Source: Bacteroidota bacterium
Lineage (GTDB): Bacteria > Bacteroidota > Bacteroidia > 2-12-FULL-35-15
Length of the DNA: 59,318 nucleotides
Direction: 5' to 3'
NCBI GenBank assembly: GCA_023251835.1
Contig: JAHEXZ010000021.1
Location: 1 to 59,318 of the forward strand
Shown here one piece after another: positions 1-59,318 of the stretch. Position numbers and translations under genes: made by a program. The notes under the pieces were generated by a model. It ran no database searches. It was not told where the DNA came from and saw nothing but the letters and a program-made list of their open reading frames with translations. The first letter of the stretch is position 1, and the number at the start of each line of letters is the position of its first letter.

Positions 1-238
1 AGACACCAAAGAGTTGACTGCTACGCTGCCATATTTACCTCTTTTGATACTAAGTTCCTGTTTTTATGTGTCATTTTCAAAGAGCTTTAAATATTTTTAA
101 TTTCCTACTCAATATGACTCACGCGCGGTCAGTCAGAGCTAGTTTACCCTGAGCAAAGTCGAAGGGAAGACCGTGGGTGGCAATTTGAAAATGAATCATA
201 TTTCTTTTATTGAAGTTATTTTGAAAATTTTACTAATT
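1..238. other. Intergenic left edge with a palindromic repeat
   Basis: I see no gene here. The stretch ends at the stop codon of the apt gene. It holds one copy of the dispersed CCCTGAGC repeat at 147-166, set inside a weak outer hairpin formed by CGGTC before it and GACCG after it. A short frame that starts at 173 runs backwards over the apt 3' end and is not a believable gene. Confidence 0.6.
147..166. repeat. CCCTGAGC-family palindromic repeat, copy 1
   Basis: The sequence CCCTGAGCAAAGTCGAAGGG has matching ends (CCCT / AGGG) and differs by one base from the copy at 10316-10335. Related copies lie at 54324-54346, 55508-55554 and 58661-58686. The family sits between genes and looks like a dispersed short repeat, not a terminator of one gene. 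Confidence 0.7.
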
Positions 239-766
239 CTAATAATTAACCAAACTAATAATATTATCAGAATATTGGCTCAACCGTTTTTTCCCTTCCA
301 AAAATTCGAGTTCAACTATAAATGCAAAACCTGCAACATTGCCTTTTTGCATTTGAATTAATTTAGCAGCCGCTTCGGCTGTACCACCTGTAGCGAGTAA
401 ATCGTCATGAATGAGTACATTCCAGCCGGGTTTTATATCGTCTATCTGCATTTCGATTTTTGCGCTTCCATATTCTAAATCATATTCATAGGATATTGTT
501 TTATATGGTAATTTACCTGCTTTACGCACCAGCACAAAAGGAATATTTAGTTTGCTTGCGAGAGCAAAACCGAACAAAAATCCACGGCTTTCCACTCCTA
601 CAATGGCATTGATATTTTTGTCGGCACAATACTGAGAAAATGAGCTTACAATATCATCGCATAACTGGGGGTTATGCAATACAGGTGTAATATCTTTAAA
701 TAAGATTCCCGGCTTAGGAAAATCAGGTACATCACGTATTCCGCTTTTTAGTTTTTGTTCTAACAT
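239..766 (-). CDS. apt: Adenine phosphoribosyltransferase
   Basis: Makes AMP from adenine and PRPP in the purine salvage pathway; cytoplasmic. The 175 residues match the usual length of the family. The N-terminus has the typical IRDVPDFPKPGILFKDITPVL block, followed by a VESRGFLFG segment. The PRPP-binding loop VLIHDDLLATGGTAEAA lies near residues 117-133. The start ATG at 766 is the only one that keeps the conserved N-terminus. The next gene on the same strand, an HhH protein, is about 110 bases upstream, so co-transcription is possible but not shown. Nothing in the gene is odd. Confidence 0.95.
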   Translation of the reverse strand: MLEQKLKSGIRDVPDFPKPGILFKDITPVLHNPQLCDDIVSSFSQYCADKNINAIVGVESRGFLFGFALASKLNIPFVLVRKAGKLPYKTISYEYDLEYGSAKIEMQIDDIKPGWNVLIHDDLLATGGTAEAAAKLIQMQKGNVAGFAFIVELEFLEGKKRLSQYSDNIISLVNY

Positions 767-876
767 TGAATTAATTTTTTTTGAATTTTAGCCACAGATT
801 CACAGATTTTTAAATATGTATGAATGCTCCATTGTAATCTATGAATCCGGGGGTAGCTTCTTTGCCATATGTTTTT

Positions 877-1803
877 TTATTCTAAAACTAAATAATATAC
901 AAGTTTACGGAACGTTTCGTCATCGACCAAATCAGTTTTCTTAATTTCTTCTAAATTTTTGTATTTACCATGTTTATTGCGATAGTTTACGATTGCATTT
1001 GCCATATTCCATGAAATATAGGGGTGTTTTAATTGTGCTGCGGTGCAGGTATTGATATTTATTTTTCTTATTTCTGTTTCATCCACGATGAGATAGTTTT
1101 TTATTGCATCGAATTTTTCTTTATCGAATTTCCATACTTCCATTAACTGTTCTATAGAAACAAAGCCCCCCAACTCTTGTCGGTATTTAATGATTGCTTT
1201 TGCATAAAAGCCACCAATACCTTTTATTGTTGTCAGGTAAGCAGAATCGGCTGAATTAAGCTCTATTAGAGTTCGGAGTCCGGAGTTCGGAGTCCGGAGA
1301 TTGTTGTCTGGGAATTTTTTGACATTATGCACTTCACCGGATGGAACTTGAATATATGGCTCTAACTGTGAATATTGTTCTGCCGGGATGCAATACATTT
1401 TTTTTACATCTTCTTTAGTTCTGAACTGTCCGCCTTTTGCTTCATAGTTTTTTATTGTGTGAATTTGTTTATCATTTAAGCCGAGGCGTTTCCAGTCATC
1501 AGGAGCTAAGCCATTTGGATTAAAGGTAAAATACTCTGCCTTTAAACTAAAACTATTGATGGTTGAATCATTGTTGTTGCCGGTAAAACTATTTTCAATT
1601 GCTACTGAATCGCTTTCCTGCTGATCCGCATTGAATGCAGCTATTTCTTTTTCAAATTTTGAAAAATCAACCTGTTCTGGCTTTGCAAATTTGTCAGAAA
1701 TATTAAGATAGATTAATAATAGAGTGATGATTAAAAGCAATATTACTATTCCATTCCGTTCACGTTTATTGAAAGTCAAATAATCGCGAATGAATTGCTT
1801 CAT
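877..1803 (-). CDS. Membrane-anchored ComEA-like helix-hairpin-helix protein
   Basis: A 308-residue protein with a basic N-terminus and one membrane helix near residues 18-35, so the rest probably lies in the periplasm. Three helix-hairpin-helix-like units follow: around residues 105-155, 178-238 (IELNSADSAYLTTIKGIGGFYAKAII) and 244-305 (ININTCTAAQLKHPYISW). Such units bind DNA without sequence preference in ComEA-type uptake proteins, so a role in DNA uptake is a fair guess but unproven. The linker before the second unit contains a duplicated 14-base word read in frame as LRTPNSGLRT, a repeat-derived insertion. ComEA itself is usually much shorter. Confidence 0.75.
   Translation of the reverse strand: MKQFIRDYLTFNKRERNGIVILLLIITLLLIYLNISDKFAKPEQVDFSKFEKEIAAFNADQQESDSVAIENSFTGNNNDSTINSFSLKAEYFTFNPNGLAPDDWKRLGLNDKQIHTIKNYEAKGGQFRTKEDVKKMYCIPAEQYSQLEPYIQVPSGEVHNVKKFPDNNLRTPNSGLRTLIELNSADSAYLTTIKGIGGFYAKAIIKYRQELGGFVSIEQLMEVWKFDKEKFDAIKNYLIVDETEIRKININTCTAAQLKHPYISWNMANAIVNYRNKHGKYKNLEEIKKTDLVDDETFRKLVYYLVLE
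1271..1298 (-). repeat. In-gene tandem 14-base repeat
   Basis: GTTCGGAGTCCGGA occurs twice in a row on the plus strand (1271-1284 and 1285-1298) inside the HhH gene. At 28 bases it is not a multiple of three, yet the frame stays open. The sequence reads LRTPNSGLRT in the linker ahead of the second HhH unit. It looks like invasion by a short repeat at a tolerant site. Confidence 0.7.
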
Positions 1804-1877
1804 TGGGGGTTAATTATTAAATGGTTTAATGGTTATTGAATTATTGCGAATTTACGAAATAGGGATGAGATTTTCTG

Positions 1878-2168
1878 TTATACAAAATTATAAATGATTG
1901 CCATACCCGATAGAACTATTGCAATGATGTTTATTGTGTTTAGCAATATTTTATTGGCAATTAATTTTTTTCCGTCCGCAAATAGTGTATAAAGCCCCGC
2001 CACGAGAAACAAAGAAAAAATAGTCGCTGGAAGCCACATTATAGAACAAAACTCACAACGCGAAGTTTCTTTAAAAGCAGAAGAGAAAACAAACCAAGAA
2101 AAAAATGTCAACAAACCTGTAAGAACGGTGTTTGCTAATCCTAATAAGCGAGTTGTTTTCATTTTCAA
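1878..2168 (-). CDS. Small integral membrane protein, function unknown
   Basis: I do not recognise this 96-residue protein. It has three hydrophobic segments, near residues 8-30, 42-63 and 72-95, so it is an inner-membrane protein. A short loop holds the pair CEFC near residues 38-41, a possible metal or redox pair. The two lysines in MKMKTT support the start at 2168. It lies between the HhH gene and a secreted protein on the same strand, and the neighbours give no clear hint of its job. Confidence 0.6.
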   Translation of the reverse strand: MKMKTTRLLGLANTVLTGLLTFFSWFVFSSAFKETSRCEFCSIMWLPATIFSLFLVAGLYTLFADGKKLIANKILLNTINIIAIVLSGMAIIYNFV

Positions 2169-2199
2169 GCGTTGGTGTGTCTTTGTTTTATTTTTTGTT

Positions 2200-2847
2200 T
2201 TACAGTCTCTTTAAAACCTTAGTTACTTTAATTTTGTTGTCAGATAAATTAAATTCATAAATAAAAATGTATTCATAGTTATCAATAATGATTTCCCATT
2301 TATTGTCTTGTAACATTTTTGTTTTTACCAATGGACCAGCTAAACTATTAATAATAGCAGAACTTCCCATTTCCGAGGGTGTTCTGGATCGTGCTAAAAG
2401 CATATTATTTAAGGAAAAAGCATATGAGATTGGACTAAATGTCAAATAGCAATATGATGATATAATAGATGAAAAATATGACCAACTAATGGTATCTGAT
2501 AAAATGGAATTAAATGAAGTGTCATTTTTGAATTTCTCGAAATCTATATCAATCTTGGAATATTTTTCTATTTCATATTTTTGAAATTTTTTGATGTCAG
2601 TATTATTGTCAAGATAAAATTTTTTTGATTTCTTGTAAATTACTGAGGAGGTGTCAGAAAAAAATGAGTCCATATAATTAATGATTTTTTCCTTCTGTGG
2701 CATTAAGTCTGCGTATAAGGTATATCTAAATTTACTCAACCTTATTTGAAAGTCTTCATTTGTTTTGCAGTCGGAATTTAATTGTGCTTTCGTAAAAAGA
2801 ACGAACATAATAAATATTATTGTCAATTTATTTCTCATGATTTTCAT
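2200..2847 (-). CDS. Secreted protein of unknown function
   Basis: A 215-residue protein with a signal peptide (MKIMRNKLTIIFIMFVLFTKAQ, cut after the Ala or Gln near residue 22). The mature part is rich in Lys, Ser, Asp and Ile and shows no motif I can name. It is probably periplasmic or surface exposed. It follows the small membrane protein with a 31-base gap and may share its transcript. The start at 2847 is chosen because it gives the signal peptide. I cannot assign a function. Confidence 0.6.
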   Translation of the reverse strand: MKIMRNKLTIIFIMFVLFTKAQLNSDCKTNEDFQIRLSKFRYTLYADLMPQKEKIINYMDSFFSDTSSVIYKKSKKFYLDNNTDIKKFQKYEIEKYSKIDIDFEKFKNDTSFNSILSDTISWSYFSSIISSYCYLTFSPISYAFSLNNMLLARSRTPSEMGSSAIINSLAGPLVKTKMLQDNKWEIIIDNYEYIFIYEFNLSDNKIKVTKVLKRL

Positions 2848-3145
2848 TTTTTTAGCTTACTGGTAACGGCTGATGAATAAATTCCCTGTACGAAAACGAT
2901 CTTTTCCAGTTAAAGAAACTACAACTTGTTGCCAGTGTAAACCTGATTATGGATTTTTGAGTGTTTTGAGGTTTAAAAATTACAATTTTGAAAAGATGTT
3001 TGATTTTTATTGTTGCTTTTGTTGTTATTCTCTCAAAAGAACAATTAACACTACCTATTTATCTTGGTACAAAGTTACAGATAGTTATTTTATATTTATT
3101 TTGAATGAAAATAATCAAGTGTAATAAAGCTCAAAGTGTTGGGAT
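2848..3145. other. Intergenic stretch without a supported gene
   Basis: About 300 bases between a secreted protein gene and the APC permease gene. An 83-codon open frame exists on the plus strand at 2873-3124, but its predicted protein is rich in Phe, Cys and Tyr with no recognisable domain, and both neighbours lie on the other strand. I see no clear hairpin or repeat. Confidence 0.5.
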
Positions 3146-4612
3146 TTAGTTGTCTGCCAATACGGTTTTCTTTCGTTGAGTAAAATAATATACGGGAATA
3201 CCGAGAGCAACGCAAATGAGCCCAAAACCTGTATTCCTGGTATCGTAAATAATTAAAATAGTGCAAATGGCAAGAGCTGAGAGGATGTATAATGCAGGTA
3301 TAACAGGGTATCCGAAAGCTTTATAAGGCCGTTCCGTATCCGGTTCTTTTTTCCGAAGTATAAAAAGGCCAGAAATAGTAACAATATAAAAAATCATTGA
3401 TGCAAAAGCAGAGTAGTTAACTAAATCACTATATGTACCAGAGAGGCATAAGGCACATGCCCATATACATTGTGTCCAAAGGGCAAAAGAAGGCACTGCA
3501 TTTTCATTTAGTTCTCCAGCTTTTTTCAAGAATAGTTTTTCTTTGGCCATAGCATAATATACACGTGCACCGGCAAGGATAAGCCCATTGTTACATCCGA
3601 ACGTAGAAACCATAATTAAAGCAGCCATGATGTATAGTGCTGTATTACCAAAAATTATTGTTGCAGCACTTCCTGCAACCCTGTCGTTGGTAGCGAACTG
3701 AATACCCTGATGATAAGCATCTGTTGCAGCAGGGTCACCTTTTAAAGGCAATAGAGCCAGGTATGCAATATTGGTAAGTACGTACAAAAGGGTTACTATT
3801 AATGTACCCAGGAACAGACTGCGAGGAATGTTTTTTCTGGGATCTTTTATTTCTCCGGCAATAAAGGTTACATTGTTCCATGCATCGGCAGAAAATAAAG
3901 AATTGATTATTGTAGAACCCATTGCACCCAGTAATGCAAATCCGACCAGGTGTTTAATACTTATTGTACCATCAGGGTTAACAGTAGTTGTTGCAGCCTC
4001 CCATGCATTTTTAAAATTTTCTGCAAGGGTATTGCTTTTAAATGCCATTGCTATTCCCAAAACAATAAGTAAAAAGAGTGCCACTAATTTTGTTGAGGTA
4101 AAAATAAGCTGAACCATTTTTCCATTACGGATGCCACGTGTATTAGAATACGTGAGAAATAAAATACTCATGATAGCCAGTATCTGTTTCCATGTAATAA
4201 CAAAAGTGTCATTGGCAAAAGAAATTATCTGATTGTTTAATTCGGGGAAAAATATAGCTGTATAATTTGCGAAGGCAACCCCAACAGCGGCAATTACTCC
4301 AGCCTGTATAACGGTAAAGACAGTCCAGCCATACAAGAATGCAATAAGATTACCAAAAGCTCTTTGAATATAAACAAACTGTCCTCCGGCTTTAGGCATC
4401 ATGCCAGCGAGCTCTCCATAACTTAATGCAGCCATTACAGTAATGATGCCTGTAATAATCCATAAGAGAATTAGATATCCTGCAGAGCCCACAGCACGCG
4501 ACATAGTGGCGCTAACGATAAAAATTCCAGATCCTATCATGGAACCGGCAACAATCATAGTAGCGTCAATTAATCCGAGGGAACGTTTTAATTCGGTAGT
4601 GTTTTCGGGCAT
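3146..4612 (-). CDS. APC-family amino acid permease
   Basis: A 488-residue inner-membrane transporter with about 12 hydrophobic segments, as expected for the amino acid-polyamine-organocation superfamily. The first membrane segment carries the typical VAGSMIGSGIFIVSA block, whose GSGIF break binds the substrate amino group in this family. Length and layout fit LAT- or GadC-like members of the group. The substrate cannot be read from the sequence. The stop lies 20 bases from the last reading end of an unassigned gap, and the YqeY-like gene lies 10 bases upstream on the same strand, so co-transcription is likely. Confidence 0.88.
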   Translation of the reverse strand: MPENTTELKRSLGLIDATMIVAGSMIGSGIFIVSATMSRAVGSAGYLILLWIITGIITVMAALSYGELAGMMPKAGGQFVYIQRAFGNLIAFLYGWTVFTVIQAGVIAAVGVAFANYTAIFFPELNNQIISFANDTFVITWKQILAIMSILFLTYSNTRGIRNGKMVQLIFTSTKLVALFLLIVLGIAMAFKSNTLAENFKNAWEAATTTVNPDGTISIKHLVGFALLGAMGSTIINSLFSADAWNNVTFIAGEIKDPRKNIPRSLFLGTLIVTLLYVLTNIAYLALLPLKGDPAATDAYHQGIQFATNDRVAGSAATIIFGNTALYIMAALIMVSTFGCNNGLILAGARVYYAMAKEKLFLKKAGELNENAVPSFALWTQCIWACALCLSGTYSDLVNYSAFASMIFYIVTISGLFILRKKEPDTERPYKAFGYPVIPALYILSALAICTILIIYDTRNTGFGLICVALGIPVYYFTQRKKTVLADN

Positions 4613-4622
4613 GTAAAAATGT

Positions 4623-5066
4623 TTACTTACTTAACAACTCTTTCACAATTCCGGAAATAATTTTTCCATCGGCTTTACCGGCCAGTTGTTTAGTAGCTAT
4701 GCCCATTACCTTGCCCATATCAGCGGGGGAAGAAACACCAAGCGATGCAATAATTTTTGCCACTTCGGTTTTTATTTCTTCTGCGGTCATTTGTTTTGGC
4801 AAATAGGATTCAATAATGCCTGCCTGAAATAATTCTGTTTGAGCTAAATCGTTTCGATTTTGGGACTTATAAATATCAGCAGTTTCTTTACGTTGCTTCA
4901 CCATTTTCTGAAGAGCTTTTATTTCTGTATCGTCAGAATACCCTTCAGGAGAGGTTTTCAATAACAGTATAGCTGATTTCATTGCACGTAATGCTTCTAA
5001 TTTTGCAGCCTCTTTTGCCAGCATTGCTGATTTAATATCGGAGTTTATTTTTTCTTCTAATGCCAT
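4623..5066 (-). CDS. GatB/YqeY-domain protein
   Basis: A 147-residue cytoplasmic protein that matches the YqeY family along its full length: helical N-terminus (LEEKINSDIKSAMLAKEAAKLEALRAMKSAI), the middle block QRKETADIYKSQNRNDLAQTE, and the C-terminal PADMGKVMGIATKQLAGKADGKIIS. The fold resembles the tRNA-binding tail of GatB, and a role linked to tRNA or translation is often suggested, but the exact role is not known. It sits between a deoxynucleoside kinase and the permease in a tightly packed minus-strand run. Confidence 0.9.
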   Translation of the reverse strand: MALEEKINSDIKSAMLAKEAAKLEALRAMKSAILLLKTSPEGYSDDTEIKALQKMVKQRKETADIYKSQNRNDLAQTELFQAGIIESYLPKQMTAEEIKTEVAKIIASLGVSSPADMGKVMGIATKQLAGKADGKIISGIVKELLSK

Positions 5067-5115
5067 TGTAACAATTTTTGAATTAGAGATTTTTAGATTT
5101 GTTGAATTGCTAATA

Positions 5116-5742
5116 TTAAAACAATCCGTTTATTTCTGCATCAATTTTGTTGATAATCACTCCCAAATCTTCCTGTTTTTCGAGGAAGTTGATATTATCC
5201 ACATCAATGATCAATAATTTTGCTCCTGCATGTTCCTGTTCATAAGAAGTTGTGAAAGCCTCATAACGTTCATTCAGGCGCTTCAGGTAATCAAGGCGGA
5301 TAGCATTTTCATAATCACGTCCACGTTTTTGTATCTGGTTTACTAATGTAGGAACTGAAGCACGTAAATAAATTAACAAATCGGGAGGCGTAATGAATGA
5401 TTCCATTAATTTAAAGAGAGCAAAATAATTTTCAAAATCGCGGGTTGTCATTAAGCCCATTGCATGGAGGTTAGGCGCAAAGATGTATGCATCTTCATAA
5501 ATTGTCCTGTCCTGGATAACAGTTTTCCCACTTTTACGGATTTGCTGCACTTGTCCAAAACGGCTGTTTAAGAAGTATACCTGTAAGTTAAAAGACCAGC
5601 GTTGCATATCTTCATAAAAATCATTCAAATATGGGTTGTCATCTGCATCTTCAAAGTGGGATTGCCACTTGTAATGTTTTGATAAAAGTGTGGTAAGTGT
5701 TGTTTTACCTGAACCAATGTTTCCGGCTATTGCTACGTGCAT
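5116..5742 (-). CDS. Deoxynucleoside kinase
   Basis: Phosphorylates deoxynucleosides with ATP in nucleotide salvage. The 208 residues begin with the P-loop GNIGSGKTT (residues 7-15). The DRTIYEDA motif is equivalent to the DRS/ERS substrate motif of the dCK/dGK family, and QKRGRDYE is the LID-like arginine segment. Base specificity cannot be fixed from motifs. The start at 5742 places the P-loop right at the N-terminus, as in the family. It lies 49 bases upstream of the YqeY-like gene on the same strand. Confidence 0.9.
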   Translation of the reverse strand: MHVAIAGNIGSGKTTLTTLLSKHYKWQSHFEDADDNPYLNDFYEDMQRWSFNLQVYFLNSRFGQVQQIRKSGKTVIQDRTIYEDAYIFAPNLHAMGLMTTRDFENYFALFKLMESFITPPDLLIYLRASVPTLVNQIQKRGRDYENAIRLDYLKRLNERYEAFTTSYEQEHAGAKLLIIDVDNINFLEKQEDLGVIINKIDAEINGLF

Positions 5743-5889
5743 ATATATTAAGTTGTTTAGTAATCAACTATATGAATATTGTTTTTCTGAAAAAGCGAAA
5801 ACGAAAATACAAAAACTAGTATGTTTTTAGATAAAAAAATTCAAATTGTGAATAAGTTTTTTACTTTTTGCGTAATATCAGATAATAAC

Positions 5890-6681
5890 TTATTTCTGCG
5901 ATGAATATATCATGATTGACTTATTTGCCTGAAGTATTAGTATATCCATCTCGATTCTAAAATTCTGAAACTCAGTTTCAGGCATCTCAAATTGTAATTC
6001 TTCTGTAGTTTTAATGTTATAGGCTTTTATCCGGTTATCTGTGGTATAATAAATCTGGTTGCCAACAGGCTGAAAAGATTGAATATTTTTTACAGGCATT
6101 GTTTTATAATAGGTTCCATAAATATCGAATATTAGTATTCCTGTTGACGGGTTATTCAAATACACTTTATTATCATACTCTAACAAATAAACCGGCTGCA
6201 AATAAATATGTAATAATAAACTCAGATTACCTGTTTGCTGGGTTTTTGAAAATGTTTGATCAATACGTACCAGTTCCAGATTTTGCTGATTATATAACCA
6301 CATACCATTATTGTACGAAGAGCAGATTAATTGTGTTTGCTGGAAGCCCATTTTATCAAGGCTCACAGGCTCAGCACTTAAAGTGAGTGTATTGTCTAAA
6401 AAAACAACTTGTGAAAAATTTTTATAAAACACCAGCAAACGTAACATATTGGAAACATCAACAAAATCAATATTGCCAAGGTTTTTATTGCTATATTTAT
6501 AAAGCAATTTACCTGTTCTATTGTATTTGCTAAGTTCATTAGCTTTTACAATATAAATATTGCCTTGCTTGTCTGTTGTAAAGAAGTCTGCTTTAACAGG
6601 AATAGTAGCTATAAGGTTGAATGTGCTTTGTGCGGAGCTCCAGGTAGAAATAGAAAGAAAGAGGATAAACAGTTTCTTCAT
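5890..6681 (-). CDS. Secreted beta-propeller-like protein, function unknown
   Basis: A 263-residue protein with a signal peptide (MKKLFILFLSISTWSSAQ, cut near residue 18). The mature part has several repeats of the type DKQGNIYIVKANELSKYNRTGKLLY, which suggests four-stranded blades of a propeller. No catalytic residues are visible. It starts 9 bases after the cinA stop on the same strand, so the two probably share a transcript. I cannot name a function. Confidence 0.65.
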   Translation of the reverse strand: MKKLFILFLSISTWSSAQSTFNLIATIPVKADFFTTDKQGNIYIVKANELSKYNRTGKLLYKYSNKNLGNIDFVDVSNMLRLLVFYKNFSQVVFLDNTLTLSAEPVSLDKMGFQQTQLICSSYNNGMWLYNQQNLELVRIDQTFSKTQQTGNLSLLLHIYLQPVYLLEYDNKVYLNNPSTGILIFDIYGTYYKTMPVKNIQSFQPVGNQIYYTTDNRIKAYNIKTTEELQFEMPETEFQNFRIEMDILILQANKSIMIYSSQK

Positions 6682-6690
6682 TGTTAATTG

Positions 6691-7962
6691 TTATTTCTCC
6701 AATTCTTTTCTAAGCATGTTTAATGCTGCGTTGGCTGTTTTTTGAATGTTACGTTCACGGTTGGTACCGAACAAAAATTTTTCGGAAATTATTGTTTCAG
6801 AAGTAGCAATAGCAATCCAAACGGTACCTACAGGTTTATCTGGAGTACTACCACCTGGCCCGGCAATGCCAGATGCAGCGATAGAATAATCAGTTTTATA
6901 TTTTCCACGAATAGCTTTTGCCATTTGCTCAACTACAGGCTGGCTTACCGCGCCTTTTGTTTCTATTATTTCTTTCGGTACATCCAACTCGGTTTCTTTT
7001 ATTCCATAGGAATAAGAAATGACAGAACCAACGTAGTATTCAGAGGCTCCCGGCACTTTGGTAATCAGATGTGCTATATAACCACCGGTACAACTTTCGG
7101 CAGTGGAGAGTGTTTGTTTTTTTTCTTTTAATAATCTGCCAATAATTTGTTCTAATGTTTCAGAGGGTTCACCAAAGGTTTCGTAACCGTAAATAAATTC
7201 AGAAATAATTTTTTTAAGGTCTTCTATTTTTTGATCTACCAGCAAATTTAACTTTTCCGCATTATTACCTTTAGCACTTAACCGTAAGCGCACCATTCCT
7301 GGCGAAGGCAAATAAGCCAATTTAATATTATCAGTCGTCAAATCATTTTCCCATTCTGCAATCAAATCAGCCAGATAAGATTCTCCGATACCTTGCGTTA
7401 ATATTGTTTTATGAACAATTGAAGGTAGTTTATATTGTTCTTTTAATTTAGGCAGAATCTGATTTTTCATCATCGCCTTCATTTCATAGGGAACACCAGG
7501 CATAGACACAATAATTTTTCCCTGGTATTCAAACCACATTCCCGGAGCAGTACCATTATGGTTTCTGATGGTTATACATATTTCCGGTACTTCAGCCTGC
7601 AAACGGTTGATTGGAGTTACTTCTTTTCCATAAGCTGCAAATATTGCTTCTATATCTTTATATGCCTGCTCATCAAAACGCATGGAAGTATTAAAATATT
7701 CACATAAGGTTTTTTTGGTAATGTCATCTTTAGTGGGTCCTAAACCACCGGTCATCAGGATTATATCAGCACGTTGCTGAGCTTCATCCAAAGATTTTAT
7801 GATATGTTCACGGTTATCGGAAACGGAAGAAATTTGCTTTACACTAATGCCATTCAGATTAAGTAAGGTAGCGATGTATGCAGAATTAGTATCTATAACC
7901 TGCCCTATTAATATTTCATCGCCAATAGTGATTATTTCGGCTTCTATCTCTTTTTTCTCCAT
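6691..7962 (-). CDS. cinA: CinA-family protein (NMN deamidase / ADP-ribose pyrophosphatase type)
   Basis: At 423 residues it has both domains of full-length CinA. The N-terminal MoaB/COG1058-like domain has GDEILIGQVIDTNSAYIA and MTGGLGPTKDDIT. The C-terminal CinA domain has STAESCTGGYIAHLIT and SIAASGIAGPGGSTPDKPVGTVWIA. In the family these hydrolyse ADP-ribose and nicotinamide mononucleotide, recycling pyridine nucleotides. The Ser-Thr-Ala-Glu-Ser-Cys block keeps the active-site serine. The start ATG at 7962 fits the usual N-terminus. The neighbour downstream is a secreted propeller protein; upstream, 41 bases away, is an S46 peptidase. Confidence 0.93.
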   Translation of the reverse strand: MEKKEIEAEIITIGDEILIGQVIDTNSAYIATLLNLNGISVKQISSVSDNREHIIKSLDEAQQRADIILMTGGLGPTKDDITKKTLCEYFNTSMRFDEQAYKDIEAIFAAYGKEVTPINRLQAEVPEICITIRNHNGTAPGMWFEYQGKIIVSMPGVPYEMKAMMKNQILPKLKEQYKLPSIVHKTILTQGIGESYLADLIAEWENDLTTDNIKLAYLPSPGMVRLRLSAKGNNAEKLNLLVDQKIEDLKKIISEFIYGYETFGEPSETLEQIIGRLLKEKKQTLSTAESCTGGYIAHLITKVPGASEYYVGSVISYSYGIKETELDVPKEIIETKGAVSQPVVEQMAKAIRGKYKTDYSIAASGIAGPGGSTPDKPVGTVWIAIATSETIISEKFLFGTNRERNIQKTANAALNMLRKELEK

Positions 7963-8003
7963 TGAAAAAGAATTATTATTGTTTGAATCGAGCGTCAGTC
8001 ATT

Positions 8004-10184
8004 TTATTTTACAAGTGTCATTTCATTCAATAAATATCCAGCCCCTGCAAACTTGTCGATTACAAAAAGTGTATAATGCACGTCCAGTATAATATTTCTA
8101 ACCTGATCAGGATTATACATAATATCGCTCATGGTTCCTTCCCAGTTACGGTCAAAGTTTGTTCCAATCAACTGGCCTTCACCATTTAATACAGGACTGC
8201 CCGAGTTGCCGCCTGTAGTGTGATTACTTGCACAGAAGGCAATACGCAATTCATTATTTTTATCCGCATATTGTCCATAATCCTTCTTCTGGTATAGCTC
8301 TTTTAATTTTGGAGATACTATAAATTCGTCAACTACTGGATTTTCTTTTTCCATCAATCCATCCAGGGTAGTATAATAGTTATAAAACACAGCATCGCGT
8401 GGAAAATAGCCATCTACTTTTCCATAAGCTACTCTCAGAGTACCATTGGCATCAGGATAATATTTTTTATCTGAAACCAACTCTTTTATTGCTTTCATAT
8501 AAATACGATTCAGGTTATTTACCTCCGCTTCTAATTTATTGTATTGAGGCCGGATATCCTGAACAAATTTTGTATAACAACTTAACATTAGTTTATAAAC
8601 AGGGTCTTTTTGAACCTTTTTGTAATTCTTAGCAATATTTGAGAGTACTTTAGTTATATCTGTTTCTGAAACAAAAATTGACTTTTTGTATATATCAGCT
8701 ACATACTTTTCGAACATTAAAGTTGTATTATTACCACATCTGTATTTTTTCTCTATTTCCCTGAATACATCCGGTTGTTGAGTTTTATCAATATTATCAT
8801 AGTATATTTTTAACAAAGCGGCACAAACTTTTTCATCCGTTTTGGAATCATAATCTTTAAAGAACTGTTTTTTTGCGGTTTGTAAGCGTTCTATATCCTT
8901 CTGCAGTTCTTCCGGCTTCTTTCCTTTATTTAAAGAATCTATCAGATTAACGTAAGTATACGCATAAAATACTGATTCAATTCCAAGAATTGCCTCTATA
9001 TAATAATCGCGCTGTTTATTCAGAGGATTGAATTGAGTATATGCTTTTTCCAGGTCGTTAAAAAGTTTTCCATATTTATTTTTTGCATTATTATCTGCAT
9101 TTACTTTTGATAAAAAATTTTGCTCAAACTGTTTCTTTTTATTGATGGCATCCAGCTTTTTAAGGCCATTAATTTCACCAATCCATTTTTTATAATAATT
9201 CGCCAGACTTGCATATTTAGAAGCATATTGAATACGAACAGAATCACTTTTTTTCATTTCCATATCCATTATTGCCAGGCGGGTTTCACGGATTTTCACT
9301 TTAGCCGGGTCGGATTCATTCATAATCATATCAACAGCATAAGAGGACAAATATTCACTTGTACGTCCCGGAAAACCATATACCATAGTAAAATCACCTT
9401 TTTCAATATCCTTCATAGATATCGGAAGATGATGTTTAGGTTTATATGGAACATTGTCCGGTGAATAATCGGCTGGGTTATTGTCTTTATTCGCATAAAT
9501 ACGAAAAATAGAAAAATCGCCAGTATGTCGTGGCCATATCCAGTTATCAGTATCTCCGCCAAATTTACCAATAGAAGACGGAGGAGCACCCACCAGGCGG
9601 ACATCACGAAAGGTTTCAGTAATGAACATATAATATTCATTTCCATAAAAAAACGGACGAATGTATGCCCCATAATGAGTGCCTTTGACAGCTTCTTTTT
9701 GAATGGCATTTATTGTTTCATTAATTTTTTTCTCCCGTTCAGTTTCATTTACTTCATCAGAAACACCAGCTAATACTTTAGCTGTAACATCTTCCATACG
9801 AACAATCAGGGTTGCAGTAAGGCCAGGATTTGGCAGTTCCTGTGATGCATTCATAGCCCAAAAACCATTTGTAAGTAAATCATTCTGAACAGTGCTATGT
9901 GCCTGAATCTGTCCATAACCGCAATGGTGATTAGTCAACAATAGTCCCTTATCAGAAATAATTTCAGCAGTACAGCCACCATTAAAATGCACAATAGCGT
10001 CTTTTAAACTTGATTTGTTAATACTATATATATCTTCAGCAGATAATTTCAGTCCATTTTTCTGCATATCTGATTCATTCAACTGTTTCAATAGCAAAGG
10101 CAGCCACATACCTTCATCAGCCCTTAAAGAAATGTTAATTAAGATGCTAAATGTTACTATAATTGAAGTTATTTTTTTTATCAT
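8004..10184 (-). CDS. S46-family dipeptidyl-peptidase, DPP11-like
   Basis: A 726-residue secreted serine peptidase that removes dipeptides from peptide N-termini, normally in the periplasm. The signal peptide is about residues 1-22. The trypsin-like triad is visible: His86 in TNHHCGYGQIQ, Asp223 in RHTGDFSIF and Ser661 in TGGNSGSPV. The length is typical of DPP7/DPP11. The residue 18 places after the serine is Arg679, in NFDRNWEG. In the known enzymes an Arg here marks DPP11 (Asp/Glu specificity) and a Gly marks DPP7, so I predict acidic-residue specificity. It may provide peptides for amino acid catabolism. Confidence 0.93.
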   Translation of the reverse strand: MIKKITSIIVTFSILINISLRADEGMWLPLLLKQLNESDMQKNGLKLSAEDIYSINKSSLKDAIVHFNGGCTAEIISDKGLLLTNHHCGYGQIQAHSTVQNDLLTNGFWAMNASQELPNPGLTATLIVRMEDVTAKVLAGVSDEVNETEREKKINETINAIQKEAVKGTHYGAYIRPFFYGNEYYMFITETFRDVRLVGAPPSSIGKFGGDTDNWIWPRHTGDFSIFRIYANKDNNPADYSPDNVPYKPKHHLPISMKDIEKGDFTMVYGFPGRTSEYLSSYAVDMIMNESDPAKVKIRETRLAIMDMEMKKSDSVRIQYASKYASLANYYKKWIGEINGLKKLDAINKKKQFEQNFLSKVNADNNAKNKYGKLFNDLEKAYTQFNPLNKQRDYYIEAILGIESVFYAYTYVNLIDSLNKGKKPEELQKDIERLQTAKKQFFKDYDSKTDEKVCAALLKIYYDNIDKTQQPDVFREIEKKYRCGNNTTLMFEKYVADIYKKSIFVSETDITKVLSNIAKNYKKVQKDPVYKLMLSCYTKFVQDIRPQYNKLEAEVNNLNRIYMKAIKELVSDKKYYPDANGTLRVAYGKVDGYFPRDAVFYNYYTTLDGLMEKENPVVDEFIVSPKLKELYQKKDYGQYADKNNELRIAFCASNHTTGGNSGSPVLNGEGQLIGTNFDRNWEGTMSDIMYNPDQVRNIILDVHYTLFVIDKFAGAGYLLNEMTLVK

Positions 10185-10245
10185 GATGTATTTATGAAAT
10201 TTATATTCGAAAACACGAAATTAGCCATTATTTTTTATTGGTGCT

Positions 10246-10376
10246 TCAGAAACACAGGTGTACGACAAATTTCCTTACCATTCGTTTCGGCTCCGCTCAA
10301 CGAACTGCATTCGTACCCTGAGCGAAGTCGAAGGGTACCTATCAAAACGGATTTTTGTCGTACACCCTCAGAAACA
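10246..10376. repeat. MITE-like element with terminal inverted repeats and flanking direct repeats
   Basis: Inverted repeats of 18 bases with two mismatches lie at 10257-10274 and 10349-10366 (both end in the word GTGTACGAC or its complement). They are flanked outside by the direct repeat TCAGAAACA at 10246-10254 and 10368-10376, as a target-site duplication would be. Inside are two smaller hairpins, including the CCCTGAGC-family copy at 10316-10335. There is no room for a gene. Either one inserted element or a nest of two repeats would explain it. Confidence 0.6.
10316..10335. repeat. CCCTGAGC-family palindromic repeat, copy 2
   Basis: CCCTGAGCGAAGTCGAAGGG, the cleanest copy in the window. 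With the bases just outside, its ends form a 7-base stem, GTACCCT / AGGGTAC. It lies inside the larger inverted-repeat element upstream of the S46 peptidase gene. Confidence 0.75.
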
Positions 10377-10406
10377 GGCAAGATGCAATCAAATTACGGT
10401 ATCCCT

Positions 10407-10440
10407 AACCTTACCCTACCCCTTCCCTTTCAAAGGAGAG
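10407..10440. repeat. Degenerate copy of the CCCCTCTCC / GGAGAGGGG repeat
   Basis: The run AACCTTACCCTACCCC, followed by a decayed CCTTT/AAAGG stem, resembles the clean copy at 54265-54306, which begins AACCTCACCCCTGCCCC. It lies just downstream of ribD, outside any gene. The stem is largely lost, so this is probably an old copy. Confidence 0.5.
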
Positions 10441-10476
10441 AAAAATTGAAGTCTCAGTGCCACACCTTACTAATAA

Positions 10477-11520
10477 CTATCCCCTAATAAAAACAAGCAG
10501 CTTATCACCATTTATATTTTCTTCAGATTTGGGATCAATCTTTAACTGTGGAGCTTTTACACCTTTTCTGATAATTTTATCAGCAATAAAAACTCTTGCT
10601 TCATCCCATAGTCCGGCTTCAATAAAAGTAGTTAACAACTGTTCTCCCCCCTCTATTATGATTGATTGAATATTACGTATAAATAATTCATTCATAATTT
10701 GAGATATAACAGAGTGTTCAAAATTAATTTTAACAAATTCCAGGTTGGTTTCTGTTTTTTTTTCGATAGCAGTATATATGAGGGTTGGAGTGCTTTTATC
10801 AAAAAGATAATACTGTTCAGGTATTCTCAGCCATTTATCAATACAAATGCGCAATGGGTTACGGCCTTTGTATTCGCGAACCGTCAGTTGTGGATTGTCG
10901 AGCAAGGCCGTATTGGTACCCACCATAATGGCTTGTTCCTGGCTCCGCCATTGATGGAGCAACTTACGGGATTCTGCATTACTTATCTGCAATGCCTTTT
11001 CAGCAATTCCCCTATGACGTTTAACATCAATAAATCCATCTGCTGTTTGCGCCCATTTTAAAATAATGTAAGGGCGTTTTTTCTGATGAAAAGTAAAAAA
11101 TCGTTTATTCAGTTCCTTACACTCTTCTTCCAAAATACCAACAGTAACGTTTATTCCAGCCTTGATAAGCTTTTCAATTCCCCTGCCATTTACCATAGAA
11201 TTAAAATCAACGCTGCCAATTACAACATTTGGAATCCGGTATTTAATAATCAGATCTGTGCAGGGAGGAGTTTTTCCATAATGAGAACAGGGTTCCAGAT
11301 TAACATACAAGATAGATTTTAAAAGGAGTTCTTTGTCTTCAACTGCATTCACAGCATTTACCTCGGCATGGGCTTGTCCATATTGCTGATGGTAGCCTTC
11401 ACCAATTATGTTTTGATCACATACAATGACAGAGCCCACCATAGGGTTTGGCGCAACATTTCCAAAACCTTGCTTTGCAAGCTGGATACAGCGCAGCATA
11501 TATGCTTCATGTGTATTCAT
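10477..11520 (-). CDS. ribD: Riboflavin biosynthesis deaminase/reductase RibD
   Basis: Catalyses two successive steps of riboflavin synthesis, deamination of the pyrimidine and reduction of its ribose. At 347 residues it has the usual two domains. The N-terminal deaminase has the zinc motifs HAEVNAV and EPCSHYGKTPPC. The C-terminal reductase has RPYIILKWAQTADGFID, GTNTALLDNPQLTVR and IIIEGGEQLLTTFIEAG. The start at 11520 puts the deaminase block at the N-terminus as usual. It is divergent from prmC with 64 bases between them, which must hold both promoters. Confidence 0.95.
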   Translation of the reverse strand: MNTHEAYMLRCIQLAKQGFGNVAPNPMVGSVIVCDQNIIGEGYHQQYGQAHAEVNAVNAVEDKELLLKSILYVNLEPCSHYGKTPPCTDLIIKYRIPNVVIGSVDFNSMVNGRGIEKLIKAGINVTVGILEEECKELNKRFFTFHQKKRPYIILKWAQTADGFIDVKRHRGIAEKALQISNAESRKLLHQWRSQEQAIMVGTNTALLDNPQLTVREYKGRNPLRICIDKWLRIPEQYYLFDKSTPTLIYTAIEKKTETNLEFVKINFEHSVISQIMNELFIRNIQSIIIEGGEQLLTTFIEAGLWDEARVFIADKIIRKGVKAPQLKIDPKSEENINGDKLLVFIRG

Positions 11521-11584
11521 TTTCAGATGACAAAGTTAAAACATTCAGCAATTATCAGGTAAATATTTATAACTTTATATCATT

Positions 11585-12535
11585 ATGAAAATAGCATCAA
11601 ATAGAATAGCTGATGTTGTGGGCTTTTTCCGTGAAGAATTGAAAAGCATTTATGAAAGCGGTGAGATAGAAACCTTTATTGCATATTGTTTTGAAGAATA
11701 CCTTGGAATAAAAAAAGCTGCTGTTGTTTTAAATGCTGACGCTACTGTTAGTGAATCGGAGTTGCTAAAGTTTCATTTTGCGATAAAAGATTTAAAGCGA
11801 CATAAACCGATACAGTATATTTTAGGGAAAGCTGATTTTTATGGTTTAAAGCTGAATGTGAATGAACATGTTTTAATTCCACGTCCTGAAACAGAAGAAT
11901 TAGTGGATTTAGTAATAAAGGAAATTGGAGAGTGGAGAAGGGAGAAGGGAGAAGGGAGAGCGGAGAGCGGAGAACGGGGAAGAGAGAACGGGAAAGGTAG
12001 AATGGAAAGTAGAGAGCGGTTATCAATTCTGGATATTGGCACGGGAAGTGGCTGTATTGCTATTTCACTGAAAAAAAATTTATCCGCTGCTGATGTATAT
12101 GCAGTTGATGTTTCAGAAAGGGCACTGGAGATGGCAAAACAAAACGCGTTACAAAATGCCGTTGACATAAAATTTTTTAACTATGACATTTTATTTTCTG
12201 CTTCTTCATTCCCGGTTTATGATTTAGAATTTGATATTATCATTAGTAATCCTCCCTATATTTCTATCTCTGAAAAGGAACAGATAGAAAAAAATGTAAT
12301 AGACTATGAACCGCACCTGGCATTATTTGTAGATGACAATGAGCCATTGTTATTTTACAAAGCAATTACCAATTTTGCATTAAATCATCTGAAAAAAAAT
12401 GGTAAAATATATTTTGAGATTAATCAACGGTTCGCTGTGGAGACTAAACAATTATTAGAATACATGGGGGTTAAAAATGTAACACTGTTAAAAGACTTGA
12501 ATGACAATTATCGTATTGTAAAAGGAACTATTTGA
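11585..12535 (+). CDS. prmC: Peptide chain release factor N5-glutamine methyltransferase
   Basis: Methylates the GGQ glutamine of release factors RF1 and RF2, using S-adenosylmethionine. The protein is 316 residues, somewhat longer than the usual 280 or so. The N-terminal helical domain ends in YILGKADFYGLKLNVNEHVLIPRPETEELV. The methyltransferase domain has the SAM loop ILDIGTGSGCIAISL and the catalytic NPPY in IISNPPYIS. Between them, about residues 115-144, lies a run of Arg, Glu, Gly and Lys encoded by nearly pure purine DNA, a repeat-derived insertion in the interdomain linker. The enzyme is probably still active because both domains are intact. Confidence 0.95.
   Translation: MKIASNRIADVVGFFREELKSIYESGEIETFIAYCFEEYLGIKKAAVVLNADATVSESELLKFHFAIKDLKRHKPIQYILGKADFYGLKLNVNEHVLIPRPETEELVDLVIKEIGEWRREKGEGRAESGERGRENGKGRMESRERLSILDIGTGSGCIAISLKKNLSAADVYAVDVSERALEMAKQNALQNAVDIKFFNYDILFSASSFPVYDLEFDIIISNPPYISISEKEQIEKNVIDYEPHLALFVDDNEPLLFYKAITNFALNHLKKNGKIYFEINQRFAVETKQLLEYMGVKNVTLLKDLNDNYRIVKGTI
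11927..12019 (+). repeat. In-frame purine-rich low-complexity insertion in prmC
   Basis: The coding strand is almost only G and A here, built from the words GGAGAAGGGA and GAGAGCGGAG. It encodes about 30 residues, mostly Arg, Glu, Gly and Lys, that are absent from normal PrmC. It lies between the release-factor-binding domain and the SAM-binding loop and keeps the frame. The ends are approximate. Confidence 0.75.
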
Positions 12536-12539
12536 TAAA

Positions 12540-13337
12540 ATGAAAATCTATAAGTATGTTATTTCCTTATTATTTATTTGCCTGACTCTTATCAGTTACG
12601 CACAACCAACTGTCACCGTGGACGCGTTTCCTACTAATGTAGGCGGAAAATCTGAGTTTAATCGTATTTTTGAGCAGGAACTTATTTATCCAGAACATTT
12701 ATTAAAAGATAAAACAGAAAGAAAAGTTACTATTCATTTTATCCTGCAAAAAGATAGCTCAGTTAGTAATGTTCAGCTTACCAGCTCTGGTGAACAGGTA
12801 ATTGATTCAGAAGCATTACGAATATTCAAATTATACCAATGGGTACCCGCTGTAAAAGAAGGCAGCTATGTGAGCACTAAGTGGTCGGCTACCTTTGAAT
12901 TTGATCCTAAGAAGTATACAAAAATATGTCGTGAGCGAGGTTTTCAAAAAATTTCCTACCCACCTGACGAAAAAGTTGACAGCTCCGGAATCATATATAA
13001 CAACCCTGACCAAATGCCTATGTACCAAAAAGGAATGTATGCTTTACAGGATTTCATTAAGGAAAACTTAGAATATCCAAGACAGGCTCAATTAGCGAAC
13101 ATTCAGGGAACAGTAGTTTTACGTTTCGTAGTAGAACCGAGCGGTTTAGTTACCAATATAGATATTGAGAAATCAGTTGGTGGCGGTTGCGATCAGGAAG
13201 CTATACGGGTATTACAGCTTATCAGGTGGTATCCGGGCAAGAAAAACGAAAAGCTGGCACGTGTACAAATGAGTTTTCCGTTTTATTTTATTCTTGATAC
13301 TGATTTTCGTGATAATAGTGGATCGGAGCAGAAATAA
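12540..13337 (+). CDS. Secreted protein with two TonB C-terminal-like domains
   Basis: A 265-residue protein with a cleavable-looking signal peptide (MKIYKYVISLLFICLTLISYAQ) and not the uncleaved anchor plus Pro-rich stalk of TonB. The mature part carries two copies of the TonB C-terminal fold. One is near residues 40-125 (RKVTIHFILQKDSSVSNVQL ... SEALRIFKLYQWVPA) and a better one near 165-255 (TVVLRFVVEPSGLVTNI ... EAIRVLQLIRWYPG). It starts 4 bases after the prmC stop, so it is co-transcribed with it. It cannot be a classic energy transducer without a membrane anchor; a periplasmic binding or scaffold role is a guess. Confidence 0.8.
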   Translation: MKIYKYVISLLFICLTLISYAQPTVTVDAFPTNVGGKSEFNRIFEQELIYPEHLLKDKTERKVTIHFILQKDSSVSNVQLTSSGEQVIDSEALRIFKLYQWVPAVKEGSYVSTKWSATFEFDPKKYTKICRERGFQKISYPPDEKVDSSGIIYNNPDQMPMYQKGMYALQDFIKENLEYPRQAQLANIQGTVVLRFVVEPSGLVTNIDIEKSVGGGCDQEAIRVLQLIRWYPGKKNEKLARVQMSFPFYFILDTDFRDNSGSEQK

Positions 13338-13361
13338 CACACAAGCGAAAGATTTTAAATG

Positions 13362-13787
13362 CTAATCGTTTTTAATCTTTTCGTAGATGATGGTGATGCT
13401 ATCAGTTGATTGTACATGCATTTCATTGTCTGTAAGTTTAATGATATCGCTCTTTAATACTGCATTATAAATATTGATAGAAATCTTATTTCCTTTTACC
13501 GAGTATGTACCGATAGCATCTTTAAACCCTGTCATGTCTTTAGGAGATTCCAAAGAGAAAACGCTATCTGAGTGAAAATGATAATAGATGTCCTTACTTT
13601 GTTCAAAAGTCACATATACAAGATCTGCATTTTTTTGAGTTTTTCTAATACTTTCAGGTAATATTAAAGTAACGGGTTTCCAAACACCAACTATTGGATT
13701 ATGTTCCACTTTACAAGAAGAAGTTATAAAAAGTATAACAATAAAAATAATGTTCAACTTGTTGGGGAATTTTCTTTGTGTTTTCAT
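13362..13787 (-). CDS. Small lipocalin-like lipoprotein
   Basis: A 141-residue lipoprotein. The signal peptide ends in the lipobox ITSSC, so Cys25 is the lipid-bearing residue. The mature part begins VEHNPIVGVWKPVTL, a GxW start typical of small lipocalin-like barrels, followed by short beta strands (YVTFEQSKDIYYHF, GTYSVKGNKISINIY, ITIIYEKIKND). It is probably anchored to the outer membrane. The ligand or role is unknown. It is convergent with the double TonB_C gene, 24 bases away. Confidence 0.7.
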   Translation of the reverse strand: MKTQRKFPNKLNIIFIVILFITSSCKVEHNPIVGVWKPVTLILPESIRKTQKNADLVYVTFEQSKDIYYHFHSDSVFSLESPKDMTGFKDAIGTYSVKGNKISINIYNAVLKSDIIKLTDNEMHVQSTDSITIIYEKIKND

Positions 13788-13811
13788 TTATTCAGAAATT
13801 AATGCAAATCA

Positions 13812-13880
13812 ACTAGTATACTCCGGCTGAATGAGTTTGTAGATTTTGCAAACTCATTTGCTCAGTATTACTGGCTCTAA
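13812..13880. repeat. Diverged palindromic repeat with an AATGAGTTTG stem
   Basis: AATGAGTTTG and CAAACTCATT form a 10-base stem over a short loop, with AGTATACT-like and AGTATTACT-like flanks. The same arm words occur in the element at 27648-27789. It lies in the gap between the lipoprotein gene and the hotdog gene and is probably a copy of the same dispersed repeat. Confidence 0.5.
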
Positions 13881-13996
13881 CTGCTTTGCTAATAGCAAAC
13901 CCATTATGATTCAGTATAAATACAGCTATTATAAATGAAATATAATATACTGATGCAAAGTACTCCACAAAAATACACAAAGAACTTCAATAAGAA

Positions 13997-14509
13997 TTAA
14001 GCCTGTTTATTTTTATAATAGTTCTTATCAGCAATATAGAGTATTTTTTCAACTTTAGCATATATGGTTCCATGCTCATCCTGAAAATCCACAGGCAAGT
14101 TTATTACATATTTTTGGTCGGTTTTTACCTTCAAAATTATTTCATTAATAATTTCGTCTGTTAAAAGAAACCTTGCGTACACCGTTTTACTAACAGGTTT
14201 TATAAAATTTATTGTTGCCGCTTTATCCCAAACCACATAATCTTTTCCTAAAATATAAATCAGTTGTATCATATATATTGGGTCTAAAGCTCCATAAATG
14301 CTGCCCCCAAATGTGGTTCCCACATAATTTCTTGTTTTCCATGAAAGTTTAAGTTTAACATGAACATCTTTCCAGTCTTCAGATAGAAAGCAAATACGTC
14401 CGCCACTCCTTCTGTAAGCCGGAAATAAGTTAAAACCGGTTCTTATGAGTATTGATTTCAGGCTCTCTTTACTTTCGGTTTCAATAATAGTTCTTGCCAT
14501 AAAGGTCAT
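13997..14509 (-). CDS. DUF4442-like hotdog-fold protein
   Basis: A 170-residue protein that resembles the DUF4442 group of the hotdog thioesterase superfamily. The central segment KTRNYVGTTFGGSIYGALDPIYMIQLIYILG has the helix-and-glycine layout of a hotdog active-site helix, and the following strands end in YARFLLTDEIINEI. Members are thought to act on acyl-CoA or related esters, but no substrate is known. ATG codons lie at 14509 and 14500; the shorter one (MARTIIE) is possible. There is no operon partner close by. Confidence 0.75.
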   Translation of the reverse strand: MTFMARTIIETESKESLKSILIRTGFNLFPAYRRSGGRICFLSEDWKDVHVKLKLSWKTRNYVGTTFGGSIYGALDPIYMIQLIYILGKDYVVWDKAATINFIKPVSKTVYARFLLTDEIINEIILKVKTDQKYVINLPVDFQDEHGTIYAKVEKILYIADKNYYKNKQA

Positions 14510-14578
14510 TATTACTTTTGCACAGGAAGTATACTTTAATAACCCGATAAAAAATTGAATGGGAAATTTTTAAAAAAC

Positions 14579-14875
14579 TTAAGGTTTTTTCTCTTCTACA
14601 ATTACAAAAATATCTTCATTATCACGCTTCATAAGGTATTTTTCACGCGCAAATTTTTCCAGTGTTTTTGGATTAGTGGTTAATTCCTTGATTTCGGTAT
14701 TAATAACGGTTATCTCCTGGGAAAAATAATCTCTTTCTTTCCCCAGTTGTTTTACCTTCTGACGTAATTCGAGCTGGGTTTTTAAATCATTCTTATCAAA
14801 AAAAATGACCCATACTGCTAATCCAATAATCGTAATGACATATTTATTCTTTATATATGGAAGTATTTTTTTCAT
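14579..14875 (-). CDS. FtsB/DivIC-like septum protein
   Basis: A 98-residue bitopic membrane protein with one membrane helix near residues 10-26 and a following coiled coil (KTQLELRQKVKQLGKERDYFSQEITVINTEIKEL). It then has the C-terminal block PKTLEKFAREKYLMKRDNEDIFVI, which matches the DivIC/FtsB family. These proteins link FtsL and FtsQ at the division septum. The length and the late conserved block FAREKYLMKRDNEDI fit well. It sits alone between a hotdog gene and the bestrophin gene on the same strand. Confidence 0.85.
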   Translation of the reverse strand: MKKILPYIKNKYVITIIGLAVWVIFFDKNDLKTQLELRQKVKQLGKERDYFSQEITVINTEIKELTTNPKTLEKFAREKYLMKRDNEDIFVIVEEKKP

Positions 14876-15010
14876 TTTATTACAAAGCTAAGTACTCTTT
14901 ATTACACTTTTTTTTAGCACAGCTTTTAAGTTTTCAACACTCCTTATAGGAAAACTTCCTTTAGAAAAAAAACATTTGTCGCAAGAAATGAAAATAATCC
15001 AGTTATTATT

Positions 15011-15931
15011 TCAGAATAAATACCCATCGATTGCCTGTATAGGCTCTGGTAGATCAGTTTCTCCCAATTGTTGACGAAGGTTGATTTCTATTGTTCTTGA
15101 TAAGGCCGAAACAGGAACATCATTAATAGTATTTTCAAACGGATTTTCAATATTATTACCCACTCTTGCCAATACAAAGAAAATAAAGGCAATTATAAAA
15201 GTAGCAGGTATTGTAAGATAGCCTAATTCATTTACCATAGAAAATGGCAATAGCAAAATAAATACCCAGACAAATACACCGGTGTAATAACTGTACTGAC
15301 GGGGGAAAACAGTATTCTTAATACGTTCACACCCGCCCAGTGTATCACACAATGCACTAAGTCTTGTATCCATCTGCATATGACGATAATCTTCAATATA
15401 TCCTACCTCATGAATCTCCTGTAAACGTTTGGCTTGTTTTTGTAAAATAGCATTTGGTATATTTTGCTGATTTTGTAAACCAGCTATTTCTTCTGTGGCT
15501 AAAAATAATTTCAAGTTTTCAAACGGGTTCTGTCTTCTTAAATGATGTGCAGTAGCATAAATAAAAGCAATCTGTCGATATACCAACTCTTTTTGTAATG
15601 CTTTTAATTCTGTTTCGGTACCCTCTTTATGATGTTTAAGAGTTAAAAATGTAAGCACCTGTCGTGTAATAGACCTGGAATCATTTACAAAAGCACCCCA
15701 TAACCTGCGTGCTTCCCACCATCTGTCGTATGCAGAATTATTACGAAAACCCAACAATATAGCAAGTGCAGTACCAAGAATCCCCACAGGTAATATAGGT
15801 ACAGCTAATTGTTCACAGCCAAAATAACAATAACCAACAGATACGATTGAAGTTACAATTAGTATCGTTGACATCGGTTTCCACAAATAATAGACTATTT
15901 TATTGAGAGCAAGATGTTTTCTTACGATCAT
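15011..15931 (-). CDS. Bestrophin-family anion channel
   Basis: A 306-residue inner-membrane protein of the bestrophin / UPF0187 family, which forms pentameric channels for chloride, bicarbonate or, in some bacteria, cations. Visible marks are the early FRNNSAYDRWWEARRLWG block near residues 61-78, several hydrophobic helices and the C-terminal block NPFENTINDVPVSALSRTIEINLRQQLGE. The start ATG at 15931 overlaps the stop of the upstream carbonic-anhydrase-like gene by four bases (ATGA), so the two are translationally coupled. That pairing favours a bicarbonate-related role, but the ion cannot be read from the sequence. Confidence 0.9.
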   Translation of the reverse strand: MIVRKHLALNKIVYYLWKPMSTILIVTSIVSVGYCYFGCEQLAVPILPVGILGTALAILLGFRNNSAYDRWWEARRLWGAFVNDSRSITRQVLTFLTLKHHKEGTETELKALQKELVYRQIAFIYATAHHLRRQNPFENLKLFLATEEIAGLQNQQNIPNAILQKQAKRLQEIHEVGYIEDYRHMQMDTRLSALCDTLGGCERIKNTVFPRQYSYYTGVFVWVFILLLPFSMVNELGYLTIPATFIIAFIFFVLARVGNNIENPFENTINDVPVSALSRTIEINLRQQLGETDLPEPIQAIDGYLF

Positions 15932-17076
15932 GATTTTGCCAGGCTAAGTTGATTAATGGGGATAAGATTTACATTATATTTTTTAATAATCATACTCATT
16001 AAAAGATCATTTTTTATTTTTTGCATTATCCGATTTGTCTGCGCTTCATTGTATCCCATTACCATTTGGTCTGTTAGTTCCAGATGTTTCACACTATAAT
16101 AAAAACCAGCAATAACATAAGGGCCAAACGGAGTGAGAGGCATATCAAAAGAGCTACCGGTAAGATTAAAAACAGTATTTGGCATATATGTATTTGTATT
16201 TTCAACTCCTTTATACTTCATATAATATTGAGCTGCAAGCAGACGAGATGACATTCGCGGATCTGCCATACATAGCAATCCGGCTAAAGGTTTCTGTTTT
16301 TCAGACTGATGGAGTAATATATCATGTAATGATTCCTTTGTTCTGTTATTACGGATATATGCTTGTACATCATCCCAAAATGGAACAGCAGGATGTCCTC
16401 CATCTACTCTTATTAGAGCATGTATCGCATAATCCTGTATACCTGCAGTAACTTTAATATCGAGTGTTTTCAAATTAGGATCAGACATAATAGCCTTTTC
16501 GAGGATAGCACGTTGTGCCCTTGGATGAGTTCTCAAATAGTCAATACTTTTCACCCAATCACCTGCTAAATAACCATCATAAGCATATAGCTCTCTAAGC
16601 AATATACGTATTTTGCTATCAGTATCTATTGTAACTTCTTCTCCTTTTCTTTTGATAACCGGTTTTTCCTCAACAATAAGTTTTTCAAGCTCTATACCAA
16701 CACCACTTGCACCTAACATACCACAATTAAAAGGTGAGCCTTCCACAATTTTCATATTATGTATATGGCTTACATAGCTTTTATCTGAGCTTTCATCCAG
16801 TTCGCCATGTGAATTGATATGCACATAATAACTTATTTTTTTATTTATATAATTACTATTCCTCTGATTAGTCTCAAAAGTGCGCTTGATATCCTCAATA
16901 ACATCTGGAGTTACAAAAGATCCTGCCGCCCTGATTACATGAAATTCAATATGAATTCCTTTCTCCTTATAAGCGGTAGAAATAGTGTTGACAGCTTCCA
17001 CCTGCAATTGGTTTAAGTCTCTGGCATCAGCACAACCTATCAGAATATGAACCTGTTGTTCTTCTATCTCTTGCAT
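15928..17076 (-). CDS. Tandem beta-carbonic-anhydrase-like protein
   Basis: A 382-residue cytoplasmic protein I read as two beta-carbonic-anhydrase-like halves. The first half has GCADAR with Cys15, Asp17 and Arg19, where the family has CxDxR. It also has RAAGSF near residue 49 (family RNAGN) and a strand ending in HINSHG, with His90 in the place of the His of HxxC but Leu93 in the place of the Cys. The second half has MADPR (270-274), NLTGSSF, the helix GFYYSVKHLE, and GYNEA (341-345), so all three metal ligands are replaced while the Asp-Arg pair stays. Zinc binding is therefore doubtful even in the first half. It is coupled to the bestrophin gene. Confidence 0.6.
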   Translation of the reverse strand: MQEIEEQQVHILIGCADARDLNQLQVEAVNTISTAYKEKGIHIEFHVIRAAGSFVTPDVIEDIKRTFETNQRNSNYINKKISYYVHINSHGELDESSDKSYVSHIHNMKIVEGSPFNCGMLGASGVGIELEKLIVEEKPVIKRKGEEVTIDTDSKIRILLRELYAYDGYLAGDWVKSIDYLRTHPRAQRAILEKAIMSDPNLKTLDIKVTAGIQDYAIHALIRVDGGHPAVPFWDDVQAYIRNNRTKESLHDILLHQSEKQKPLAGLLCMADPRMSSRLLAAQYYMKYKGVENTNTYMPNTVFNLTGSSFDMPLTPFGPYVIAGFYYSVKHLELTDQMVMGYNEAQTNRIMQKIKNDLLMSMIIKKYNVNLIPINQLSLAKS

Positions 17077-17250
17077 ATTTTTATTAACATTAGATTTTAC
17101 AAAAATATAATAATATAGCTAACTGGAAATTTTCTTGTAAAAACAAAAAAAATTGAGACTTCAAAAAGGATTTTTTATAGTTTTACTCAAAGTAATTCTT
17201 CTTTCGTACCTAAATTAAACTCTGCTATCATCAGTAAATAAAAAAATTAA

Positions 17251-18117
17251 ATGAAACTAATTATTAATAACCTTTCAAAAACCTATTCCAACGGACTTAA
17301 AGCTTTGGACAGTATCACGATGGAAATCAATAGTGGAATGTTTGGTTTGCTTGGCCCAAACGGAGCCGGTAAATCTTCATTGATGCGAACTATTGCTACA
17401 TTACAGGAAGCGGATACAGGCACTATTATGTTAGGGGATATTGATGTAATCAAACAAAAAGATGCAGTACGTAAAGTGCTTGGTTATCTGCCGCAGGATT
17501 TTGGTTTTTATCCAAAGGTTTCTGCTTTTGATATGTTAGACCATTTTGCAGTTTTAAAAGGTATAGCTAATTCAAAAGAAAGAAAAGACGTATGTGATGC
17601 CTTACTTAATCAAACCAATTTATATGAAGCCCGAAAACGCAATCTTAGTGATTACTCCGGAGGTATGAGACAACGTTTTGGAATTGCACAAGCATTACTC
17701 GGTAATCCTAAATTAGTAATTGTTGATGAGCCAACAGCAGGCCTGGATCCAATGGAGCGTAATCGTTTTCATAATCTGCTGAGTGAAATAGGTTCAACTA
17801 TTATTGTTATACTTTCTACCCATATTGTTGAAGATGTACGTAATCTGTGTTCCAATATGGTGATTATGAATCAGGGAAAAATTCTGCTTTCCGGAAAACC
17901 GGCTCAAACCATTGAAGATATGAATGGAAAAATATGGAGCAAGCTGATTGACAAAGAACAATTAACAGATCATAAAAACAATTTTAAAGTTATTTCAACA
18001 AAAGTGGTAGAAGGAAAAATACAAATACATGTGTTTCATCCAACACTGCCCGATTCTTCGTTTAATAGAGTTACTGCTGACCTTGAAGATGTTTATTTTG
18101 CAACGATAACCCAATAA
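17251..18117 (+). CDS. ABC transporter ATP-binding protein
   Basis: A 288-residue ATPase of an ABC exporter. Walker A is GPNGAGKSS (residues 36-44), the signature is YSGGMRQR and Walker B is LVIVDEPTAGLDP. The C-terminal tail of about 70 residues matches long ATPases of the CcmA / multidrug type. It precedes a permease/M1 peptidase gene on the same strand with about 100 bases between, so the two likely form one exporter. The cargo is unknown. Confidence 0.92.
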   Translation: MKLIINNLSKTYSNGLKALDSITMEINSGMFGLLGPNGAGKSSLMRTIATLQEADTGTIMLGDIDVIKQKDAVRKVLGYLPQDFGFYPKVSAFDMLDHFAVLKGIANSKERKDVCDALLNQTNLYEARKRNLSDYSGGMRQRFGIAQALLGNPKLVIVDEPTAGLDPMERNRFHNLLSEIGSTIIVILSTHIVEDVRNLCSNMVIMNQGKILLSGKPAQTIEDMNGKIWSKLIDKEQLTDHKNNFKVISTKVVEGKIQIHVFHPTLPDSSFNRVTADLEDVYFATITQ

Positions 18118-18123
18118 GATATG

Positions 18124-18218
18124 AGATGTGAGTATTGAGATATGAGAAAAGCCATGTTTCAATACTTGCAGTAATCGTCATTAAACTATCACATATCTCA
18201 AACTAAATACTCACATCT
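18124..18218. repeat. Palindromic repeat between ABC ATPase and permease genes
   Basis: AGATGTGAGTA (18124-18134) pairs with TACTCACATCT (18208-18218), and inside it AGATATG pairs with CATATCT and GTATTGA with TCAATAC. The whole gap between the two ABC genes is this hairpin-rich repeat. It could slow or end transcripts of the ATPase gene, or may simply be an inserted repeat. Confidence 0.6.
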
Positions 18219-18221
18219 AAC

Positions 18222-21200
18222 ATGTTTAAACAACTATTTCTTTTTGAACTCAAGCTTTGGTTTAAAAAACCAGCAACCTATATCTTCTTTTTGATTTTCT
18301 TTGGGCTTTCCATGCTCATTACTTCAGCAATAGCCGGATTGCTTGGCACTTCAAGTGTTGATAGTAACACTACCATCAATTCAGCAAATGCTATTGCCGA
18401 TATTTTAAATGGTTTGAATACCGATATTATAGGCGCCATTATTTTAATCACTATTATTGCCCCTGCAGTGTATAAAGATTTTCAGTACAATATGCATCCA
18501 CTGCTGTTTACAAAGCCTATAAGTAAACCAGGGTACTTATTCGGTAGGTTTACTGCCACTTTTCTGGTAGCTTTATTTGTGCTTTCAGGAAGTATATTAG
18601 GGCATATGGTTACTTGTATTTTTCATGGAATAGAAGCTGGCAGACTGGGGAATTTCAGCATTATAAATTACCTGCAACCTTTTATTTTATTTGTTGTTCC
18701 CAATACCTTGCTGATAGGAGCTATCTTTTTTTCTCTTGTTACCTTTTCACGTAACATGATTGCGGGTTACGTTGGTTGTGTTGCTTTGATATTAATCAAA
18801 AGTATTACATCTGCATTGCTTGGTGATATAGATAACCAAACGCTTGCTGCTATTATAGAGCCATTTGGCGAACAAGCTTTGAAAAAAATTACAAAATACT
18901 GGTCACCCGCTGAACAAAATACATTATTAATACCATTGGAAAATGAACTACTATACAATCGTTTATTGTGGCTGAGCATTGCAGGAGGTATTACAGCTCT
19001 TACCTATTTCCGCTTTAAGTTCAGCCAGTTTAATGAACCTGTTTTTTTATTCCGAAAAAAAAACAGGAAGGAATTTCTCTCTACCATATCCGCATCAGTT
19101 CATTCATTGGCAGATGTTCCTAAAGCAACTCAACTGTTTACAAACCGATTCAGTATATACCAGGCGTGGTACTCAGCTAAATTTGAATTTGGTAAAATTG
19201 TTAAAAGTATTTTCTTCCTGATTATTATTGCATTGAGTATTTTGAGTTTTGTCGCTGTCAGCTCCCAGCTAAACCTTATCTATGGTACATCAACCTATCC
19301 CGTTACCTACCAGATGCTTCAGATTGGTGGAGGCATTTTTCAGTTTTTTATGATTATTCTAATTGTATTTTATGCAGGTATTACTATCTGGCGTGAACGT
19401 GATGCCAAAATAGATGAGCTTATAGGGGTAAGTCCGGTTGCGCCATGGGTAAGCTTTGCCTCCAAACTAACAGCAATAGTTATGGTTCAGGTTACATTGC
19501 TGTTTGTTATTATGACTACCGGAGCGGTACTTCAAATGTATAATGGATATTATAAAATTGAATTATTACAATACATCAAAGAATTATTTGGTTTAAAGTT
19601 GATAAGCTTGACCTTAGTTTGTGTTATGGCTATGGCTATACAGGTGATTATAAACAATAAATATGTTGCCTATTTTGCGGCAGTATTAATTCTTATTGTA
19701 TTGCCGATAGCATTTAATTTATTGGAGTGGAATAACCAGTTGATGCTATTTAACAGCAGCGGCCCACGCCTCCCATACTCCGATATGAATGGATACGGAC
19801 ACGGCATTTATCCTTTCCTTATTTTTAAAACCTATTGGATCGGCTTTGCACTCATTCTTATTGTGCTTTCCAACCTATTATGGGTACGCGGCAAAGAAAA
19901 AGGCTTCAAAACCCGTTTACATATTGCAAAGCCATTATTCAATATGAAAGCAAAAGTATTTATCTCATCAGGTTTACTTATTTTTCTGTTAAGCGGAGGA
20001 TTTATTTATTACAACACCAGTATCCTTAATAAAAATATTTCTTCGAAAGAACAGGAAAAAATGCAGGCCGATTATGAAATAAAATATAAACAGTATTCCC
20101 GAACTCCTCAACCACGCATTGTTGCTGTCAATTGGAATGTTGATATTTTTCCCGAAAAACGGGGTGTTACAATGAATGGTTATTATATTATTAAAAATAA
20201 AACAAAACAACCAATAGATACTATACTAATAAATCTATATCCGGAAATAACTGATCCAGAATTAAAATTTGGTTTACCAGCAACTCTTTTTATAGATGAC
20301 AAAGAAAACGGATTCCGGCTTTATCAACTTTCAACACCATTAAATCCGGGAGATTCAACACGTTTGGAAATGAAATTGAATTATTTTCCTAAGGGATTTA
20401 AAAATTCAGAAGCAGGAACAGCTATTGTATACAATGGTACTTTTTTTAACAGCCAGTTTGCTCCCGGCATAGGTTACCAGGCTGAAGGAGAACTAAGCGA
20501 TGACTCCGCAAGAAAAAAATATGGGTTAAGAAAAAAGGAACGTATGGCCAATGTCAACGATTCCCTTGCACGTATGAATACATATATTAGCAATGATGCC
20601 GACTGGATAAACTTTGAATGTACCATAAGTACATCGAATAGCCAGATAGCTATTGCTCCGGGCTATCTTCAAAAAGAGTGGGAAAAAGATGGAAGGCGCT
20701 ATTTCCATTATAAGATGGATTGCAAAATATTAAATTTTTATGCATTTCTTTCCGCGCGGTATGAAATAAAACGGGAGCAATGGGTTTCATCATCAAATCC
20801 CAGGCAGATAGTAGCTATTGAGATTTATTATAACAAAGGCCATGAATACAATCTTAACCGTATGATTAATAGTATAAAAAAATCATTGGATTATTATACG
20901 AAGAATTTTAGTTCATACCAGCATAAACAAGTGCGTATTATTGAGTTTCCACGATATGCTACTTTCGCGCAATCATTTCCGAATACAATACCATTCTCTG
21001 AAGGTATCGGTTTTATTGCTAAAATAGATGACACTAATCCAGAATCTATTGATTATCCTTTTTATGTAACAGCACATGAAGTTGCACATCAGTGGTGGGC
21101 ACACCAGGTTATTGGCGCTAATGTTCAGGGTTCTACACTGATGGCGGAAACTATGTCGCAATATTCAGCATTGATGGTAATGGAAAAAGAGTTTGGTAAA

Positions 21201-21923
21201 AAAGCCATGAAGAAATTTTTAAAATATGAAATGAATCAATACCTGCAGGGACGGGCTCTGGAGGGAAAGAAAGAATGCCCGCTAATGCTTGTAGAGAACC
21301 AGCAGTACATACATTATAACAAAGGCAGCGTGGTGATGTATGCATTAAAAGATTATATAGGCGAAGATTCTTTAAATGCTGCTCTTGCAAAATACATCAG
21401 AAAGGTAGCCTACCAGGAGCCGCCATATACCAACTCTATTGAGTTTGTAAACTACCTGAAAGCCGCCACTCCTGACAGCTTAAAATATATAATTAATGAT
21501 ATGTTTGAAACTATTACTTTGTATGAAAACAAAACTACCGGTTGTTCTTATAGTAAAACCAAAGACGGTAAATACCTTGTGAAAATTACAGTGGAAAGCA
21601 AAAAGATGAAAGCGGATAGCATTGGAAAAATGAAAGATGTTGCTATTAACGATTGGATTGATATTGGCGTTTTTGGCAGCAAAGAAATAAATAGTGAAAC
21701 AGAAGAAACAGAATTATATCTGCAAAAACATAAGATTAACAAGAATAAAATGGAATTTGAAATTATTGTGGATGAAGAGCCTGAAAAAGTTGGTATCGAT
21801 CCATATAATAAATTAGTTGACCGCACACCGGATAATAATACGCGTTCAGCTAAAGAAGGAGTTAAAGAAAATGATGAACCGAAAGATGAAGGTGGAAGTG
21901 TAACAATTAAAGTAGGTGCTTAA
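18222..21923 (+). CDS. ABC transporter permease fused to M1-family peptidase
   Basis: A 1233-residue protein in two parts. The first 600 residues hold about 12 hydrophobic segments of an ABC-2-like permease, beginning MFKQLFLFELKLWFKKPATYIFF. The second part, from about residue 610, is a periplasmic M1 aminopeptidase-like domain with HEVAHQWW at residues 952-959 (His952, Glu953, His956) and the likely third zinc ligand Glu976 in LMAETMSQYSAL. The domain order fits a known Bacteroidota family in which a transporter exports something to its own peptidase. It is preceded by its ATPase. The tail after residue 1200 is a low-complexity acidic segment. Confidence 0.9.
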   Translation: MFKQLFLFELKLWFKKPATYIFFLIFFGLSMLITSAIAGLLGTSSVDSNTTINSANAIADILNGLNTDIIGAIILITIIAPAVYKDFQYNMHPLLFTKPISKPGYLFGRFTATFLVALFVLSGSILGHMVTCIFHGIEAGRLGNFSIINYLQPFILFVVPNTLLIGAIFFSLVTFSRNMIAGYVGCVALILIKSITSALLGDIDNQTLAAIIEPFGEQALKKITKYWSPAEQNTLLIPLENELLYNRLLWLSIAGGITALTYFRFKFSQFNEPVFLFRKKNRKEFLSTISASVHSLADVPKATQLFTNRFSIYQAWYSAKFEFGKIVKSIFFLIIIALSILSFVAVSSQLNLIYGTSTYPVTYQMLQIGGGIFQFFMIILIVFYAGITIWRERDAKIDELIGVSPVAPWVSFASKLTAIVMVQVTLLFVIMTTGAVLQMYNGYYKIELLQYIKELFGLKLISLTLVCVMAMAIQVIINNKYVAYFAAVLILIVLPIAFNLLEWNNQLMLFNSSGPRLPYSDMNGYGHGIYPFLIFKTYWIGFALILIVLSNLLWVRGKEKGFKTRLHIAKPLFNMKAKVFISSGLLIFLLSGGFIYYNTSILNKNISSKEQEKMQADYEIKYKQYSRTPQPRIVAVNWNVDIFPEKRGVTMNGYYIIKNKTKQPIDTILINLYPEITDPELKFGLPATLFIDDKENGFRLYQLSTPLNPGDSTRLEMKLNYFPKGFKNSEAGTAIVYNGTFFNSQFAPGIGYQAEGELSDDSARKKYGLRKKERMANVNDSLARMNTYISNDADWINFECTISTSNSQIAIAPGYLQKEWEKDGRRYFHYKMDCKILNFYAFLSARYEIKREQWVSSSNPRQIVAIEIYYNKGHEYNLNRMINSIKKSLDYYTKNFSSYQHKQVRIIEFPRYATFAQSFPNTIPFSEGIGFIAKIDDTNPESIDYPFYVTAHEVAHQWWAHQVIGANVQGSTLMAETMSQYSALMVMEKEFGKKAMKKFLKYEMNQYLQGRALEGKKECPLMLVENQQYIHYNKGSVVMYALKDYIGEDSLNAALAKYIRKVAYQEPPYTNSIEFVNYLKAATPDSLKYIINDMFETITLYENKTTGCSYSKTKDGKYLVKITVESKKMKADSIGKMKDVAINDWIDIGVFGSKEINSETEETELYLQKHKINKNKMEFEIIVDEEPEKVGIDPYNKLVDRTPDNNTRSAKEGVKENDEPKDEGGSVTIKVGA

Positions 21924-21946
21924 AAAAAATTTTAAACTCTATTGCA

Positions 21947-22378
21947 ATGAAAAAGTATTTGTTCATAGTCGCTCTATCACTGCTCACTTGCAGGTATTAC
22001 TCTCAAACTAAAAACGACATAGCTACAACCATCCAAAAAACAATGCACAACCAGGAAATAGCCTGGAACAAAGGAGATATTGATGGTTTTATGTCTGCTT
22101 ACTGGAACAGCGACAGTTTAAAGTTCATTGGCAAAAATGGAATCACATTCGGCTGGAAAAATACATTAGAAAATTATAAAAAAAATTATCCAGACCAAAC
22201 TGCAATGGGTAAATTAAGTTTTTTGCTTATCAGTATTGAACCATTATCTGAAAATAGTTGTTATGTAATTGGCTCCTGGAGTCTGATAAAGAAAAAAGGA
22301 AATGTAAGTGGTTTTTATACGCTGCTTTGGAAAAAAATAAATGATACGTGGGTAATTGTTGCTGATCATACAAGTTGA
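21947..22378 (+). CDS. Secreted NTF2-like (SnoaL/DUF4440-type) protein
   Basis: A 143-residue protein with a signal peptide (MKKYLFIVALSLLTCRYYSQ) and one NTF2-like domain: a helical start (IQKTMHNQEIAWNKGDIDGFMSAYW), then beta strands (FLLISIEPLSENSCYVIGSWSLIKK, VSGFYTLLWKKINDTWVIVADHTS). The GDIDGFMSAYW segment is a signature of DUF4440 proteins. The role is unknown; it may bind a small molecule. It follows the ABC permease/peptidase by 24 bases and may be in its transcript. Confidence 0.8.
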   Translation: MKKYLFIVALSLLTCRYYSQTKNDIATTIQKTMHNQEIAWNKGDIDGFMSAYWNSDSLKFIGKNGITFGWKNTLENYKKNYPDQTAMGKLSFLLISIEPLSENSCYVIGSWSLIKKKGNVSGFYTLLWKKINDTWVIVADHTS

Positions 22379-22431
22379 TCTGCGTTAATGTATAATTTTT
22401 ACAACGTTTTCAAACATTACTTTTTTACGCC

Positions 22432-22545
22432 CAACAACTGGATATAACTGCTTGTTCTAATGTATTTAGACTTTATTACCTTCTTGAAGTCGCTAAGGGA
22501 TTAGGAGTTGAAATAGAAGAACTGATAAATTTAAATGATAATTAA
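22432..22545 (+). pseudogene. Remnant of an XRE-family regulator C-terminus
   Basis: In frame, without a start codon, the sequence reads QQLDITACSNVFRLYYLLEVAKGLGVEIEELINLNDN and then stops at 22543-22545. The run FRLYYLLEVAKGLGVEIEELI matches the C-terminal part of many Cro/C1-type helix-turn-helix domains, where one expects a preceding helix-turn-helix. Nothing upstream of about 22414 keeps the frame with sense. It is therefore probably a decayed regulator. Confidence 0.45.
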
Positions 22546-22608
22546 TAATACCAATACAGTATCTGTAATACTATATAACCAATAACTCTAATAACTAATA
22601 ACCGCAAA

Positions 22609-23715
22609 CTATTGGACCTGCAGCTTATACCACTGCTTCCATACCTGGCAAGCTGGCCGTTGTACCATTTTTTCATCTATCAATCCGGTATCTTTCCACA
22701 ATAACACCAACTCTTCTGTATAACCGAGCGCATAAAAAGTATTTAAGGCCGCATCATAATCATAAGCGCAAAACCATATAATAAATTTTGCATTATTTTT
22801 CTGACAAAAATCAAACAGATAATTTACATAATCTTTCTGCCATTGTAGTGTGCCCTCTTTATTTAAGGCTGTCACATTTAAATCTTCTGCAATATAACCT
22901 GTTTCAGCAACAGCGAAAGGCTTTGCTGAATTAATATCTACATAAGATTGAAAAAAGGCATCAGGAATAAGTGCCGGACTGCTTGATCCATAAACTGGTG
23001 AGCCAAAAGAAGAATAGGGATAAGCACTGATAGTAATCCAGTCGGTATAAGGCTCTAATTCTTTCGCATTTACAAGAAATCTGTTATCAGGCGAAACCAT
23101 AAAACTAACAAAACAGGGGATATTGGGGAATGTCGCTTTCAATCGTGGGTATACCATTGACAGAAATTGTTTATACTCTCCAAACTCCTCTGCTGCCCAG
23201 CTTCCTAAATTACTTTCCACACCAAAATTAATGTAATCAGCTCCCAATTGATTTGCGAGATAAGTGATAAACTTTACATATGCAGTGACTACACTTGTAT
23301 CATTAAAATGTTTTCCAGACCAATTATTTACATAGGTAGCATTTGGTGATTTACCATAATAGCCTGTACGCTCCTTACGGCTGATTTTAAGTGCAGCAAC
23401 ACTCAACAGTACTTTTTTAGAAGAATTTGTTTTTTGAATCCTGCGACTCAAATCATCCGTTAATTGCTGAGGCATCGGAAGGTCGTTGTATGCTTCTTCC
23501 CAAGGCACACCATCATCAAAATGGTGAGAAACCATATCGCAATTATCATTAATGAAATTATAAGCAAGATTGTATCCCTTTGTTGTAAAATCAGGTGGCC
23601 ATGGCGTTACGCCCATATAAAAACTGCGGATTTGATTAGGTAATGATTCTTTTTTACAAGAACCAATAAACAAGACACCAACAAAACAGAACAACAACAG
23701 ATATATTTTTTTCAT
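22609..23715 (-). CDS. Glycosidase-like (beta/alpha)8-barrel lipoprotein, paralogue A
   Basis: A 368-residue lipoprotein. The lipobox ends FIGSC, so Cys20 carries the lipid. The body has the strand-helix rhythm of a (beta/alpha)8 barrel. Two glutamates sit where clan GH-A glycosidases have their catalytic pair: Glu167 in INFGVESNL and Glu271 in FAVAETGYIAED. It is clearly a paralogue of the gene at 25695-26798. I cannot name a GH family or substrate; a surface-anchored carbohydrate-acting enzyme is likely. It faces the barrel-like gene at 23732 and the propeller gene at 24300, on the same strand. Confidence 0.7.
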   Translation of the reverse strand: MKKIYLLLFCFVGVLFIGSCKKESLPNQIRSFYMGVTPWPPDFTTKGYNLAYNFINDNCDMVSHHFDDGVPWEEAYNDLPMPQQLTDDLSRRIQKTNSSKKVLLSVAALKISRKERTGYYGKSPNATYVNNWSGKHFNDTSVVTAYVKFITYLANQLGADYINFGVESNLGSWAAEEFGEYKQFLSMVYPRLKATFPNIPCFVSFMVSPDNRFLVNAKELEPYTDWITISAYPYSSFGSPVYGSSSPALIPDAFFQSYVDINSAKPFAVAETGYIAEDLNVTALNKEGTLQWQKDYVNYLFDFCQKNNAKFIIWFCAYDYDAALNTFYALGYTEELVLLWKDTGLIDEKMVQRPACQVWKQWYKLQVQ

Positions 23716-23731
23716 TTGCGTAATTAATATT

Positions 23732-24214
23732 TTACTTCATTTTTAAATAATATGCAACTCCCAGATGTGGAGAAAATGAAATATTTAAAAAATTAGTTGG
23801 GCCAAAGGTCATTTTAGGTTTTGTTTCGACTATAATGCTTAACTGTTTCACATCTGCCAAAGGCACAAACTCAATTCCAAGAGGTAGCTGTATCCCGGGA
23901 ATATAACTATCAAATGTAAGTCCTATCCCCGTGTAAACTTTTACTTTGTTCGTATTAACGAATCTGTAATTACGGTTAAATTCCAAAACAAAAAAAGGAA
24001 GGGCGCTAAATGTCATTCCTCCTTTGAAATCAGAGAACCATTTTTCAGTTAAATTGCTTCTATATCCAATTTGTTTTTGGAATGGATATATTGCAAAACC
24101 TTTAGTTATTTTTGATACTTCATTTTTTCGACTTACATATGAAGTGCTGTCTTGTGCATTTAATGACAGATAAATGATCATTAAAAGGGAAAAAGAGATA
24201 GATTTTAATTTCAT
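23732..24214 (-). CDS. Secreted small protein, possible beta-barrel
   Basis: A 160-residue protein with a signal peptide (MKLKSISFSLLMIIYLSLNAQ). The mature part alternates strands ending in aromatic residues (GYRSNLTEKWFSDFKGGMTFSALPFFVLEFNRNYRF), which suggests a small outer-membrane barrel, and the last residue is Lys, not Phe. It lies 16 bases upstream of the lipoprotein paralogue A, so the two may share a transcript. I do not recognise a family. Confidence 0.6.
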   Translation of the reverse strand: MKLKSISFSLLMIIYLSLNAQDSTSYVSRKNEVSKITKGFAIYPFQKQIGYRSNLTEKWFSDFKGGMTFSALPFFVLEFNRNYRFVNTNKVKVYTGIGLTFDSYIPGIQLPLGIEFVPLADVKQLSIIVETKPKMTFGPTNFLNISFSPHLGVAYYLKMK

Positions 24215-24299
24215 TTTATATAAATTAATTGGTTACAAATTAAAAATAGAAAATTAATTGTTTAAGTGTAAAGTCAATCCGAATTTGATAAAAAAGCAA

Positions 24300-25586
24300 C
24301 TACTCCAAAATGATCTTTTTAGTAACAAAACCTGTATTAAGTTTTATTTTAGTAATATACAAACCCGGAGAAAGTCCTCCATCTTGCAAAATATATTCCT
24401 GAACATTTAATCCCGAAATTTGTTTAAGCATTCTACCTGTCAAATCATACACTTCTATTTGTTGTATAGTACTTAGCCCTGATACTGAAAAATTAATAAC
24501 AGAAGAAGAAGGATTCGGGAAAATATTAATAGTTTTAGTATTAAATTTTGTTGGCACTAACGTTTCAATATTAGCTGTTGCAAGCCCAATTTTTAGATTG
24601 GTTGCGCTTGTATCACTACTACCATGATACCACATTTCAAGTTCATTTCCAATTTGCAAAACACTTGGTGCAAAAGCATTAAAATAATCCCAACTGCCTG
24701 CTGGCCCCTTGGGAAGAACCGGGGCTAAGGAATCTATTTCCCAAGTTATTCCGTCATTTGACTTAGCCAGCCAGGTTTCATAATTATCGTTATCTTGTTT
24801 GGTTGCGCTAAACCAGATATAATATGTTGAATCTATTTTAAGTACAGCAATGTCGCTAATCTTTTTAAAAAAACTTGAAGTATCCGAATATATTACCGGT
24901 TCGGCATTTCTGTTCCAACTGATACCATCTGTAGAAGTTGCATAACCAATGCCCCATACCATTTGTCCACCCGCAGAATCAGGGCCTACTCCAAGGTACC
25001 ACATTTTATAATCAGAACTCTCTTTTAGAACAACAGGCCCCCAAAGGCCCCATGAAGACCACCTATTTGTTATACTTGTCGTGTCAATAGTCAAGATTGG
25101 ATTATTTAATGATTTTGTCCAATTTACCCCATCGCTCGATGTTGCTAAACCGATTTGAGCTCTTTGTTGGTTGTTATTGGAATCGACATAAGGATAACCG
25201 GAATAATACATGCAATATAATGAATCACTTATTTTTATCGTCCAGCAAGTTTCCGTGCCATAAGCATCCCAACTATAGGTTGAGCCATTCGAAAGAATTG
25301 GTGAACCAACACGTGCCCAATTTATTCCATCCGGAGAAGCCGCATAACCAATTCTTGGCCTTGCATGTGTATCTCCAGGAATAACACCGGCAGCAGTATA
25401 CCACATTTTGTATAGGCTATCACTATTGTCGTATATAACGGCAGGGTCGGCTACCACCATATCAAAACCAGGGTTTGTCCTGCCGCTTAGTACCGGATTA
25501 TTTACATATTTTGTCCAGTTGTATTGAGCAAAAGAATTAAAAATAGTAAGCCCAGCAACTGCCAGTGTAAAGAGATTTTTTTTCAT
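24300..25586 (-). CDS. T9SS-secreted glycosidase-like five-bladed-propeller protein
   Basis: I start this at the ATG at 25586 (MKKNLFTLAVAGLTIFNSFAQ), 428 residues; an in-frame GTG lies upstream at 25634, but only the ATG start gives a signal peptide. Five similar repeats follow, each with a block like DPAVIYDNSDSLYKMWYTA and then IGYATSTDGISWNR, as in GH43/GH130-type propellers. The C-terminus is a type A T9SS sorting domain (IFPNPSSSVINFSVSGLSTIQQIEVYDLTGR ... GLYITKI). It is therefore exported across the outer membrane. It lies between two lipoprotein paralogues, which suggests a shared carbohydrate job. Confidence 0.8.
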   Translation of the reverse strand: MKKNLFTLAVAGLTIFNSFAQYNWTKYVNNPVLSGRTNPGFDMVVADPAVIYDNSDSLYKMWYTAAGVIPGDTHARPRIGYAASPDGINWARVGSPILSNGSTYSWDAYGTETCWTIKISDSLYCMYYSGYPYVDSNNNQQRAQIGLATSSDGVNWTKSLNNPILTIDTTSITNRWSSWGLWGPVVLKESSDYKMWYLGVGPDSAGGQMVWGIGYATSTDGISWNRNAEPVIYSDTSSFFKKISDIAVLKIDSTYYIWFSATKQDNDNYETWLAKSNDGITWEIDSLAPVLPKGPAGSWDYFNAFAPSVLQIGNELEMWYHGSSDTSATNLKIGLATANIETLVPTKFNTKTINIFPNPSSSVINFSVSGLSTIQQIEVYDLTGRMLKQISGLNVQEYILQDGGLSPGLYITKIKLNTGFVTKKIILE

Positions 25587-25694
25587 TTTTTTATTTTTAA
25601 TTATGATTTTATTTTGAATTACCCCTACATTCACAAAGAATCATTGATTAATCTTTCTGCGAATCGGGTTAGATTAAGGTTTCGGTTTCACTGA

Positions 25695-26798
25695 TTATTG
25701 TACCGGTAATTTTAGCCATTGTTTCCAAACGTGATAACTTGGCCGCTGAACCAAGTTTTCATCAATCAGTCCGGTATCTTTCCAAAGGGCTGCCATTTCA
25801 GAAGTATTACCTCCTGCACTAAATGTGTTTATTGCTGCATCATAATCATAAGATGTCCACCAAACAATAAATTTTGCATGTTTTTTCTGACAAAAATCAA
25901 ACAGGTAATTTACATAATCTTCCTGCCATTGCACAGTTCCTTCTTTTTTTAACCATGCCGTATTCACATCTTCTGCAATATAGCCTGTTTCAGCAACAGC
26001 AAATGGTTTTGATGAATTGATATCTATATATGACTGAAATAATCCGCTTGGTATAAGCGCAGGATTAGTTGAACCGTGAACAGGTGATCCTATATCAAAA
26101 CAAGGATAGGCACTTATGGTAATCCAGTCTGAATACGGTTCTAACTGTTTTGCATTTGCTAAAAACTTCGGATCGGAAGAGGCAATAAAGCTAATGAAAC
26201 AAGGGGTATTGGGGAATGCAACTTTTAATTTAGTATAAACCATTGAAAGAAATTGTTTGTATTCTTCAAAATCAGTTGCTTTCCAACCACCAATATTACT
26301 TTCAGGACTGAAATTAATAAAATCAGCATGCAATTGATTTGCCAGATAAATGACAAATTTAACATACGCATCCACTACGCTGCTGTCATTAAAATGTTTA
26401 TTCGCCCAAGTATCAGCATACGTTGAAGTGCCATAATATCCGGCAAGTCCCATCCGGTCAGAAGTATTAAGTGCCCCTAAAGTTAAAAAAACCTTTTTAT
26501 CGGAATTTGTTTTTTGTTTTCTTCTGTTGAGATCATCTATCAATGCCTGTGGCATTGGAAGATTATTATACGCTTCCTCCCATGGAATTCCCTGATCGAA
26601 ATGATGAGATACCATATCACAATTATTGTTGATAAAGCTATAGACAAGATTGTATCCAGTTGTTGTAATGTCGGGAGGACAAGTTGTTACACCCAAATAA
26701 AAACTACGCGTATCATATTTCAAGTTCTCTTTTTTGCATGAATAAATAAATAAGACGATGATGGTGATAAAAAATAATAAAACGTAATTTTTTTTCAT
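25695..26798 (-). CDS. Glycosidase-like (beta/alpha)8-barrel lipoprotein, paralogue B
   Basis: A 367-residue lipoprotein with the lipobox IYSC near residue 21. It matches paralogue A (22609-23715) along its whole length, for example YNLVYSFINNNCDMVSHHFDQGIPWEEAYNNLPMP. The same two glutamates occur, in INFSPESNIGGW and in FAVAETGYIAED. It lies upstream of the secreted propeller gene on the same strand, so the order is barrel, propeller, small barrel, barrel. One of the two may have arisen by duplication of the other around the propeller gene. The substrate is unknown. Confidence 0.7.
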   Translation of the reverse strand: MKKNYVLLFFITIIVLFIYSCKKENLKYDTRSFYLGVTTCPPDITTTGYNLVYSFINNNCDMVSHHFDQGIPWEEAYNNLPMPQALIDDLNRRKQKTNSDKKVFLTLGALNTSDRMGLAGYYGTSTYADTWANKHFNDSSVVDAYVKFVIYLANQLHADFINFSPESNIGGWKATDFEEYKQFLSMVYTKLKVAFPNTPCFISFIASSDPKFLANAKQLEPYSDWITISAYPCFDIGSPVHGSTNPALIPSGLFQSYIDINSSKPFAVAETGYIAEDVNTAWLKKEGTVQWQEDYVNYLFDFCQKKHAKFIVWWTSYDYDAAINTFSAGGNTSEMAALWKDTGLIDENLVQRPSYHVWKQWLKLPVQ

Positions 26799-26867
26799 TT
26801 TTATTTTGTTTTTATTTTTACTGTTATTTCAACAAATTCAAATTAATATTAACCTATCATTTATATA

Positions 26868-26910
26868 CTGAGCTCACCGAAACCTCATTCAGCCGAAGTA
26901 TAATATTTAA
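26868..26910. repeat. Fragment of the CTCATTCAG-family repeat
   Basis: The words TACTGAGC, then CTCATTCAGCCGAAGTATA, match the right arm of the palindromic element at 27648-27789, where one reads CTCATTCAGTCGAAGTATA. Here the left arm is short or gone. It lies between the lipoprotein gene and the methyltransferase gene. Confidence 0.5.
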
Positions 26911-26914
26911 CTTA

Positions 26915-27628
26915 TCATTTATAAATCAAGAAAATTGCAGGACGTTTATTTATAGCTGGCAACTGTTTTTTCCAGTCAGAAATAGTTTTTGTTTTAATGA
27001 ACTCCGTTGGAAGCGTTATATCGCAAGCGATACAAAGTAATGTTTTTGCATCGCATGTTATTAACATATCTTCCAGTAAATGCATATTACGATAAGGCGT
27101 TTCTATAAATAATTGTGTTTGATTTTTTTGTTGAGCAGTTTTCTCAAGCTCCTTTATTTTTTTTATACGCTCGTTGCGTTCTTTTGGCAGATAACCACTG
27201 AAAGCAAAACTCTGACCATTAAAACCCGATGCAATCAATGCAAGTAGAATCGAAGAAGGGCCAACTAAAGGACAAACAGTAATATTTTTTTCGTGTGCTA
27301 ATTTCACTACCTCTGCTCCGGGATCAGCAATACCAGGACAACCGGCTTCTGAAATAATTCCAATATTCTTTCCTTTTTCAATGGCATTAAGGTATGCTGA
27401 AATATTCTTTGTCTCCGTATGCTGATTTAGCGGATGCAAAATTATCTCCTGCAAAGGCTTCTGTATTCCTATCTTCTTCAAATAATGTCTCGCAGATTTT
27501 TCATTTTCAACAATGTATTCATCAATGGTATTGATTAACTGATTTACTTTAACAGGAATAACATCAGCCGTTTCAGCAGTATCGCCAAGTGTAGTGGGTA
27601 TTAAATAAAGTGCTCCTTTATTTGCCAT
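26915..27628 (-). CDS. RsmI-like tetrapyrrole-methylase-fold SAM methyltransferase
   Basis: A 237-residue cytoplasmic methyltransferase of the RsmI / tetrapyrrole methylase fold, which in RsmI methylates 16S rRNA. The start MANKGALYLIPTTLGDT, the block ISEAGCPGIADPGAEVVKLAHE (the G-x-P-x-x-x-DPG loop) and SILLALIASGFNGQSFAFSGYLPK, QLFIETPYRNMHLLEDML all fit. It is shorter than the 280 residues typical of RsmI and lacks the C-terminal part, so the target may differ. This short form is common in Bacteroidota. Confidence 0.85.
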   Translation of the reverse strand: MANKGALYLIPTTLGDTAETADVIPVKVNQLINTIDEYIVENEKSARHYLKKIGIQKPLQEIILHPLNQHTETKNISAYLNAIEKGKNIGIISEAGCPGIADPGAEVVKLAHEKNITVCPLVGPSSILLALIASGFNGQSFAFSGYLPKERNERIKKIKELEKTAQQKNQTQLFIETPYRNMHLLEDMLITCDAKTLLCIACDITLPTEFIKTKTISDWKKQLPAINKRPAIFLIYK

Positions 27629-27647
27629 TTAAAATTTAAAATTATTT

Positions 27648-27789
27648 TTTCTCGCAAATACACAAAGGGCGCAAAGCCTTATTCACTCTGTACTGAGCGA
27701 ATGAGTTTGCAATGGTTAGTGAGCTTGTCGAACTATTGCAAACTCATTCAGTCGAAGTATACTTAGCGTCTCTGCGCCTTTGCGAGAAA
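27648..27789. repeat. Nested palindromic repeat, CTCATTCAG family
   Basis: Outer arms TTTCTCGCAAA (27648-27658) and TTTGCGAGAAA (27779-27789) enclose a second, inner pair GAATGAGTTTGCAAT and ATTGCAAACTCATTC, a perfect 15-base stem. Similar words occur at 13812-13880 and 26868-26910. It fills the gap between two genes read on the same strand. It looks like one short repeat sitting inside another. Confidence 0.65.
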
Positions 27790-27793
27790 TCAT

Positions 27794-28270
27794 TTAAACA
27801 CTAAGTTGCTTTATATGTATCGCGTTTGCAATCACATCACAAGCTTGTTCAAGCAATATAAATACATTTTCAAATCCCTGATCACCCCCAAAATAAGGAT
27901 CTGGAACAGCCATATTTGAATTCGGATAAACACGATTCAAAATTAATTCTACTTTTTGTTTGTCATTCTTATTCCGTGCTAATGAAATAACATCAGCATA
28001 ATTAGAACTATCCATTGCAAAAATAACATCAAACTTGTCAAAATCCTCAACTTGGAATTGCCGTGCTTTTAAAGCCGAAACATCAATACCATGCTTTAGT
28101 GCATTTGCAACAGTACGGCTATCAGGATGTTCACCAATATGATAATTAGCTGTTCCTGCAGAATCAATAGTAACTGTAAGATTTAACTTCTCAGCCTTAT
28201 CACGCAGAATACCTTCAGCAAGAGGAGAACGGCAAATGTTCCCAAGACAAACCATTAAAACAGAGTTCAT
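27794..28270 (-). CDS. Low-molecular-weight protein-tyrosine phosphatase
   Basis: A 158-residue phosphatase of the low-molecular-weight family. The P-loop CLGNICRSP begins at Cys8 and holds Arg14. The general-acid loop is near DPYF in SNMAVPDPYFGGDQGFENVF. It removes phosphate from tyrosine residues, or from arginine in some bacterial members. The start at 28270 puts the catalytic Cys at residue 8, as is usual. It stands alone between repeats. Confidence 0.93.
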   Translation of the reverse strand: MNSVLMVCLGNICRSPLAEGILRDKAEKLNLTVTIDSAGTANYHIGEHPDSRTVANALKHGIDVSALKARQFQVEDFDKFDVIFAMDSSNYADVISLARNKNDKQKVELILNRVYPNSNMAVPDPYFGGDQGFENVFILLEQACDVIANAIHIKQLSV

Positions 28271-28300
28271 ATAAGCTATATTTTATTCTTAACTTAATTT

Positions 28301-28401
28301 AACCGCTGAGTACGCAAAGTTCCAATAGCTACCTGGCCGCCAAGAGACGCAAAAATTTTTACTCTGCGGGCTCTTATTTTTTCTCAGCGGCCTTTGCGGT
28401 T
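28301..28401. repeat. Palindromic repeat with AACCGC / GCGGTT ends
   Basis: The ends AACCGC (28301) and GCGGTT (to 28401) pair. Just inside, CTGAG and CTCAG also pair. Its words (TACGCAAAG, GACGCAAAA, CTTTGCGGTT) recall the outer arms of the element at 27648-27789. It lies between the phosphatase and dnaA genes. Confidence 0.5.
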
Positions 28402-28435
28402 CAATTCCATAAACACTATTAATAACAAATTAAGC

Positions 28436-28468
28436 AAAAAAAAACAGGAGCACGATTGTATTCCTGTT
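28436..28468 (-). terminator. Rho-independent terminator of dnaA
   Basis: On the minus strand the stem AACAGGA / TCCTGTT, with a 12-base loop, is followed by a run of T residues (seen as A at 28436-28444 on the plus strand). It lies 23 bases past the dnaA stop, the right place for ending dnaA transcripts. Confidence 0.75.
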
Positions 28469-28491
28469 TCTTTTTAGGCATTTATAAAGTT

Positions 28492-29931
28492 TTATTGAAT
28501 AGTAATCTTTTTATGTAATTCGTCAATATAAGATTTAAAACGTTTATCAGTATCAATTAAGTTGTTTACTGTACGGCAGGCATGAAGAACAGTTGCATGG
28601 TCTTTACCGCCCGAATGTAAACCGATAGTAGCAAGTGATGATTTTGTCATGCTCTTTGCAAAATACATCGCTATCTGACGAGCCTGTACCACTTCACGTT
28701 TGCGTGTTTTTGATTTCAATAATTCAATTGGCATATCAAAATAATCGCAAACTACTTTTTGTATATAATCTATAGAAACTTCGCGTGCAGTATTTTTTAC
28801 AAATTTATCAATCATTTGCTTGGCAAGCTCAAGCGTAATCACTTTTCTGTTCATTGATGATTGTGCAAGCAATGAAATCAATGCCCCTTCCAATTCACGA
28901 ACATTGGTAGTGATGCTGTATGCAAGATATTCAAGCACTTCTTTTGGCATGTCGATACCATCAGCGTATACTTTCTTTTCTAAAATAGCTACACGTGTTT
29001 CTAAATCAGGAGCCTGCAAATCAGCAGATAATCCCCACTTAAAACGAGAAAGCAAACGCTGTTCAAAGCCTTGTAATTCAACTGGAGCTTTATCAGCAGT
29101 TAATACAATTTGTTTTCCTGTTTGATGCAGGTGATTAAAGATGTGGAAAAATACATCCTGGGTTTTTTCTTTTCCTGCAAAATATTGAACATCATCAATC
29201 AACAAAACATCAATCATCTGGTAAAAATGAATGAAATCATTTTGATTGTTGTTACGAACAGAATCAATATATTGTTGAGTGAATTTTTCTGAAGATACAT
29301 AAAGCACTGTTTTATTTGGAAATTCACTTTTTATCTGAATTCCAATAGCATGTGCTAAGTGGGTCTTACCTAAACCTACACCACCATATATTAATAATGG
29401 GTTAAATGCTGTACCACCAGGTTTATTGGAAACAGCAAAACCAGCAGAGCGGGCTAAACGGTTACAATCACCTTCTACCAAATTTTCAAAAGTATAATTT
29501 GGATTTAATTGTGATTCTACATTTACTTTTTTTAATCCGGGAATAATAAAAGGATTACGTATTGTATTCTGATTTAAATCAATCGGCATAGTTACCGAAG
29601 GATTTTTTGTTTCTTTTTTGCTGCTTGTGGGAACTTTAACTGTGTACGGTTTAGAAGCATTATTATAATTATTCTCCATTATAATACTGTACTCCAACCG
29701 ACCAGTGCTGCCTAATTCTTTTTTTACTGTTTTCTTTAATAAAGTAATGTAGTGTTCTTCCAGCCATTCATAAAAAAACTGACTTGGAACCTGAATCGTC
29801 AAAACATTCGTACTTAACTTAATCGGCTTAATTGGTTCAAACCATGTTTTAAAACTTTGTGAACTAACATTGTCCCTAATAATACTTAGACAGCTTTCCC
29901 ATACTTTTACGTAAGCTTTCTCTTTTTCCAT
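28492..29931 (-). CDS. dnaA: Chromosomal replication initiator protein DnaA
   Basis: At 479 residues it has the standard layout. Domain I (residues 1-75) carries WFEPIKPIKL. Domain III, the AAA+ part, starts at TFENLVEGDCNRLARSA, with Walker A GGVGLGKT (183-190) and Walker B LLIDDVQYFAGKEKTQ. Domain IV ends with the DNA-binding signature SGGKDHATVLHACRTVNNLI. It binds DnaA boxes and melts the origin. It has a terminator just downstream. Upstream lies a 546-base AT-rich gap with one good DnaA box. It looks intact. Confidence 0.97.
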   Translation of the reverse strand: MEKEKAYVKVWESCLSIIRDNVSSQSFKTWFEPIKPIKLSTNVLTIQVPSQFFYEWLEEHYITLLKKTVKKELGSTGRLEYSIIMENNYNNASKPYTVKVPTSSKKETKNPSVTMPIDLNQNTIRNPFIIPGLKKVNVESQLNPNYTFENLVEGDCNRLARSAGFAVSNKPGGTAFNPLLIYGGVGLGKTHLAHAIGIQIKSEFPNKTVLYVSSEKFTQQYIDSVRNNNQNDFIHFYQMIDVLLIDDVQYFAGKEKTQDVFFHIFNHLHQTGKQIVLTADKAPVELQGFEQRLLSRFKWGLSADLQAPDLETRVAILEKKVYADGIDMPKEVLEYLAYSITTNVRELEGALISLLAQSSMNRKVITLELAKQMIDKFVKNTAREVSIDYIQKVVCDYFDMPIELLKSKTRKREVVQARQIAMYFAKSMTKSSLATIGLHSGGKDHATVLHACRTVNNLIDTDKRFKSYIDELHKKITIQ

Positions 29932-30477
29932 TCTTTTTTATAGTAATTTTTTTAATGTGGTATGTTTATATTATGAAGTATATAACGGTTGTATATACTG
30001 TATTATCAACTATTGCGTTGTAAATATATAGAACTTTATTAAAGTAACAACATTTATTCACAAAAAAAAGTTTCTAAAAAAAATATTTTACTATTGACTT
30101 TTTAATTTTTTTTATAATGTACACATCTGCAACTTTTTTCATTAACTAAATCCTCAGCTATTAATTTCTTTATTTTTGTTCAACGTAAATATCAGCATAC
30201 AAGTTGCAAACAATTTAAATATATGCATATATGCCTAAAAGTATTATTCTGCGCACCTTTCAGGAAACTACAAACAGATAAAGAACAACACATACATTAT
30301 AATGAAATGAAAAAATAAAATTTTATTTCATTTTATTTTTTCTAAAGGGGATGCAATTATAAGAATTAAAACAATTACAAAAACAGATAAAAAGATTTTT
30401 ATTTTTTTCTTGCATTTTTATTTCTCAGAATAAATATTAATTGTAATTTAAAACGGTATAAATTATTTTCATTTCTT
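29932..30477. other. AT-rich gap upstream of dnaA, possible origin or dnaA control region
   Basis: No gene is visible in 546 bases. The stretch is strongly AT-rich, with long T and A runs (for example around 30061-30120 and 30300-30370). One perfect DnaA box, TTATTCACA, lies at 30054-30062. The clustered boxes expected of an origin are not visible to me. It must also hold the divergent promoters of dnaA and the thioesterase gene. Confidence 0.4.
30054..30062 (+). promoter_or_regulatory. DnaA box
   Basis: TTATTCACA matches the DnaA box consensus TTATNCACA in all positions. It lies about 125 bases upstream of the dnaA start, so it may serve dnaA self-control or, less surely, replication start. 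Confidence 0.55.
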
Positions 30478-30882
30478 ATGTATATATCTGAAACAACAGT
30501 AAGAGTACGGTATGCAGAAACTGACAGAATGGGTTATGTGTACTATGGTAATTACACACAATATTATGAAATAGGAAGAGTGGAAGCACTGCGTCAATTA
30601 GGTACCAGTTATAAAGAAATGGAGGACAATGGTATTATGCTGCCTGTATATACCTGTAGTATCAAATACATAAAACCTGCTTTATACGATGATCTTCTTG
30701 TAATTAAAACAATTATAAGAAAGTTACCTACGGTAAAGATTTCTTTTGATTATGAAATATACAATCAGAAAAATGAATTGCTGAATACTGCAAATACATT
30801 ATTGGTATTTATCAATGTCAAAACCCATAAACCCTGTCCTGCACCGGATGCATTTCTAGAAAAAATTAAAAATTTTTTCTAG
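30478..30882 (+). CDS. YbgC-like acyl-CoA thioesterase
   Basis: A 134-residue hotdog-fold thioesterase of the YbgC / 4-hydroxybenzoyl-CoA type. The active-site region is RYAETDRMGYVYYGNYTQYYEIGRVEALRQLG, with the DxxGxVYYxNYxxY pattern around Asp18. It hydrolyses acyl-CoA; the chain preference is unknown. It is read away from dnaA. Its 3' end forms a long hairpin (30854-30884) that overlaps the stop codon. It is convergent with the LolD-like gene, 31 bases away. Confidence 0.92.
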   Translation: MYISETTVRVRYAETDRMGYVYYGNYTQYYEIGRVEALRQLGTSYKEMEDNGIMLPVYTCSIKYIKPALYDDLLVIKTIIRKLPTVKISFDYEIYNQKNELLNTANTLLVFINVKTHKPCPAPDAFLEKIKNFF

Positions 30883-30884
30883 AA
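30854..30884. terminator. AT-rich hairpin between convergent genes
   Basis: TTCTAGAAAAAATT and AATTTTTTCTAGAA form a perfect 14-base stem with a 3-base loop. It covers the last codons and stop of the thioesterase gene and faces the 3' end of the LolD-like gene. A two-way terminator is likely. The stem is AT-rich and the T-run lies inside it, so the call is moderate. Confidence 0.5.
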
Positions 30885-30913
30885 TTACGGGCAAATAACC
30901 TTCGCAGGTTTAA

Positions 30914-31573
30914 CTATAGCATATTCCCATCCTTCATCACCAGCTTTCTGTCGGCCATGCTGGCAAGCTCTTCGTTGTGTGTAACAATCACAAACGTTTG
31001 ATTAAATTTTTTGCGAAGTGTAAAAAATAACTGATGTAATTCTTTTGCAGTAGCTGAATCAAGGTTTCCGGAAGGCTCATCTGCCAGTATAATAGCCGGA
31101 CTATTAATCAATGCTCTTGCAACAGCAACACGCTGCTGTTCACCCCCAGAAAGCTCACCGGGTTTGTGATACATACGTTCTGTTAAACCTAAAAAAGCAA
31201 TCAGATCTTTTGCCCTTTCTTCCGCAGCCGGTTTAGAAGTGCCGGCTATGAATGCAGGAAGACAAATATTTTCAAGTGCTGTAAACTCGGGTAATAGATG
31301 GTGAAACTGGAATACAAAACCTATATTCTTATTTCTGAATTCCGATAGTTTCTTATCACTCAAAGTTGCAATATTTACACCTTTAATTTCCAACGTACCG
31401 CTATTGGCCCTGTCCAATGTACCTATAATATGGAGTAATGTTGTTTTACCTGCACCCGATGCACCTACAATAGATATTACTTCACCTTGATCAATAGTGA
31501 TATTAACCCCCTTTAGTACATGCAGCAAACCATACGATTTATTAATGTTTATTGCCTTGACCATAACACCCAT
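30914..31573 (-). CDS. LolD-like ABC transporter ATPase
   Basis: A 219-residue ABC ATPase of the MacB/LolD type. Walker A is GASGAGKTT, the signature [15 protein letters not shown] and Walker [13 protein letters not shown]. The Q-loop [23 protein letters not shown] is typical of LolD. In Gram-negative bacteria it would drive lipoprotein release from the inner membrane. The permease part is not next to it, so the name is by similarity only. It is convergent with the thioesterase gene. Confidence 0.88.
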
Positions 31574-31861
31574 AAATTATCATTCAAAAGTTAAAGTTAA
31601 CAGAAATAATCTACGAGCATAAGAAAATATGAGTATCTACTCAAAATATAGCTGACTATATTATCCGAATATTGGTTACGGGAAAACCAAGTTAACAAAT
31701 AATTTTTTTGAAACTAAACTAAAAGCGACAGCAACTACCCGAAACTGGAAAACAACAAATGAGTTACTCAACATTATGAAAACGTATTAATTGCATTGTT
31801 AATACAAATAGAATACTATACATTTGTTATCAATAATATAGAAACAGCAATCACATTTCAA

Positions 31862-32935
31862 ATGAATGCATTTTTAAAGATAAAGTATTTATTTTGTATT
31901 GTATTCTTTTCATTATGTATTCTTAACATTGTAGCACAACCGCTCTCTGCCGATGCAGGCCCCGACCAAACTGTATGTCCAGAAAGCAGTGTTATTTTAG
32001 GTGGTTCTCCGTCTGCTACAGGGGGCTTACCACCCTATACGTATTCATGGTCCCCTTCTGCCGGGTTATCAAGCACTTCCGTTTCTAACCCTTCTGCCAC
32101 CCCTGCTGATGCCACATCCTATACACTCACAGTAACTGATGATACAGGTGCAGTACAGGTAGCCGTAGTAAATATAACCATGGCTTACATCTTTTATGTG
32201 AATGCCGGTGCACCAATAGCACTATGTTTAGACGAATCCGGTACTATTGGAGGAACTAACAATATTACAGGCCAGGGAGTAACTTATTCATGGTCGCCTT
32301 CAACAGGTTTAAATGATACTACTTTACCCCAACCAACTGCTCAGCCTGAAGAAACAACCGTATATACATTAACATCAACCATTCCTGGCTGTCCTGCTAA
32401 AATTGATTCTGTAACAGTAACCGTTATGCCACCACCTCCCATCTTTGCAGGAAACGATATAACTATCAAAGAAGGCGAAAGAGCCACACTGCATGCATCT
32501 GGCGGATATAATTACATGTGGAGCGGAGGGGGCGGACTTACCTACCCTAATACTGCTGACCCTGATGCAGAACCTGTTATCACCGCTATCTACTTTTTAT
32601 ATGGAACCGATGCTGCCAATAGATGTTTTGCATACGATACAATTACAGTATATGTAGAGCCAAGCGATGATGTTGTTTTTTATAATACATTTACTCCAAA
32701 TGAGGATGGGAATAATGATACCTGGTACATTGGCAATATTCATAAATATCCAAACAACAGGCTGGAAATATATAACCGTAATGGTAAATTAATTTATAAA
32801 GCCAACGGATATAATAACTCATGGGATGGCAAAACATACCTGGGAGAGTACCTGCCGGCTGCTACTTATTTTTATATAATGAGACTCGATATAGGTGCAG
32901 AAACCTATCATGGTACTGTAACCATTGTCAAATAA
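31862..32935 (+). CDS. Secreted protein with type B T9SS (gliding-type) C-terminal domain
   Basis: Start taken at the ATG at 31862 (MNAFLKIKYLFCIVFFSLCILNIVAQ), 357 residues, since an in-frame TTG at 31796 would hide the signal peptide. After the signal peptide come two or three Ig-like repeats with the block SWSPSAGLSSTSVSNPSATP and SWSPSTGLNDTTLPQPTAQP. The end is a type B T9SS sorting domain (FTPNEDGNNDTWYIGNIHKYPNNRLEIYNRNGKLIYKANGYNNSWDGK). Proteins with this domain go to the cell surface, often as adhesins. A PorP/SprF gene follows 16 bases later. Confidence 0.88.
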   Translation: MNAFLKIKYLFCIVFFSLCILNIVAQPLSADAGPDQTVCPESSVILGGSPSATGGLPPYTYSWSPSAGLSSTSVSNPSATPADATSYTLTVTDDTGAVQVAVVNITMAYIFYVNAGAPIALCLDESGTIGGTNNITGQGVTYSWSPSTGLNDTTLPQPTAQPEETTVYTLTSTIPGCPAKIDSVTVTVMPPPPIFAGNDITIKEGERATLHASGGYNYMWSGGGGLTYPNTADPDAEPVITAIYFLYGTDAANRCFAYDTITVYVEPSDDVVFYNTFTPNEDGNNDTWYIGNIHKYPNNRLEIYNRNGKLIYKANGYNNSWDGKTYLGEYLPAATYFYIMRLDIGAETYHGTVTIVK

Positions 32936-32951
32936 TTAATACACACATCAT

Positions 32952-33923
32952 TTGAAAAAAATAATACTCATATTAGTTCTGCTGCTCTCTATCTGCTTCA
33001 TACCTCCTATGCATTTGCATGCCCAGCAATTACCCTACTATACACAATTTACAAGTAATATTTTTATGCTTAATCCGGCTGTTTCAGGTACTAAAGGAGA
33101 AGTTAATGCATGTATCAATTACAGGATGCAATGGATTGGTTATGACGATGCCCCACGAACAGCCAGTGCCAGCATACACGCCCGGCTTTTAGAAGGGAAA
33201 ATGGGACTGGGAGCTCATGTATTGCAGGATAATGTAGGCCCTTCACAACAAACAAACCTGGGAGGCAGCTATGCTTTTCATCTTCAATTTCCGGATTGTG
33301 AACTATCTGCCGGCTTTGCAGGGAACTATACCAGGTACACATTAATCGGTTCACAAATGACATTACACAACACGCAGGACCCGGCAATTAACCAAATGGT
33401 TACCAACACCACCGCAGTAACGGATGCTCATGTTGGTATCTATCTTTATAACGACCGTTTTCATATTGGTGCCAGCGCTATGCATGCACTGAAATCAGAA
33501 GCTAAATTTTACAAAGGCGATAGTATAAAAGACGGCACTATCAAATACATTACCCATTTTTATTCCAGTTTGGGTTATAACTATTCTATGCATCCTGACT
33601 ATATCTATGAAAACACATTCTTTGTAAATTATATAAAAGGCATACCTATAATGGTTGATTATACGTTACGCCTTCATTACAAACAAAAATTTATGACCGG
33701 CATTTCAATACGGTTGAGAGATGCAATAGCTATACATGCCGGTGTAACCTTCCTCGATAACTTCCAGGTAAGTTATTCATACGACATCCTGATAAACCGA
33801 CTCCGCAACTATAGTAGCGGCTCACATGAAATAATGATCAAATACAACTTTAACAGGCAGGCAAATGATAGAAATGGCCCTAAAGTGAACAAATTTGCCC
33901 GCCAGAAATACAACATATTCTAA
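32952..33923 (+). CDS. PorP/SprF-family T9SS membrane protein
   Basis: A 323-residue outer-membrane beta-barrel of the PorP/SprF family, with a signal peptide (MKKIILILVLLLSICFIPPMHLHAQ). The start is probably TTG at 32952; I see no in-frame ATG that would keep the signal peptide. The N-terminus QLPYYTQFTSNIFMLNPAVSGTKGEVNACINYRMQW is the family's hallmark. These proteins help surface type B cargo in the gliding/T9SS system and usually lie next to it. The neighbour upstream ends in such a domain. Confidence 0.92.
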   Translation: MKKIILILVLLLSICFIPPMHLHAQQLPYYTQFTSNIFMLNPAVSGTKGEVNACINYRMQWIGYDDAPRTASASIHARLLEGKMGLGAHVLQDNVGPSQQTNLGGSYAFHLQFPDCELSAGFAGNYTRYTLIGSQMTLHNTQDPAINQMVTNTTAVTDAHVGIYLYNDRFHIGASAMHALKSEAKFYKGDSIKDGTIKYITHFYSSLGYNYSMHPDYIYENTFFVNYIKGIPIMVDYTLRLHYKQKFMTGISIRLRDAIAIHAGVTFLDNFQVSYSYDILINRLRNYSSGSHEIMIKYNFNRQANDRNGPKVNKFARQKYNIF

Positions 33924-33967
33924 TTTCCCAATAGCCACTCTGGCAGGATTTTTGCCAATTCATCAGC

Positions 33968-35611
33968 ATGATTAAAAAAATCTTATTCTTCCTTATCCTT
34001 CTTTTGCGCTTAAAACCGGCACTTTCCCAAGCCTTACCAGATCTTATTCCTTACCGTGAAGGCCAAAAATGGGGTTATTGTGATTCAACAGGCAAAGTAA
34101 TAATTATACCGGCATACGATGCAGCACACCTTTTCCATGGCGAATTTGCCATTGTTATGCTTGGGTATAAATATGGCCTTATAAACCGTAAGGGTGATGA
34201 AGTAATAAAACCACAATACAAATACATGCACAGGGAAAAAAACTATTACGTTGTGCAGCCCAATGAGGAAAAACGATATTATATCAACGAAAAAAATGAA
34301 CGCGTTGATGATTTTGATGACCCCATTTACCAAAAAATTAAAACTACTCTTAACCGCAGGTACGGGCGCAATGTAAAAAATGTGGTACGCTTGCATAAGA
34401 ATTATTACCAGGCTACGTATGATACTTCATATATAGCATTGGAACAATTTGGTTACCACCATTATACCAAAGACGTTACTGAGTCGCTTTATTTCTTATG
34501 CAACGAAAAGGGGGATATGCTGAGTGTACCTTCTTTTGGTAATATACGAATGTTATGTCCTGAAATGTATTATGTGGGCTATGTGGGCTACGAAGAAGAC
34601 GCGCGCATATTAAATGCCAAAGGCATTGTTATAAACAAAATAAAAGCTATGAGCACTATTGAATGCGGGGTATACCGTTTTAATACCGACAAGGGTTGGT
34701 ATATAGTTGACAGTGCCGACTGTAAACTATATACCTGCGCAAACAATATACTTGAGTTAGGCCCGTATAAAAATAATTATGCCCATGCCACACTAAACAC
34801 AACAGGTAAATCTGAACAGGTACTGGTTGACACCAAAGCAAAACCATTTACTAAACCTCACCATTATCTTGGCGATTACAGCGAAGGATTATGCCTATTC
34901 CAGGAGCAAAATGTACTGTGTGGTTATATTGATGAAAAAGGAAATGAAATAATTCCGGCAACCTATACCCGTGCCTATGATTTTAAGGAAGGTCTGGCAC
35001 TGGTTGAAGTGAAAGGTGATTTCTATTACATTGATAAGACGGGAAAGAAAGTGCTGGAAGTACCATTTAAATATGAAAGAAGCATTCAAAAATCCGATCG
35101 CGCTGGCAGGATGAATATCAGTGATCGTGATTTTTACGGATTTTCAAACGGCCTTGCACTTTTTGAAAAAGAGGGTAAATACGGTTATATAAATAAAGAG
35201 GGAAAAGAAGTGTTACCCGCTGAATACGCCTATGCCGAACCATTTTTAAATGGAGTGGCCATTATTTATTTACCAAGCGACAGTATAAAAGGATTGTTTA
35301 CCCATTATGCCATTGATGCGCAGGGAAAAAAACTCCATCATTTTGGATATTTATACGATGCACAAACAATTACACAATACGCCATGGGATTTAACCAGTC
35401 AGCTACAATGAAAACAAAAAAATGGCGTGCCTTCTATGACCAGAATAACTGGACACTTTTTGACAATACCGGAAAAAAAATTACCGGACATAAAATCAAT
35501 TCGGTTTACAATGAAAATATAAGTGATGGCCGGTTGATAAAAGTTTATTTAACAGGCACAAATAATGTGGGCTATATAAGTGTTGAAGGAAAGTTTTTTT
35601 TCAAAGATTGA
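33968..35611 (+). CDS. WG-repeat protein
   Basis: A 547-residue protein with a signal peptide (MIKKILFFLILLLRLKPALSQ). It has several WG-type repeats, for example EGQKWGYCDSTGKVIIIPAYDAAHLFHGEFAIV, KYGLINRKGDEVIKPQYKY, and VLCGYIDEKGNEIIPATYTRAYDFKEGLALV. Such repeats are common in bacterial surface or periplasmic proteins; the binding role is unclear. It lies in the plus-strand T9SS cluster after PorP/SprF with a 44-base gap, so a role near the secretion machine is possible but unproven. Confidence 0.85.
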   Translation: MIKKILFFLILLLRLKPALSQALPDLIPYREGQKWGYCDSTGKVIIIPAYDAAHLFHGEFAIVMLGYKYGLINRKGDEVIKPQYKYMHREKNYYVVQPNEEKRYYINEKNERVDDFDDPIYQKIKTTLNRRYGRNVKNVVRLHKNYYQATYDTSYIALEQFGYHHYTKDVTESLYFLCNEKGDMLSVPSFGNIRMLCPEMYYVGYVGYEEDARILNAKGIVINKIKAMSTIECGVYRFNTDKGWYIVDSADCKLYTCANNILELGPYKNNYAHATLNTTGKSEQVLVDTKAKPFTKPHHYLGDYSEGLCLFQEQNVLCGYIDEKGNEIIPATYTRAYDFKEGLALVEVKGDFYYIDKTGKKVLEVPFKYERSIQKSDRAGRMNISDRDFYGFSNGLALFEKEGKYGYINKEGKEVLPAEYAYAEPFLNGVAIIYLPSDSIKGLFTHYAIDAQGKKLHHFGYLYDAQTITQYAMGFNQSATMKTKKWRAFYDQNNWTLFDNTGKKITGHKINSVYNENISDGRLIKVYLTGTNNVGYISVEGKFFFKD

Positions 35612-35667
35612 AATTAATTCATAAACACGTGCAACTTTATCGGCCTCAATCTCATCTGCTTTTGAAG

Positions 35668-35697
35668 TTTGTTTAACATATTTTTACATTACCTTTA
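35668..35697 (+). promoter_or_regulatory. Possible Bacteroidota-type promoter
   Basis: TTTG at 35668-35671 and TACCTTTA at 35690-35697 are 18 bases apart, close to the Bacteroidota pattern TTTG, 19 bases, TANNTTTG. The last base differs. It lies 30 bases upstream of the small secreted-protein gene at 35727. It is only a match by eye. Confidence 0.3.
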
Positions 35698-35726
35698 CCA
35701 TTACTGAAAAGCAACCCATTATTACC

Positions 35727-36116
35727 ATGAGAAATTTACTTTTTGCTGCCGCCTTTGTGTTACTTGTTCATAATATAAGCGCTCAGGCTAAAAACTATGA
35801 CCTGCGCCTACTCTCTAAATTTTCAGAAAAAGAACTAAAGGAAATGCAATACCAAAATCCTGAAACACTCTCCTACTGGAACTTTTATGTAGCCAATGCC
35901 TTCCAGGTTGTAGATTTACCAAATGAAAAATCAAATGCACATGAGATTAAAGGAAACGTACAAATACAAAATATAAACCTTATCAATATTTTCGACCTTC
36001 ATTATTTACCTTTAGCAAAAGACTATCAATATTATCGTATTGAAGGAACAAATAAACTATTAGTGATCCTTTCCGAAGAACAGATAAAAGAAAAATTTGA
36101 AAAAACCTCTAAATAA
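35727..36116 (+). CDS. Small secreted protein, function unknown
   Basis: A 129-residue protein with a signal peptide (MRNLLFAAAFVLLVHNISAQ). The mature part begins AKNYDLRLLSKFSEKELKEMQYQNPETLSYWNFYV. I do not recognise a domain. It starts about 115 bases after the WG-repeat gene and 8 bases before the next, a large type B cargo gene, so it is probably co-transcribed with that one. It could be an accessory factor of the cargo, but nothing in the sequence shows this. Confidence 0.65.
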   Translation: MRNLLFAAAFVLLVHNISAQAKNYDLRLLSKFSEKELKEMQYQNPETLSYWNFYVANAFQVVDLPNEKSNAHEIKGNVQIQNINLINIFDLHYLPLAKDYQYYRIEGTNKLLVILSEEQIKEKFEKTSK

Positions 36117-36124
36117 TTCAGAGA

Positions 36125-38554
36125 ATGAAAATCCGTTCAATATTGTCATTATTATTTCTGACAACAACAATCCTGCTTTGCAACGCTCAAATTTTAATAA
36201 CAGACCCGGACAACGGCCAATCTAATCCTATCAATTGCTCCTTGTTTAATGATGGTTCTGTACAAAACTTTTTTGATTCCGGTAATGCAGGAGCAGATTA
36301 TAGTAACAATGAAAATGAAGTAATTACCATTTGTCCCGACTTAACTAACGGATACAAAATATCGGTTGCTTTTGCCATAAATATTGGCTTTTCATGGAAT
36401 GTTGATGCAACAGATACGCTTTATGTATATGATGGCACTTCTACATCTGCTCCATTAATAGGAGCTTACAACAGCGTTACCAACCCTAATGGTTTTAATA
36501 TGACTGCAGGCTGGGCAAATACCAGCGGTTGCCTGACTTTTAAATTTGTATCCAATGCTGCTACAACAGCAACAGGCTGGGCTGCCAACATTTCCTGTAG
36601 CAACCCTCCCCAACCTTTTCAACCCCATATTCAGGCATTTTTAAATGGTTCCGGGCCCAACATCTTAAACCCTACCGATACAGGCTATGTAGACATTTGT
36701 TTTGAAGACTCCATCCTGTTTGTTGCAACGGGTACTTACCCTTATGCACCCATACCACCTGCTACAACCCCGGGGTACCCGCAAACCGATGATAACTGCT
36801 CTTATCAATGGAATATCAGTGATGGTTCTACTTCCAGCAATGATTCTGTATGGTTTAAACCACCTAACAGAGCCGGGTACTTAGTAACATTAAGAATGAC
36901 AGACCCGGTTAGCTTAATTGAACTAATACGATGCAAAGTAAGAGTGTCAACCATACCAAGCTTTGCTTCAATGGCAGGAGCATTGGATAATACCATTTGT
37001 CTGGGTGCGACTACAACAATAATAGGTGGCGCTACAAATACAGATACTGTTGGTGTAGACGAAACACAGGGTTCATTTGAAATAGGAGGAGTATTTGCCG
37101 GCCTCACCTACCTGCCTGATGGATCCGGAGTTGATTATACTACAAGCATTGCAATAAGTGACTTTCTGCCAGGCCAAACCATTACCAGTGCTTCAGATAT
37201 AGATCAGATGTGTATCACCATGGAACATTCCTATTTAGGTGACCTGGAAATGGTGCTCACCTGTCCTAATGGAACACAAACCACTATTTTTAATTCATAC
37301 AGTGGTGACGGGCTTGTGACAGGAGGCTTTGGAGGAGGAGGTACATTTTTAGGCCAGGCTGATGATAATGGCAATGGAACACCTGGTATTGGATGGGAAT
37401 ATTGCTTTGCAGATAATGCCACCTGGGGAACATTTGCAACTGAATATGCAGCCAGCAATTTTACTAATGTAACAAATCCATCTGTCGGACAAGCTATGGC
37501 TGCAGGAACATACAAACCTGAACAAAATTTTTCCAATTTCATAGGATGTCCCATAAATGGCAATTGGACAATAACTGTCAGAGATAATCAAGGCATTGAC
37601 GATGGATATATCTTTGAATGGGGTATTTTCTTTAACCCGGATGTTAATCCCAATACCGAATATTACACACCCCTAATTGTTTCAGAAAACTGGCAGGCAG
37701 ATTCTACCATCATTTCAGGGCAGAATGATACAGCAATAGTAGTAAAACCTATAGCAATAGGACCTCATTCATATACCTATTCCGTTACTGATAATTTTGG
37801 CTGTACTTATGATACAACGGTAACCATACAGGTAATAGGTCTTACAGGTTCTTTCACAACAGATCAGACATGTGACTGGGCATACCAGATGACCGGAGTA
37901 AATGCACCGGGAACAGTAAGCTGGGCCGTTATCAGCCAACCAACAGGCTCAACTATTACCTGGGGCCCAAACTCAACCTCATTTAACCCTTTGATTACCG
38001 TTAACAAAATTGGTGATTACCAATTTACCATTACTGATAATATCTGCAGCCTTACGGATACATATACTATTCATTATATGGATGACCCACACCCGGAAAT
38101 AAATGATACTTCACTTTGTACGAATACTTCTCTAACCCTAAAAGTTACAGGTAGCGGGTTCGGAGCAAGTTATTTGTGGAATACCGGCTCTTTAGATTCA
38201 TTAATACAACCGGTAGCAAGCGGCACATATTATGTTGCTGTCACAAACACTTGTGCTACAGTAACCGATTCCGCAGAGGTTGAATTCTTTTCCTGCGATT
38301 TAAAAATTCCTAATGTAATTACACCCAATAGCAAAGGCGATGCTGTAAATGAATTTTTCTACTTGAAAAATCTGGAATTTTATCCTAATACATCCTTAAC
38401 AATATACAACCGGTGGGGATTAAAATTATTTGAAACAACCAACTATCAAAATGACTGGACCGGTAGTAAATATCCGGATGGCGTTTATTATTATATTCTC
38501 ACCACCTCAAAGCTGCCAGAACCACAATATGGCTTTTTCCAAATATTGAGATAA
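36125..38554 (+). CDS. Large multi-domain type B T9SS surface protein
   Basis: An 809-residue secreted protein. The signal peptide is MKIRSILSLLFLTTTILLCNAQ. A CUB-like part follows (ATDTLYVYDGTSTSAPLIGAYN), then a PKD-like part (DDNCSYQWNISDGSTSSND). Around residues 330-505 is a proprotein-convertase P-like domain (SDIDQMCITMEHSYLGDLEMVLTCPNG ... NWTITVRDNQGIDDGYIFEWGI). Ig-like repeats and a type B sorting domain (FYPNTSLTIYNRWGLKLFETTNYQNDWTG) end it. It is a likely adhesin or surface organiser, exported by T9SS. The PorP/SprF gene of this cluster lies about 2.2 kb upstream. Confidence 0.88.
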   Translation: MKIRSILSLLFLTTTILLCNAQILITDPDNGQSNPINCSLFNDGSVQNFFDSGNAGADYSNNENEVITICPDLTNGYKISVAFAINIGFSWNVDATDTLYVYDGTSTSAPLIGAYNSVTNPNGFNMTAGWANTSGCLTFKFVSNAATTATGWAANISCSNPPQPFQPHIQAFLNGSGPNILNPTDTGYVDICFEDSILFVATGTYPYAPIPPATTPGYPQTDDNCSYQWNISDGSTSSNDSVWFKPPNRAGYLVTLRMTDPVSLIELIRCKVRVSTIPSFASMAGALDNTICLGATTTIIGGATNTDTVGVDETQGSFEIGGVFAGLTYLPDGSGVDYTTSIAISDFLPGQTITSASDIDQMCITMEHSYLGDLEMVLTCPNGTQTTIFNSYSGDGLVTGGFGGGGTFLGQADDNGNGTPGIGWEYCFADNATWGTFATEYAASNFTNVTNPSVGQAMAAGTYKPEQNFSNFIGCPINGNWTITVRDNQGIDDGYIFEWGIFFNPDVNPNTEYYTPLIVSENWQADSTIISGQNDTAIVVKPIAIGPHSYTYSVTDNFGCTYDTTVTIQVIGLTGSFTTDQTCDWAYQMTGVNAPGTVSWAVISQPTGSTITWGPNSTSFNPLITVNKIGDYQFTITDNICSLTDTYTIHYMDDPHPEINDTSLCTNTSLTLKVTGSGFGASYLWNTGSLDSLIQPVASGTYYVAVTNTCATVTDSAEVEFFSCDLKIPNVITPNSKGDAVNEFFYLKNLEFYPNTSLTIYNRWGLKLFETTNYQNDWTGSKYPDGVYYYILTTSKLPEPQYGFFQILR

Positions 38555-38586
38555 GAGAGGGAAATGTGTTTAAAATAAAACCAAAG

Positions 38587-40782
38587 TTAAAATCTAAACT
38601 TTATTTGTGCTTTAATTTCTGATTTGGTATTACCCTGAATTTCTGTTAAGGAGCCTTCGCTTATTATATTTTTATTATCGTAAAATGTTTGTGAATAACG
38701 AACCCATATTTCTATTCTCTTTGTAAGATTATAGTCAAGCAACAGGTAAAAACGTGAACCACGATAATAATTTGATAAAATTGAATATACCCCTGGTATT
38801 TCACTTTCATAGGCATATATGCGGGAATCATAGGTGTCTGTTTGAAAGATTGCATAACGCAAGGTTACAGAAAGCGGACTGCCCATCTTATTATAAATAA
38901 AATCCTGGTAAGCTAAGTATCCTTTTTGAGTTTTATTATCATCAACCTTATAGTCAACCAACTCAATCCTGTTTTTCAATTTAACGGATGGTAAAATAGT
39001 ATACCCAATATTAAACCGGTAATTGGTTTGTTTTGCAGGCACTAAGAAATCGATAACTGCATCCACATCAGAAGTATTTTTTTGATAGTTGCGTTCACGG
39101 ATACGGAAATACATATCCAGTTTTTTGGAAGGCGTATAATTCAATTGTGCAAGATAATCTGCTCCATATGATAATGGCACATTGGCCTGATACCTCATCC
39201 ATGGAAATTCAAACCGGTCACAGTATGCGGTAAGGGTAACTGTATTTACAGGTTGAGCTACTATTCCAATATAGGTACCTTTCTCATTAGATGCTGTAGA
39301 GTTTTCAGCAAATCCATTGCTGATTAAATTCTGATAATTACGATCATAATTACGATATAAAACGGTAAACGACAATCGAGGGTCAAGACTTACCAATACT
39401 CCGTTTATAAAAGCTTTTCCTCCATTTTTGGCGACAGCTCCTTCGCCAAAAAAGTTAAAATTCCTAAACACATAATTATAATCAATACCAACGTTCAGGT
39501 TTTGAGTTGATGAAAATTCAAACTGGTTGTAATAAGATAAATCACGGTTAAAATTTTTATCCAACTGATAACTAAGCACAGTAGCTCCTATATTTAAACG
39601 GCTTCCCTGATAGGAGATATTTCCTCCCATTATAGTTTGTGTAATTGCATGCCTGTCAGCTATTTCAGAAGGAGTGGTATGATACCCCGTTTCCTGTAAT
39701 GCGGATATGGCAGCCACCTCACCATTTACCAAAGTATCTGTAATGTTGGCATCCACCATTTTTCGTGAGTAAAACGCAGTAGCTTCAACTCTTTTCATAA
39801 GATTTACAGTAACAGCTGTTCCACGTAAAAACCTGTTTTCATTAACAGAAGTATAAGGTTTTATTCCTAATGCGTATTTTTTGCTACTATATATATTAGC
39901 ACTTTTAGTAAATGCAAAAGCGCTCCATGCTACTAAACCTTGTCCAAAGGTGGCCTGGTAATCACCAATAACAAAGGCCTTTATAAAACGTACATTTTTG
40001 ATGCAAAAATGGGCAGAGTAGAAATCGAAGCCATTCCCCTGGTTTCCTTTTAAGGAGTTGCTATACCAGTCGTATTTGAATTTTTGATTTTGCTTTAACA
40101 ACAGCTCCCCGGGGTCTTTTTCGGCAGTTATTCCCCAGCTTACGTTGGTTCCATACGTAAATCTATAACGGGCATACAATCTATCAGGGCTGCCAATATA
40201 CCTTGAATTAGGACTATTGGCTATTCCGATACTATCAATTGGTGCAAAACCTGTTTGTTTTTCAAGCACCCTGGCATAGCGCAATACTACTGAGTTCTGG
40301 CCATTACGGAACATTTCATTGATTCCAAAATGAGCTGCATTAAAGTTATCTGTTACTTGTACATAGGGCAGTATTTTTTTTATCGTTTGCAAATCCCACC
40401 CATCTATTCCCTGCAATTCATAAATTGTAATGAGGTCACCATTTTTTTCAATATGTCCGAGAAGATTATTAATCTGTATATCATTTAGGAATATCAACTG
40501 TTGTAACTCATCTTTGTTGGTTCTGTTAAGATTTATGGGATGTTCTTTATAATATAACATGCCTTCGAGCAAATTAGTATAATCCACATCTTCACTTCCC
40601 ACATTTTCTGCAACATTTTCAAGCAACTGCTGAACATCACTATCATCCGTTTTTATTGGTAAGTCCTGAGCAGTTACTGTATTGTCAATAAAAAAAAGTG
40701 TGGAAAACAGAAGATATAAATGGACATATTTGCTCCAATATTTTTTACAATCGTTAAACAAAATGTAACTTGTTTTAATCAT
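38587..40782 (-). CDS. Helix-hairpin-helix protein with a predicted outer-membrane barrel
   Basis: A 731-residue protein with a signal peptide ending TVTAQ. An N-terminal pair of helix-hairpin-helix-like units lies near residues 75-135 (PINLNRTNKDELQQLIFLNDIQINNLLGHIEKNGDLITIYELQGIDGW). The remaining 600 residues alternate strands that end in Tyr/Phe, as in an outer-membrane beta-barrel, and the last residue is Phe. This layout, a DNA-binding-type unit on a barrel, is known in Bacteroidota but has no assigned function. The gene follows a PorV/PorQ-like gene on the same strand, 28 bases apart. Confidence 0.7.
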   Translation of the reverse strand: MIKTSYILFNDCKKYWSKYVHLYLLFSTLFFIDNTVTAQDLPIKTDDSDVQQLLENVAENVGSEDVDYTNLLEGMLYYKEHPINLNRTNKDELQQLIFLNDIQINNLLGHIEKNGDLITIYELQGIDGWDLQTIKKILPYVQVTDNFNAAHFGINEMFRNGQNSVVLRYARVLEKQTGFAPIDSIGIANSPNSRYIGSPDRLYARYRFTYGTNVSWGITAEKDPGELLLKQNQKFKYDWYSNSLKGNQGNGFDFYSAHFCIKNVRFIKAFVIGDYQATFGQGLVAWSAFAFTKSANIYSSKKYALGIKPYTSVNENRFLRGTAVTVNLMKRVEATAFYSRKMVDANITDTLVNGEVAAISALQETGYHTTPSEIADRHAITQTIMGGNISYQGSRLNIGATVLSYQLDKNFNRDLSYYNQFEFSSTQNLNVGIDYNYVFRNFNFFGEGAVAKNGGKAFINGVLVSLDPRLSFTVLYRNYDRNYQNLISNGFAENSTASNEKGTYIGIVAQPVNTVTLTAYCDRFEFPWMRYQANVPLSYGADYLAQLNYTPSKKLDMYFRIRERNYQKNTSDVDAVIDFLVPAKQTNYRFNIGYTILPSVKLKNRIELVDYKVDDNKTQKGYLAYQDFIYNKMGSPLSVTLRYAIFQTDTYDSRIYAYESEIPGVYSILSNYYRGSRFYLLLDYNLTKRIEIWVRYSQTFYDNKNIISEGSLTEIQGNTKSEIKAQIKFRF

Positions 40783-40810
40783 TTTAATGGCAAAGGACGT
40801 AATCTATTTT

Positions 40811-41677
40811 TTACTCCGTTTCTTCTCCTGGATCTTTAGTTTTTTTCTTAGAGGTATCTACTTTACCAAAAACATACAATAAGCCAAACTGCGGGCTGAT
40901 TCCAAGCACCTGATGGTAATTAGCAGAAACATCAATTTTTAAATTTTTAAGATTTAATCCAAAACCAAATGAAGTTAAATTAGGATTAGTGCTCACGCCT
41001 GCACGCAGATAAAATTCTTTTACAGCCTTATATTCAATACCTGCTTTAAATATTGACTTCTTAGACATGTCTTTTTCATTTTCAATAGCAAGAGTTACTT
41101 TATTGGAAAAATTATAATCAGCGCCTAAGCGGATAATGGTTGGAATACGCTCATTATTATAATCTACCAGCTTTGCATGTGTGGGGTTAAATACATGAGC
41201 TCCAATTGTTAGTCCTTTGAGTGGTTTTGATTGTATGCCCAGCTCCGCTGCAAGTACACCTTTACTTCCATAGCCTTCAGCAATTTTGGTGGTTAAATAA
41301 TCCATTGCAACACCTATAGAAAGTTTTTTTCCAAAGGCTTTTGCAAATGAAAAACTATACTTATTTTCATTATAGGAAGAATAGCCAAAATTAGAAACAC
41401 ATAAACCAAATGCTCCTGCTTTGACAGGGACCGCGATGACTACGCTTTTTAAGCCTAATTCCTTTATCAGAAAACGGTTTTCATAGTATACGCCTGCGGA
41501 AATATTGTTTAGAAAACCCAATCCAGCCTGATTATGATGAGCACTCCATACATCATTTAATGATACAGATGCATTGCCCATAGCAGCAGAACGTGCACCC
41601 ACAGGAAAATTTTCGTTTCCTGCTTTAGCAAACGTAACAACATAAAACGAAAGAATAAAAAAGTATATTTTTTTCAT
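40811..41677 (-). CDS. PorV/PorQ-like outer-membrane barrel protein
   Basis: Start taken at the ATG at 41677 (MKKIYFFILSFYVVTFAKAG), 288 residues; longer frames to 41734 would hide the signal peptide and run into the purE stop. The segment FPVGARSAAMGNASVSLNDVWSAHHNQAGLGFL matches the PorV/PorQ/FadL-like barrels, and the rest is strand-rich. The C-terminus has an unusual charged tail (KVDTSKKKTKDPGEETE). It lies downstream of purE and upstream of the HhH/barrel gene on the same strand. PorQ proper in this phylum pairs with T9SS; here the link is by resemblance only. Confidence 0.75.
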   Translation of the reverse strand: MKKIYFFILSFYVVTFAKAGNENFPVGARSAAMGNASVSLNDVWSAHHNQAGLGFLNNISAGVYYENRFLIKELGLKSVVIAVPVKAGAFGLCVSNFGYSSYNENKYSFSFAKAFGKKLSIGVAMDYLTTKIAEGYGSKGVLAAELGIQSKPLKGLTIGAHVFNPTHAKLVDYNNERIPTIIRLGADYNFSNKVTLAIENEKDMSKKSIFKAGIEYKAVKEFYLRAGVSTNPNLTSFGFGLNLKNLKIDVSANYHQVLGISPQFGLLYVFGKVDTSKKKTKDPGEETE

Positions 41678-41699
41678 ACTGCACTGACTCACGATTTTT

Positions 41700-42212
41700 T
41701 TAGTTTGTCTTATATTCAAACTTAACAGCAGCAAGCTCCTGGTTTGCTTTTAAGATTTTGCTTTTAAGATTTTGTTTATACTCTATTATTTTTTTTAAAA
41801 GTGCTTCATCACCTGCTGCTAATATTTGCACAGCAAGTATTCCGGCATTTTGTCCACCATCCAGGGTAACCGTTGCAACCGGAATACCCGGAGGCATTTG
41901 CAGGATAGACAATATAGAGTCCCAACCATCAATAGAGATTGATGAACGGCAAGGCACACCAATTACAGGCAGTGGAGTAAACGCAGCAACCACACCAGGC
42001 AAATGAGCGGCTCCACCAGCACCGGCAATAATTACCTGAATACCTTTGGTATGGGCATTTTTCGCAAATTCAGCCACCTGCTCCGGAACGCGATGAGCAC
42101 TTAATGCATTTATTTCAAAAGGAATTTTAAACTCATTTAAAATTTTTGCGGCTTCCTGCATAACGGGCATATCTGATGTGCTGCCCATAATAATACTCAC
42201 TTTAGGTGTCAT
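41700..42212 (-). CDS. purE: 5-(carboxyamino)imidazole ribonucleotide mutase
   Basis: A 170-residue enzyme of purine synthesis that turns N5-CAIR into CAIR. The start block MTPKVSIIMGSTSDMPVMQEAAKIL and the active-site segments SAHRVPEQVAEFA, IIAGAGGAAHLPGVVAA and LSILQMPPGIPVATVTLDGGQNAGILAVQIL are all typical of class I PurE. It lies a few bases from the PorV/PorQ-like gene on the same strand. It is read away from ruvC across the gap with the long hairpin. Confidence 0.95.
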   Translation of the reverse strand: MTPKVSIIMGSTSDMPVMQEAAKILNEFKIPFEINALSAHRVPEQVAEFAKNAHTKGIQVIIAGAGGAAHLPGVVAAFTPLPVIGVPCRSSISIDGWDSILSILQMPPGIPVATVTLDGGQNAGILAVQILAAGDEALLKKIIEYKQNLKSKILKANQELAAVKFEYKTN

Positions 42213-42287
42213 AATCTGATAACAGGAATTTTAATGCGTAAAATTCAATTTTTAAATCCACTGAAAGTGTCAAAAATAGTTTTTTAT

Positions 42288-42335
42288 ACTGAAACTTAAC
42301 AGTTTTTTCAAAAGAAAAAACTGTTAAGTTTCAGT
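42288..42335. repeat. Perfect 22-base inverted repeat
   Basis: Arms at 42288-42309 and 42314-42335 pair without a mismatch; the loop is AAAA. The right arm holds CTGTTAAGTTTCAGT and the left arm its complement. It cannot be a simple terminator for the flanking genes, since both run outward from here. Confidence 0.75.
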
Positions 42336-42418
42336 TATGCCACAATGGCCGGCATTCTTTTTCGAAATCAAATTGTTTTAACCAATCCCGATACGCTTCG
42401 CTATGGGTGAGGAAATCC
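42330..42418 (-). pseudogene. Coding-like fragment next to the long hairpin
   Basis: On the minus strand the frame reads MDFLTHSEAYRDWLKQFDFEKECRPLWHN and stops about 10 bases inside the right arm of the hairpin. The peptide is rich in Trp, Phe and charged residues and reads like a protein end, not chance. No start or upstream domain fits. It could be a gene tail carried by a repeat element. The limits are approximate. Confidence 0.35.
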
Positions 42419-42574
42419 ATTTGCGACTTTTGGGTGTATAGCTAAAACATTACAAAAGAGTGCTTTCATTTCAAAAGACTTGTAAATTTGTAAATTATTT
42501 GATTGCTTTAATTCTTTCAGGATAAAAATATCTATCGCTTGTCGGATTGGAATAATAGAAAGTTGAAAAACAGT

Positions 42575-43147
42575 ATGGAAAACCAAAGCTTTATGAAAAT
42601 AACTGATAAAATAATTTTGGGAGTTGACCCGGGCACTACTATTATGGGCTATGGACTTATTCATATCAAAGGCATAAAAATGGAACTGATAGTAATGGGG
42701 GTATTACGTCTTGAGAAAGTAGAAAACCATGCATTAAAACTTCAAAAGATTTACAACCGGGTGATTGCATTGATTGATGAGTATAAACCGGATGAATTGG
42801 CTATTGAAGCACCTTTTTTCGGAAAAAATGTACAATCAATGCTTAAATTAGGTAGAGCACAAGGGGTTGCCATCGCAGGTGCTTTATCAAGAGATATTCC
42901 TATACAGGAATACTCACCTAAAAAGATAAAACAATCCATAACAGGCAATGGAAATGCATCTAAAGAACAAGTTTCTGCTATGCTAAAAACACTATTAAAT
43001 TTTAAGGAATCGCCTGAATTTCTTGATGCTACAGATGGTTTAGCAGCAGCAGTATGTCATCACTTTCAGGCAAAAAAAAGTACTTCACAGAAATCTTATA
43101 CCGGTTGGAAAGCTTTCTTAGCAGAAAATCCGGAAAAAAGAATATAG
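42575..43147 (+). CDS. ruvC: Holliday junction resolvase RuvC
   Basis: Cuts Holliday junctions together with RuvAB. From the ATG at 42575 it has 190 residues; ATG at 42593 ([15 protein letters not shown]) is another option, and a TTG at 42539 is less likely. The catalytic acids lie in [13 protein letters not shown], in [14 protein letters not shown] and in [12 protein letters not shown]. The RuvC block [41 protein letters not shown] is well kept. It is convergent with the HIT gene and separated from purE by the hairpin gap. Confidence 0.95.
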
Positions 43148-43176
43148 GATAAGATATTCCTATAGACAAATAATTC

Positions 43177-43575
43177 TTATAAAGGAAATTTTGAACGAAT
43201 TCTTTCAGCCACCTGAGCTAATTCATCCTGTGGCAGTTGTAACTTAGGCTGAGTAAAATTAAGATCATTAGCTGTATTCATGGGTACCAGGTGAATGTGC
43301 GCATGAGGTACTTCGAGACCTATTACTGCTACCCCTATCCGTTTACAAGATATTGCAGCTTTTTGAGCTTTTGCTACCTGTTTAGAAAATACCATCATTT
43401 CTCCTAAATCGGTGTCAGAAATATCAAAAAAATAATCCGTTTCTATTTTAGGAATAACTAATATATGGCCCCGAACAAGTGGAAAAACATCTAAAAAAGC
43501 CAGGAATTTATCATTTTCCAGGATTTTATGACAGGGAATTTCGCCATTCACTATTCTTGTGAAAATACTTGCCAT
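43177..43575 (-). CDS. HIT-family nucleotide hydrolase/transferase
   Basis: A 132-residue HIT protein with the motif HAHIHLVP near residues 95-102. The N-terminal block FTRIVNGEIPCHKILENDKFLAFLDVFPLVRGHILVIPK is typical of the Hint-like group. Such proteins cleave nucleotide phosphoramidates or dinucleotides. It precedes nothing close on the same strand except greA, 27 bases upstream, so the two are likely co-transcribed, as in many Bacteroidota. Confidence 0.94.
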   Translation of the reverse strand: MASIFTRIVNGEIPCHKILENDKFLAFLDVFPLVRGHILVIPKIETDYFFDISDTDLGEMMVFSKQVAKAQKAAISCKRIGVAVIGLEVPHAHIHLVPMNTANDLNFTQPKLQLPQDELAQVAERIRSKFPL

Positions 43576-43602
43576 TGCGGTTGGATTATTGGGAGATTAA
43601 AA

Positions 43603-44076
43603 TCAACGTGTTATTTCAATAACTTCAAACTTAATTGTACCGGAAGGAACCACTATATCTGCTTTATCTCCTACTTTTTTACCCAATAATCCTTTTCCGA
43701 TAGGAGAATCTACAGATATTTTATTTGCTTTCATATCCGCCTCATTCTGAGCTACAAGCGTATAAGTCATAATAGCACCATTAGCTATATTTTTTATCTT
43801 CACTTTTGATAAGATAAGCGCCTTTGATATATCTAATATTGATTCGTCAATGAGCCGTGCATTGCTAACGATTTCTTCCAGTTTGGATATTTTTAATTCC
43901 AATAAGCCCTGTGCTTCTTTTGCGGCATCATATTCGGCATTTTCAGATAAATCGCCTTTATCGCGTGCTTCAGCTATTTGTTTTGAGATATATGAACGTT
44001 CATGGGTTTTTAACTGATGTAACTCTTTTTTCAATTTTTTCAACCCATCTTCTGTAAAATACGATATCTGTGACAT
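43603..44076 (-). CDS. greA: Transcription elongation factor GreA
   Basis: Rescues backtracked RNA polymerase by aiding RNA cleavage. The 157 residues have the N-terminal coiled coil with the acidic tip DLSENAEYDAAKEAQ (the Asp and Glu at the tip reach the polymerase active site). The C-terminal FKBP-like domain has SPIGKGLLGKKVGDKADIVVPSGTIKFEVIEI. Start at 44076 (MSQISYFTEDGLKKLKKEL) is typical. It is followed by the HIT gene. Confidence 0.96.
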   Translation of the reverse strand: MSQISYFTEDGLKKLKKELHQLKTHERSYISKQIAEARDKGDLSENAEYDAAKEAQGLLELKISKLEEIVSNARLIDESILDISKALILSKVKIKNIANGAIMTYTLVAQNEADMKANKISVDSPIGKGLLGKKVGDKADIVVPSGTIKFEVIEITR

Positions 44077-44121
44077 GTTAATCTAATCTATATTTAATTT
44101 TATTTGACTCTTATTGAAAAC

Positions 44122-44157
44122 AAAAGAGAATCCTTCTTTTCAGAAGAACTCTCTTTT
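44122..44157 (-). terminator. Terminator downstream of the PorV-like gene
   Basis: On the minus strand AAAAGAGAGTTCTTCT pairs with AGAAGGATTCTCTTTT over a short loop, and T residues follow. It lies about 50 bases beyond the stop of the PorV-like gene at 44206 and in front of greA. It fits a Rho-independent terminator. Confidence 0.6.
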
Positions 44158-44205
44158 ACAAATACAAATATACAAAAAATCCGGGTATTAATAAACTTAG
44201 TAAAA

Positions 44206-45312
44206 TTATAAGTTAATTCTGGCCCCGATAGCATGTGTTCCATTAAATGGGTTTGTTGCCTGGTAAGAATAATCCAATGCAAATGTAGATTTATTTTTAC
44301 CAAAAGGCATTTCAAATGTAAAACCGGCACTTGGACCAGTATACGCTGAAGTTCTGTTTTCCACGTTCATTATTCCTTTTTCGTATAAATAACCGGCACG
44401 CACCATCAACATATTTTTCCAGGCATATTCTACACCTAATTTAAACTGGTCTCTTGCAAATGAATTGGATGTAAACGCTGCCATAGCGGTAAGCCTCTGA
44501 GTCTTATTATAGGCACTGTCTTTTTTTACATAAAAATCATAACCAACACCTATATTAAGCAAAGATGGCAATTCATATTCTGCAGCGCGTTGTTGCACAG
44601 TCATTGTGTTATTTTGTGTGCTTGACGGAACAGGAGTTTTAAAGGACAAACCATCACCGGTGTATCTCATTCTTGGGCCAATATTTTTTAATGCAATACC
44701 AAATTTTATTTGTTCATGCTTCCCCGTAACATACTGTATGCCAGCATCTAACGCAACTCCTCTGGCACTTACATTGGAGGTTTTTTCAGTAATTATTTTA
44801 ACAGCTAATCCTGCATAAATATTATCAGAAAATACTTTTGCATAAGATAAACCGATATTTAAAAACTGAGGAGAATAGGTACCTAAACCACCTTCAGGCT
44901 GTTCCACGGTGGTGACGTCAATATCGCCAAAGTCCATTGCCATTATTGCTAATCCTAAAGTTCCTGTTTCTCCCACACGTTGAGTAAGGCCAAATGCATT
45001 GATACCAATCCCTGTACCTTTTAACCATTGTGTATGAGCAAATAACAACTCTGTTTTTTGAGTGAAAGCAGTACCTGCAACATTGCTATACATAGCTTCC
45101 AAACCTCTTATTCCTGCCACATTTGAGCCAGCCCAGCCCGAACTTCTTGCCCAGGGATTAATAAGCAATTCACTTGCACCTGCCTGCCCGGCACGATCGG
45201 GGTTACCGGCAAAAGCCACCCCTCCCCCAGCCCCTCTCCACAAGAGAGGGGAGAAAATTGTTACTGCTGAAAGGATGATTAGTTTTTTCTTCATATACTT
45301 CATACGCTTCAT
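44206..45312 (-). CDS. PorV-like outer-membrane barrel with a repeat-altered signal peptide
   Basis: A 368-residue outer-membrane barrel of the PorV/PorQ family. The mature part begins GNPDRAGQAGASELLINPWARSSGWAGSNVAGIRGLEAMYSNVAGTAFTQKTELLFAHTQW, as in PorV, which shuttles T9SS cargo to the attachment complex. The final residues INL end a strand. The signal peptide is odd: KKLIILSAVTIFSPLLWRGAGGGVAFAG, where SPLLWRGAGGGV comes from an inserted repeat. The start may instead be the ATG at 45294 (MKKKLIIL). It is third in a run with a huge secreted protein and a TonB-dependent receptor. Confidence 0.85.
   Translation of the reverse strand: MKRMKYMKKKLIILSAVTIFSPLLWRGAGGGVAFAGNPDRAGQAGASELLINPWARSSGWAGSNVAGIRGLEAMYSNVAGTAFTQKTELLFAHTQWLKGTGIGINAFGLTQRVGETGTLGLAIMAMDFGDIDVTTVEQPEGGLGTYSPQFLNIGLSYAKVFSDNIYAGLAVKIITEKTSNVSARGVALDAGIQYVTGKHEQIKFGIALKNIGPRMRYTGDGLSFKTPVPSSTQNNTMTVQQRAAEYELPSLLNIGVGYDFYVKKDSAYNKTQRLTAMAAFTSNSFARDQFKLGVEYAWKNMLMVRAGYLYEKGIMNVENRTSAYTGPSAGFTFEMPFGKNKSTFALDYSYQATNPFNGTHAIGARINL
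45215..45255. repeat. CCCCTCTCC-family repeat inside the PorV-like gene
   Basis: The plus strand reads CCCCTCCCCCAGCCCCTCTC, then a short loop and GAGAGGGGAG. It matches the intergenic copy at 54265-54306, which has the same stem CCCCTCTCC / GGAGAGGGG. In the gene it is read in frame as SPLLWRGAGGGV, within the signal peptide. Confidence 0.75.
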
Positions 45313-45371
45313 CTTTTATCTTTATTTGGTTTCGCCTCCTTCCTACTGAAGGAGATTAAGAGGTAAAATAA

Positions 45372-48300
45372 TTAATATGCTTCTAAGTCTAAAGGACGCA
45401 TTACAGCAAACCATTTTAACACTTTTTCACCCACATTTGGTACATCAACATGGATTAGATACATACCGCTGGCAACAGGAATACGCGCCTCGTTTTTCAT
45501 ATCCCAGTCAAGCGATGATTTTGCATCGTTGTCCGCTTTCTTTAGTTTCCTTACTACAGTACCATTCAATGTATATATTGTAACAGTACAGTTACGAGGC
45601 AGGTTGGTTATTTTTACTATATTATCAGCAGTTTTTTGTTCGTATGCAGAATAGGAGTAATAAGGATTAGGAACAATATTAATCAAACTAAGTGCATCTT
45701 CAGCTGCTGTTGCATTTTCTTTAACGGCAGCTATATCAGAGGTACTGAACTCATACATTGGGTCGGCATCATTAACAGTAGATAATACCGATGCTGAATT
45801 TATAGATGCAGTCCAGGTAGAGTTGGCAGCAACAAAAGTAGTTCCAGTAGAACGGCTTACTGAGTTATGTGTAACAGGCCCATTTTCTACAAAGTAAGTT
45901 TGTCCTGCAACCAAGTCCCCTGAAGCAACAGGATCACCTGTTCCATATTTTTCATAGGCTTTGGTAACTCTCAGGCGTATTTTAACATCTGTTTCCATTA
46001 AGCCATGTCCATCTTTTAACAATGGTATATTTACCCACATGGCATCAGCAAATACATTACGTTTATAGCCATCACTTGTAGCACCTGAAGTAGCAGCAGC
46101 CGCTGCCAGTAAATCGTGCATGGTTTTACCGGCATCATAACGAGGTATATTCTTTAATCCGTTACCCATTAATGCATCACTGGAATAAGTAGCATCCCCA
46201 TTGTGTCCGAATACATAAATGTAGTGTTTACCACCAAAAAGTATGTTCTGCTCAGATGGAGTAAAAACATTACCTTTGGCACTTGTTCCAACATTGGCTG
46301 TGGGGTTCCATTTCATGTCGGAACCATTTTCAGAAGTCAACCAGGAATCTTCACCAAAAGCCATATTCAATCGTTCACCTGTTTCAAGGTTAATAGCGTA
46401 GCCCGGAAACCATCCCATACCTGTTTCACCATTATAATTAGGGTCATCAGCATTGGAGCTTGTTCCACTGCCAACAGTAGCAGCATTTCCGTTTTTATCC
46501 ACTGATTGGGAAGCACGCAGGTGTAATTTTTTAACACCACCAACAGCCAAAGCCGTTTGCTCCTGCAATTCTAAAACAGGGCAGCGTGTCCATTTAGTTT
46601 TATCATTAGTAATTATAATATCCACACTTGGAAGGTATTCTATCTTTGCAAGAGTTTGATATGCACCCCAGGCAGGGCCACCGGAGTAAACAATAGGGTT
46701 AGGCACTGTGGTAGGTGTAGAACCACATAATCTGTAAGGAGCCCATGCTCCATTCAATACTTTTTCAAAAGCCTGTATATCATCCTGTCCTGCAATATCA
46801 TTAAAAACAGTATTCGGAGCAGGGAAAGTTGATGTACCGGAACGTATCCAGTTGTAGTTATTGTCTTCACCATCCTGGTCGGCCACACTGGTTAACCATT
46901 GATAAGAAGGATCAGTAAAGGTTATGGTAGCATCTAAGAATGAGTTATCCGTTGGATATACTCCAGCAGAAATTTCACCAGGGCTATAAGCAAAAGCAAC
47001 GTTTACAGATAAGCCCCACTTAGGAATTACCGTAGAGGTACCGGTAGGCTGCCCGTTAATGAGCTGTTCATTAAGCATTGCAATACTTGTATCAGAATGA
47101 ACGGTATCACCGGTGGTAAGGTTAATCAAATCCCAGGTTGTTGTGCTTGGTACTGCTAAAGCAGAAGTGCCGTACATAATAAAACGGAAATTTGTTTCTT
47201 CAGGCACATTGAGCGGGTCAACAATTTTAATAGTTGCAGGCCCTGCAGCATTCTCATATACCGGATTTTTTACGCGGGAGTCGGAAGCCGATAAAATAGA
47301 AGCCACTGTTTCGCTTGTAAAATCCAGAATATTTCCGCCATTACCTTTTCCTTCAATACGTTTTAATTTAGGGCCGCTTCCATAACCGGCCTGTTGATTG
47401 GTTCCTCCAGCTTCAGGAGAAGGAATGTGAGGGATACCCGGATGAGGAGTAAAAACTGCATAATCCGCATTTTTTCTGCCGGCAATATAAGGCAGATAAT
47501 CCCTCAACTGGCTAAAGTTAGGTGCTAAGGAAGGGCTGTGTCCATAAGCAATTATAGCAAAATAATAAGTTTTATGGTTTACAAGGCTGTTATTGTCACC
47601 TGTTGCGAATTTGTCTTCTTTTACAGAAATAGAGTGTACAATGCCTTTATTGGCACCATTCACCATTTCCTGTGGAACTAAAGCAGATAAAGCAATGTCA
47701 TTGGAATAATTCACAATTTGTGAAATATCATCTGGTTTATCACATTGAAATACCAAACGAGCTTTGTTAACATCGGTTAAATCTTCCTGACCTACAGAAC
47801 CATTTACCAATTGATATATCTGGTATCCCTGGAAGGTATATGGAACATTATTAGGGTCTGATTTGTCATAATCTTCAGAATAATTTTCACCAGCATTATT
47901 AGACACTAAAGAATTGTTTGGATTTGACCAGCTCAATACCAATTCTCTGTTAAGCTCCTGAATAAATAAATTTGGAGCTGTAGGCCCATTGATAGTAGCA
48001 AAGCAGTTGTTAAACAACGCCTGCGCTTTAGAGTCGGCACCTTTTAAAAGTGCTATAGAAGCAAGGGGGCCTCCCTGTGTTGCTCTTGCCCAAGGAACTC
48101 CAATGGTTATAATATTTACGGCACCAGGCTGTAATGTAAAAGGGCCGGAGCTTTCCAAAAAGCGTCTGTCATTAGGTACATTATTTTCAGCTTTTTCGTC
48201 CCAGTTAGGCATCACTACAGGGTTATTCATATCACCGCCTACACCATATCCATAGGTGTCGGATGTACCCGGGAACATATAATCACATATCACAGATCCG

Positions 48301-49649
48301 GAGGTGCCATCACCACCATAAGTAATACGTGTTCCGTTGCGCCAGGAGCCTGTCAGGTACTGATAAAAATCATCACCTGCACTTGGGTTTCCATTAACAT
48401 TGTTGTTGTTATTGTTAAAGTACATGAATTTGCACATTCCCAGACGTTCATTATCAGCTGTGCCATCGCCATAATTTAAAAAGCTGGGTGGCACACTGTA
48501 TGCCGGATCATCAACTCCATTGGTATCTGCATAAGGGCCTTCAAAAAAGTCGATACCAATTGCAGGAGGGTTGGAACCATAAGCTGTTGCCTGGCCAGTA
48601 CCATCTACTTCAGTACCATTGTATAACATACCAAAACCTAAGCCGACATCACAGCCCACATAATCATCCATGTACCATCCTAAATCGGCATCGTCCCATA
48701 TTCCAAAATAAGTTGAATCTAAGCGGAAGGATGATTTATTGATAACTTTGTATTTGTAAAAGGTGGCATTATTTAATTCGTCATTGGTTGCAAATGCAAA
48801 TGCCTGTGCCTGTATTTCAACACCAATGCCGGGTAAACCTGTTTCAGTATGTATATTTCCTTTGTCATTAAATACCCAGAATAAACACTGGTCGCCATAA
48901 AGCTGTGCATTACAGCCACGGGTACCGGTAATATCAAAATCAGGAACATCACCTACAGAGGGATCATAGAATCCATCGGCATTAACATCATAATAAGGTG
49001 CCAAAGGCTGTCCATCAGGACCAAAAGCAGGCCAGGTATTGATTACATCCATTGCGGTAGTACCTTCAAGGGGATTAGGATCTCCTTGATTATTCATAAC
49101 CCAGTTGTAATAACTTTCCACATCCACCCTGTTTATTTTAAAGAATTTATCCCAAGCCACACAGGTAGCAGGATCAGTTGTAGCAGTAGATGTAAGTGGC
49201 CCCGGCCAATAATCATTACCATTTTGGCGGTAGGTTTGGGCAGCTGTTTTTAAAGATCCTCCTGCATCATAACCGCCAATCCATACGGAGCTTGCAAATT
49301 GAGAGCTGGGTCCCACCTGTCCGGCAGGAGGTTTAGGAACCTGATACCTGGCATTGGTGCTACCAAAGATGTCCCACCACATATCACCGCCATTTAATAT
49401 TTTAGCTCTTACGTTATTAATATCCAAATCAGCCTGAGCAGTAGCATTAACACATCCTGACATAAGAGATTTTACCTGACTAACGTTAGGGGCAATACCA
49501 GTTCCTGTACCACCATTTCCACCACCTATATTTTCTCTGGCAGCGGCTTTGAAAGAAAATGCAGCAACCAGAAAATAAGCAATCCATTTTCCGGCCTGTA
49601 CATTCACTTCAGGGGTTTTTGGTTTTGAGTAAGTTGTTTCCATATTCAT
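45372..49649 (-). CDS. Very large T9SS-type secreted protein
   Basis: A 1425-residue secreted protein with an N-terminal membrane segment (WIAYFLVAAFSFKAAARE) that can act as a signal peptide after a hydrophilic lead of about 20 residues. The body is rich in Gly, Asn, Asp and Tyr and shows calcium-like or strand-rich repeats such as YDVNADGFYDPSVGDVPDF. The C-terminus (INIVPNPYYSYSAYEQKTADNIVKITNLPRNCTVTIYTLNGTVVRKL) is an Ig-like, sorting-type end with NPY typical of T9SS/FlgD-like tails. The downstream PorV-like gene fits a cargo/shuttle pair. The function is unknown. Confidence 0.82.
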   Translation of the reverse strand: MNMETTYSKPKTPEVNVQAGKWIAYFLVAAFSFKAAARENIGGGNGGTGTGIAPNVSQVKSLMSGCVNATAQADLDINNVRAKILNGGDMWWDIFGSTNARYQVPKPPAGQVGPSSQFASSVWIGGYDAGGSLKTAAQTYRQNGNDYWPGPLTSTATTDPATCVAWDKFFKINRVDVESYYNWVMNNQGDPNPLEGTTAMDVINTWPAFGPDGQPLAPYYDVNADGFYDPSVGDVPDFDITGTRGCNAQLYGDQCLFWVFNDKGNIHTETGLPGIGVEIQAQAFAFATNDELNNATFYKYKVINKSSFRLDSTYFGIWDDADLGWYMDDYVGCDVGLGFGMLYNGTEVDGTGQATAYGSNPPAIGIDFFEGPYADTNGVDDPAYSVPPSFLNYGDGTADNERLGMCKFMYFNNNNNNVNGNPSAGDDFYQYLTGSWRNGTRITYGGDGTSGSVICDYMFPGTSDTYGYGVGGDMNNPVVMPNWDEKAENNVPNDRRFLESSGPFTLQPGAVNIITIGVPWARATQGGPLASIALLKGADSKAQALFNNCFATINGPTAPNLFIQELNRELVLSWSNPNNSLVSNNAGENYSEDYDKSDPNNVPYTFQGYQIYQLVNGSVGQEDLTDVNKARLVFQCDKPDDISQIVNYSNDIALSALVPQEMVNGANKGIVHSISVKEDKFATGDNNSLVNHKTYYFAIIAYGHSPSLAPNFSQLRDYLPYIAGRKNADYAVFTPHPGIPHIPSPEAGGTNQQAGYGSGPKLKRIEGKGNGGNILDFTSETVASILSASDSRVKNPVYENAAGPATIKIVDPLNVPEETNFRFIMYGTSALAVPSTTTWDLINLTTGDTVHSDTSIAMLNEQLINGQPTGTSTVIPKWGLSVNVAFAYSPGEISAGVYPTDNSFLDATITFTDPSYQWLTSVADQDGEDNNYNWIRSGTSTFPAPNTVFNDIAGQDDIQAFEKVLNGAWAPYRLCGSTPTTVPNPIVYSGGPAWGAYQTLAKIEYLPSVDIIITNDKTKWTRCPVLELQEQTALAVGGVKKLHLRASQSVDKNGNAATVGSGTSSNADDPNYNGETGMGWFPGYAINLETGERLNMAFGEDSWLTSENGSDMKWNPTANVGTSAKGNVFTPSEQNILFGGKHYIYVFGHNGDATYSSDALMGNGLKNIPRYDAGKTMHDLLAAAAATSGATSDGYKRNVFADAMWVNIPLLKDGHGLMETDVKIRLRVTKAYEKYGTGDPVASGDLVAGQTYFVENGPVTHNSVSRSTGTTFVAANSTWTASINSASVLSTVNDADPMYEFSTSDIAAVKENATAAEDALSLINIVPNPYYSYSAYEQKTADNIVKITNLPRNCTVTIYTLNGTVVRKLKKADNDAKSSLDWDMKNEARIPVASGMYLIHVDVPNVGEKVLKWFAVMRPLDLEAY

Positions 49650-49712
49650 GTTTTTTAACTTATAATGCGAATCAGGGTTAAAATTGTTTTTCTTTAAAGA
49701 AGAAAAAATCTC

Positions 49713-49745
49713 GTGCGTTAGTCATTTCGAGTTTATCGAGAAACG
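49713..49745. repeat. Left inverted repeat of the GIY-YIG element
   Basis: Begins GTGCGTTAGTCATTTCGAG and ends at AAACG; pairs with 50095-50127 with two mismatches, both in the first 8 bases. The inner 25 bases match without error. Confidence 0.85.
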
Positions 49746-49765
49746 AGCGTTGGCATAAGATGGTG

Positions 49766-50062
49766 CTAATCTATTGATTTGACTAATTTTTTTGAAAATT
49801 TAATTATATCATCCCAATTTTCAGTCATCAGTGCTTCTTTCTTTTTTCTGCTCCAATTTTTTATTTTCTTTTCCCATTTTATTGCTTCATCAGGTTTGGT
49901 AAAGTTTATTTTATACACTAATTCCAATGGTCTTCTTGCGTATGTATAACAGTTGTTATTTATTCCATGGTTATGCTCTTCTATACGCCTTTCTAAATTA
50001 TTGGTAACGCCTGTATAATATTTACCATCAGCACACTTTAATATATAAACATAATAATTCAT
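49766..50062 (-). CDS. Small GIY-YIG nuclease
   Basis: A 98-residue single-domain nuclease of the GIY-YIG family. The GIY-like strand is YVYI at residues 4-7, the YIG-like strand is YTG at 16-18, and Arg25/Arg26 in LERRIEEHN is where the catalytic Arg is expected. The Glu of EAIKWEKKIKNWSRKKKEALM fits the metal-binding residue. The C-terminal helix is Lys-rich. Stand-alone members of this size (UPF0213/YhbQ-like) are of unclear role. It lies between near-perfect inverted repeats, which suggests it moves with them or acts on them. Confidence 0.9.
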   Translation of the reverse strand: MNYYVYILKCADGKYYTGVTNNLERRIEEHNHGINNNCYTYARRPLELVYKINFTKPDEAIKWEKKIKNWSRKKKEALMTENWDDIIKFSKKLVKSID

Positions 50063-50094
50063 TTTAATAATCTCCGAAATCTATTGCTTGCCCA

Positions 50095-50127
50095 CGTTTC
50101 TCGATAAACTCGAAATGACCAACCCAC
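50095..50127. repeat. Right inverted repeat of the GIY-YIG element
   Basis: Begins CGTTTCTCGATAAACTCG and ends GGTTGGTC on the complementary reading; pairs with 49713-49745. It lies upstream of the GIY-YIG start, so it also may carry that gene's promoter. Confidence 0.85.
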
Positions 50128-50187
50128 TTGCATTCTTTTATCCAAGACCTATAAATTATCAGAGTTATGTCAATATTTTATATTCCA

Positions 50188-53100
50188 CTAAAAATCAAGC
50201 AGTAACCCTAAACGTATTACGCGCGGCTGGCTGTAATAAGAAGGGTCTTTCACTTTAATATTATATAAATCTACATAAGACTGAGTATTGGTTTGGTTAT
50301 TCAACGATAACTGTCCCTGAGGCGATGCCAGATATCCATCATCGTTAGGGCTACCTGTAGCTTTATACACATTAATTATATTTTTAGCATTTAATAAATT
50401 CAGCACCTGTAAATAAATGTTGAGATTAGATTGTTTTCTTGCTTCTCCTTCTCCTTTTTTACCCCATTCTACTTTTAAGTCTTTATCAATTCTTAAATCC
50501 AGCTTATAGTTCCATGGCAGGTTTGAACCGTTAACCATACCAGACAGGTTGCTTCTTTGAGCAACACCAATAACTACGTTTCCTGAACTAGGATCACCCT
50601 GTGTAAAGTTTCTTTGTCTGCTGTAAGGTGTACCGGAACCAGCTCTTATAATGAGGTTAGCTCCCACATTTTCAAGTAGTTTAATTGATTTTTCCTTTTC
50701 AGTACCTTTTCTGATGGTCCATACGGGTCCGTTATAATCTTGTTCAGCTCCAAAGCGGTAATCAATGTTTAGCACAATTGAATGGCGCTGATCATAATCT
50801 AAAGGATGAGTTGTTCTCAGGTTGGGTTGGCCGGAAGTGGCAAGGTTAATTCCATCAGTAGCTGTAGAACCTGTACCATCAGCAAACTGCAAGGTATAGT
50901 TAGCTGTAAGTTGTACCCCACTTGCCATTCTTCTTAAATCATAAGCAAGGGAGAAACCTTTAACTGTTCCAAAATCAATATTATCAAGCGTACTATAAGT
51001 AACAGGAAATGCCTGGTATACCTGTACCGCCTGCATCATGTTTCTTAATTCGCGGTAAAATGCAGACAGAGTAAGAGCTGAGTTTTTTCTTTCGTTCAAA
51101 ACCTGGCTGAAACCAAGCTCGTAGTCAGTAGTACGTTCAGGCTTCAGATTGGGGTTATTAATGAAGTTATCATTATAAATAAACATATAATCTGTAGGAT
51201 TAAACCTGCCATAATTTGCTCCGGCTATTCCACCATCTGTAGGACGTTGTGTTAACACATCATAATGTGCAAAAAAGTTAGCCACATCGGAGATAGGGAA
51301 TGAAAAAGCGATACGAGGCATTACGTTGATTTGCGGGGTATAATCTTCAAACACTTTTGAAGTTATTGTTTTACTTTTAGCAGCAGCCGGATCAACCAAG
51401 TAAGGGTTGATAGCACCATCTACTGTATTTGTTGCCAATAGAGTAGGATCACTAACTACGGCACCGTTTGCATCATACCAGGTATTGCCATCACGGAAAC
51501 CAATAGCTTTAGTAGGGTTATCTTTATTATCTACATATACAACATAATCATCTCCGATATTGGATGGGCGGGTCATATTAAACTCGGAGGCAAAGTCAAC
51601 TTCACCTGCTGTTTTGGCCTCATACAATAAAAATTTGTCTTTTAAAACCGGTTGGTTGGCATCAAATCGGTCAACACGAAGTCCAACATTAAACTTTAAG
51701 TCTCTAAAGTCAAAACGATCCTGTATATAGCCAGCAATATAGATAGGCTGATATGCGCCAATCTGGCGTGTATAATTACCATTGGCATCTTTCTTAGTAA
51801 AGAAATCATCTAAGGTAGGATTGCCTTTTAGCTTTTTGCCATCATGCGTATAACCATAATAACTTACTAATGGAAATCCGCCATTAAGTAAGTCATCGGC
51901 ACTAAACATATCGAGGCTATAGGTAGAAGGATCGTATGCATCAATGTTGATATAGTCCAAGCCATCAGGATTATAACCCAGCTTTTGTCTCAGGCTTCTA
52001 TCAAACTGGGTTTGGTTTCCATCATTTAACCTGTTAAAATCATAATACAAATTGCCATTGTTAGTCATATCGGTGTTTAAAACAGGCACACTATCCAACT
52101 GGGAAATATGTGAATTAGCCAACTGGCGCATTAAGCCCCACAAGCCGCCATTATCAGTAACGGGATAAATGTTAAAAGATCTTTGAACTCTTTGTTCAAA
52201 TTCAAAACCGGCCTGAATAGCATGTTTTTTAATATCTGCAGAAAAGTTAGCAAATACCCTGAACTGGCTTAAATCCGTTTGGCTTGCCCCCCCGTACTGG
52301 CGGCCTGTATTGTACCACATGGAGTATATATTCCTTGCCCTGTCCCCATTTCTTAAAGCATAACCGGCCTGAACATCAGTAAAGTCGTTAATCATATCAG
52401 GGTCTGTTTGAGCATAGAACTGAGTAGTGTATGCAGTACCTGTCGGGTTGAGGGATCCGGGGGTAAATGTCAGGTGCTCTTTGGTAAAGCCATTCTGCCA
52501 GTTGGCCCAAGTTGTATCTTTGAAACCATCCCCATCTAAATCATACAGGCCTCTTTTTTCATATATATAAGAATTTTTTATTGTCTGGTCAAATTTTCCA
52601 ATGTAACCATAGTCGAAATACCTGTCTCCATGCGTATCATCCTGTACTTTTCTGTAAGATTTAGCATAACTTGCCTGTATGGTGAAATAAGCGTTTTTAA
52701 TGTTGGATGAAGATTTTTCTTCTTCTTTAGGTGTAAGAGAACTAAATTTCTGAGTAATTTTTGCGAATGTTCTCCAGGTATTTTCAATTATTAGCGGATT
52801 ATTTACAGGGTTGAATAATGCATACTCATAAATAAAATCATGTTTTTTATTATAGTCAACAGAACCACCTATTGTTATACCCATATTGGTAGTTGGCTGA
52901 TATTGAACTTTACCATTCAGACGCATGGAATTGGAACGTACATTGTTTTTCGCTTTGATTTTTTCCAGGTCGTTCATAGTAATGTATTCTGAATTAAGTA
53001 CAAAACCACCTGTTCCTTTAGGGTCCGGGCGTAATGGATTTTGTTCGAGTTCAGCTAATTTATCAGGATTTATTTGGTAAAACCCTAATGCGGAAGGGTC

Positions 53101-53988
53101 TGGGTCTTTGCTTGTAAATACCTCTCCCGAAAGCAAAAAACCTAAAATTGGTCTTTTAACTTTGTTAATAGTATCATTATGAAGTAGTAGTGGCCCTCCA
53201 AAGGAGAAACCGACAAAGTCGTAACCAAAAGCATCAAGACCTCTGCTTTTTCCATTTTTTTCTCCCAATCCTGAAGAGATTACCTCAAGACTTCCCATAT
53301 AGCTACTTGCCGGGCCTCTTGTAGTAATAGCAATGATACCACCGGTTGCATCACCATATTCGGCAGGGGTACCACCGATAATTGTAGTTACCTGTTCAAC
53401 GCTGGCTTGTGCAACACCGGCATTACCTGTAACTTTAACACCATCAATATAATAAGAAGTACCGGAAGAACGCTGGCCTCTTACATTTAACTCTTTACCT
53501 TCATCTTGTTGATAAACACCTGCAGTAGTAGAAGCTACGGAATTAATATTTTTGGTAGCCATGTGCTGATATTCTTCGCGGGTAACGGTTCCTCCGGATT
53601 TTGTATCGGGGTCAATCAGGGGCTCTGAATATACTACCACATCTACCACATCTAACTGCTGGCCGGCAGTCATTTCAAGGTTCAGATATACTGTTTTACC
53701 AACTGCCACGCTTACATTTTCCATTACCACCGTCTGGTAGCCCACATAAGTAGCTTTTACATTGTATTTACCGGGGTTTAAAGGTTTGATGACTGCTTCG
53801 CCATCAATATTGGTAGTAGCTACACCCACCTGAATACCACCCATTTCAACTACAACGTTTGCAAATGGAATAGTTTCTTTATTGGATTTGTCGGTCAGTT
53901 TTACTTTAACAGCAGATTCGTTCTGTGCAAGCAGGAATCCTGCAGAAGCAATAACAACGGTTAAGACAGAGAGTAATTTTCGTAACAT
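50188..53988 (-). CDS. TonB-dependent receptor with N-terminal carboxypeptidase-like domain
   Basis: A 1266-residue outer-membrane receptor. The signal peptide is MLRKLLSVLTVVIASAGFLLAQ. A carboxypeptidase-regulatory-like domain follows (VKVKLTDKSNKETIPFANVVVEMGGIQVGVATTNIDGEAVIKPLNPGKYNVKATYVGYQTVVM). The plug domain has TVTREEYQHMATKNINSVASTTAGVYQQDEGKELNVRGQRSSGTSYYIDGVKV. The barrel ends in VIRLGLLLDF, with Phe last. It is longer than most SusC/FhuA-like receptors. No SusD gene is near; a PorV-like and a giant secreted protein are its downstream neighbours. The substrate is unknown. Confidence 0.93.
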   Translation of the reverse strand: MLRKLLSVLTVVIASAGFLLAQNESAVKVKLTDKSNKETIPFANVVVEMGGIQVGVATTNIDGEAVIKPLNPGKYNVKATYVGYQTVVMENVSVAVGKTVYLNLEMTAGQQLDVVDVVVYSEPLIDPDTKSGGTVTREEYQHMATKNINSVASTTAGVYQQDEGKELNVRGQRSSGTSYYIDGVKVTGNAGVAQASVEQVTTIIGGTPAEYGDATGGIIAITTRGPASSYMGSLEVISSGLGEKNGKSRGLDAFGYDFVGFSFGGPLLLHNDTINKVKRPILGFLLSGEVFTSKDPDPSALGFYQINPDKLAELEQNPLRPDPKGTGGFVLNSEYITMNDLEKIKAKNNVRSNSMRLNGKVQYQPTTNMGITIGGSVDYNKKHDFIYEYALFNPVNNPLIIENTWRTFAKITQKFSSLTPKEEEKSSSNIKNAYFTIQASYAKSYRKVQDDTHGDRYFDYGYIGKFDQTIKNSYIYEKRGLYDLDGDGFKDTTWANWQNGFTKEHLTFTPGSLNPTGTAYTTQFYAQTDPDMINDFTDVQAGYALRNGDRARNIYSMWYNTGRQYGGASQTDLSQFRVFANFSADIKKHAIQAGFEFEQRVQRSFNIYPVTDNGGLWGLMRQLANSHISQLDSVPVLNTDMTNNGNLYYDFNRLNDGNQTQFDRSLRQKLGYNPDGLDYINIDAYDPSTYSLDMFSADDLLNGGFPLVSYYGYTHDGKKLKGNPTLDDFFTKKDANGNYTRQIGAYQPIYIAGYIQDRFDFRDLKFNVGLRVDRFDANQPVLKDKFLLYEAKTAGEVDFASEFNMTRPSNIGDDYVVYVDNKDNPTKAIGFRDGNTWYDANGAVVSDPTLLATNTVDGAINPYLVDPAAAKSKTITSKVFEDYTPQINVMPRIAFSFPISDVANFFAHYDVLTQRPTDGGIAGANYGRFNPTDYMFIYNDNFINNPNLKPERTTDYELGFSQVLNERKNSALTLSAFYRELRNMMQAVQVYQAFPVTYSTLDNIDFGTVKGFSLAYDLRRMASGVQLTANYTLQFADGTGSTATDGINLATSGQPNLRTTHPLDYDQRHSIVLNIDYRFGAEQDYNGPVWTIRKGTEKEKSIKLLENVGANLIIRAGSGTPYSRQRNFTQGDPSSGNVVIGVAQRSNLSGMVNGSNLPWNYKLDLRIDKDLKVEWGKKGEGEARKQSNLNIYLQVLNLLNAKNIINVYKATGSPNDDGYLASPQGQLSLNNQTNTQSYVDLYNIKVKDPSYYSQPRVIRLGLLLDF

Positions 53989-54264
53989 ATTATATAATTA
54001 AAATGTGTGTATTTATGTTCTAAAGTCCCTTGTTTTATAAAGAAATTGTTAAATTTTTAACATTTTTTTTCAAACGAGCGGTAAATATAGGAATATTTAA
54101 AATTTATATACAAGTTTTTTTTTCCAACATTTTTTTAACCTTTTATTTGTAATTTATTTAACTTATTAAGAACCAGTATTGTATTTTATAAAATAGACGA
54201 TGTTGATGTTATTTTGAGTAAAATTTTGTTTTAGTAAAAAGCTGATTTAAGGAACTGTATTTAA

Positions 54265-54306
54265 CCTCACCCCTGCCCCTCTCCTTAAAAAGGAGAGGGG
54301 AATGTT
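54265..54306. repeat. CCCCTCTCC-family repeat, clean copy
   Basis: CCCCTCTCCTT (54276-54286) pairs with AAGGAGAGGGG (54290-54300) over AAA, an 11-base perfect stem. It starts CCTCACCCCTG and ends AATGTT. It is the best copy for comparison with the in-gene copy at 45215-45255. Confidence 0.75.
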
Positions 54307-54313
54307 CGTTTTT

Positions 54314-54372
54314 ACCTCACCCTCCTTCGACTTCGCTCAGGACAGGCTCATCTTCTTAAAAAAAGGAGATGG
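54314..54372. repeat. Second CCCCTCTCC-type copy split by a CCCTGAGC repeat
   Basis: It opens with CCTCACCC and closes with CTTAAAAAAAGGAGATGGGG, as the copy at 54265-54306 does. Between these the sequence is CCTTCGACTTCGCTCAGG (54324 on), a CCCTGAGC-family repeat in the reverse sense. The nesting suggests that one family invaded the other. Confidence 0.6.
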
Positions 54373-54404
54373 GGATGTTGGATGTGCATCTATATTTCTC
54401 CATC

Positions 54405-54489
54405 TGTCATTTCGATACCCCGCTTTTTTTGCGGGGGAGAGAAATCTTGCTTCTTAATAGCAAGATGCTTCGCTTCGCTCTGCATGACA
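54405..54489. repeat. TGTCATTTCGA-type repeat with TGTCAT / ATGACA ends
   Basis: Ends TGTCAT (54405-54410) and ATGACA (54484-54489) pair. Inside are the hairpin CCCCGC / GCGGGG (54418-54436) and ATCTTGC / GCAAGAT (54444-54466). GTCATTTCGA is shared with the arms of the GIY-YIG element at 49721, so the two may be related. Confidence 0.65.
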
Positions 54490-54742
54490 TTCGTAAATCT
54501 AACTACTCTCGGTATAATTCCTACAGTTTATTTACAAGTATTAAAGTCTGCATTTTTAAAATCCTTTTCCTGTAACATCATTTATTATTTCTTATGCAAT
54601 ATTACGATAGAAATAAAAATGAGTAAAGGGTTAATGAGTGAAAGGGGAAGTTTGATTATTTAGCGGTAGGTATCGGGAAAAAAATGGTTAATGTTTGTTA
54701 AATGTTTCAGGAAAGATTTATGGAATGATGGAAGAATGGCAA

Positions 54743-55492
54743 TTATGTATGTGATAATCTTTCGAGGAAATCTATTTTATTTCTTCTTGATACTTCTACC
54801 TGTGAATCATCGCTCATTACAACATATCCGCCCTCTCCCTTTATATATTTTTTTACATGCTGAAGGTTAATAAGATGAGAACGGTGAACTCTGAAGAAAT
54901 TATCATCGGTAAACAGTTGTTCATACTCACCCAAAGTACGGGATGTGATGATTTTTTTTCCGGATGTAAGAATAAAAAAAGTGTAGTTGCCATCAGAATC
55001 GCAACGGATAATGTCGGAAATATTAATAAATACGAGTCCTTCACCGTCAGGGAGGCCAACTTTTTTAAGTTTATTTTCAGGTTTTACATTTGATAACAGG
55101 GCTTTGATTTGTTTATCGAGCATATTTTTTTGTCCTGCTTTTTCCTCAAAACGTTGTACAGCCTGCACCAATTCTTCGGGGTCAATTGGTTTTAAAATAT
55201 AATCAATAGCACTGTATTTAATACCTTTAATAGCATAATGATCGTAGGCAGTAGTAAAAATGATGTCAAAATTTATTTTATCAAATTTCTCCAACAGGTC
55301 AAAAGCATTTCCATTAGGCATTTCAACATCAAGGAATACTAAATCGGGTTGAAAATTAATAATAGCTTCATAAGCATTAGCCATTGAATCGGCTTTAGCG
55401 ACTATTTGAATTTGTTTACAATTTTTTTCTACCATTTTTGCTAATGATTCGCGGGCGCCTAATTCATCATCAACTATAATTGCTTTTATCAT
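54743..55492 (-). CDS. LytTR-family response regulator
   Basis: A 249-residue regulator. The receiver domain has the acidic pair Asp8/Asp9 in IVDDE, the phosphate acceptor Asp55 in LVFLDVEMPN, and Thr/Lys near TTAYD and YILKPID. The LytTR DNA-binding domain follows (GEGLVFINISDIIRCDSDGNYTFFILTSGKKIITSRTLGEYEQLFTDDNFFRVHRSHLINLQHVKKYIKG). It is presumably phosphorylated by the propeller kinase gene directly upstream. The start at 55492 is the first good ATG. Confidence 0.95.
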   Translation of the reverse strand: MIKAIIVDDELGARESLAKMVEKNCKQIQIVAKADSMANAYEAIINFQPDLVFLDVEMPNGNAFDLLEKFDKINFDIIFTTAYDHYAIKGIKYSAIDYILKPIDPEELVQAVQRFEEKAGQKNMLDKQIKALLSNVKPENKLKKVGLPDGEGLVFINISDIIRCDSDGNYTFFILTSGKKIITSRTLGEYEQLFTDDNFFRVHRSHLINLQHVKKYIKGEGGYVVMSDDSQVEVSRRNKIDFLERLSHT

Positions 55493-55507
55493 ATACTACG
55501 AGTTACA

Positions 55508-55554
55508 CCCTTCGACTTACTTCGACTCCGCTCAGTACAGGTCGCTCAGGGTGA
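55508..55554. repeat. CCCTGAGC-family repeat, expanded copy
   Basis: ACACCCTTCGACTTACTTCGAC at the left and CGCTCAGGGTGAC at the right form complementary ends, ACCCT / AGGGT, with CTCAGTACAGG between. It lies in the 143-base gap between the kinase and regulator genes, which are read in the same direction, so the operon link must pass through it. Confidence 0.65.
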
Positions 55555-55635
55555 CATAAATAACGAATACGAATGTACGAATAACGAAACTATGATTTAT
55601 GGGTTATGATATATTATTTTTTATCAGATGTATTT

Positions 55636-58581
55636 TTATTCGCTTACTTCAAGCGGGATAATTAACTGTACTCTAGTTCCGGCAGGTTCGCCTTTGTCAA
55701 ATAAGTCAATAACTTCACAACTGATATTACTGTTAAAGCCTGCGTTTAAAATATCTAACCGTTCCTGTGTTATGCTCATTCCCATTGATTTATGCTGTAC
55801 GCGATTTTTTTGAAATTGTTTGGAATTTTCGCGGCCTATACCATTATCTTCAATAGTACAGAGGATTGTATCCTGCTGTTTTTGTAAGGTAATTGAAATT
55901 TTTCCTGTTCCCTGCTTAGGGAGTAAACCATGTATAATTGCATTTTCTACATAGGGCTGAATAAGCATAGATGGGATACGATCATAATTCTGATCAATAT
56001 CGGGATCAATGGAAATGCTGTATTCAAACTTTTTATCAAACCGCATTATTTCCAGTTCTAAAAACAGGTTCAATGCATTAATCTCTTCTGCAACAGTTAT
56101 CATTGGCAACTTTGAGTTCTCCATGATTTTTCGCATCAGTTTGGCAAACTTGGATAAGTATTTCAATGCTGCATCGGTATTACTATTGGATATGTAATGC
56201 TGAATGGAACTAAGCGTATTAAAAATAAAATGAGGATTCATTTGTGCACGCAAAGCCTGTGATTCAATATTTGCAATACGTTTATTAAGCTCTGTTTTTC
56301 TTCTTTCACGCTCTTTGATTCCCCTTATGCGATGGCGGATTGAGAGTGTTAATACGGTGATAACAAACAATGTGGTTATGATAATAAACCACCATGTTTG
56401 CCAAAAAGGTTTATCTATTGTAAATGTAAAATACTTCGGTGTAGTATTCCACACTCCTTCATTGTTAGCACTTATCAATTTAAATGTATATGTTCCTGGC
56501 GGAAGGTTGGAATAGGTTACCAACCGATCTTTTGAGGGAGGCGACCAGCTTTTTTCAAATCCGTCTAATATATGTGAGTACTGAACTTTATCAGGGTTGG
56601 TAAGGCATATACCTGAACAGTAAAATGTAATATTATTGTTATCGTGTGATAAGTGAATATAATTTAATAAAACGGTATCAGTATAAAATAAGCGGAATCC
56701 GGTGATGCTGGTCTTTGACTCTTCGTTATTTCTCACATACTTCAGGGGATCGTATTTAATAAGCCCATTTACCGTACCAAACCATATAGAGCTGTCTTCA
56801 TCTACCCATGTACCATTGGAGTTACATTCAACACCTGAAAAACCTTCTTCTTTACCAAAAGGCACAATGATTTTGCGGCCATTCTTTTTAAACTCAGCAA
56901 TATCAATCCTGCTTAATCCCTGGTTGGTGCCTGCCCAAATTTCATTTTGCGTTTTACCAAATGTGAGTGAATAAATCAAATCAGAGTTTAACCCGTCTGT
57001 TTCGTCAAAATGGATGAGTTGTTTATTTTCAGGATTGAACATCCATAAGCCATCCAATGTCCCCCAATAAATATTGCCCTCTTTGTCAATTAACGAGGTC
57101 AGGTAAGAATCATTTTTCAGGCCTAATTGTTCACTGCATTCAACAAATCTTTTTCCATTATATTTAAACAAACCTCCCAAATAAGAGCCGGCCCATATTG
57201 TACCTTGCAAATCCTCAACAATTGTCCATACATCAGCACTTTCAGCTCTTCCGGAAAGCCTGTAATGAATATACTTTTTTCCATCGAATTGATAAACCTC
57301 ATTATTTCCCCCAAGCCATATATTGTTTTTAGCATCTTTATAGAAACAATTAATAGGGCGTTTGAAAACACCGGCAGAATCAGCATTTCTAACAACCCTT
57401 TCTCCATCATATACTATTAGTCCTTTATCTGTCCCCAACCATAAGATACCATTTACGGGCTCATAAATTGCATTAATGCTGTTGGCTTTTATATCAGGCT
57501 GGTGGTAAAACTTACTATTATCAAATCTAAACAGGCCATCATTCTTAGAACCTATCCACATTCTATTTTTTGAATCGCGGAGAATGCCATAAATAAATTG
57601 ATCTGTAAGTCCTTCTTCTAATCCATAACTTACAAAAGGAGTTGCTTTATATTTGAATAAACCGGCATAGGTACCAATCCATAAATTATGTTCGTAATCA
57701 AAATAAAGGCAGCTGATAAGTTCGCTGTTTTTATTCTTATGAAGCGTATAATTATGCAACCTTTCATTTTCCAGCTTCATCAGTCCGTTGCCTGTTCCAA
57801 GCCATAATGCATCGCCATCAGTAAGAATGTATTTGATATCTTTATTTTGTAAGTCGTTGTACTCTGTTTTAATAAATTTATTTTTATAAAATTTATACAA
57901 ACCTTCGGTTGTTGCAACCCAGATAATGTGATGCGCATCTTCACTAATGCCATTGATTTTAGCAGCAGGCAAACCGTTTACTTCATTATAATTTGTAATC
58001 TTTCTACCATCGAGAACACTTATACCTTTGCTTGTTCCAACCCATATATTGCCCAGTATATCTTCATACATACAATTTATGGTGTTATCAATTAATCCGT
58101 TTTGAACAGAAAAATTAATAAATGTACCTTCAGTTAATTTACTTATGCCTTTATCAGTTCCAAACCATATATTGTTCTTAGTATCTTTTAATATAGAAAT
58201 GACAGAATTACCAATCAAGCCTTGTTTTGTAGTGTAGGCTGTAAACTTATTTCCGGAAAACTTATTGACTCCCTTAATTGTTCCTATCCATAAATTGCCC
58301 TGATTATCCTCTGTTATAGAGGTAACAGAGTGATTCAACAGTCCATTTTTAGGGGTATAATTAGTAAATGTGATACCGTCAAATTTGCTCAGTCCGCCAT
58401 AGCCTCCTGACCATAGATTACCTTTAGCATCCTGGAAAATAGCAGAAACATTGATAAAAGGCAGGCCGTCCTCAACGGAATAATTTCGAAAATAGTAGGA
58501 TTGAGCTACTCCATGATGAGTGGGTAAGAAAAGTACAAGCAGACTATAAAATAAAAAGTAAGATTTTATTTTTTGCATCAA
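55636..58581 (-). CDS. Two-component propeller sensor histidine kinase (LytS-type)
   Basis: A 981-residue sensor. A signal peptide is followed by two periplasmic propellers of regulator repeats (for example NLWIGTIKGVNKFSGNKFTAYTTKQGLI), then the Y_Y_Y domain (NNITFYCSGICLTNPDKVQYSHILDGFEKSWSPPSKDRLVTYSNLPPGTYTF), a membrane helix (WWFIIITTLFVITVLTLSI) and a LytS-like His kinase with the H-box MNPHFIFNTLSSIQHYI (His784) and an ATPase part (ENAIIHGLLPKQGTGKI, DNGIGREN). It senses something outside and signals to the LytTR regulator. Similar sensors often tie to polysaccharide use. Confidence 0.95.
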   Translation of the reverse strand: MMQKIKSYFLFYSLLVLFLPTHHGVAQSYYFRNYSVEDGLPFINVSAIFQDAKGNLWSGGYGGLSKFDGITFTNYTPKNGLLNHSVTSITEDNQGNLWIGTIKGVNKFSGNKFTAYTTKQGLIGNSVISILKDTKNNIWFGTDKGISKLTEGTFINFSVQNGLIDNTINCMYEDILGNIWVGTSKGISVLDGRKITNYNEVNGLPAAKINGISEDAHHIIWVATTEGLYKFYKNKFIKTEYNDLQNKDIKYILTDGDALWLGTGNGLMKLENERLHNYTLHKNKNSELISCLYFDYEHNLWIGTYAGLFKYKATPFVSYGLEEGLTDQFIYGILRDSKNRMWIGSKNDGLFRFDNSKFYHQPDIKANSINAIYEPVNGILWLGTDKGLIVYDGERVVRNADSAGVFKRPINCFYKDAKNNIWLGGNNEVYQFDGKKYIHYRLSGRAESADVWTIVEDLQGTIWAGSYLGGLFKYNGKRFVECSEQLGLKNDSYLTSLIDKEGNIYWGTLDGLWMFNPENKQLIHFDETDGLNSDLIYSLTFGKTQNEIWAGTNQGLSRIDIAEFKKNGRKIIVPFGKEEGFSGVECNSNGTWVDEDSSIWFGTVNGLIKYDPLKYVRNNEESKTSITGFRLFYTDTVLLNYIHLSHDNNNITFYCSGICLTNPDKVQYSHILDGFEKSWSPPSKDRLVTYSNLPPGTYTFKLISANNEGVWNTTPKYFTFTIDKPFWQTWWFIIITTLFVITVLTLSIRHRIRGIKERERRKTELNKRIANIESQALRAQMNPHFIFNTLSSIQHYISNSNTDAALKYLSKFAKLMRKIMENSKLPMITVAEEINALNLFLELEIMRFDKKFEYSISIDPDIDQNYDRIPSMLIQPYVENAIIHGLLPKQGTGKISITLQKQQDTILCTIEDNGIGRENSKQFQKNRVQHKSMGMSITQERLDILNAGFNSNISCEVIDLFDKGEPAGTRVQLIIPLEVSE

Positions 58582-58660
58582 TCGTTTTTTGGCAATAAGA
58601 GGACGTATGTAAAAGGTAATAGCGAATCAATGGTTAGATAAAATAACCAAGTGTGTTGTC

Positions 58661-58686
58661 ACCCTGAGTCTGTCGAAGGGTGTGCG
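58661..58686. repeat. CCCTGAGC-family repeat, copy upstream of the kinase gene
   Basis: CACCCTGAGTCTGTCGAAGGGTG has CACCCT / AGGGTG ends that pair over a 10-base middle. A related word, ACTTCGACAAGCTCTGTAT, follows near 58703. It lies just upstream of the propeller kinase gene, where the promoter should be. Confidence 0.65.
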
Positions 58687-58765
58687 ATGGCCTACCCACA
58701 TACTTCGACAAGCTCTGTATGATCCACACGCATATAATATATATTTCAACCCTTGATTCGCATTA

Positions 58766-59077
58766 TTACCTATATTTAAACCAGCGCACTACGCCACCTT
58801 CTTTTTTATTGGTTCTTAGTTTTTCAGATTTACGTTTTTCTCTTCGCATTCTTTTTCTGGTTTCTTTGGTTTGTATGCGTTTATGGTGTTCTTTTACTGC
58901 CTTTTGCTGCTCCATTTCCGATTTACGATTTTCCTTCCATTTTTGTTTGGCTTTTTTACGCTGTGCGCTGGAGCTTGCAGGAGCTTTATCTCCTTTTGGC
59001 TGCGCTTCCTGGGCATTTACAACAAGAGGTATAAAGCAAATAAGTAAAACGATAAATTTTCGTAAAACCGCTTTCAT
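58766..59077 (-). CDS. Small secreted, very basic protein
   Basis: A 103-residue protein with a signal peptide (MKAVLRKFIVLLICFIPLVVNAQ). The mature 80 residues are rich in Lys, Arg and Glu (for example RKKAKQKWKENRKSEMEQQ and KRMRREKRKSEKLR) and likely form a charged helix. No known domain fits. It is probably periplasmic, perhaps bound to nucleic acid or to the cell wall; this is only a guess from charge. It lies alone, upstream of the propeller kinase gene on the same strand. Confidence 0.6.
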   Translation of the reverse strand: MKAVLRKFIVLLICFIPLVVNAQEAQPKGDKAPASSSAQRKKAKQKWKENRKSEMEQQKAVKEHHKRIQTKETRKRMRREKRKSEKLRTNKKEGGVVRWFKYR

Positions 59078-59100
59078 TCCGGAACCGTCTAAGATTTATA

Positions 59101-59196
59101 CCGCAGGCACTTAGGTTTTCCAAACCGAAGTTGCGGCATAACCAAACGTAGTCAGGTTTGCTTCATAAAAAATTCGCAAACCTGACTACGTTTGGT
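59101..59196. repeat. Two hairpins side by side
   Basis: The first hairpin (about 59101-59136) pairs CCGCA with TGCGG and, inside, CTTAGGTTT with AAACCGAAG. The second is a perfect 21-base stem, 59141-59161 with 59176-59196, with a 14-base loop; its arms contain AACGTAGTCAGGTTTG. They could end transcripts that enter the window from the right on the minus strand, or be a repeat. Confidence 0.6.
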
Positions 59197-59318
59197 ATAC
59201 AAATCTAATAAATAATAGTGCTTACGAGAATAATGACGTAGCTAAAGCGAAAATATTTTATTAAATTTGTTTGGGCTTAATCTTTTTATTGAGCTTGCTT
59301 GCAAAAGCATATATCAAT

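Follow-up and report, generated by a model that had tools for sequence, protein, structure and literature searches.

Canonical beta-carbonic anhydrases (beta-CAs; PF00484, for example Can and CynT of E. coli) carry a CxDxR motif followed by RxxG, and the cysteine that serves as third zinc ligand lies 3 residues after the ligand histidine. In two double-domain proteins this second Cys is displaced from the His, and the zinc domain is paired with a non-catalytic one. DabA (PF10070), the CA-like component of DAB/DAC inorganic carbon uptake, contains two beta-CA-like domains with one zinc site and works with a membrane partner. The ligands of H. neapolitanus DabA2 are Cys351, His524 and Cys539 (His-Cys 15 apart), and DabA sequences collected here read GHG...(D/G)CGAC. 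CsoSCA has a catalytic domain of about 247 residues and, C-terminal to it, a non-catalytic one of about 118; its ligands are Cys173, His242 and Cys253, with His and Cys 11 apart (PMC12646314).

Carbonic anhydrases are also found in association with channels or transporters. The beta-CA-type proteins LCIB/LCIC from Chlamydomonas have been reported to interact with the bestrophin-like proteins BST1-3 in CO2 recapture (PMC6708349), which may serve as a precedent for a CA beside a channel. In SulP transporter-CA fusions and neighbours, an anion transporter is genetically joined to a beta-CA. Five of our genomes (G029, G002, G033, G525 and G535) contain Pro_CA matches in open frames 725-755 codons long, which is the length one would expect of such fusions.

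The gene pair in the window

The window, i.e. the whole stretch of 59,318 nucleotides that was analysed, contains a pair of genes with the following features:

15928..17076, minus strand: first gene of the pair, an ORF encoding a 382-residue double beta-CA-like protein
15011..15931, minus strand: bestrophin family channel (PF25539) with neck residues Thr54, Ile58 and Phe62, from profile and structure-sequence matches
15928..15931, minus strand: ATGA stop/start overlap, read from the sequence
17100..17107, minus strand: possible Bacteroidota-type -7 box TATTTTTG, 23 nt 5' of the ATG, by pattern match only

Both ORFs and their overlap, as given in the preliminary description, are borne out by the sequence: the plus strand reads TCAT at 15928-15931, which is ATGA in coding direction and places the TGA stop of the CA-like gene over the ATG of the bestrophin gene. 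The motifs listed there, GCADAR (C15, D17, R19), RAAG (49-52), HGEL (90-93), MADPR (270-274) and GYNEA (341-345), are likewise all found in the protein. The downstream ORF is indeed a bestrophin, since it matches PF25539 over residues 11-286 (E 7.8e-75) and the KpBest structures with E 7.5e-42. The two genes probably form an operon, and the ATGA overlap possibly allows translational coupling. No intrinsic terminator was found in the region of the gene pair. The assignment of TATTTTTG follows the Bacteroidota-type -7 consensus. GC content and third-position GC of both genes equal those of the flanks; thus, composition is uninformative regarding horizontal transfer. Elsewhere in the window, an ABC ATPase gene (17251-18117) precedes a gene (18222-21923) for a 1233-residue protein with ABC-2 permease segments and an M1 peptidase domain.

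Probable relationship to beta-carbonic anhydrases and predicted metal site

No match for the 382-residue protein was obtained with Pfam (up to E 10), NCBIfam or the PDB sequences, even with lenient limits, or with PADLOC. The curated cut-off of PF00484 was not reached; in contrast to canonical beta-CAs, the protein remains below every library threshold, and PF20393 (Pro_CA_2) was not detected in its relatives. The Pfam search returned neither DabA, CsoSCA (PF08936) nor the LCIB-type CA (PF18599, up to E 10); for DabA, hhalign gave a non-significant P of about 0.3. The double-domain CA-like family is unnamed in the libraries searched. A relationship to beta-CAs is nevertheless likely and concerns the following parts of the protein:

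16672..17076, minus strand: N-terminal beta-CA-like half, residues 1-135, from the Pro_CA profile match and two AlphaFold2 models
15931..16329, minus strand: C-terminal, ligand-free beta-CA-like half, residues 250-382, with QKPLAGLLCMADPR in register with Q.P..L.I.CSDSR of Pro_CA
17020..17034, minus strand: CADAR, with predicted zinc ligand Cys15 and the Asp17-Arg19 dyad, invariant in 14/14 and aligned to IGCSDSR
16807..16809, minus strand: His90, predicted zinc ligand, invariant in 14/14, at the end of the third strand
16723..16725, minus strand: Cys118 (NCG), predicted third zinc ligand, an invariant cysteine in a DabA-like HG...(D/N)CG layout

Both halves were aligned profile to profile (hhalign) with a Pro_CA reference of 12 canonical beta-CA sequences. 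In half 1, LIGCADAR aligns to IGCSDSR, the HVIRAAGSFVTPD stretch to the FVHRN segment and, weakly, NCGML to the CG of the HxxCG site. The residues of CxDxR and RxxG (C15, D17, R19, R49 and G52) are invariant and occur in this order in the Pro_CA register. In half 2, SEKQKPLAGLLCMADPR aligns to the Q.P..L.I.CSDSR start of beta-CA, i.e. the Q.P..L...CxDxR register is repeated. Because the absolute scores are weak (probability of 28% or less), shuffle and rank controls were run. Column shuffles reached the real score in 1 of 150 cases for half 1 and in 4 of 150 for half 2. When 171 ORFs from the same loci were ranked against Pro_CA as single sequences, members of the family, which are homologous and hence not independent trials, took ranks 1-7 and 9-11, most of them with one alignment spanning both CxDxR (CADAR) and RxxG (RAAG). 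Four further members ranked 33-45; for three of these the alignment lies in the second half, at the corresponding part of beta-CA. DabA, whose beta-CA-like fold is known from a structure, does not score higher with the Pro_CA profile; the weak score is therefore no evidence against such a fold. Aligning half 1 with half 2 gave no hhalign signal, so an internal duplication is not shown by sequence.

The two AlphaFold2 models are of mediocre quality (pLDDT 69 for model 1 and 72 for model 2). In both, half 1 is predicted as strand-helix-strand-helix-strand, an insertion and a helix, with its motifs at the ends of successive strands as in beta-CA. Foldseek returned several beta-CAs for model 1, at E 0.03-0.1 but with low TM-scores, and the top 50 for model 2 contained none; the MID domain of AGO, lumazine synthase, CTP synthase and others appeared at similar E-values. 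The proposed beta-CA likeness of both halves is thus supported by profile rank and motif register, but structure models and fold searches did not settle the fold.

At the usual place of the HxxC zinc motif the family reads HG(E/H/D)L. The preliminary description read the metal ligands as apparently lost. An invariant Asn-Cys-Gly at 117-119, which could supply the third ligand, had been overlooked. All 14 aligned family sequences have C15, D17, R19, H90 and C118. Cys15 and Cys118 are the only two invariant cysteines, and across the family the latter sits in an NCG context, 27-28 residues C-terminal of His90. Given that about 31% of the alignment columns are invariant, this conservation supports a role as ligands without proving it. 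In half 2, Cys269 is present in 7 of 14 sequences and neither His nor Cys occurs at the second site. Hence, the suggested loss is probably correct for half 2 but probably wrong for half 1. We propose a Cys2His zinc site in half 1 that probably consists of Cys15, His90 and Cys118 together with the Asp17-Arg19 dyad, and consider it likely that this site is intact. The chain would thus bind one zinc ion, in half 1, and would not be a pseudoenzyme.

Compared with canonical beta-CAs, the protein shares the succession of CxDxR and RxxG and the predicted order of strands and helices, but comprises two halves in one chain, and its third ligand follows the His by 28 residues instead of 3. DabA is similar in layout: C.D.R, HG and then a displaced (D/N)CG are arranged as in our protein, in which two beta-CA-like domains with one zinc site are also predicted and which, like DabA, may work with a membrane partner. 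The window protein, however, is half the size of DabA, its His-Cys spacing is 28 rather than 15, and no dabB partner gene is present, the window neighbours being the bestrophin gene and unrelated genes. With CsoSCA it would share the combination of a zinc domain and a non-catalytic C-terminal domain, but it lacks the N-terminal domain, and there are no shell genes among the neighbours examined. In Ohtaekwangia koreensis, about 4.4 kb separate a DabA gene from a Pro_CA match that is weak and divergent (G450:C6:719181-726206).

Distribution of the family and bestrophin pairs elsewhere

Fourteen further intact copies of the CA-like gene were found, mostly in Cytophagales, with 54-66% identity to the window protein among the aligned copies. 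One genome collection yielded O. koreensis and a near-identical MAG. The gene occurs in 11 of 197 genomes of the O. koreensis family, these two included, and in 6 of 341 genomes of its order, the two sets consisting partly of the same genomes. It is absent from 35 genomes of the same genus as the window organism, and in a sample of 395 Bacteroidota genomes it was found in the window genome only. Plasmids, phages and viral contigs contained no homologue of the protein. Accordingly, the gene is patchily distributed, mostly in Cytophagales, and isolated in the window genus. A weak match from the phylum sample (G158) was rejected as a chance hit to a universal stress protein. Genome G773 carries a decayed, frameshifted copy (L068:5254-5863). 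A canonical beta-CA is encoded elsewhere in the window genome, and 14 of 15 further genomes with a family member that were tested also have one; therefore, the CA-like protein does not simply stand in for the housekeeping CA.

No bestrophin gene was detected by phmmer beside the CA-like gene at any of the 14 other loci, in flanks of 5 kb on each side for two loci and mostly 7-10 kb for the rest (3-4 kb on each side at L029, one side only at L026). The family as a whole is thus not tied to bestrophin. Several Cytophagales loci have an S41 peptidase gene upstream of the CA-like gene, and four of them also encode a protein of about 345 residues with no Pfam match (L024:5606-9897, L028:6045-10308, L029:3176-7452 and L032:8828-16702); in three of these four the genes are directly adjacent or overlapping. 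At L026:1591-3648 the CA-like gene adjoins genes for a response regulator and a PAS histidine kinase.

The coupling to bestrophin suggested in the preliminary description is not seen in the family's own loci, an outcome that this description had itself named as a refutation, but it reappears in a broader form, in which canonical beta-CA genes adjoin bestrophin genes. In four genomes of the same genus (G001, G002, G007 and G019) a canonical beta-CA gene lies immediately downstream of the bestrophin gene on the same strand. Three of these pairs represent one lineage; the fourth combines a distant bestrophin (about 31%) with a different, Can-like CA. On a plasmid of Caballeronia zhejiangensis the CA gene precedes the bestrophin gene with a 1-bp gap, the order seen in the window, and nine other plasmid bestrophin loci examined have no annotated CA. 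Adjacent genes are located at L035:802-2409, L036:1372-2932, L049:817-2385, L040:13-1672 and L120:1816-3382, and either gene order occurs. Genomes of several thousand genes carry 1-4 CA genes each, so that five such adjacencies would not be expected by chance, according to an estimate rather than a formal test.

Mapped onto the bestrophin tree, the label 'CA-paired' has to change four times, and well-supported branches force at least three of these changes. All CA-paired bestrophins fall into one subclade of 12 rows, and within the tree the label is not significantly clustered (85 of 500 shuffles were as low). Repeated loss from an ancestral bestrophin/CA pair is possible. In a literature search that covered mainly open-access papers, no description of a bacterial bestrophin-CA gene pair was found. 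The pairing of bestrophin with beta-CA is apparently both undescribed and broader than the CA-like family.

Possible function of the pair

We regard the 382-residue protein as a probably catalytic double-domain beta-CA-like protein that is normally independent of bestrophin and has here been recruited beside one, in parallel to the repeated pairing of bestrophins with ordinary CAs (probability roughly 0.5). We picture the soluble protein at the channel's cytoplasmic entrance or close to it, possibly in physical contact, where it would interconvert CO2 and bicarbonate or act on a related small molecule. Half 2, devoid of ligands, would complete a pseudo-dimer of the beta-CA type, and the bestrophin would conduct either bicarbonate or some ion that offsets the reaction.

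A possible though not preferred explanation is that the protein is a beta-CA-like zinc enzyme unrelated in function to bestrophin, the overlap having arisen incidentally or, after horizontal transfer, through a recent joining of the two genes into one operon. This would agree with the lack of bestrophin genes at the 14 other loci, with the absence of the gene from the remaining genomes of the genus and the Bacteroidota sample, and with the S41 peptidase and 345-residue protein genes near several Cytophagales copies. The adjacency of bestrophin and ordinary CA genes, however, recurs, also in the window genus, which makes a chance join with precisely a CA-like gene less likely.

Two other explanations question the enzyme itself. 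The protein may be no relative of CA but an alpha/beta enzyme of another kind, in which CxDxR arose by chance and the metal site has nothing to do with that of CAs, as the lack of library matches and the diverse Foldseek hits would allow; the Pro_CA rank test, the in-register matches of both halves and the beta-alpha-beta succession, in which every motif falls at the end of a strand, render this improbable. Even less probable is the regulatory pseudoenzyme considered earlier, which would bind an anion without catalysis and gate the bestrophin. It would account for the ligand-free half 2 and for the HxxC motif missing at its usual place, but not for the five catalytic-type residues of half 1, which are invariant once Cys118 is counted, nor for the persistence of the family without bestrophins.

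The algal LCIB-bestrophin partnership, in which a beta-CA-type protein likewise accompanies a bestrophin-like channel, is eukaryotic and chloroplastic, and Pfam gave no LCIB-type match for our protein. SulP systems differ in that the transporter is unrelated to bestrophin and the CA is canonical. That bestrophin and beta-CA are paired repeatedly, apparently independently and in either order suggests a role in the handling of inorganic carbon or pH. The double-domain family may illustrate how a beta-CA-like zinc site can be re-laid with one ligand far from the His. Only tentatively do we suggest that, next to DabA and CsoSCA, it constitutes a further family of double-domain CAs whose ligands are separated, here connected to a bestrophin channel, and that together with the recurrent pairs it forms an undescribed bacterial module for inorganic carbon (or pH/anions), a counterpart of the algal LCIB-bestrophin partnership.

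We know of no physiological role for most bacterial bestrophins; the bacterial bestrophin commonly used as a model is described as a sodium channel. The Na+ selectivity of KpBest is associated with Ile at the middle neck position, and a Phe in its place favours Cl-. The neck of the window bestrophin (Thr54-Ile58-Phe62) has the middle Ile of Na+-selective KpBest, so the channel might carry a cation or a proton-linked counter-ion rather than bicarbonate. Among the CA-paired bestrophins, that of L040 has Phe at this position and the others have Ile.
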